In this document: positions 1 to 32,565 of the stretch, in pieces | How the letters are laid out: each line of letters opens with the position of its first letter | How positions within the stretch are numbered: position 1 is the first letter of the stretch | Notes under the pieces: generated by a model | Told to the model about the DNA's origin: nothing | The model's database searches: none | Seen by the model: the letters and a program-made list of their open reading frames with translations, nothing else | Program-made: the position numbers and the translations under genes | NCBI GenBank assembly: GCA_019695115.1 | Contig: JAIBAP010000065.1 | Coordinates: forward strand, 1-32,565 | From: Caldilineales bacterium | GTDB taxonomy: Bacteria; Chloroflexota; Anaerolineae; J102 | Length of the DNA stretch: 32,565 nucleotides | Reading direction: 5' to 3'

Positions 1-390
1 ACGGCGCTGTTCGGGGTCGAGGCGGTGTTCGGGGAGTTCGTTCTGGCGACCAAAGAGGGCGTCGTGCTGGTCGGGGTCGAGTTGGCGGAGCAGTTCGGCC
101 TGGGCGGGGAGGTCGATGGCGGCGAGGCTGCGGAGCAGGTAGTGGGCGCTCTGGCGCAGGAGGCCGATGACCGACTTGGGGGCGGCGTTGGCGCGCAGGG
201 CGAAGGCCTGCCCTGAGCGGAGTCGAAGGGTGTCGCCGATTTGGGAACTCTGGCGGTCGTCGGGGAAGGCGAGGTCGATCTGGCGAAGGACGTCGTCTCG
301 GTGAAGTGGCTCAGGATTGCCAAACGGACAGAAATGGGTAGGATGTGCATGGGTCGTCCTTGTGTGCTGGCAGGCTTTGCCAAACGCCAT
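1..390 (-). CDS. partial hypothetical protein, runs off left edge
   Basis: A minus-strand frame stays open from an ATG at 390 to the window edge, giving about 130 residues and no stop. The translation from roughly residue 20 looks protein-like, with alternating Leu/Arg/Asp/Gln helical stretches such as LRQIDLAFPDD and SVIGLLRQSAHYLLRSL. I do not recognise the family. Part of the frame (about 208-232) is a short G/C-rich sequence that translates as LRLRSGQAF. In my experience this peptide marks a dispersed REP-like element that often inserts in frame. No clear Shine-Dalgarno sequence precedes the ATG, so the true start may lie inside. It would be divergent from the regulator at 460. It could also be a decayed gene. 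Confidence 0.35.
   Translation of the reverse strand, partial: MAFGKACQHTRTTHAHPTHFCPFGNPEPLHRDDVLRQIDLAFPDDRQSSQIGDTLRLRSGQAFALRANAAPKSVIGLLRQSAHYLLRSLAAIDLPAQAELLRQLDPDQHDALFGRQNELPEHRLDPEQRR
208..232. repeat. candidate REP-like dispersed element
   Basis: The stretch beginning cctgccctgagcggagtcga resembles a short element that recurs in many environmental bacterial genomes and is read as LRSGQA or FDSAQGRP in coding frames. Only one copy is in this window, so the call rests on recalled pattern and not on local repetition. Confidence 0.3.
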
Positions 391-459
391 CGCCAAACAA
401 CATAATGTTACCCTTTCAACCCTCCTCCCCCGCAAACCCAGGTAATTCTGCAACACTTA

Positions 460-2772
460 ATGGCTTTTCAGACGGTTACCTTCGGCTCCTTCCTGCGCCA
501 GTTGCGCCAACGCGCCGGTATGACGCAGGCAGATTTGGCCGCGGCAGCGGGCTACAGCGCCGCTTTCATCAGCAATTTGGAGAAGGAAGCGCGACAGCCC
601 AACCTGGAAATCATAGCCCAACGCTTCGTCCCGGCCCTGGCCTTGCAGGACGAGCCCAAACTGGCAGCCCGGCTGATCGAACTGGCTGCGCTCGCCCGCG
701 GCATGCGTCCCCCTGCACCTGCCTCGCCCGCGGGCGGCGCCCGTATGCTGGAGGTCGCCGACTCCGCCCCCGGACACGGCAACCTGCCGGCTTCGCCTAC
801 GCCGCTGATCGGACGGGCGAGCGATGTCGATTGGATCTGCCGGCGTTTGTTGGGCCATCACGGCCGTCTGATGACTCTGTTGGGGCCGCCGGGCGTAGGC
901 AAGACCAGGCTGGCGCTGGAGGCGGCGTCGCGGCTGCAAGCCGTCTACGCTGATGGCGCCTGCTTCGTAGCCCTGGATGCAGTCGAAGACCCCTCGCTTG
1001 TGCCCCTGACCCTTGCCGCCGCCCTGGGCCTGGAGGACAAGGGATTGGGCGAACCGCAAGACCAGGTGATCGAGTATCTGCGTCGAAAAGAGATGCTGCT
1101 GGTGCTGGACAATTTCGAGTAGATCCTGCCGGCGGCGCTGCAGATGGCGGCGCTGCTGGCGGCCTGTCCCGGCCTGCGTATCATCGCCACCAGCCGCGAG
1201 CGGCTGCATCTGCGGGCCGAGCAGCGCTATCGGGTGGAGCCGCTGCCGGTTGACGACGCTATCAGCCTGTTCCTGGGCGCGGTCGCCCTGGCAGCCCCCG
1301 ACTTCGCCGCCGGCGACGCCGACCGTCCCGTGCTGGAGCAACTCTGCCTCGAGTTGGACTGCCTGCCCCTGGCCCTGGAACTGGCCGCTGCCCAGCTCGA
1401 ATTCGAGGATGTCGCTTCGCTTCTGCGGCGCCTGCGCTCGCAGCGCCTGGATGTCCTGACAGGCGGGCCTGGCGACCTGCCTGAGCGCCAAAGGGCGCTG
1501 CGCCTGGCCATCGCCGACAGCTACGACCGCCTCCAGCCGGGCGAACAGACGCTCTTCCGTCTCCTGGGGCTGTTCGTGGGCGGCTTCGATGCGGAGGCAG
1601 TCGCCGCCTTAGGTTTCGCTGCATCCGATCTGGGAGCGTTGACCAGGACGCATCTGGCCCACCGCCTGGGCGGGGCGGCGTCCCGCTTCGGGATGCTGGA
1701 AACGCTGCGCGCCTTTGCCCTGGAACGGCTGGCGGCAGGCCAGGAGCTGGTCGGCGCGCGCCGGCGGCATGGCGCTTATTTCCTCGGTCTGGTCGAACAG
1801 GCAGAACCGGCGCTCCACGGCCCCGAACAGACAGGCTGGTTCCATCGTCTCGTCGCCGAAATCCATAATCTGCGCGCGGCCATCCAACATGCGCTCGAAG
1901 ACGGCGAACTGGCAACGGCCGCCCGGCTGTGTGTGGGCTTGCGCCATTTCTGGACCATGCAGAGCCATCTGGAAGAAGGGCGCCTGTGGCTGGATCGGGT
2001 GTTGGCAAGCGGCAAGGTTGGCGATTTGGAACCGCGTCTGCACACACGGCTGCTGAACAGCCGCGGGACCATTGCCTTCTATCAACAGGACGATGGCGAA
2101 GCGCGGAAGAATTTTGGGAAGGCGCTGGCCCTGGCAAACGAGACCGGCGACGAGTGGGCGGCGGCGTTTGCGCTCGATGGTCTGGGCGCTGAGGCCGCCA
2201 ACCGCGGCGACTACGCCGGCGCCGCGGCCTATTCGGCGCGCAGCCTGGCGCTCTCGCAGGCCGGCGGCCACACCTGGCTGTCGGCGATCACGCTGGTCAA
2301 CCTGGGGGAGATTGCCCGCCTGCAGGGCGATGACGTGAAGGCTGCGGCCCGCTACGAGGAGGGTCTGGGTTTGCTGCGACAGGTGGGGGATGGCTCGTTT
2401 ACGGCCGTCACGCTGATTAACCTGGCGCAACTGGCGATCAACGCCGAAGACTGGCAGCGGGCGCGGGCATTGGCCTGTGAGAGTCTGCAATTGGGCGTGC
2501 GCACAGAACAGCCGCGCACCATCGCCCACAGCCTGGACAAGTTGGCGGCCGTGGCAGCCGGTCATGGCGACCCGCTCCTTGCCGGCAAGCTGTTCGGAGC
2601 GGCGCAACGCCTGCGCGACGAACACAGCATCACCATCCAACCTGCCGATCGGGATGATTACGCCCGGCTGATCGATACGGCCCGTGTGCAAAGCGACCCG
2701 GACGATTTCGAGACCGCCCTGCGCGCTGGGTACAGGCTACCCCTAAACGACGCCGTGGCCCTGGTATTGTAG
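460..2772 (+). pseudogene. XRE-HTH / NB-ARC STAND regulator with TPR tail, interrupted by in-frame TAG
   Basis: One frame of 770 sense codons is interrupted by TAG at 1120-1122. Residues about 8-65 form an XRE-type helix-turn-helix (LRQLRQRAGMTQADLA). The NB-ARC-type ATPase follows, with P-loop GPPGVGKT at 142-149 and Walker B LLVLDNFE at 213-220. The stop is the very next codon. The same frame then continues with ILPAALQM, LAACPGLRIIATSRERL (sensor) and LPLALELAA, and ends in a TPR-rich C-terminal region. Family members usually read DNFEQ at the break, so CAG to TAG by one C-to-T change explains it. Such proteins act as ATP-gated, signal-responsive transcription regulators in the cytoplasm. 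A 220-residue HTH/P-loop fragment could still be made, and an internal ATG at 1144 could start a P-loop-less fragment. Sequencing error is the main alternative. TAG is used as a normal stop by two other genes here (24113-24115 and 32414-32416), so code reassignment is unlikely. Confidence 0.85.
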
Positions 2773-2934
2773 CTGAGGGAAAGATCGCCCAATGAAGTCA
2801 GCAGCGAAGCAGGCGTGGCTGGATCTCGCCAAAACCCGCCTGCTGCAACCAGCCAGCGATGTTCTGGAAGCGTGACGCCCTGACAACTGCGCCCACTCTA
2901 CGCGCTTTCCGTCCTGAAATCGTTACGAACGCGC

Positions 2935-2967
2935 AGAGATGCCAACTTTCGCAAAGTTGGCATCTCT
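2935..2967. terminator. perfect 15-bp hairpin between convergent genes
   Basis: Positions 2935-2949 (agagatgccaacttt) are exactly complementary to 2953-2967, with a 3-nt loop (cgc). It lies between the regulator ending at 2772 and the minus-strand gene ending at 3030, so it could act as a bidirectional terminator. There is no long T-run after either arm. The form also fits a REP or MITE-like palindrome. The rest of 2773-3029 shows nothing else I can name. Confidence 0.55.
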
Positions 2968-3029
2968 CAGTTGCGCTAACGCAGGATCAGCGGCGCGCAA
3001 AGCGACTGGCGACGCTGATAGGGATGGGG

Positions 3030-6000
3030 TTATTTCAGGATAACGGGGAGGAAGAGCGAGCCTGGTTCTGGCAGGATTTCGAGCCTCACGGGCACGGTTT
3101 CGGTCGTCGCTCCCGCCTGGATCGTGATCTCCGCCCAATAGGCGCCCAGGGCGGAGCCGCTAGGATTGGCAGTGAGGACGATGTTGCTCGGCGTTGCGCC
3201 GCTTCCGGCCGAAAGCGTCAACCAGGCGGCATTGCCAGTCGCCGTCCAGGCCAAGGGACCTGCCGCAATCGCGGCGTTGGCATCGCGCAGGGCGAGTGTG
3301 TCTGTGACCGGATCGGTTGCGCCCATCACGGCCAATAGATTCACTGTCTGCGGGGCCACGGCCAGCACGCCGGGGGCGGTGGTGATGTCATCGCCGATGG
3401 TGATGGCGCCGGTAACAGTCGTGCTTTGACCAGCGCTGTCGGTCGCCGTCAGTTGGATGTTGTGTTGGCCCACAGACAATGTGTTCAGGCTCAGGGCGCC
3501 GCCTGTGCCCAGCAGGCCATCCCGGTCCGAATGCCAGGTGATAGCGTCGTCTTCCAGGGGGCCATCTTCGGGGTCGAAGGCCGTAGCGACTAGCGACACC
3601 GTCTGGCTGATCACATAGCTGCTATCTGGTTCCGGCATCTCAAAATCGACCTGGGGCGCGTGATTGGCCACGGAGAAGACCGCATCCGAATCGTCCACGG
3701 CGGTATGGATGCCATCGCTCACCAGCACGCGCATGCGCCCCTGGGTTGTGCCGGAGAGAGCGGAATGGGGGATGTCCACACTGACGGTTTCGGTGATGCC
3801 AGTCATGAGCGGCTGCCAGGTGGCGCCATCGTCCGGGCTGAAGAGGATGGCGGCCGCCGGGGCGTCGCCGTCGGGATCGGCCATCTGCCAGGAGAGGGTG
3901 ACGCCGGCAGGGCCGCTGTTTTCGCCGCCGTTGGGCGTGAGCAGTGTGACCGTGGGCGGGTTGGCGCTGGCTGTGCGAGCAGCCAGCAGTTGATTGTCGC
4001 GGCGCACCTCAATGGATTGCATCCCCTCCACAGCGGGCACGAGAAGATCGATCACCTCATCGTCGGCCTGCCCTTCCTCTTCGCTGACGTAAACGACCGG
4101 GGCGAAGGGATAGGACGCCAGAAGCTCGCCGCCGCTGCCGCGCAATTCCAGACGATAGTCGCCCGGCTCTGGCAGGGGCTGGCCGCTAGCGGAGTTGAGG
4201 ATCATGATCTCGCCCAGGGTCGCCGAATGGCCGTCTGCGCCGATGCGGCCCTGCACCAACAGATAATCGCCCGCCGCGACCGCTTGAGCCGCCAGGGCTT
4301 GCGCCTCGGTTTGCATCTGCTGGCGAATGGCGTTGTAGGTGTAGTCCGAAAGCCATTCGTTGGCGCAGTAGCCCATGACATCCGTCCACTGCGGCCCGCG
4401 CACCACCGGCCGGTGCAGAGCGACGTCGAAGCCGTAGTAGCGGTCGGGCGGGAGGAATGCCCAACGGTTCGGACCAATGCTGACGAATTGGTTTTGCCCG
4501 CCGATGACTACGTTGGGATAGGGATAGTTGGGATCATCCAGGGAGTGGCCGCAGGCGCTGCCATCAGCTTTCATACCGGGGATGCCGGGGTGTTGCCGGC
4601 CGTAGGTGTGGCCGAGTTCATGTCCCGCGTACCAATCGCCGTAACTGGCGCTGTCGTTTTCCCAACCGACGTTCTTTCCCGTATTGCCAGCGTCATCCTC
4701 TTTGATGCCGGTGGGGCCGGAAGCGATGGTGGTGAGGCTGCCGCCCCCGCGACCGCGCATGAAGCCGCCGGCGTCGCTGGCAACGCCATAGCGGCGCCGG
4801 GTTGCATTGAAATGGGGATTGTAAACCTGATCCAACTTCCGCAGCGCCGATAATCGATCGTTGACCCGATCGGCTGAAGGGCAGTAGCCGCGCAGGTTTT
4901 CCGGGTCTGCCATATCAGTCCGGGGGCAGTTGGCGTCGTTCAGCGTATCGGCGTCCTTGCCAAATGCCCTCCATTCGTAGATCTGATCTTCGTACATCAA
5001 CGTCTCGGTCCGGATCGAAAACAGGCTGGAGATGGGATAGGCCCGGCGCAGCCAACTCTCGATCTCGGCCAGTTGCGCGTCCGTCGCCCGATACCAGGTG
5101 TTGGCGTTGTTGATTCTGCGGCTGTAGACCACGTTGTAGAGGAGCAGTTCCATGCGCGGCACGATCTGGAAGGTCTTGACCGGCGAACGGACCATGTTGT
5201 CAGCATAGTTGCTTTCGCTGGCCACACGCCACCAGCGGAAGCAGAGATTGAACCGCTCGCAGCGCCCGGCCAGATCGAGGCTGATCTGCTGGGGATTGAC
5301 TTCGACTTCGACCTGCAAACGGCTTTCCCGCAGCCAGGAAGCAGGCACAGGGAAATAGAAAGCGTCGTTGAGTTGGCTGCGGCGGGGATTGGCCTCTGGC
5401 GCGATCCTGCCGCCAGGGTTGGCCGGATAGACAGGCTGGCCGGCGCGTTGCCCATTGACGATACGCCACATCTGGGCGCTGACTTGCGGGTTGCTGGTGC
5501 CGGCGCTGCGCCGTACATAGGCGCGCACCCAGGTTGGCTTGTTTTGCACCAGCAGGACGGTGTTCTGCAAGTCCTGAATGCCCTGTGTGACTTCGATGGC
5601 GTAGGCCGTGTAGTTGACGATGTCGGGCGTGGCGGTTGGCGTCGGCGTCCTTGTTGGTGTGCGGGTCGGGGTCGGGGTATGAGTGGGGGACGGTGTAGCG
5701 GTCGGGGTGGGTGTAGGCGTGGCGTCGCAACCGAGCACAGCGAAGACATCGGTCGTCGTATTGTCGACCGGGGCGATGAACTGGCCGAAGCGCAGATCGA
5801 CAGGTGGAACCACGGCGTAGGCCATGCTGCGGCTGTCGATGAGGTCGACGCCGCCTCTGGAATAGCCCCACTGCCAGGCCCCATCCGGGCGCGGCGCGGT
5901 GACGAATACGTCGGTGATGCCGTCGGCATCGAAATCGCCCAGGCGCAAGGAGTCGATAACCGCCACAGTTGCAGCGGGGATTGTTTGAAGTGTTTGGAAA

Positions 6001-6803
6001 TTGCCGATCCCGCCGGATGAATAGACCCACTGCCAGCCGCCGTCAGGCAGGACAAGGGCGGCAAAGACGTCGGTCTTGGTATCGTTATTGAAGTCCCCGA
6101 AGAACAGATCGATAGGGTCGACAAAGGCATAGGCCAAGTTGACGAAGGCGCCCGAACCTCCCGGCGCGTACTTCCACTGCCAGGCGCCATCGGGCCGCGG
6201 CTGGGCTACGAAGATGTCGGCAATGCCATCACCATTAAAATCGCCTACCCGTGGCGCCGTATAGGCGGCAACCTCGGCGGCGCTGATGGTGCGTAGCCAT
6301 TGAAAATTGGCGACGCCGCTCTGGGAGATGAGCCATTGGCGACTGCCATCGGCCTGGGGCAAGGGTGCAAAAACATCGGTCTTGCCATCGCCATTGAAAT
6401 CGCCAAAACGCAGATCGGCCAGGGGCACGCCGGCATAGGCCAGGTTCTGCCAGTCGTTGCGGCTGTCAGGCGAATACTGCCATTGCAGGAAACCATCGGG
6501 ACGCAGCTTGACGCGGAAAACATCCTGGTGATTGTCGCCATCGAAGTCAAGGAAGCCGTTGCGGGCGATGCCGGTCGTGTTGACAAAACCATCGCCCAGG
6601 CGCAGGTCGCTGAGCGGCGTGAGGTCGTTATCCTTGAACAGATTGGCGAACGAAGCGCGTCCGCCGGCGGAATAGACCCACTGGCAGCCGGGCGTGGGTG
6701 CGTCGCCGGTTTGGCGGGGCGGGGCAGCAAAGACGAATGGGGCGAGCAGCAGGGCAATTATCAGAACGAGTGGCATCTGCCACCAACGCAGACTGTTCAT
6801 CAT
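3030..6803 (-). CDS. secreted multidomain metallopeptidase with FG-GAP repeats, metzincin motif and BACON-like domain
   Basis: This 1257-residue protein starts with a signal peptide (MMNSLRWW followed by a hydrophobic stretch ending APP). Residues about 30-355 carry six FG-GAP/VCBS-like repeats of the form GDFNGDGKTDVFA alternating with DGxWQWxYSxGG, which suggests a calcium-binding beta-propeller. A Thr/Pro linker (about 361-391) leads to a long peptidase region. It contains HELGHTYGRQH at 728-738, the HExxHxxGxxH zinc signature of metzincins, followed by a likely Met-turn VMGYC near 809. After this come Ig-like or cadherin-like regions and a BACON-like domain (WLTLSAGSG). The protein ends in LFLPVILK, a hydrophobic Leu-Pro tail seen on many Chloroflexota exported proteins. 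Two ATGs in tandem are possible starts, and GGGAGA lies about 10 nt upstream. The exact peptidase family and the substrate are unknown. Confidence 0.85.
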   Translation of the reverse strand: MMNSLRWWQMPLVLIIALLLAPFVFAAPPRQTGDAPTPGCQWVYSAGGRASFANLFKDNDLTPLSDLRLGDGFVNTTGIARNGFLDFDGDNHQDVFRVKLRPDGFLQWQYSPDSRNDWQNLAYAGVPLADLRFGDFNGDGKTDVFAPLPQADGSRQWLISQSGVANFQWLRTISAAEVAAYTAPRVGDFNGDGIADIFVAQPRPDGAWQWKYAPGGSGAFVNLAYAFVDPIDLFFGDFNNDTKTDVFAALVLPDGGWQWVYSSGGIGNFQTLQTIPAATVAVIDSLRLGDFDADGITDVFVTAPRPDGAWQWGYSRGGVDLIDSRSMAYAVVPPVDLRFGQFIAPVDNTTTDVFAVLGCDATPTPTPTATPSPTHTPTPTRTPTRTPTPTATPDIVNYTAYAIEVTQGIQDLQNTVLLVQNKPTWVRAYVRRSAGTSNPQVSAQMWRIVNGQRAGQPVYPANPGGRIAPEANPRRSQLNDAFYFPVPASWLRESRLQVEVEVNPQQISLDLAGRCERFNLCFRWWRVASESNYADNMVRSPVKTFQIVPRMELLLYNVVYSRRINNANTWYRATDAQLAEIESWLRRAYPISSLFSIRTETLMYEDQIYEWRAFGKDADTLNDANCPRTDMADPENLRGYCPSADRVNDRLSALRKLDQVYNPHFNATRRRYGVASDAGGFMRGRGGGSLTTIASGPTGIKEDDAGNTGKNVGWENDSASYGDWYAGHELGHTYGRQHPGIPGMKADGSACGHSLDDPNYPYPNVVIGGQNQFVSIGPNRWAFLPPDRYYGFDVALHRPVVRGPQWTDVMGYCANEWLSDYTYNAIRQQMQTEAQALAAQAVAAGDYLLVQGRIGADGHSATLGEIMILNSASGQPLPEPGDYRLELRGSGGELLASYPFAPVVYVSEEEGQADDEVIDLLVPAVEGMQSIEVRRDNQLLAARTASANPPTVTLLTPNGGENSGPAGVTLSWQMADPDGDAPAAAILFSPDDGATWQPLMTGITETVSVDIPHSALSGTTQGRMRVLVSDGIHTAVDDSDAVFSVANHAPQVDFEMPEPDSSYVISQTVSLVATAFDPEDGPLEDDAITWHSDRDGLLGTGGALSLNTLSVGQHNIQLTATDSAGQSTTVTGAITIGDDITTAPGVLAVAPQTVNLLAVMGATDPVTDTLALRDANAAIAAGPLAWTATGNAAWLTLSAGSGATPSNIVLTANPSGSALGAYWAEITIQAGATTETVPVRLEILPEPGSLFLPVILK

Positions 6804-7003
6804 AGGTGGATCATCTCCCAGGCGGGCGTGGTCACGGTGAGTCAGTTCTCACGCTGACAGCGTAGAGGAGGCCGGCGATCAATCCAAGCGATTTCTATGC
6901 AGAAACCATGCAGATTAGAATGGGGTTATGAGAGTGTTGCAGAATTCGGCCCGCGTCGAGGCGGCGGGTGGAGAGGGCCGTCGCTGCTTCGTTATGGTAA
7001 GTT

Positions 7004-7061
7004 GGGGGTGGGGGAGGAAGAAGGGAGGGGCGGTTGAGGGCGGGTGGGGGCGATTTGGGGG
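7004..7061 (+). other. two potential G-quadruplex motifs
   Basis: The plus strand has four G-runs at 7004-7030 with loops of 1, 8 and 1 nt, and four more at 7038-7061 with loops of 1, 1 and 6 nt. More G-runs follow to 7080. They lie between two divergent genes. Folding is inferred from the pattern only. Confidence 0.45.
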
Positions 7062-7096
7062 TGGAAAAGGGGGGAAAAGGCTCGGAAAAGTCGTCT

Positions 7097-7170
7097 GGAC
7101 ACGGATGAACACGGATTGGAGCGCTGATTTTGGGTTGAGAATCCGTGTGAATCGGCCTCGATCCGTGTCC
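7097..7170. repeat. nested inverted repeat with ACACGGAT cores
   Basis: GGACACGGAT at 7097-7106 is matched by ATCCGTGTCC at 7161-7170, and inside it ACACGGATT at 7109-7117 is matched by AATCCGTGT at 7140-7148. The two arms can form a long interrupted stem. Similar ACACGGATGAACACGGAT sequences are, as I recall, common dispersed intergenic elements in environmental genomes. No transposase is present. Confidence 0.5.
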
Positions 7171-7465
7171 CAACTATCCTGCAAGCGACTTCTTCGACAA
7201 CCTGCCAGGAGGTGGAGGAGGTGGAGGCGGGGCGAGGCTGGCGGTCGGTGAGTGGGCATCGGGCGCAGAGGTCGGGGGCGAAGCGGAAGTTGCGTCCCAC
7301 CGCCACTCCAGGCCAGATGATCTTCCCACCGACCTTCACCCCCGCCCAGCCAACAAGAGGACACCTGATCGCGCAAGTTATGGAATAGCGCCGGCAGGGC
7401 GCGCCAGTTCTCCGTACCATGGCCGGCGTAGCGGCCGGGGACGGCGGGGAACCATCCCCGCCTCG

Positions 7466-7520
7466 GCTGCGTCTGCACAGAGAACGCAGCGTCCTCGGGC
7501 AGCCACTTGCGCAGTGGCTG
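7466..7520 (+). promoter_or_regulatory. two consecutive leader hairpins before the lipoprotein
   Basis: GCTGCGT at 7466-7472 pairs with ACGCAGC at 7484-7490 (11-nt loop). CAGCCACT at 7500-7507 pairs with AGTGGCTG at 7513-7520 (5-nt loop). The GGGAGG ribosome-binding site lies about 14 nt further on, so the pair could influence translation or transcript stability. Function is inferred. Confidence 0.35.
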
Positions 7521-7544
7521 TCGTCTGACCCGTGGGAGGTTCCC

Positions 7545-9803
7545 ATGCCACGCCGGCAATCCATCATCCTGCTCATCCTACTCCTCCTGCTCATCCTGGG
7601 CGGCCTTTTGCTGCTCAGCAGTTGTCGGCCGCCCTTCCTGCAGCCCACGGCCACGCCCGCAGGTTCAGCCCTGACCACGCCCACACCCACGCCAGGGCTG
7701 CGCCTCACCCTTACCCCCTGGCAGGGCGGCGCCGGCGCCCTGGTCAGCGTGCAGGGCAGCGGCTGGCAAGCCAACATCGCCATCAGCCTCTATCTCTACG
7801 ACCCGGCCAGCGGCCAGATCTCGCGCGCCCCCCTGGCCGCGGCCCTCACCGGCGCCGACGGCGCCTTCCACACCTCCTTCCTCTACCCCTCGGACCCGGT
7901 CTGGCTGCAACCGCTGCAGGTGCATGTGCTGGCGCTCAGCTCGCAGACCGGGCAACAAGCCTCGGCGCCCTTCTTGCTGGCGCCGGCCACAGCCTCGCCA
8001 TCGGCCACAGCCTCGCCATCGGCCACGCCCACCCCAGCCGCCGCCACGCCCACGCCGGCCCCAGCCGGCTACCCGCAGGCCCGCGTCACCGCCTACGCCC
8101 TCAACCTGCGCGCCGGCCCTGGCGTCACCTTCGCCGTCTTGCGCGCCCTCCCCCGCTCCACCCTCCTCGCCATCCTGGGGCGGGATGCCGGCAACACCTG
8201 GCTGCTGGTGCGCCTGGCCGATGGCAGCCAGGGCTGGGTTGGCCGCAGTTACACCGATTTCGGCGGCGAAGCCCCGGTCGTAGCCACCCCGGTCGCGCCC
8301 ACCGCCACACCCTTCCCCACCCAACCGCCCACCGCCACGGCCACGCCCATCCCCACCGCCACGCCCACCCCGGTCGGCGTCTATCCCGATTGGAAGGGCG
8401 ACTATTGGCCCAACCCTGCCCTCAGCGGCCCGCCGGCCCTGACCCGCAACGACCCGGCCCTCGATTTCCGCTGGGGCGAGGGCGCGCCGGCCGGGGGACT
8501 GCCGGCGGATGGCTTCTCCGCCCGCTGGACTCGCGACCTCTTCTTCGTGGCCGGTCTCTATCGCTTGCAGGCGCGGTCGGATGACGGCGTGCGCGTCTAC
8601 GTCGATGGCATGCGCGTGATCGACGCCTGGTACAACCAGCGGGGGGATGTGGTGTACAGCCACGATATCGTCTTGGCCGGCGGCCACCGGCTGGTGGTGG
8701 ACTACTACGAGAACGCCGGCGGCGCCCTGATCAGCTTCTGGTGGCAGCGGCTGGGCGATATCCCGCCCACGGCCACGCCCACCCGTACACCAACGCCCAC
8801 CCCGACGCGGACGCCGACCGCGATCCCGCCCACGGCCACACCCACCGCAACCCTGGCCGCAGCTACGGCCACCCCGACCGCGATCCCGCCGACGCCCACC
8901 CCGACGCGAACCCCGACCTCGGTTCCGCCCACGGCCACACCCACCGCAACCCTGGCCGCCGCTACAGCCACACCGACCGCGATCCCGCCCACCCCCACCC
9001 CGACGCAAACGCCGACCTCGGCTCCGCCCACGGCCACACCCACCGCAACCCTGCCCGCCGCCACAGCCACACCGACCGCGATCCCGCCCACGGCCACACC
9101 CACCCCGACCTCGGCTCCGCCCACGGCCACACCCACGGCAACCCTGCCCGCCGCCACAGCCACGCCGACCGCGATCCCGCCCACGGCCACACCCACCCCG
9201 ACCTCGGCTCCGCCCACGGCCACACCCACGGCAACCCTGCCCGCCGCCACAGCCACGCCGACCGCGATCCCGCCCGCAGCCACCGCCACACCGACGGAAA
9301 CCCCGAACCCACCCACGCCCACAGCCACGGCCACGCCCACGGCAGACGGAGCGCCCACCGCCACCCGCACCCCCACACCCACCGCCGTGACTCCCCGCCC
9401 CACCCGCACCCCCCGCCCCCGCCTGGGCGTGGTCAGCGGGCGCCTGGCCTGGCCAGAGGGCGTGGAACCCGCGCCCCTGCATCTCTATTTCCTGGAGCGC
9501 CGGGCCAGAACCCCGCGCCTCGTCATCGTCGCCGAGACCGAACTGATCTACGAGACCACCCTGCCGCCGGGCATCTACACCGTCTACGCCTGGCTGCCCG
9601 ACACCCTCTACCTGGGCGGATACACCGAGGCCGTGGCCTGCGGCCTGACGCCAGCGTGCGACGACCACACCCTCCGCCCCTTCACCATCCGGGCCGGCCA
9701 AACCACCACCGCCATCGACATCCTCGACTGGAATGTGGCGGCCAAGACCATCCCCCGCCTGCCCAAAGCCCTGCAAACCTGGCTAGAAAACGCCTCGCCC
9801 TGA
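7545..9803 (+). CDS. lipoprotein with SH3b and PA14 domains and a 31-residue tandem repeat linker
   Basis: The start is placed at 7545 because GGGAGG lies 6-10 nt upstream and the product then begins with a clean lipoprotein signal (PRRQ, a Leu/Ile-rich core, and lipobox LSSC with Cys27). This gives 752 residues. A short Thr/Pro linker and a beta-rich region precede a bacterial SH3 domain at about 180-240 (LNLRAGPG, GWVGRSY). A PA14-like domain follows at about 281-402 (YWPNPALSG, YRLQARSDDGVRVYVDG). These domains usually bind cell wall and carbohydrate. Residues about 405-625 are almost only Thr, Pro and Ala, organised in tandem repeats. A final beta-rich domain (about 626-752) is not recognised. 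The protein is probably anchored at the outer face of the cytoplasmic membrane with the repeat acting as a stalk. It appears to be a single-gene unit. Confidence 0.85.
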   Translation: MPRRQSIILLILLLLLILGGLLLLSSCRPPFLQPTATPAGSALTTPTPTPGLRLTLTPWQGGAGALVSVQGSGWQANIAISLYLYDPASGQISRAPLAAALTGADGAFHTSFLYPSDPVWLQPLQVHVLALSSQTGQQASAPFLLAPATASPSATASPSATPTPAAATPTPAPAGYPQARVTAYALNLRAGPGVTFAVLRALPRSTLLAILGRDAGNTWLLVRLADGSQGWVGRSYTDFGGEAPVVATPVAPTATPFPTQPPTATATPIPTATPTPVGVYPDWKGDYWPNPALSGPPALTRNDPALDFRWGEGAPAGGLPADGFSARWTRDLFFVAGLYRLQARSDDGVRVYVDGMRVIDAWYNQRGDVVYSHDIVLAGGHRLVVDYYENAGGALISFWWQRLGDIPPTATPTRTPTPTPTRTPTAIPPTATPTATLAAATATPTAIPPTPTPTRTPTSVPPTATPTATLAAATATPTAIPPTPTPTQTPTSAPPTATPTATLPAATATPTAIPPTATPTPTSAPPTATPTATLPAATATPTAIPPTATPTPTSAPPTATPTATLPAATATPTAIPPAATATPTETPNPPTPTATATPTADGAPTATRTPTPTAVTPRPTRTPRPRLGVVSGRLAWPEGVEPAPLHLYFLERRARTPRLVIVAETELIYETTLPPGIYTVYAWLPDTLYLGGYTEAVACGLTPACDDHTLRPFTIRAGQTTTAIDILDWNVAAKTIPRLPKALQTWLENASP
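8820..9290 (+). repeat. in-gene tandem repeat, 93-99 bp period
   Basis: The marker gcgatcccgc recurs at 8820, 8880, 8979, 9078, 9171 and 9264. The spacings are 60, 99, 99, 93 and 93 bp, all multiples of three. The last two 93-bp copies are nearly identical. Each 31-residue unit reads like AIPPTATPTPTSAPP followed by TATPTATLPAATATP. The near identity points to recent unit duplication, and the length is likely to vary between strains. Confidence 0.85.
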
Positions 9804-9872
9804 GTCTGGCCCCGTGCACAAAGGCAGGGAATCGGCGCTGACCCGCATAGCCGTCCCCTGTCCTGGGCAAAC

Positions 9873-9901
9873 TTCCCTTCTGGCCCGTTAGCTGGTATAA
9901 A
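9873..9901 (+). promoter_or_regulatory. candidate promoter for the HerA-like ATPase gene
   Basis: TATAAA at 9896-9901 is preceded by TGG, giving an extended -10. A weak -35 (TTCCCT, 9873-9878) lies 17 nt upstream. The start codon is 45 nt downstream of the -10. Confidence 0.4.
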
Positions 9902-9945
9902 GCGGCCAACGCACTGCCGCCACCCGCCAACGAAGGATCATCCCT

Positions 9946-12507
9946 ATGCCCATCATCGAGAAACTCGGCGCCTTCTACCTGGGCAAGCGCTACGACCTGG
10001 CCCAAAGCCGCCTGCTGGACGAAACCATCATCTACGACGCTCGCGACCTCACCACCCACGCCGTCTGCGTCGGCATGACCGGCTCCGGCAAAACCGGCCT
10101 CTGCATCGACCTGCTCGAAGAAGCCGCCCTCGACAACGTCCCCGCCATCCTCATCGACCCCAAAGGCGATATCACCAACCTCCTCCTCACCTTCCCCGAC
10201 CTGCGCCCCGAAGACTTCCAACCCTGGATCAACCTCGACGACGCCCGGCGCAAAGGCCTGAGCGAGGACGAATACGCCCGTTCGGTGGCCGAAACCTGGA
10301 GCAAGGGCCTGGCCGATTGGGACCAGGGGCCAGAACGCCTGCGCGCCCTCAAAAACGCCGCCGACTTCCGCATCTACACCCCCGGCTCCGACGCCGGCAT
10401 CCCCGTCTCCATCCTCTCCTCCTTCCGCTGCCCGGCCCTCAGTTGGGACGACGACGAAGAAGCCCTGCGCGACCAGATCCAGGGCACCGTCGGCGCCCTT
10501 CTCGGTCTCGTCGGCATCGACGCCGACCCGCTCCGTAGCCGCGAACACATCCTTCTTTCCAACATCATCGAGACCGCCTGGCGCAAGGGCGAGGACCTCG
10601 ACCTGGCCAAACTCATCACCGCCATCCAAAACCCCCCGGTGCGACAACTGGGCGTCTTCGACGTCGACACCTTCTTCCCCGAAAAAGACCGCTTCGGCCT
10701 GGCCATGTCGCTCAACAGCATCATCGCCGCGCCCAGCTTTGCCACCTGGATTCGCGGCGAAGCCCTCGACGCCGCCAACTTCCTCCATGCCCCCAACGGC
10801 AAACCCCGCCACAGCATCTTCTACATCGCCCACCTCTCCGACGCCGAGCGCATGTTCTTCGTCACCCTGCTGCTCGAAGCCGTCATCGCCTGGATGCGCA
10901 AACAACCCGGCACCACCAGCCTGCGCGCCCTCCTCTACATGGACGAAATCTTCGGCTACTTCCCGCCCACGGCCAACCCGCCCTCCAAGAAGCCGATGCT
11001 CACCCTCCTCAAACAAGCACGCGCCTTTGGGCTGGGCGTCATGCTCACAACCCAAAACCCCGTCGACCTCGACTACAAGGGCCTGACCAACACCGGCACC
11101 TGGTTCATCGGCAAACTGCAAACCGAACGCGACAAAGCCCGCGTCCTCGACGGCCTCGAATCGGCCGCGCCCGGCGCCGGCCTCGACCGCAGCCAGATCG
11201 ACCGCACCATCTCTGGCCTGGGCAACCGCGTCTTTCTGCTTCACAATGTCAACCAGCAAGGCCCCGTCATCTTCAACACCCGTTGGGCCATGAGCTACCT
11301 GCGCGGCCCCCTCACCCGCAGCCAGGTGCGGACGCTGATGGCCCCGGTCAAAGCCGAGGCAGCCGCGCCCAAAGCCGCGGCTGGGACGACGCCGTCTGGC
11401 AGCCCCCGCCAGGTCAGCATGACGGACGCCGCCCCGGCGTCCGAGACCTCCCCGCTCACGGCCTCCGGCTACTCCCGCGTCCCCCCCACCCTCCCGCCCG
11501 ACCTGCGGCAGGTCTTCCTGCCGGTGCGCATCAGCCCCAACCGCGCCCTCGCCGCCCTCGAGACCAAGACCGGCGACAACCTCCAGGCCGAGGAAACGAC
11601 CCTCGTCTACACCCCCCTGCTGCTGGCCCTGGGCGCCGTCACCTTCGCCGACCGCGCCCGCGGCGTCAACCAAACGCGCGCTGTGGGGCGCCTGGTGAAG
11701 CCTGGCGACCTGGGCGCCATCGTGCGCTGGGAAGCAGCCGACGCCATCGATCTGAACGAGCGCGACTTCGAACCGCAAGCCGAGGGCGAGGCCCTGTTCG
11801 CCTCCGTCCCCGACGCACTGAACTCGGCCGCAGAAATCAAAACCTACCAGCGCGATTTCATCGATTTTCTCTACCGCCAGCAACAACTCGAACTCTTCTA
11901 CAGCCCCTCGCTCAAACTCTACGGCCAGGCAGACGAATCCGAGCGTGACTTCAAGGCCCGCGCCCAGATGGCGGCCCGCGAACAGCGCGACGCCGAAGTC
12001 GAAGCCCTGCACAAAAAATACAAGACACAACTCGAACGGCTGCAAACCCGGCTGGAGCGCGAGAAGACAGAACTATCCGAAAACAAAGCCGAACTGGCCG
12101 GCCGCGGGCGTGAGGAATGGCTCTCTGGCGCCGAAACGGTGGTGGGGATGTTGGGCCTGTTCGGGCGCCGGCGGAGTTCGGGCCTCAGCCGCGCCGCCAC
12201 CAAGCGCCGCCTGACCGCCAACGCCAAGGCCGACGTCGCCGAATCCGAGGCCGAGATCGCCCGGCTGGAAGAAGAGACCTCCCAGATCGAGTCCGACCGC
12301 GACGCCGAAATCGAGGAGATCGGCCGCAAATGGGCTGAAGCCAGCGAAAACTTCGAGACCTACGTCATCCGGCCCAAAAAGACCGACTGCCAGGCCAACC
12401 TGGTGGCCCTGGCCTGGGCGCCCACTTGGGAGATCGGCTACCGCACGGCCCGCGGCGCCCTCACCCACGACCGCATCCCCGCCTGGGACAAGCCGAAGAA
12501 TGCGTAA
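9946..12507 (+). CDS. HerA/FtsK-superfamily ATPase with C-terminal coiled coils
   Basis: This protein has 853 residues. A P-loop GMTGSGKTG lies at 43-51, followed by AILIDPKGDITNLLL, a pattern typical of HerA/VirB4-like ATP-binding proteins. Walker B is near residues 330-338 (LLYMDEIFGYFPP), and a TTQNP sensor-like motif is near 368. These parts form a RecA-like motor core that normally assembles as a hexamer and moves DNA or protein. The C-terminal 200 residues contain two charged, heptad-like coiled-coil stretches (about 678-725 and 752-800) separated by a Gly/Leu hydrophobic patch (VVGMLGLFGRRR). A GAAGGA Shine-Dalgarno lies about 9 nt upstream. No HerA-partner nuclease (NurA), conjugation or secretion gene is adjacent, so the substrate is open. 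The function is inferred from the fold only. Confidence 0.85.
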   Translation: MPIIEKLGAFYLGKRYDLAQSRLLDETIIYDARDLTTHAVCVGMTGSGKTGLCIDLLEEAALDNVPAILIDPKGDITNLLLTFPDLRPEDFQPWINLDDARRKGLSEDEYARSVAETWSKGLADWDQGPERLRALKNAADFRIYTPGSDAGIPVSILSSFRCPALSWDDDEEALRDQIQGTVGALLGLVGIDADPLRSREHILLSNIIETAWRKGEDLDLAKLITAIQNPPVRQLGVFDVDTFFPEKDRFGLAMSLNSIIAAPSFATWIRGEALDAANFLHAPNGKPRHSIFYIAHLSDAERMFFVTLLLEAVIAWMRKQPGTTSLRALLYMDEIFGYFPPTANPPSKKPMLTLLKQARAFGLGVMLTTQNPVDLDYKGLTNTGTWFIGKLQTERDKARVLDGLESAAPGAGLDRSQIDRTISGLGNRVFLLHNVNQQGPVIFNTRWAMSYLRGPLTRSQVRTLMAPVKAEAAAPKAAAGTTPSGSPRQVSMTDAAPASETSPLTASGYSRVPPTLPPDLRQVFLPVRISPNRALAALETKTGDNLQAEETTLVYTPLLLALGAVTFADRARGVNQTRAVGRLVKPGDLGAIVRWEAADAIDLNERDFEPQAEGEALFASVPDALNSAAEIKTYQRDFIDFLYRQQQLELFYSPSLKLYGQADESERDFKARAQMAAREQRDAEVEALHKKYKTQLERLQTRLEREKTELSENKAELAGRGREEWLSGAETVVGMLGLFGRRRSSGLSRAATKRRLTANAKADVAESEAEIARLEEETSQIESDRDAEIEEIGRKWAEASENFETYVIRPKKTDCQANLVALAWAPTWEIGYRTARGALTHDRIPAWDKPKNA

Positions 12508-12515
12508 GGGGGTGC

Positions 12516-12686
12516 GGGTTCCGGGTTCCGGGTTCCGTGTTGCGTGTTCCGTCTTCCGTGTTCCGGCCCTGACCACTGACCACTGACCACTGACCACCGA
12601 CCACCGACCACCGACCACTGACCACCGACCACTGACCACTGACCACTGACCACCGACCACTGACCACTGACCACCGACCACTGACC
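12516..12686. repeat. two-arm heptamer array upstream of and running into a start codon
   Basis: Arm A (12516-12564) is exactly seven 7-bp units: GGGTTCC three times, then GTGTTGC, GTGTTCC, GTCTTCC and GTGTTCC. After a short spacer, arm B (12570-12686) has 16 full units of TGACCAC or CGACCAC plus a partial 17th. Read on the minus strand these are GTGGTCA or GTGGTCG. The arms face each other with GT-first units, but they are of different sequence families. Confidence 0.9.
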
Positions 12687-13349
12687 ATGCACGAGTCCAC
12701 CCTCGCCATCATCGACGCCAACATTCGCAGCGGCCAGGATGAACTGGCCCGCGAAGACCTCCTGGCCCGTCTGCGCGCTTATCACGAACCCTGCATCACG
12801 CCGCTTTGGGTCAACTGGCTGCGCGACCGCGCCGACCTGCGCCTGGTCTGCATCGTCCACAGGCTCGACCAGCTCGACGACTTTCTGATCGACGTCGTGC
12901 GCGAGGCCACCGGCGTCACCGGCGCCTCGGCCGTGCTCTCGTTTGGCGGCCGGGCCAACATCGCCCGGCTGATGGACATCCCTCTGGCAGCGGGCGGCAA
13001 GCGGCGGCTGCAGGCGGCCACCGTCAGCATCGCCGTTGCGCCCGGCTACGACCGCGCCGCCTTCGATGCCATCTGGCAGGTCCGTCCCCACGCCCAGGTG
13101 CAGCCGGTATGGCTGCTACGCACCTATCACAGCTATGACGCCGACCTCAACCTTTTCCTCCTTGCCCGCGACGAAGCCGCCATCACCGGCTTTGTCATGA
13201 GTTGGGTTCGGCCCATCGAAGGCGTCAACGACACCGTCATCAGCAGCATCAAAGATTGGGAACTCATGGCCACCGGCGAGCAGATGATCGAACTGGCCGA
13301 GGAATTCTTCCACCTGGAAGACCACCGGCGCCACCCCACCACTCCCTGA
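12687..13349 (+). CDS. 220-residue protein, possibly tandem RAM (Lrp/AsnC ligand-binding-like) domains
   Basis: The protein has no HTH and no signal peptide. Two halves each look like an alpha-beta dimeric-barrel unit of about 90-100 residues. The first has LRLVCIVHRLDQLDDFLIDVVREATGVTGASAVLSFGG. The second has the tail IEGVNDTVISSIKDWELM, which recalls the end of RAM domains in Lrp/AsnC regulators. The match is weak, and an unknown family is a fair alternative. There is no Shine-Dalgarno. The ATG is formed by the last, degenerate unit of the heptamer array plus the following G. The gene sits 179 nt after the HerA-like ATPase and is convergent with the aminohydrolase, with a 31-nt gap. Confidence 0.7.
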   Translation: MHESTLAIIDANIRSGQDELAREDLLARLRAYHEPCITPLWVNWLRDRADLRLVCIVHRLDQLDDFLIDVVREATGVTGASAVLSFGGRANIARLMDIPLAAGGKRRLQAATVSIAVAPGYDRAAFDAIWQVRPHAQVQPVWLLRTYHSYDADLNLFLLARDEAAITGFVMSWVRPIEGVNDTVISSIKDWELMATGEQMIELAEEFFHLEDHRRHPTTP

Positions 13350-13380
13350 CCCCCGCCGGCCCGCTCTGACCGATCACTGC

Positions 13381-14736
13381 CTACTGCCCACTACCCCCCG
13401 CCTGCCAAAACCGCTCCCACGTCGCGCCGGCCACCTCGCGGCTGCGGGCGGCGATGCGCTCGACATCCAGGTGCGCGATCTCCCGGCCGGCCATCAGCAC
13501 CCGGCCGCCGACGATGGTCGTGTCCACATCGCGGCCATCGAAGCCAAAAATGAGATGCCAGGGCAGGTTGTCCATGGTCAGGGGGGTGGGCGGGTCGTAG
13601 TCCACCAGGATGAGGTCGGCAAAGGCGCCGGGTTCCAGCCGGCCGAGCGGGCGGGGGAGAAACTGACCGGCCAGGGCGGCGTTGCCGGCCGTCGCCAGGC
13701 GCAGGAGTTGGTCGGCGGGGAGGGCGCGGGGGTCCTGGCGGGCGGCCTTGTGCAGCAGATAGGCCGTCTTCATCTCGGTGAACATATCGTTGCTGAAGCC
13801 ATCGTTGCCCAACACGGCCTTGATCCCCCCGCGCAGCCAGGCCGTCAGATCGGCCACGCCCACGGCATTGTTCATATTCGAGCGCGGCTGATGGCTGACC
13901 CAGGTCCCGGTCTCGCGCAGCAGGGCCATCTCCCAGGCATCGATGTCGATGGCATGGGCGACGATGGTGCGCGGGCCGAGGATGCCGGCTTGGGCCAGTC
14001 GGTCGAGGGTGCGCAGGCCGTAGGTCGCCAGTGAATGCTCACGGTCGGCCGTCCCCTCGGCGGCATGGATGTGGAAACCGACCTCGCCCAGGCGGGCGGC
14101 TGCGGCCAGGCAGTCGGCCAGGGTGGCATCGCTCAGGGTGAGGGCGGCGTGCAGGCCGAAAGTGGCGGCCAGCCGCGGGTTGGCCTGGCGGCGTGTTTTC
14201 TCGATAAAGCGGACGTTCTCGCGGATCCCGGCCTGGGCGACCTCCGGCCCGTCGCGGTCGCTGACCTCGTAGCACAGGCAAGCCCGCAGCCCCGCCTCCT
14301 CCACCGCCTCGGCGATCACATCCAGCGAGCCAGCGATGAAGCGATTGCTGGCGTGATGGTCGATGAGCGTGGTCGTGCCGAAACGGATGGCGTCGATCAG
14401 GGGGCCGAGGGCCGAGTAGCGCACACCTTCGGCGTCCAGCGCCCGGTCCAACGGCCACCACAGCCGGGCCAGGATCTCGGGGAAATCGCGCATGGGCGGG
14501 CCGGGGATATACATCCCGCGGGCAAAGGCGCCATAGAAATGCGTGTGGGCGCAGATCATCCCCGGCATCATCAACATCCCTTTCGCATCCAGCCGTTTGG
14601 TCGCGGGATGTTCGGCCTCCAGAACGGCGGCCTCGCCCACCGCGGCGATGAGGTCGCCCTCGATCAACACGGCGCCGGTTTCGATCAGGCGCGGCCTATC
14701 GCCAAAAGTCAGCACACGTCCATTGGTGATCAGCAT
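13381..14736 (-). CDS. ssnA: SsnA-like aminohydrolase (amidohydrolase superfamily)
   Basis: The 451-residue length fits the SsnA / metal-dependent amidohydrolase family (usual length about 440). The N-terminal metal site CAHTHFYGA gives His64 and His66. Further ligands are likely in FHIHAAEG, IVAHAID and LGNDGFS. SsnA-type signatures include LWWPLDRALD, TTLIDHHASNRFIAGSLDVI and CYEVSDRDG. SsnA proteins have been linked to purine-like deamination and selenium-dependent metabolism in some bacteria, but no selenium gene is nearby, so the substrate is not known. GGGAGGA lies 5 nt before the ATG. The gene follows the epimerase in the same direction after about 45 nt that include a heptamer array. 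Confidence 0.8.
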   Translation of the reverse strand: MLITNGRVLTFGDRPRLIETGAVLIEGDLIAAVGEAAVLEAEHPATKRLDAKGMLMMPGMICAHTHFYGAFARGMYIPGPPMRDFPEILARLWWPLDRALDAEGVRYSALGPLIDAIRFGTTTLIDHHASNRFIAGSLDVIAEAVEEAGLRACLCYEVSDRDGPEVAQAGIRENVRFIEKTRRQANPRLAATFGLHAALTLSDATLADCLAAAARLGEVGFHIHAAEGTADREHSLATYGLRTLDRLAQAGILGPRTIVAHAIDIDAWEMALLRETGTWVSHQPRSNMNNAVGVADLTAWLRGGIKAVLGNDGFSNDMFTEMKTAYLLHKAARQDPRALPADQLLRLATAGNAALAGQFLPRPLGRLEPGAFADLILVDYDPPTPLTMDNLPWHLIFGFDGRDVDTTIVGGRVLMAGREIAHLDVERIAARSREVAGATWERFWQAGGSGQ

Positions 14737-14773
14737 GGGATCCTCCCGTTTGCTGGCAAGCGTCGAGCCGCCA

Positions 14774-14822
14774 GTTAACCGTTAACCGTTGACTGTTGAT
14801 TGTTGACTGTTGATTGTTAGAA
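14774..14822. repeat. heptamer array covering the 3' end of the epimerase gene
   Basis: Exactly seven 7-bp units lie here: GTTAACC twice, then GTTGACT, GTTGATT, GTTGACT, GTTGATT and a degenerate GTTAGAA. The minus-strand epimerase stop (plus-strand tta at 14782-14784) is inside the array, so part of the array is translated. No opposed second arm is seen. Confidence 0.9.
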
Positions 14823-15753
14823 GCTCGGCCAGGCCGGCGCGCAAGTCCATCTGCGGCCTCCAGCCGGTGGCGGCTTGCAGGCGGCTGATGTCGGCGGCCA
14901 AGTGCATGCGCTCCACCCGGCGGATGCGCTCGGCCGTCTGCACGATGCGGATGTCGCGGCCCGTCAGTTCGGCGCAAAGCTGGACGATCTCGGCCACCGA
15001 GTACTCGACGCCAGAGCCGATGTTGAAGACCTCGAAGCCGGGGGCCGGCCAGCGGCGGGCGGCGGCAAGGATGGCCCGGATGGCGCCCACCACATCGCTG
15101 GTGTGGATGAAATCCCGCTTCGGTTCGATGTTGCCCAACTCGATCCGGCTGGCCCCGGCCTTCACCTGGGCCACGATCTCGGGGATCACGTGCGGGTTGG
15201 TCTCGTTGGGGCCGTAGATGTTGAACAGCCTGCCCGCCGCCACGCGACCGTTGCTGCGGCGCTGGTGCAGTTCGGCCAGGCGCTCGCAAGTATACTTGGT
15301 CAGACCGTAGATGTCAGTCGGCCCGATGACGCTCGTCTCAGCGTTGGCTTCGTCGTTCACGGCATAGACGGCCGCCGTCGAGGCCACGAACACGGCCTGG
15401 GGGCCGGCCATCTCGCAGCAGGCCAGGACATTGTCGGTGCCCAGGATGTTGACCTCGGCGGCTTCGACCGGGTGGGCGTTGCAATAGGGGATGAAGTGCA
15501 GGGCCGCCAGATGGATCACCGCCTGGGGCCGGAAAGCGGCGAAGAACGCGGCCAACTCCGTCCGCTGGCGGATGTCGATGGCGGCGAAGTGCAGCCACGG
15601 GTGGCCGGCAGGCAGGTGGGCGCGGCGCCCGAACGACAGATTGTCCACCACCCCGACTTGATAGCCGTCGGCCAGCAGCTGCCGCGTCAGATGTGAGCCG
15701 AGGAACCCGGCCCCACCTGTCACTAGAATGCGTTCGTCAGGCGAAGGCTGCAT
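14782..15753 (-). CDS. NAD-dependent epimerase/dehydratase (extended SDR)
   Basis: This 323-residue protein has the extended-SDR pattern. TGGAGFLGSH at 12-21 binds NAD(P). VASTAAVYA near 123-131 holds the active-site Ser/Thr, and YGLTK at 149-153 is the Tyr/Lys pair. GRLFNIYGPNE is typical of nucleotide-sugar enzymes such as UDP-glucose/galactose 4-epimerase, so a nucleotide-sugar role in envelope glycan synthesis is likely, although the exact sugar cannot be read. The start is 9 nt after the LysM-CAP stop, with GAGG overlapping that stop, so the two genes look translationally coupled. The last residues (INSQQSTVNG) are encoded by heptamer repeats and probably are not part of the fold. Confidence 0.85.
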   Translation of the reverse strand: MQPSPDERILVTGGAGFLGSHLTRQLLADGYQVGVVDNLSFGRRAHLPAGHPWLHFAAIDIRQRTELAAFFAAFRPQAVIHLAALHFIPYCNAHPVEAAEVNILGTDNVLACCEMAGPQAVFVASTAAVYAVNDEANAETSVIGPTDIYGLTKYTCERLAELHQRRSNGRVAAGRLFNIYGPNETNPHVIPEIVAQVKAGASRIELGNIEPKRDFIHTSDVVGAIRAILAAARRWPAPGFEVFNIGSGVEYSVAEIVQLCAELTGRDIRIVQTAERIRRVERMHLAADISRLQAATGWRPQMDLRAGLAELLTINSQQSTVNG

Positions 15754-15762
15754 GGCTGGGCC

Positions 15763-16851
15763 TCAAGCTCGGCCAAAGTCGGCGACGATGTAGTACAGCC
15801 CCGTCTCATCCTGCACGATGCCCACCCCAACTTCGGCATATTGCGTCGAAAGGATATTGCGGCGGTGTGCGTCGCGTCCGGGCGGTTCGTCGTACCACCA
15901 CGCCACCCCGCTCTGGGGGCTGCGAGCGAAAACCCAATTCTCGCTGGCGGCGCTGGGCTGGTAGCCGGCGCGGGTCAATCGCTGGCGCAGCCGGGCGCCG
16001 TCCGAGCCGACATGGCTGCCATAGTTACGGCGGGCGCAATCTTCGGCATGAGCCTGGGCGGCCTGGGCCAGGATGGGCGACCAGGCCAACGGCGCCAACC
16101 CGTGCCCGGCCCGTTTTTCGTTGATCAGGGTGAACACGAGGATGGCCAGTTCGTTCGGGGCCGGGAGAATGGTCTCGGCCGGCGGTGCGATGGTGGCGGT
16201 GATGGTCGCTGCGTCCTGCACCCCCACTTCCTCACTGATGCCCGCGCTGGCGCTGATCTCCGGCGGCCCTTCTGTCGCCGCCGTCTCGGAGACGACCTGG
16301 GTGACGGTCAGGGGCGCCGCCGCCTGGATGGGGGCCGATGGTGGGGCGGGCGGGGCCAGTTCGCCGGCGACAGGGGTGCGTTGGGGCCTGGGGATGGTCA
16401 ACTCCTGCCCCACGGCCAGGATGCTGTCCTTGTTCAGGCGGTTGGCCTTCATCACCGACTCGACCGTGACCCCATAGGCGATGGCAATATCCCACAGCGT
16501 GTTGCCGCGTTGGACGCGATAGCGCACCGACGATGACCCGCTTACGGGTTTGAACGCTGCCGCCGCCTTGTCGCCTGCGGTCGGGATCGTCACCACCTGG
16601 CCGACCGCGAGCACGCTGGCCGGCGTCAGACGATTGGCGGCCAACAGATCGGCCAGGGGGACTTTGTAACGGCGGGCGATGTCCCAGAGGGTGTCGCCGG
16701 GGCGGACGGTATGGCTTGGGGGGGACGGCGTGACCGTGATCTCGTTGCCACCGCCAACGGGGTCAGGCTCGGCCCCTGGGCCGGCCATCGTGACTGTGGC
16801 CGTGAAGCTGACCATGAGCACGAGGGCCAGCAACAGGCTGATTTTGCGCAT
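15763..16851 (-). CDS. exported protein with two LysM domains and a CAP (SCP/PR1) domain
   Basis: A signal peptide (MRKISLLLALVLMV ending ATVTMA) starts this 362-residue protein. LysM1 lies at about 46-91 (HTVRPGDTLWDIARRYKV) and LysM2 at about 109-153 (YRVQRGNTLWDIAIAYGV). Both are peptidoglycan-binding repeats. After an Ala/Pro/Thr linker, a CAP domain fills about 230-362 (INEKRAGHGLAPLAW, AHAEDCARRNYGSHVG, HRRNILSTQYAEVGVG). The protein likely sits in or outside the cell wall. CAP domains are often nuclease-like, lipid-binding or protease-like, and the activity here is not evident. It starts the LysM-CAP/epimerase pair. Confidence 0.9.
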   Translation of the reverse strand: MRKISLLLALVLMVSFTATVTMAGPGAEPDPVGGGNEITVTPSPPSHTVRPGDTLWDIARRYKVPLADLLAANRLTPASVLAVGQVVTIPTAGDKAAAAFKPVSGSSSVRYRVQRGNTLWDIAIAYGVTVESVMKANRLNKDSILAVGQELTIPRPQRTPVAGELAPPAPPSAPIQAAAPLTVTQVVSETAATEGPPEISASAGISEEVGVQDAATITATIAPPAETILPAPNELAILVFTLINEKRAGHGLAPLAWSPILAQAAQAHAEDCARRNYGSHVGSDGARLRQRLTRAGYQPSAASENWVFARSPQSGVAWWYDEPPGRDAHRRNILSTQYAEVGVGIVQDETGLYYIVADFGRA

Positions 16852-16863
16852 GGGCGGGATACT

Positions 16864-16894
16864 AGCATACGTTCGCTGCCATGCGCAAGGTCAA
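16864..16894 (-). promoter_or_regulatory. candidate minus-strand promoter for the LysM-CAP gene
   Basis: On the minus strand TTGACC (plus 16889-16894) and TATGCT (plus 16864-16869) are 19 nt apart. The start codon is only 12 nt beyond the -10, so the transcript would be nearly leaderless. Confidence 0.35.
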
Positions 16895-16912
16895 GTGCGC
16901 CAAAGATGGCCT

Positions 16913-17965
16913 TCAGAGCACCAGTTCGGCCATCACGCGCACGCTGGCAATGTCAAAGGTGGAGACATTCAAGGTGGTGATGGGGCTGTTGCGCCAAAGT
17001 TCCAGCCGCTCGGCCAGGCGTTGTTTGGGGCCGACCAACGCCACCTCATCCACCAGCGCATCGGGGACATGGGCCATGGCCGCGCCCTTGTCGCCGGCCA
17101 GATAGGCCTCCTGGATGCGATGGGCGGCGGCCTCGTAGCCGAAGCGGCAGGCCAGGTCGAAGTAGAAATTCTTGCCTTTGGCGCCCATGCCACCCACATA
17201 GAGCGCCACGAACGGCTTGACCATGTTGCGGCATTCTTCGACATTGTCGCCGACGACGACGGGGACGGTGGCGGCGATGTCGAAGTTTTCCAGGCTCTTG
17301 CCGCTGGCATTTCTGCCGCCCGCTTTGGCCAGCCCGGCCGTCACCTGTTCCTGGTAGGCGGCGGCGTAGTGCTGGGGCGAGAAGAAAATCGGCAGCCAGC
17401 CATCGGCGATCTCAGCCGCCAACTCGACGTTCTTGGGGCCGATGGCCGCCAGATAGATGGGCAGGTCGGGCCGGCCGTGGAGGATGCTCTTGAGCGGTTT
17501 GCCCAGGCCGGTGGCGTCGGGGCCGCGGTAGGGGATTTGATAGTGGTCGCCCTCGTGCACCACCGGCGCCTGGCGGCTGAAGATGGCGCGAAGGATGCTG
17601 ACATACTCGCGCGTTTTGCCCAGCGGCTTGCCATAGGCCTGCCCGTGCCAGCCTTCCACCACCTGCGGGCCAGAAAGCCCCAACCCCAGCAACATTCTCC
17701 CGCCCGAAAGCTGGTCGAGCGTCATGGCGGTCATGGCGGTGCTGGCGGGGGTGCGGGCGGGCATCTGGGCCACGGCCGTGCCCAGGCGGATGGTTTTGGT
17801 GAGGGCGCCGGCCCAGGCCAGCGGGGAGAAGACATCCGATCCGTAGGATTCGGCGGTCCAGATGGCGTAGTAGCCCAGGCGCTCGGCTTCCAGGATCATG
17901 TCGATGGGAAGCTGGATGCGGGCGCCGGAGTAGCCGAGGTTGAGGCCAAGACGAAGGTGGGGCAT
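16913..17965 (-). CDS. LLM-class (luciferase-like, F420/FMN-dependent) oxidoreductase
   Basis: The family N-terminus is [18 protein letters not shown], so I take the ATG at 17965, giving 350 residues. An upstream in-frame ATG at 18016 would add 17 residues that look unrelated and overlap the polA stop. Typical features are [37 protein letters not shown] and [21 protein letters not shown], which match the F420-dependent LLM (tetrahydromethanopterin-reductase-like) group. The cofactor is inferred from family resemblance, and FMN cannot be excluded. It lies directly downstream of polA on the same strand. Confidence 0.85.
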
Positions 17966-18003
17966 GGGAGGAGAGAGGGGTGAGAGAGGGAGTGCGGTCA
18001 GGG

Positions 18004-20850
18004 TCAGGCCGTCCATTTGCGCAGATCATACCAGTCCCGCCCGATCTCTGGCTCGGCCTTGAGCGGGGCCAAGAGGTCGTAGGCCGATTCCATCGTCTCT
18101 ACCACCAGCGGCGCCAGGGCCGGGAGTTCGGCTTCGGGCGCTTGCAGCACGATTTCGTCGTGGACTTGCAGCGTCATGCGGGCCTGAAAGCCGCCTTCGC
18201 GCAGGCGACGGTGGAGGCGGATGAGGGCGATCTTGAGGATGTCGGCCGCCGAACCCTGGATGGGGTGGTTGACGGCGGCCCGTTCGGCCGCGGCGCGGGC
18301 CTGTTGTGCGGCCGAGGCGGGCGAGCCGCCGCCGCTGATTTGCAGGATGGGGAAGTAGCGCCGCCGGCCGAGCAGCGTTTCGACATAGCCCTGCCGTTTG
18401 GCCTGGGCGATGGTCTCGTCCAGATAGCGGCGCACACCGGGGTAGGTGTCGAAGTAAGTCTTCATGAACTGCCGGGCTTCGTCCATGCTCAGGGTGGTGC
18501 GGTTGGCGAGGCCAAAGGCGCTGACGCCGTAGCTGGTGGCGAAGTTCATCATCTTGGCCACGGCCCGTTGCTCGGGCGTGACCTGGGCGATGTCTACGCC
18601 GTAGACCTGGCTGGCGGTGGCGGCGTGGATGTCCAGCCCGTGGGCGAAGTTGTCGAGCATGGTCGGGTCGCGCGAGATGTGGGCCAGGATGCGCAGCTCG
18701 ACCTGCGAATAGTCCACGGCCAGCAAATAGTGGCCGGGTGGGGCGACGAAGGCCTTGCGGATCTTCCGGCCCAATTCGCTGCGGACGGGGATGTTCTGCA
18801 GGTTGGGGTTGTTGGAGGAGATGCGGCCGGTCTCGGCCCCGGCCTGGTCGAACGAGGTGTGGAGGCGACCGTCGATCGGGTTGATGAGCTGCGGCAGGGC
18901 ATCGACATAGGTGCCCAGGAGCTTGGTTAGCTGGCGGTGCTCCAGCAGCCGCTCGATGACAGGGTGCCGCCCGCGCAGCCCTTCCAACACCTCGGCGGCG
19001 GTGGAGTAGTGGCCGCTGGCCGTCTTCTGCAGGCCGGCGGTGGGCAGGCCCAATTTGCCGAACAGGGCCTCGGACAGCTGCTGGGTGGAGTTGAGATTGA
19101 ACTGGTAGCCGGCATCGGCGAAGATCTCAGTGGCCAGCTCGCTCAGCCGGGCCTGTAGCTCCACGCTCATCTGGCGGAGGAAGGCCGGGTCGATGAGTAC
19201 GCCCGCCATCTCCATGTCGGCCAGCACCGGGATGAGGGGGACTTCCAGGTTCCAGAAGAGTTCGTCCAGTCCCCTCGCCTTCAGTTCGGGCAGGATCAGG
19301 TCGGCCAGCCGCCAGGTCATATCGACATCGGCGGCGGCATAGGCGGCGGCCACGGCGATCGGAACCAGGTCCATGGTGATCTGTTTGCGGCCCTTGCCGA
19401 TCAGCGCCTCGATGGGCGTCATCTCTACCCCCAGCCGCTTGAAGGCCAGGTCTTTCAGCCCCAGGTTGTGGCCGGCGGGGTCGAGCAGGAACTGGCCGAT
19501 CATGGTGTCGATCAGCGGCCCGGCCACCGGCAGGCCGTGGCGACGGCAGACGATGAGGTCGTATTTGGCGTTGTGCGCCAGCTTGGGTTTGGCGGCGTCG
19601 GCCAGGTGCGGGCCGATCTGCGCCTGCACCAGGGCCAGGGGCAGTTGCTCGCCTTCCTGGTGGGCCAGGGGGATGTAGACGTTGGTTTCGGGGCCAGGCC
19701 CCCAGCCCAGGGCCAGGCCGACCAGTTCGGCGCGGTGTTCATCGGTGGCGGTCGTCTCCACGTCGAAACAGAAGCGTTCGGCGGCGGCCAGGGCGGCGGC
19801 TACGGCGGCCAGTTGGTCGGGGCTGGTGATGGCGCGGTAGCCGGCGGGGGCGCCGGCGGGCAGGGCGATGGACGCTGGCGCAGGGGCGGCAGGGGGCAGG
19901 TCATCGCCAAAGAGACCGAGCTGGTGGGCGGGAGGGGCCTCGCGGTCGGGAGACCGGGAGGGGACGGCAGGAGACGGGATGGCGGCAGGCTCGGCCTCGG
20001 GCAGGCGCGAGAGCAGCGAGCGGAATTCAAGCTCCTGGAAGATGCTGACCACGCGCTGGCGATCGAAATCGTGGACGCGGCAGGCGTCGAGGTCGAGGTG
20101 GATGCCGGGGACATCGACGATGGTGGCCAGCGAGCGCGAGAGATAGGCCGAGTCGCGGCCTTCGCTCAGGGCGGTGCGGGCGCGCTGGGGCGTCACTTCG
20201 TCCAGATGGGTGTAGAGGGCGTCGAGATCGCCCCAGGTCTGGAGCAGTTGCGCCGCCCCTTTCTCGCCGATGCCGGCCACGCCGGGGATGTTGTCGGATT
20301 TGTCGCCGAGCAGGGCTTTGTAGTCGATGAGTTGGCGCGGGGGCAGGCCATAGCGCTCCACGACCGTCTGCGGTGTGTAGATGATGGTGTCCGAGAACTT
20401 GCGTCCCGAAGTCAGCACCCAGATCTTATCGGTGACGACTTGCAACAGGTCGCGGTCGCCGGTGACGATGAGCGCGGGGACGGCCTGGGCTTCAGATTGG
20501 CGCGCCAGCGTAGCCAGCACGTCATCGGCTTCGTAGCCTTCGGCGGTGAAGACCGGGATGTTGAAGGCAGCAACCAGTTCCTGAATCCGTTCGATCTGGC
20601 TCCGCAACTCATCGGGCATGCGGGCGCGCGTGGCCTTGTAGTCGGCGAAGCTGTCCTCGCGAAAGCTGCGGCCCACATCGAAGGCGACGGCGATGTGGCT
20701 GGGCTGCTGCTCGCGCAGGACGTTGAGCAGCATCGAGGCAAAGCCGTAGACGGCGTTGACCAGCTCGCCCTGGCTGGTGGCCATGTCGGGCGGCAGGGCG
20801 AAGAAGGCGCGGTAGGCCAGCGAATGACCATCGATCAGGATCAGTTTCAT
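18004..20850 (-). CDS. polA: DNA polymerase I
   Basis: This 948-residue protein has all three domains. The 5' nuclease (about 1-290) starts [20 protein letters not shown]. The 3'-5' proofreading exonuclease appears active, with DVE at 363-365, HNAKYD and YAAADVD. The polymerase domain carries DYSQVELR near 713, an O-helix [10 protein letters not shown], and LQVHDEIVL near 896. It replaces RNA primers and fills gaps. The start is taken at the conserved MKLILIDG. An upstream in-frame ATG at 20919 would add 23 residues with no homology. A terminator lies just upstream (20907-20937). I see no clear Shine-Dalgarno. Confidence 0.95.
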
Positions 20851-20902
20851 GGGGCGAAGCCGTGAAGCCGGGGATGAGAAGGAGGAACGGCATCCCAGAG
20901 AC

Positions 20903-20937
20903 AAAACCGCCCACAGCACCGGGGGGCGTGTGGGCGG
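20903..20937 (-). terminator. rho-independent terminator upstream of polA
   Basis: CCGCCCACA at 20907-20915 pairs with TGTGGGCGG at 20929-20937. On the minus strand the stem is followed by TTTTGTC, which fits termination of the DEAD-box-like / 75-residue transcript before polA. Confidence 0.6.
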
Positions 20938-20964
20938 ACATGGAGAGGGGCGGCTGGGGTCAGC

Positions 20965-21192
20965 CTACTGCCTGACGACGAGCTTATTGGCGGCGATCAG
21001 GGCCTGGATTTGTGGTAGGTCGAGGACGTCGGGCCGGAAACGCAAGCAGCACTTCCGATCCAGGCGCAGATCGCCCGACGGGAGCCGAAGCAGGACGTGT
21101 TCGTTGGAGATGTTGTCGATCCAGAGGTAAGGGCCGCTCTCCCAATCTTGCTGCGTTCGGCGGGAGAGGCGGCCGAGGAGGGGTAGGCGCAT
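20965..21192 (-). CDS. 75-residue hypothetical protein downstream of the DEAD-box-like gene
   Basis: This small protein begins MRLPLLGRLSRRTQQDWESG. The middle reads LWIDNISNEHVLLRLPSG, and it ends in LIAANKLVVRQ. It is not recognised. It has a strong GAGGAG Shine-Dalgarno 6 nt before ATG at 21192. The gap to the DEAD-box-like gene is 28 nt, so the two are probably cotranscribed, and a terminator follows. The N-terminus is basic and no signal or TM segment is seen. The weak beta-strand pattern could suit an accessory or RNA-binding protein, but that is a guess. Confidence 0.7.
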   Translation of the reverse strand: MRLPLLGRLSRRTQQDWESGPYLWIDNISNEHVLLRLPSGDLRLDRKCCLRFRPDVLDLPQIQALIAANKLVVRQ

Positions 21193-21220
21193 GGGGTCTC
21201 CTCGTTGGCTTCGGGGGCGA

Positions 21221-22912
21221 TCAGGCGCGGCGGAAGGTGACCACACGGCCGCGCAGCCGGGTGCTGGGCACGCGGTTGAGGACGCGGTCGATGAATTCTT
21301 CCTGGACTTCGACGTAGGTAAAGCGGTCGCGGATGTCGATGTTGCCCACGGCCCGGCCGGGGATGTTGGCTTCGTTGGCGATGGCGCCGACGATGTCCTT
21401 GGGCCGCACGCCCACATCGTAACCGGCATCCATGATCAGGCGGACGTAACCTGGCTCGACCTCACGATCCTCGTCGCGCGGTCGTTCCCGCTCCCGTTCG
21501 CGCGGTCGTTCTCGCTCCCGCTCGCGCTCGCCGCCCGACTCGCGATAGCGGGGCGAGGGCGTGGACGGTTGCGTCGTTGCGGCTTGGGCCGGGCGACGGT
21601 CGTTGCTACGCTTGCTGAAGAGGCTTTCGGCCTGCGTGTGCTGGAGCATGCTGACGGCGGCGGCGGCGATCTCCGACCAATCGTGCCCTTCCTCGGCCAG
21701 GTCGCCGAGCAACATCATGTAGATTTCCAGGTTGCTGCGGCCGATGATGTCGCGCAGCGCCTGCTTGAAGGCTTCGGTGCGTTGGGCCACCGTATCGGCG
21801 CGGGTGGGCGGCAGCACGGCCTTGACCCGCATCCCCAGGTAGTTCTCGATCTCGCTCAGAAGGGCACGCTCGCGCGGGGCCAGCAAGGTGAACAGCGAGC
21901 CGTTCTCGACCACCAGGGCGGCGCGACCGGCATAGGTTTCGGCATCGGTGGGGATGTCGTAGCTGATGGCAAAGGGGACTTCGAGCACGAGGTCGGCAGC
22001 CGCAGCCTGGGTGAGCACCAGGAAGCTGGCCGCAGCCGTCGTCTCGTCGCGCCATGTCCGCATCAGGCTCTCGCGTTGGTCGGCTGATGTCAGGCTGTGG
22101 AGGGCGACGGCATGATAGCCGGCCGTGCGCAAGGCCTGGGCCACGACTTCGGCATCGGGGCGCAGGTTGACGAAGACCAGGGCGCGATCGATGTTTTCGC
22201 CATCCAACAAACGCAGCAGGGCCGTGGTTTTGTCGCCATGCAACACGCTCTGGTAGCGGTGTTTGATCACCGGCATGGTGGCCGGGTGGGCCTCGCGCTT
22301 GAGCACAACCGGTTCGAACAGATGCTGGTCGGCGAAGTCCTGCAGGTCGGCGTCGAGCTGGGTGGCAAAGACCGCCGTTTGGCGGCCGCCGGGAGCCTGG
22401 TCGAGCACCGCCTCCACCGTCTCGGTCTGATCGTCCTCCAGCAGTTGGTCGATGCCGTCGATGATCACCACCTGCACCTGTTCCAGCCCGAAGCTCTCGC
22501 GCTCGATATGGGCCTTGATCCGGCCCGGCGTGCCGACAATGGCGACGGTCGTGCGGTCGATGCGGCCCGCCTCGCGGGCGATGGGCTGCTCCTCTGACAC
22601 CGGCACGATGTGGACGTCCTGGTTGGTGTTCAGGTTCTGGAACATGGCCGCCACGCGGGCGGCGTCGTTGCCGGTGGCTGTGAACACCAACACCTGGATG
22701 CCGACGACATCGGGGTTCAGGGTCTGCAGGATAGGAAGGACGAAGGCCGCGGTCTTGCCGCTGCCGGGCGCGCCTTCGACGACCACATCCCGACCGGCCA
22801 AAAGTTGCGGGATGACTTCCCGCTGTAAGCGGCTGGGTTTTTCGAAGCCCAGCAGTTCTAACCCCGCAATCCGTTCGGGGTTCAGTCCGAGTTCAGCAAA
22901 GGTCTGACTCAT
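21221..22912 (-). CDS. DEAD-box-like protein with degenerate core motifs and DbpA-type RNA-binding tail
   Basis: The protein has 563 residues, starting at MSQTFAELGLN (22912). An earlier in-frame ATG at 23002 adds 30 residues that do not look like the family. A Q-motif-like segment is present (GFEKPSRLQ, Gln30). The P-loop GAPGSGKT is at 47-54 and TPGR at 128-131. Motif II is DGID (152-155) instead of DEAD, motif III is FATQ (182-185) in place of SAT, and motif Ia is FTATG. Motif VI is reduced to YAGR (327-330) in place of HRIGRxGR. The second lobe keeps ALVFVNLRPDAE. A linker rich in Arg-Glu (461-484) precedes a domain matching the DbpA RNA-binding fold (488-563, GVRPKDIVGAIANEA). RNA binding is likely, but ATP hydrolysis is doubtful because the catalytic Glu is missing. 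It is the first gene of a two-gene unit with the 75-residue protein. Confidence 0.85.
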   Translation of the reverse strand: MSQTFAELGLNPERIAGLELLGFEKPSRLQREVIPQLLAGRDVVVEGAPGSGKTAAFVLPILQTLNPDVVGIQVLVFTATGNDAARVAAMFQNLNTNQDVHIVPVSEEQPIAREAGRIDRTTVAIVGTPGRIKAHIERESFGLEQVQVVIIDGIDQLLEDDQTETVEAVLDQAPGGRQTAVFATQLDADLQDFADQHLFEPVVLKREAHPATMPVIKHRYQSVLHGDKTTALLRLLDGENIDRALVFVNLRPDAEVVAQALRTAGYHAVALHSLTSADQRESLMRTWRDETTAAASFLVLTQAAAADLVLEVPFAISYDIPTDAETYAGRAALVVENGSLFTLLAPRERALLSEIENYLGMRVKAVLPPTRADTVAQRTEAFKQALRDIIGRSNLEIYMMLLGDLAEEGHDWSEIAAAAVSMLQHTQAESLFSKRSNDRRPAQAATTQPSTPSPRYRESGGERERERERPRERERERPRDEDREVEPGYVRLIMDAGYDVGVRPKDIVGAIANEANIPGRAVGNIDIRDRFTYVEVQEEFIDRVLNRVPSTRLRGRVVTFRRA

Positions 22913-23013
22913 GGTTTGTTCTTGCCTCAACGATTTCTGAAGATATGCACATTGGCGCCGGTCACTAATCCAAGCCTCAGCTCCCGGGGGTGTTATGCCC
23001 ACACCTGAACTTC

Positions 23014-23019
23014 AGTATA
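23014..23019 (-). promoter_or_regulatory. candidate extended -10 for the DEAD-box-like gene
   Basis: On the minus strand TGTTATACT gives an extended -10 (TATACT at plus 23014-23019). A weak TTGCCT -35 is about 15 nt upstream. The start codon is about 100 nt downstream. Confidence 0.4.
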
Positions 23020-23134
23020 ACACAAAGCAATCGTAGGCAAAAAAACGCAAGCCGCCCTTTTGAAACCAGCCTTGACGCCACCGCACCTCACGCCCCCGCC
23101 GCCGCAAGCCCGCCCTCGCTCGCATCCGGGCGGT

Positions 23135-23164
23135 TTGAGGCGTTATGCAAAGCCGTGCTAGAAT
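23135..23164 (+). promoter_or_regulatory. candidate promoter for the Xer recombinase gene
   Basis: TTGAGG (23135-23140) and TAGAAT (23159-23164) are separated by 18 nt. They lie about 50 nt before the start codon. The nearby ggttcaagtcc resembles a tRNA T-loop but has no matching stem. Confidence 0.45.
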
Positions 23165-23212
23165 GCCGGTTCAAGTCCCTGGCGCCCTGACGCCAAGTTG
23201 AGGAGGAAGCAC

Positions 23213-24115
23213 ATGCAAGACCAAGTCAACACTTTCCTGGAGCATCTCGAAGTCGAGCGCAACCTGTCGTCCAACACCGTAGTCGCCTATCGGAACGATC
23301 TGGGACAATTCCTCAGTTATTTGCAAGCGTTGGACCCGGCCCACTTGCCGCGGGGATGGGGAAACGTCACCCGCGACCACATCATCGGCTATATGCTGGA
23401 CATGCGCGAGCGCGAATACAGCGATAGCACCGTCGCCCGCAAGATCGCCGCCGTCAAAGCCTTCTTCGCCTTCGAGATGGTCGAGGGCATCCTCAGCAAA
23501 GACCCTTCCGCCGCCATCGAGTCGCCCAAGGTCGAGAAACACCTGCCGGCGACGCTGACTCCTGACGAGGTCGAGTTGCTGCTCTCCACCCCCTCTCCCA
23601 CCACCACCACCGGCCTGCGCGACCGCGCCCTGCTCGAACTCATGTATGCCACCGGCTTGCGCGTCAGCGAGGTGGTGGCCCTCGACCTGGCGGACATCGA
23701 CCTCGACGCCGCCACCGTGCGCTGCCTGGGCAAAGGCAAGAAAGAGCGGGTGCTTCCCATCTATGCCCAGGCGCTGGAGGTGATGAAACATTACGTGCGG
23801 GCAGGACGTCCTGATTTCGCCCGCCCCAACGAGACCGAGCAGCCCCTCTTCCTCAACCGCCGCGGTCAGCGTCTGACCCGCCAGGGTCTGTGGCTGATCA
23901 TCAAAGGCTATGTCGAACAAGCCGGCATCCCGGCCGCCGTGACGCCACACACCCTGCGACACTCCTTTGCCACCCACATGCTGCGCGGCGGCGCCGGCCT
24001 GCGCGAAGTCCAGCAAATGATGGGCCATGCCAGCATCTCCACCACCCAGGTCTACACCCAGGTCACGCGCGACCATCTGCGCTCTGCCTATGACGAAGCG
24101 CACCCGCGCGCCTAG
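23213..24115 (+). CDS. xerD: tyrosine site-specific recombinase, XerC/XerD type
   Basis: The start is ATG at 23213 with AGGAGG 6 nt upstream, giving 300 residues, the usual Xer length. An N-terminal SAM-like core-binding domain (FLEHLEVERNLSSNTVVAYRNDL) precedes the catalytic domain. The full catalytic set is visible: Arg150 (TGLRVSE), Lys174 (GKGKKER), His246 and Arg249 (HTLRHSFATHML), His272 (GHASIST) and Tyr281 (QVYTQV). Xer enzymes resolve chromosome dimers at dif. XerC and XerD cannot be told apart from this sequence, so the symbol is tentative. An integrase is less likely because no phage or attachment site is adjacent. Confidence 0.9.
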   Translation: MQDQVNTFLEHLEVERNLSSNTVVAYRNDLGQFLSYLQALDPAHLPRGWGNVTRDHIIGYMLDMREREYSDSTVARKIAAVKAFFAFEMVEGILSKDPSAAIESPKVEKHLPATLTPDEVELLLSTPSPTTTTGLRDRALLELMYATGLRVSEVVALDLADIDLDAATVRCLGKGKKERVLPIYAQALEVMKHYVRAGRPDFARPNETEQPLFLNRRGQRLTRQGLWLIIKGYVEQAGIPAAVTPHTLRHSFATHMLRGGAGLREVQQMMGHASISTTQVYTQVTRDHLRSAYDEAHPRA

Positions 24116-24118
24116 TTC

Positions 24119-24197
24119 GTATTGCGTATTTCGTGTTCCGTATTGCGTAAAACACACCATATTCGCCACGCAACACGCAACACGCAACACGCAATAC
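24119..24197. repeat. opposed heptamer arms forming a dyad between xer and PNP genes
   Basis: Arm A (24119-24153) has five units: GTATTGC, GTATTTC, GTGTTCC, GTATTGC and GTAAAAC. Arm B (24163-24197) has five units, tcgccac, gcaacac three times and gcaatac. On the minus strand these read GTGGCGA, GTGTTGC three times and GTATTGC. The outer four units pair over 28 bp with about 4 mismatches, giving a long hairpin after the xer stop and 18 nt before the PNP start. It may act as terminator or leader structure. Confidence 0.85.
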
Positions 24198-24215
24198 ACA
24201 ACCCATAACCACAAA

Positions 24216-25073
24216 ATGCCAACAAAACAGTTCGATAGCACTGACTATCAAAATATCGCCGACTTCATCGCCCGGCGGACGGCCCACCGCCCGCGGGTGG
24301 CGCTGGTGTTGGGGTCAGGGCTAAGCGGCCTGGCCGAGGCCGTCGCCGCCGCCGACCGCATCCCCTTCGCCGACATCCCCCACTTCCCGCGCTCGTCGGT
24401 GCTTGGGCACCAGGGCCAGGTGGTGATCGGCCGTCTGGAAGAGCGGGATGTCTTCGTCATGCAGGGCCGCGTCCATTTCTACGAAGGCTACTCGCTCGAA
24501 GAAGTCACCCTGCCGATCCGGGTGATGCGCGCCTTCGGCATCGAGGCCGTGATCCTGACCAACGCCGCCGGCGGGCTGAACCCCGGCTTTCGGCCCGGCG
24601 ACATCATGCTGATCGAGGATCAGATCAATCTGGTGGGGATGATCGGGCACAACCCACTGATGGGGCCAAACGATGAGACGGTGGGGCCGCGCTTCCCCGA
24701 CCTCTCGACCCTGTACGACCGCAAACTGCGGCAGCTGGCGCTGCGGGTGGCCGCCGACCTGGGCCTCGAACTACGCCGGGGCGTCTACGCCGGCCTGGCC
24801 GGGCCGGCCTTCGAATCCCCCGCCGAAGTGCGCTTCCTGCGCGCCATCGGCGCCGACGCCACCGGCATGAGCACGACCAACGAGGCCGTCGTCGCCCGAC
24901 ACTGCGGGATGCGGGTGGTGGGCTTGTCAGGCATCTCCAACGCCGCCATCGACGCCGTCGATTCCCCGCGCACCACCACGCACGACGAAGTGCTGGAGGC
25001 CGGCCGGCTGCTGACGCCCCGGCTGATGGCCCTGCTGCGCGGCCTCCTGGCGCGGTGGGATGAGGCCGCCTGA
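24216..25073 (+). CDS. punA: purine nucleoside phosphorylase (PNP/MTAP family)
   Basis: The ATG at 24216 gives 285 residues beginning MPTKQFDSTDYQNIADFIAR, the usual N-terminus, so an earlier in-frame ATG at 24027 inside xer is rejected. The phosphate site VLGSGLSGLA, GRVHFYEGYS, TNAAGGLNPGF and the purine/ribose site GMSTTNEA followed by SGISNAA are all present. The enzyme cleaves inosine or guanosine with phosphate to free base plus ribose 1-phosphate in purine salvage. No Shine-Dalgarno is visible before the start. The leader contains the 3' end of the heptamer dyad. Confidence 0.9.
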   Translation: MPTKQFDSTDYQNIADFIARRTAHRPRVALVLGSGLSGLAEAVAAADRIPFADIPHFPRSSVLGHQGQVVIGRLEERDVFVMQGRVHFYEGYSLEEVTLPIRVMRAFGIEAVILTNAAGGLNPGFRPGDIMLIEDQINLVGMIGHNPLMGPNDETVGPRFPDLSTLYDRKLRQLALRVAADLGLELRRGVYAGLAGPAFESPAEVRFLRAIGADATGMSTTNEAVVARHCGMRVVGLSGISNAAIDAVDSPRTTTHDEVLEAGRLLTPRLMALLRGLLARWDEAA

Positions 25074-25139
25074 GCAAGGGGCCGGGGGCCGTCCGGCCGC
25101 CTTTGCCCGGCTCGGCAACTGCCGACCGACAGGACGCAC

Positions 25140-25874
25140 GTGACCGTTTTTCTCAACTTCCTGGCCAGCAACGCCCAGTACATCTATGGGTTGTGTGGCG
25201 TGGTGGCCCTCTACTTCTTGCGGGCGGCGCTGCGGGCGCGACGCGAGCGGCGATCGTCCATCTTCCCGCTTGAGCGCGAGGTGGCGCTGGCGCGCACCAC
25301 CCGCACCTTTGGCGCCGCCCTGCTGCTGGCCGCCGTGATGGCCGCCACCTGGCTGGCCGTCAACCGGCTGTTGCCCCGGCTGGAAGCCCTGCCCGCCCCC
25401 AGCACCCCTGCCCCGGCCTCGGTCATCATCCTCATCGACACCCCCACCCCCACCACCGCCCCACCTACCGAGACGCCGACCCCCGCCCCCACCCCCTCGC
25501 GCGCACCCACCCGCCGCCCCACCCCCACCCCGCCCAGCCTCGAAACCCCACCCCCGCCCCGCGTCGCTCCGCCCGCCTGCCCCAACCCCGCCGCCGCCAT
25601 CACCGCCCCCGGCGTCGGCCAGGTGGTGCAGACCGATACAGCCGTCACCGGCGCCGCCAATATCGACGGCTTCCAATTCTACAAACTGGAATGGAGCGCC
25701 GGGGGCGAACAATGGCAGTGGTTTGCCGGCAGCGAATTCCCCGTGGCTGGCGGCGTCTTGGGCGTCTTTCCGGGCGGTGGGCTGCCTGCAGGCGCCTACA
25801 CCATCCGTCTGGTCGTCGTCGATCAAACCGGCAACTACCCTTCGCCGTGCATCGTTCAAGTCACCGTCCCCTGA
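25140..25874 (+). CDS. two-TM protein with Thr/Pro linker and extracellular Ig-like domain
   Basis: It starts at GTG 25140 with a weak AGGA upstream and has 244 residues. TM1 lies at about 8-30 (YIYGLCGVVALYFLRAAL) and TM2 at about 58-77 (GAALLLAAVMAATWLAV). They are separated by a basic cytoplasmic loop (RARRERR). A Thr/Pro-rich linker (about 95-145) is followed by a beta-rich domain (about 150-244, FQFYKLEWSAGGEQWQW). The last part resembles Ig-like or fibronectin-like modules with AGAYTIRLVVVDQTGN. The function is unknown. It is the first gene of a four-gene unit and its stop is 3 nt from the next start. Confidence 0.75.
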   Translation: MTVFLNFLASNAQYIYGLCGVVALYFLRAALRARRERRSSIFPLEREVALARTTRTFGAALLLAAVMAATWLAVNRLLPRLEALPAPSTPAPASVIILIDTPTPTTAPPTETPTPAPTPSRAPTRRPTPTPPSLETPPPPRVAPPACPNPAAAITAPGVGQVVQTDTAVTGAANIDGFQFYKLEWSAGGEQWQWFAGSEFPVAGGVLGVFPGGGLPAGAYTIRLVVVDQTGNYPSPCIVQVTVP

Positions 25875-25877
25875 GTC

Positions 25878-28808
25878 ATGGTCGCCGGATTGCTTCGTCT
25901 CCTCCTCGTGTTGACGCTGCTTCCCATAGCGCCGCGCCCGACCACCACACAAAGAGACGCCCTGCCGCCGACCTGGCAAGCCGCCGGCGGACCGGTGGCA
26001 GCCGTCGCGCACCTGGCCGTCGATCCTGACGCCCCCGACTTCCTCATCCTCATCGTCGGCCAGGGGACCGGTCGCAATCAGGACAGAACCCAGACGCCCG
26101 ACGGCTATTTGCGCCGGGCATGGGCGCCCTACATCAGCAATGATGGCGGCGACAACTGGCAAGCGGCCAGCGGCGACCTGGCCGAGATCGAACCGACCTT
26201 CCTCACCATCACGCGGGCATCGCCCGCCAACACCATCTGGGTGGGAACCGCGGCGCAGGGCCTCTGGCGCAGTGACAACAGCGGCCGCACCTGGCGGCCG
26301 GCGCTGGTGTGGGGGATGGGGGACGAGTGGGGCGTAGCGATGGCCCAGGATGCGCGCGGCCGTCTTCACCTGCTGACCCTGGACAACAGCCGCTACCCTG
26401 ACTCCCATCTCTACACCAGCACCGACGGCGGCTACAACTGGGATCGCCGGTCGGTGCAAGCCTTCAGCGGGCGGCCGGAAACCTACATCACCGATCTCAT
26501 CGCCGACCCCTTCGAGGCCAATCGCCTCTACGCCCCCACCCTGGGCGGACTGCTGACCAGCAACGACGCCGGCTTCACCTGGCGACCGGCCATCCTGCCA
26601 TTGCCCGAAAACACCACCTTGAGAGGCGACATCGTCCTGGCCGCCGATCCCACCCAGCGCGGGCGGCTCTATCTGGCTGCAAGCACCAGCGCCGAGGCTG
26701 GCCCCATCGTCGTCTACCGCTCGCTCGATAGCGGCGCTTCCTGGCAAGTGCTGCCGGCCGCCTTCACCCCGGCTCTGGTTCTCACCCCGGCCGGCGGCGC
26801 CCGTCCCTACCATCTGCGGCTCGACCCACTCAACCGTGGCCAGTTGCTCCTGACCACCAACCAGGGTCTGTGGCTTTCAGCCGACGGCGGCCAAGCCTGG
26901 AAGCAGGTAAGCGAGGCCCTGAACGGCGTCAGCATCGCCGATCTGATCCCGATCCCCAACACGCGCGGGCGCTGGATCGCCATCGGCGCCGGCGGCATCT
27001 GGCGGACGGCCAATGGCGGCAGCCGCTGGCAGGGCATCACCGCCGGCCTGCCGCCTGCCAGCGGCTTGCGTAGCCTGGCGGCGGTGGACGGCGGTCTGCT
27101 GGCCCTGAACGGCGGCGCCATGCCCATCCCCAGCGGGATGCAGCCCCTGTGGCACAGCCGTGACCTGGGCCAGACCTGGCAGCCGGCCATGACCGGATTG
27201 GGGGGCGTCAATCTCTACCGCCTGCAGGCCGACCCAACCACGGCCACGACCGTGTATGGGCTGGCCTCGACCGGCGTGGCGCGCAGCACCGACGCCGGCC
27301 GCACCTGGCAGCATTTCACCACCTCGGTCAGCCCCAGCCAGATGGCCTTCGGGCGCAAAGCGATCGTCATCGCCAGCGTGGCCGGGGTGTGGCGCTCGAC
27401 TGACCGCGGCGAAACCTGGGGGGCGACGCCGCTGACCAGACCGGTTCAGGCAGTGGCCAGCAGCCGCGCCGGCGATGTCCTCGCCGTGATCGTGAACGAG
27501 GGTGGCAAGGAACTCTGGCGGACGGACGATGATGGCGAAACCTGGGCGCCCGTCGGCCCCATTCCCGCCGGCGACGCCACCCAACTGCTCGTCCACCCCC
27601 AGAACCCCGACCTCCTGGCCCTGGCGCTGCGATGGGGGGGACTGTGGCGCTCGTCGGACGGTGGATTGAGCTGGGAGCGCAGCGACGCCGGCATCCCATC
27701 TGGCACGCAATGGCAAGGCCCCGCCCCCCTGCAGCCGGCTGGCCCCAACTTGCTGGCGGTCTTCATCGACCCGCGGCGCCCCGCCGAATGGTGGGCGGGG
27801 CGCGATGGCGGCGGTGTCTATCACAGCACCGACAGCGGGCGCACCTGGAACGACGCCACCGGCGACCTGGGCGACACCCTGGTGCTCAGCTTTGCCGCAG
27901 TTGGCGAGACACTGGTGGCCGGGACGGCCAACCTGGGTCTCATCCGTCTTTCATCGGCGCCCGGCCCCCAGGATCTGCCCGAAGCCATCGACGCTCGCAT
28001 CGACATCCTCTGGCCGCACGACTTCGCCCCCGTGGGCGCTGCCCAACTGGCCAACCTCAGCCTGCGGCTCTTCGCCGGTCGTTCGCAAGAAGTCCCGCCC
28101 TGCGCCTGGATGCCCGGCGTCGAGCTTTGGATGGCGCACGACGCCGAACCGCTGCGCCGGCAGGCCATCGCCAGCCAACGGACGGTGGAGGGCCATCCCT
28201 TCCCGGTGTGGGAGGTCAACGACATCGACGTGAGCTGGGCCAACGACCCCAACCACAAACTCGTCTTCCTGGCCCGCACCGCCCCAGGCCTGGCCGAATC
28301 CTTTGGCAACGTCTGGGTTCACGCCGCCGATGCCCGCACCTTGCTCCCCCAGCCGCCCGAACCCGAGGGCCTGACCAGCGCCCCTCCCGCCGCCATCGAC
28401 GCCATCATCCGCGTGGTCTGGCCCCACGACGAAGCCGGCCGCAGCGTCCCGGTCGAGCAGGCCAACCTGGCCAATATCAGCGCCGTGCTCTTTGCCCGCG
28501 ATACGCGCCTGGCCCTGGCGCCGACCCATCTGCCGGGCCGGGTGTGGCTGATGGCCGGGCTGGACAACCAGGTGGGGCGGCGGCTGGCGGCCGGCGAAGC
28601 GCACACGGTCAAGGCCAATGGCTTCGAGTACACGACCTTCGAGTTCAACAATGTCGATGTCAGCCTGGCGCGCGACCCCGATCATCACTGGGCGTTTTGG
28701 CTAGAGGCGCCCGGCGCCGATGCAGCCAGCAATGTCTGGGTGCACGGGCTGGATGGCCGCACGCGCGCACCGGCATTGCTCGAACCCATCGCCGGCTGCC
28801 GGCCCTGA
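25878..28808 (+). CDS. exported Asp-box beta-propeller protein with duplicated C-terminal domain
   Basis: A signal peptide (MVAGLLRLLLVLTLLPIAP) begins this 976-residue protein. I count 13 Asp boxes (SxDxGxTW-like), for example SNDGGDNWQ, SDNSGRTWR, STDAGRTWQ and STDSGRTWN. This predicts one or two BNR/VPS10-like propellers in the exported region up to about residue 690. Asp boxes are structural and do not by themselves mean sialidase; no catalytic set is seen. The last 270 residues hold two related units (about 702-824 and 840-967). Each opens with AIDA and a WPHD motif and closes with NVWVHxxDxRT. The start is 3 nt after the upstream stop. It probably acts at the cell surface. Confidence 0.85.
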   Translation: MVAGLLRLLLVLTLLPIAPRPTTTQRDALPPTWQAAGGPVAAVAHLAVDPDAPDFLILIVGQGTGRNQDRTQTPDGYLRRAWAPYISNDGGDNWQAASGDLAEIEPTFLTITRASPANTIWVGTAAQGLWRSDNSGRTWRPALVWGMGDEWGVAMAQDARGRLHLLTLDNSRYPDSHLYTSTDGGYNWDRRSVQAFSGRPETYITDLIADPFEANRLYAPTLGGLLTSNDAGFTWRPAILPLPENTTLRGDIVLAADPTQRGRLYLAASTSAEAGPIVVYRSLDSGASWQVLPAAFTPALVLTPAGGARPYHLRLDPLNRGQLLLTTNQGLWLSADGGQAWKQVSEALNGVSIADLIPIPNTRGRWIAIGAGGIWRTANGGSRWQGITAGLPPASGLRSLAAVDGGLLALNGGAMPIPSGMQPLWHSRDLGQTWQPAMTGLGGVNLYRLQADPTTATTVYGLASTGVARSTDAGRTWQHFTTSVSPSQMAFGRKAIVIASVAGVWRSTDRGETWGATPLTRPVQAVASSRAGDVLAVIVNEGGKELWRTDDDGETWAPVGPIPAGDATQLLVHPQNPDLLALALRWGGLWRSSDGGLSWERSDAGIPSGTQWQGPAPLQPAGPNLLAVFIDPRRPAEWWAGRDGGGVYHSTDSGRTWNDATGDLGDTLVLSFAAVGETLVAGTANLGLIRLSSAPGPQDLPEAIDARIDILWPHDFAPVGAAQLANLSLRLFAGRSQEVPPCAWMPGVELWMAHDAEPLRRQAIASQRTVEGHPFPVWEVNDIDVSWANDPNHKLVFLARTAPGLAESFGNVWVHAADARTLLPQPPEPEGLTSAPPAAIDAIIRVVWPHDEAGRSVPVEQANLANISAVLFARDTRLALAPTHLPGRVWLMAGLDNQVGRRLAAGEAHTVKANGFEYTTFEFNNVDVSLARDPDHHWAFWLEAPGADAASNVWVHGLDGRTRAPALLEPIAGCRP

Positions 28809-28826
28809 TCTTCATTCGGCCTCGAC

Positions 28827-29543
28827 GTGTCATTCGGTAGCATCTTTCTCGCCTTTTTGCTCGGCCTGGCCGGGGTTCTTGCGGCCGTGTGGTGGCTGCG
28901 CCGCAGCCGGGCCGGGTTGGACTGGGTGATGGTGGCTGCGCCGCTTGCCTTTGGCTTCAGCTATCTCTCCGGCGTCCTCTTTCTCGTCCCCGACTATCAG
29001 AGCGGCTGCACGGGCCTGTGCTCCGGCTGGCGCGGTCACCCGATCCCCACCTATCTGGGCGACAGCCTGGGGCAAATGGTCTTTCACCCAACCGGCTTCT
29101 TGCTCAATGCTGCGGTATACTATGCCGCCTTCCTTGCCGTCAGCGCCGCCGTGGCCTGGCTGGCAGCCAATCGACACTGGCGCGAGCGAAGCCGGCGCTG
29201 GCGACTCGGCTTCGCCCTCCTTTTCCTCCTGCCGCTGGCGTTCAGCCCCAACCTCTTGCCACCGCCCTCCCCCAGACTTCCCCTCGCCGATCAGCGCCTG
29301 GCCATCAACGCCGAGCGCTCATGGCGCTGGCAGTTACGCGCCCAGGGCCTCTCGGAGCGTCGCCTGGCCGTGGAGGATGTGCGCACGCATCCCGACGGCC
29401 AGCGCCATCGCCTCTGTTTTCGCGTCTACACCTGGTTCTACCTCCCCTACCGTCACATCTACATCGACCTGGAGCCGGCCGGCGTCCGCGCCACCGGCGG
29501 CGGCGTCATCCCCCTCAAGGCCTCCTGCTGGGTGCAGCCCTGA
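28827..29543 (+). CDS. hypothetical polytopic membrane protein
   Basis: A GTG start at 28827 gives 238 residues. The N-terminal part has four likely TM segments (about 4-21, 33-52, 90-112 and 125-142). Between the second and third are Cys residues (QSGCTGLCSGW) in a probably extracellular loop. The C-terminal 90 residues are soluble, beta-rich and basic, ending FYLPYRHIYIDLEPAG. I do not recognise a family. It lies 18 nt after the propeller gene and 32 nt before the metallopeptidase, so it is likely part of the same operon. Confidence 0.75.
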   Translation: MSFGSIFLAFLLGLAGVLAAVWWLRRSRAGLDWVMVAAPLAFGFSYLSGVLFLVPDYQSGCTGLCSGWRGHPIPTYLGDSLGQMVFHPTGFLLNAAVYYAAFLAVSAAVAWLAANRHWRERSRRWRLGFALLFLLPLAFSPNLLPPPSPRLPLADQRLAINAERSWRWQLRAQGLSERRLAVEDVRTHPDGQRHRLCFRVYTWFYLPYRHIYIDLEPAGVRATGGGVIPLKASCWVQP

Positions 29544-29575
29544 TCACCACCCTCTCCCAACCCTGAGCGTTCGCT

Positions 29576-31639
29576 ATGTCCCGAAATGCCCTGATCGGCC
29601 TCATCATCGTCCTCTTCCTCCTGCTCTGCTGCTGTTTCACGCTGGTTGCCGGCTCGGCCGTGTACTTCTTTGCCAGCCAGATGGCCAACCAGCCGGAGCC
29701 AACCCCCACGGCTGCCCGCACCCGGCTCCCTTCCCCCACCCCGGTTCCCACCGCCACCCGCGAGCAGCCCACGCCCGGCCCCACGCCCGGCCCCACGCCC
29801 ACCCCACGCCCCCCGGCCCCCACCCCACCCCCCGGCCAGGATACCGAAACCCTGCTGCAATCGGTAGTGGCGCCGGAAGCCGACGTCTACGACCTGGCCG
29901 CCCGCCTCAAACCCGAGCTGGGCGACGTCCCACGCGTGGTCAACGCCGAAACGCCCAATTACAAGGTCGGCGACACCCTGACCTTCTGGGCCAGCAACAC
30001 CGCCACCAACGAGAACTTCAAAGTCGAGGCCGAACTGGTCGTCAAGTCGGAACACCTCTACATGTGGGTCGAGAAAGGCGAGAGAGTCGACCGCCGCGCC
30101 CTCCAGCGCTCGGCCAAACTCTTCGACGAACGCATCTACCCGACCAACCGCGAGTTCTTCGGCAGCGAATGGACGCCCGGCGTGGATAACGACCCCCGGC
30201 TCCACATCCTCCATGCCGTCGACCTGGGCGAGGGTGTGGCCGGCTACTACTCGTCGGCCGATGAAATCTCCAGCAAGATCAATCCCTACTCGAACGAGAA
30301 GGAGATGTTCTACATCAATCTGAGCAACAACCAGCCTGGCACCTCCTTCTACGACACCACCCTGGCGCACGAGTTCCAGCACATGATCCACTGGTTCCGC
30401 GACACCAACGAAAGCGGTTGGATCAATGAAGGCTTGTCGGAACTGGCGGCGCAGCTCAACGGCCTGGGGCGCGAGGGCGAGGTGATGCGGCCGGATCAGG
30501 TTTTTGCCACCGACCCCGACCTGCAACTGAACACCTGGCCCGAGAATGACATCTCGTTCCCGCATTATGGCAATTCCTACCTGTTCATGAACTACTTCCT
30601 CAGCCGTTTCGGCGAGGAAGCCACCAAGGCACTGGTGGCCGATCCCGCCAACGGGCTGGAATCGTTCGATGCCACCCTGACCGATCTGAACGCGGGCGTC
30701 ACTGCCGATGAGCTTTTCGCCGACTGGGTGGTGGCCAACTGGCTGGATGACCTTGAAGCTGGCGACGGCAAGTGGAACTATCCCGATTTCGACCCCGACC
30801 CCATGGCCGTCAGCGATAAAGCCAGGCGCCTGCCGGCCGAGGGCGGCGGCGAGGTCAGCCAATATGGAACCGACTACATCCAACTGCCCGGCAGCGAGAC
30901 GATGACGATCGCTTTCGCCGGCAACGCCCAAACCCAGCTGGCTGCCACCGACGCCTACAGCGGCTACTGGGCCTGGTGGGGCAACCGCGTCGACGGCTCG
31001 GACACCCGGCTGACACTGCCCATCGACCTGACCGGGCTGGACAAAGCCACCCTTCGCTACCAGGTCTGGTTCGACCTCGAAGAAGGATGGGACTATGCTT
31101 ATGTCGAAGTCAGCGACGATGGCGGCAAAATCTGGAAGATGATGGAAACCACACGCACGACGACCGACAACCCCCAGGGCAATGCCTACGGCCCTGGCTA
31201 CACCGGCAAAAGCGACAACGCGGACGCGGATTGGGTGCAGGAAGAAGTCGATCTGTCGGCATTTGCCGGGAAGCCGATCCAGATCCGTTTCGAGTATGTC
31301 ACTGACAAGGGCGTGACCATGCCCGGCATATTCATCGACGATGTCGAAATCCCCGAGGCCGGCTATTTCAACGATTTCGAAAACGGCCCCGGTGATTGGA
31401 ACTCGGAAGGCTGGCTGCTGACCAACAATATCCTCAATCAACGCTGGCTGGTGCAGGCCATCACCACCACCAGCGCCGGTGAGACGGCGGTGGTCAAGAT
31501 GGACGTCGGGCCAGATGGCAGGGGGCAGCTCAAGCTGGACGGGCTGGACCCGGATAAGGATGTCATCGTGGCTATCTCCGGCCTGACGCGCGGGACGGTG
31601 GAGGTGGGCAAGTACGAATACTCGGTGAGCGGCGACTGA
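29576..31639 (+). CDS. membrane-anchored metallopeptidase with MAM-like C-terminus (InhA-like)
   Basis: This 687-residue protein has an N-terminal TM anchor (LIGLIIVLFLLLCCCF) and a Pro/Thr linker to about residue 85. Residues 265-269 are the zinc motif HEFQH. The next glutamates follow in WINEGLSE (Glu285 and Glu289), giving the gluzincin-type HExxH plus NExxSE layout. The C-terminal third holds one or two beta-sandwich units with ATLRYQVWFDLEEGWDYAYVE, VDLSAFAGKPIQIRFEY and PGIFIDDVEI, which match the MAM-like region of immune-inhibitor-A peptidases. The protein probably cleaves extracellular protein. The substrate is not known. It is the last gene of the four-gene unit. Confidence 0.85.
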   Translation: MSRNALIGLIIVLFLLLCCCFTLVAGSAVYFFASQMANQPEPTPTAARTRLPSPTPVPTATREQPTPGPTPGPTPTPRPPAPTPPPGQDTETLLQSVVAPEADVYDLAARLKPELGDVPRVVNAETPNYKVGDTLTFWASNTATNENFKVEAELVVKSEHLYMWVEKGERVDRRALQRSAKLFDERIYPTNREFFGSEWTPGVDNDPRLHILHAVDLGEGVAGYYSSADEISSKINPYSNEKEMFYINLSNNQPGTSFYDTTLAHEFQHMIHWFRDTNESGWINEGLSELAAQLNGLGREGEVMRPDQVFATDPDLQLNTWPENDISFPHYGNSYLFMNYFLSRFGEEATKALVADPANGLESFDATLTDLNAGVTADELFADWVVANWLDDLEAGDGKWNYPDFDPDPMAVSDKARRLPAEGGGEVSQYGTDYIQLPGSETMTIAFAGNAQTQLAATDAYSGYWAWWGNRVDGSDTRLTLPIDLTGLDKATLRYQVWFDLEEGWDYAYVEVSDDGGKIWKMMETTRTTTDNPQGNAYGPGYTGKSDNADADWVQEEVDLSAFAGKPIQIRFEYVTDKGVTMPGIFIDDVEIPEAGYFNDFENGPGDWNSEGWLLTNNILNQRWLVQAITTTSAGETAVVKMDVGPDGRGQLKLDGLDPDKDVIVAISGLTRGTVEVGKYEYSVSGD

Positions 31640-31654
31640 CAGGCGTTCGCAAGC

Positions 31655-31707
31655 GTGAAACGTGAAACGTGAGCAAAGGTCGCAGTGTCTCACGCCTCAC
31701 GTTTCAC
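31655..31707. repeat. opposed heptamer arms after the metallopeptidase gene
   Basis: Arm A (31655-31675) is GTGAAAC twice and GTGAGCA. Arm B (31687-31707) is gtctcac, gcctcac and gtttcac, read on the minus strand as GTGAAAC, GTGAGGC and GTGAGAC. The outer unit pairs perfectly. The loop is 11 nt. It lies 15 nt after the stop and 28 nt before the CPBP gene and may act as a terminator. Confidence 0.8.
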
Positions 31708-31735
31708 GCTTCTTCTCTCATCGCCAGCCTAAGCT

Positions 31736-32416
31736 ATGAGCGCCGGGATGTATTTTTTCTCCTTCGGCCTTGCCCTGTTGCTCGGTTTCGTCTGCTTTGC
31801 CACCTATCGCACCGGCCAGGTGCTGGCAAGCTGGAAGCCCGACCAGAATCTGCTGTTGTTTCCGGGCGAGACCATCGCCCGGCTGGTGATGATCGGGGTG
31901 GCGGTGGGGTTGGGTGTGCTCAGTGGCCGCGGGCCGGCGGCGCTGGGATGGGTCTCAGGGCAGCCGCTGGCCGATGGCGCTATCGGCCTGGCGATCGGGG
32001 TGACGGTCGCGCTGGCTTTGCTGCCGCCCACCTTGTGGGTCAGGCGCCACCGTCCGGGCTGGCACAACGATGTGGTGCTGGAAAGCATCCGCCCGCGCAG
32101 CCGTCGCCAATGGCCGCTCGTTCTTCTCGCCCTTGTCCCCGTGGCCCTGCTCGAAGAGCTTCTGTTCCGCTCGCTGCTCCTGGGCGGCTTTGGGCCGTTC
32201 GTCGCTGTCTGGTGGTTTGCGCTGGCGGCGTCGATCCTCTTCGGCTTGCTGCATCGTCCGCAGGGCGATTGGGGCGTGGCGGCAGTGACTGCTGTAAGCC
32301 TGGTCTTCAGCGCCTTGTTCATTTGGCGTCCCAGCCTGCTGCTGCTAACGACGGCGCACTGGATGGCCAACGCGACCCAGTTGGCGCTGGCGACGTGGTT
32401 GGAGAGCAGGGGGTAG
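31736..32416 (+). CDS. CPBP-family intramembrane metalloprotease (CAAX-protease/Rce1-like)
   Basis: The protein has 226 residues and about six TM segments. The signature is complete: EELLFR (motif 1, EExxxR), FGLLH (motif 2, FxxxH) and HWMAN (motif 3, HxxxN). Members cleave CAAX-type, bacteriocin or anti-sigma substrates in the membrane, but the substrate here is unknown. It lies just after the heptamer dyad and ends in TAG, directly before another heptamer array. Confidence 0.85.
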   Translation: MSAGMYFFSFGLALLLGFVCFATYRTGQVLASWKPDQNLLLFPGETIARLVMIGVAVGLGVLSGRGPAALGWVSGQPLADGAIGLAIGVTVALALLPPTLWVRRHRPGWHNDVVLESIRPRSRRQWPLVLLALVPVALLEELLFRSLLLGGFGPFVAVWWFALAASILFGLLHRPQGDWGVAAVTAVSLVFSALFIWRPSLLLLTTAHWMANATQLALATWLESRG

Positions 32417-32432
32417 GGGGGGCAGGGGGCAA

Positions 32433-32565
32433 GTCGCAAGTCGCAAGTCGCAAGTGGCAAGTCGCAGGGGCAGGTAGCGGGTGGCAGGTGGCGGGTGGCA
32501 GGTGGCAGGTGGCAGGTGGCGGGGCGGGTGGCGGGTGGCGGGTGGCAGGTGGCAGGTGGCAGGTG
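32433..32565. repeat. heptamer array running off the right edge
   Basis: Units are GTCGCAA (three times), GTGGCAA, GTCGCAG, then, after a 6-nt degenerate unit (gggcag), GTAGCGG and many GTGGCAG or GTGGCGG copies. One 5-nt insertion breaks the phase near 32520. The array continues to the window end, about 18 units in all. No opposed arm is seen within the window. Confidence 0.85.

Follow-up and report, generated by a model that had tools for sequence, protein, structure and literature searches.

A probable DeaD/CsdA-type pseudohelicase with a conserved RNA-binding tail in one family of Anaerolineae

Very few pseudohelicases have been described. Utp25, the pseudohelicase of the yeast SSU processome, has a DEAD-box fold on which the motifs are dispensable or lost, is retained as a non-catalytic protein, and was in 2022 only the second pseudohelicase to be proposed (PMC9539457). 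In bacteria, PriA of Deinococcus radiodurans is a lineage-wide case of a helicase that has lost its ATPase and kept nucleic-acid binding, but it is a DNA replication restart helicase and not a DEAD-box RNA protein (PMC4504706). Our literature search, whose coverage did not extend to most subscription papers, found no bacterial DEAD-box pseudohelicase. Two active groups are also relevant for comparison. DeaD/CsdA of E. coli and CshA have the domain order RecA1, RecA2, dimerization domain, to which CsdA adds an RNA-recognition (RRM) tail, and DbpA, YxiN, and Hera carry a C-terminal DbpA-type RRM. In the latter group, main-chain amides of I436-G437-I439 in YxiN and of V461-G462-V464 in Hera read a guanine (PMC3695512).

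The protein studied here is encoded in the window, that is, the whole stretch of 32,565 nucleotides of Caldilineales DNA that was analysed. It shares its domain order with DeaD/CsdA and CshA and its tail with CsdA, while the catalytic motifs of its clade are degenerate. With DbpA, YxiN, and Hera it shares the tail and a guanine-pocket loop of the form V-G-x-I; it differs from them in one uridine-contacting residue, in an RRM that is closer to that of CsdA/DeaD, and in a core that appears inactive by sequence. Utp25 is eukaryotic and has its accessory sequence at the N-terminus, whereas the window protein has a C-terminal RRM, and the two are likened by features, not by descent. What characterizes Utp25, vestigial motifs on a retained fold together with a function, was found in the window clade as well, function being indicated here by conservation. 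To the very few known members of this kind (Utp25, Deinococcus PriA) the clade adds a new orthologous group.

Domain layout and predicted fold

The gene lies at 22912..21221 on the minus strand, with an ATG at 22912 and a stop codon ending at 21221, and the 563-aa frame agrees with the original prediction, as judged by the ORF and its translation, Pfam, and the orthologues. The protein consists of two RecA lobes, a DeaD dimerization domain, a disordered linker rich in R and E, and a DbpA-type RRM, i.e., a layout of the DeaD/CsdA type. The RecA1 lobe, in which motifs Ia, II, and III are degenerate (22298..22903 (-), aa 4-205), matched Pfam DEAD over residues 28-183 with 95 bits, above the cut-off. 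Weaker matches, still above cut-off, were obtained for Helicase_C (228-328, 35 bits) in the RecA2 lobe (21818..22276 (-), aa 213-365) and for DeaD_dimer PF25399 (38 bits) in the dimerization domain (21632..21808 (-), aa 369-427). The linker (21452..21622 (-), aa 431-487) is followed by the RRM (21230..21442 (-), aa 491-561), which scored 73.3 bits with DbpA PF03880 against a gathering cut-off of 25.6. The claim that the RNA-binding tail is intact was thereby borne out. The domain has a mean identity of 0.89 within the clade. The best NCBIfam model was PRK11634 (DeaD/CsdA), followed by DbpA, and the score with the former, 247 bits, was far below the equivalog cut-off of 989.

A model built with AlphaFold2 on the 20-row orthologue alignment had a mean pLDDT of 78.6, with values mostly of 80-95 in the lobes (about 90 in RecA1), 50-60 in the dimerization domain, and about 75-89 in the RRM; the linker was predicted to be disordered, with pLDDT below 50 over residues 423-481. 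The second lobe was modeled as RecA2. The modeled RecA1 lobe matched RecA1 of DeaD (5gju) with a Z of 32.7 and an rmsd of 1.1 Å over 198 residues. Over both lobes the model matched CshA (5ivl) and DbpA with a large rmsd, as expected from differing lobe arrangements. The model thus indicates an intact helicase fold with vestigial motifs on it. A resembling fold carries no information on activity.

Long antisense ORFs lie opposite the gene at 21191-22087 (+) and 22097-22597 (+), and most relatives have matches to them. They are probably shadow ORFs of a high-GC coding strand.

Helicase motifs across the family

In a protein search of 60 relatives, each of the 19 other genomes of the family proved to have an orthologue of the window protein, at 50-73% identity, which brings the number of family genomes with the gene to 20 of 20. 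Another DbpA-tailed group, about 33% identical, is the canonical DeaD paralogue; it was present in 11 of the 20 family genomes and also in further families within the class. Searches covering 396 class genomes and 400 phylum genomes gave family members 690-980 bits, as against 437 for the next best match. Scanning the contigs of genomes with a single pseudohelicase protein as the query gave no match, and the same scan with the alignment as the query gave 19 loci of the family's sequence type and one fragment. This fragment, L094:4710-5183, lies on a contig of a bin labelled Gammaproteobacteria, and the contig ends inside the pseudohelicase gene. Since the fragment is terminal on its contig and shares 96% identity with a family copy from Chloroflexota, it has probably been misbinned and not horizontally transferred.

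The original prediction called the window protein a pseudo-helicase on the strength of DGID as motif II and FATQ as motif III. Both are present in the translated ORF (DGID, 22448..22459 (-), aa 152-155; ATQ in place of SAT, 22358..22366 (-), aa 183-185, the canonical form with its preceding residue being FSAT). In addition, ATGND stands at the position of PTREL (motif Ia). Motif V (21977..22015 (-), aa 300-312) reads LTQAAAADLVLE as against ATDVAARGLD and has lost ARGxD, and motif VI (21908..21934 (-), aa 327-335) reads YA---GRAAL as against YxHRIGRTGR. The 3-residue deletion that removes HRI and the replacement of the last arginine are found in all 20 orthologues, as is the GR arginine R330. 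The statement that motifs V and VI are missing therefore holds for these losses and fails for R330.

The losses are a property of the whole group. PTREL, SAT, ARGxD, and HRxGRxGR are each absent from every orthologue, and none has a DEAD motif with the catalytic glutamate. The second position of motif II, where 45 canonical relatives have E in at least 95% of cases, is D in ten orthologues, S in six, G in three, and deleted in one; the absence of glutamate is universal, but DGID itself is not conserved. As 19 other genomes share the changes, neither sequencing error nor chance accounts for them. Canonical relatives have 86 core positions with an invariance of at least 95%; of these, the clade has lost 37 and kept 31, and 30 of the lost ones fall within named motifs, most heavily in Ia, V, and VI. 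Motifs were also read outside the group, in five relatives from the 60-relative search, ten in-family paralogues of sufficient length, 20 high-scoring loci of the class, the named DbpA-tailed loci of other phyla, and nine loci elsewhere in the phylum. Apart from small gaps or undetermined residues, every one of these was canonical. Finding DEAD and HRIGRxGR in close homologues had been named as grounds for abandoning the pseudohelicase reading; with none of the 20 family orthologues canonical, the reading stands. That the protein is still an active helicase with relocated catalytic residues is extremely improbable: the fold and some motif residues are kept, but the glutamate, SAT, ARGxD, and the last arginine of motif VI are gone throughout, and motif II has no invariant replacement acid.

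ATP binding is a separate matter. The Walker A GAPGSGKT (22751..22774 (-), aa 47-54) and GTPGR are intact in the window protein, as had been noted, but neither is a family trait. The orthologues have GSGKT (6), GSGKS (1), GSGRT (11), or GSGKA (2), so that GK[T/S] is kept in the window protein and six others and lost in 13 of 20, and TPGR is lost in most. An ATP-dependent switch, in which ATP would be bound without being hydrolysed and its binding would control that of RNA or a partner, could draw on GSGKT, Q30, and R330 of the window protein and on the GSGK[T/S] of seven orthologues. Yet the lysine has become arginine in 11 and the threonine alanine in two, whole genera included, while the rest of the gene is constrained, and the remaining ATP contacts have for the most part disappeared with motifs II, III, and V and a portion of VI. 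We therefore regard such a switch as unlikely, and the suggestion of an ATP sensor, weakened by the 13 losses, is not supported as a function common to the group. The window protein itself, with its own Walker A intact, could still bind ATP. From the known roles of the lost residues, ATP hydrolysis by the group is very unlikely and ATP binding as a conserved trait unlikely. Some contact with nucleotide or RNA may persist, because R330, T301, and Q30 are conserved in all 20 orthologues, D302 in 19, and D155 of motif II in 17.

Constraint and the RNA-binding tail

The frames are open and free of internal stops in all family genomes. Between the window protein and that of its genus mate dN/dS was 0.20, with synonymous sites near saturation. 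As dS between the window and genome G001 was about 1, near saturation, closer pairs were used to assess selection. For the whole protein, dN/dS was 0.05-0.06 in five close orthologue pairs, and one further pair of greater distance gave 0.03; these values do not exceed the 0.06-0.11 of the canonical paralogue in three pairs. A decaying pseudogene, for which the lost catalytic motifs and a long stem branch might speak, is refuted by this conservation, and its probability is next to nil; the argument of the original prediction against decay is upheld by dN/dS values of about 0.05, intact frames, and a near-invariant RRM. The evidence of function for the pseudohelicase is this conservation and purifying selection.

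Within the clade, mean identity is 0.58 in RecA1 and 0.56 in RecA2, as against 0.89 in the RRM. Seven genomes carry both proteins in loci that can be compared. In these, the lobes of the canonical paralogue have identities of 0.78 and 0.83 and its RRM 0.82, whereas the corresponding values for the pseudohelicase are 0.69, 0.64, and 0.91. Constraint has thus shifted to the RRM, which is more conserved than in the paralogue while the lobes are less so. Likewise, the window protein and a canonical relative of the class (L120) are 61% identical in the RRM and 35% in the core, which suggests that the tail stayed nearer to the ancestral state while the motor changed.

By sequence, the nearest solved relative of the RRM is DeaD/CsdA 5b88 (E 2e-6), followed by DbpA and YxiN. 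The equivalents of the guanine-reading residues are V522, G523, and I525 (loop V522-G523-N524-I525) and are at least 90% conserved in the clade, while the position of the uridine contact K427 of YxiN is occupied by N513 in the window protein and is not kept. Since the guanine loop is retained, binding of single-stranded G beside structured RNA is plausible. As for rRNA, 23S hairpin 92 is a possible target, and docking of the pseudohelicase onto rRNA, as first suggested, is likewise possible.

Descent, gene neighbourhood, and proposed role

The 20 orthologues form one clade (SH-aLRT 100) inside the DeaD/CsdA radiation; trees and fold agree on descent from that radiation with two RecA lobes. The stem of the clade is long, with 1.3-1.5 changes per column, and its exact attachment is therefore uncertain. 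The AU test rejected (p 0.006) the possibility that the pseudohelicase arose within the family by duplication of the canonical DeaD paralogue, with the reservations that the stem is long and that the tested group was chosen once the tree had been inspected. Accordingly, the pseudohelicase does not look like a recent in-family duplicate.

Next downstream is a gene for a 75-aa conserved protein of no known family (20965..21192 (-)), found in 18 of the 20 family genomes and adjoining the pseudohelicase gene in the loci compared. It is followed by polA, encoding DNA polymerase I with Pfam DNA_pol_A and both exonuclease domains (18004..20850 (-)). This order was seen in 13 loci and is kept across the family wherever contigs reach. 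It would suit an accessory role in DNA repair or replication tied to DNA polymerase I. However, what is conserved in the protein is its RNA-binding RRM, and in ten genomes of other families the 75-aa gene stands just before polA (nine by direct match, the tenth by profile), with no pseudohelicase match at the polA loci of these ten. As a functional link the neighbourhood is weakened accordingly: the association with polA may be positional only, and a DNA accessory is improbable. The profile of the 75-aa protein matched 75 of 396 class genomes, in several Anaerolineae families. No Pfam family matched the protein, and its best Foldseek match, with an E of 0.4, was not significant; its predicted fold is beta-rich, with a weak, non-significant resemblance to PsaD and GINS subunits. 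On the other side, the divergent upstream genes (23198-24115 (+) and 24027-25073 (+)) encode a tyrosine recombinase (phage integrase family, XerC/D-like) and a PNP/UDP phosphorylase superfamily protein, an arrangement identical in three relatives.

The dimerization domain could also mean that the protein is the non-catalytic partner of an active DEAD-box helicase, which it would target or restrain within hetero-oligomers. Apart from the domain itself, 31 clade-specific invariant residues, many of them at aa 351-424, a canonical DeaD paralogue in 11 of the 20 genomes, and the presence of RhlE-like helicases are in line with such a partnership. Nevertheless, nine of the 20 genomes, near-complete ones included, lack another DbpA-domain DeaD, and where a genome has both proteins, the dimerization domains of pseudohelicase and canonical paralogue share only about 19% identity, which makes co-dimers of the two unlikely. 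Altogether, we consider the partnership quite unlikely.

The explanation that we favour, at a probability of roughly 60%, is that this DeaD/CsdA-type pseudohelicase lost both ATP hydrolysis and the grip of its core on RNA a single time, in the ancestor of one Anaerolineae family, and that purifying selection has since maintained it as a scaffold that binds RNA independently of ATP. To judge from the identity of its dimerization domain, the protein would probably be dimeric, and the resulting pair of RRMs may bind a structured RNA in which a G is single-stranded. A protein-docking surface may be formed by both dead RecA lobes together with the RecA2-dimer junction, as suggested by the clade-specific invariant residues, about half of which lie at aa 351-424. 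By analogy with Utp25 and the DbpA/CsdA family, the target would most likely be rRNA or a ribosome-assembly intermediate.

In the nine genomes mentioned above, among them that of the window (100% complete), no DbpA-domain protein other than the pseudohelicase was detected, though absences from drafts may reflect incomplete recovery; other canonical DEAD-box helicases are still present there. In the other 11, pseudohelicase and canonical DeaD coexist, and their roles could therefore overlap. We tentatively suggest, with the odds somewhat against it, that this is the first RNA pseudohelicase to characterize a whole bacterial lineage: derived from a DeaD-type helicase, it would now act as a dimer, without enzymatic activity, in ribosome assembly or as an RNA chaperone, and would replace a DbpA-domain helicase in part of the family. 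The clade is also a trap for annotation, as a domain search alone would label its members "ATP-dependent RNA helicase". A DEAD-box pseudohelicase fixed across a bacterial family, some of whose genomes also encode active paralogues, would allow the RNA-binding role of such proteins to be told apart from ATP-driven unwinding.
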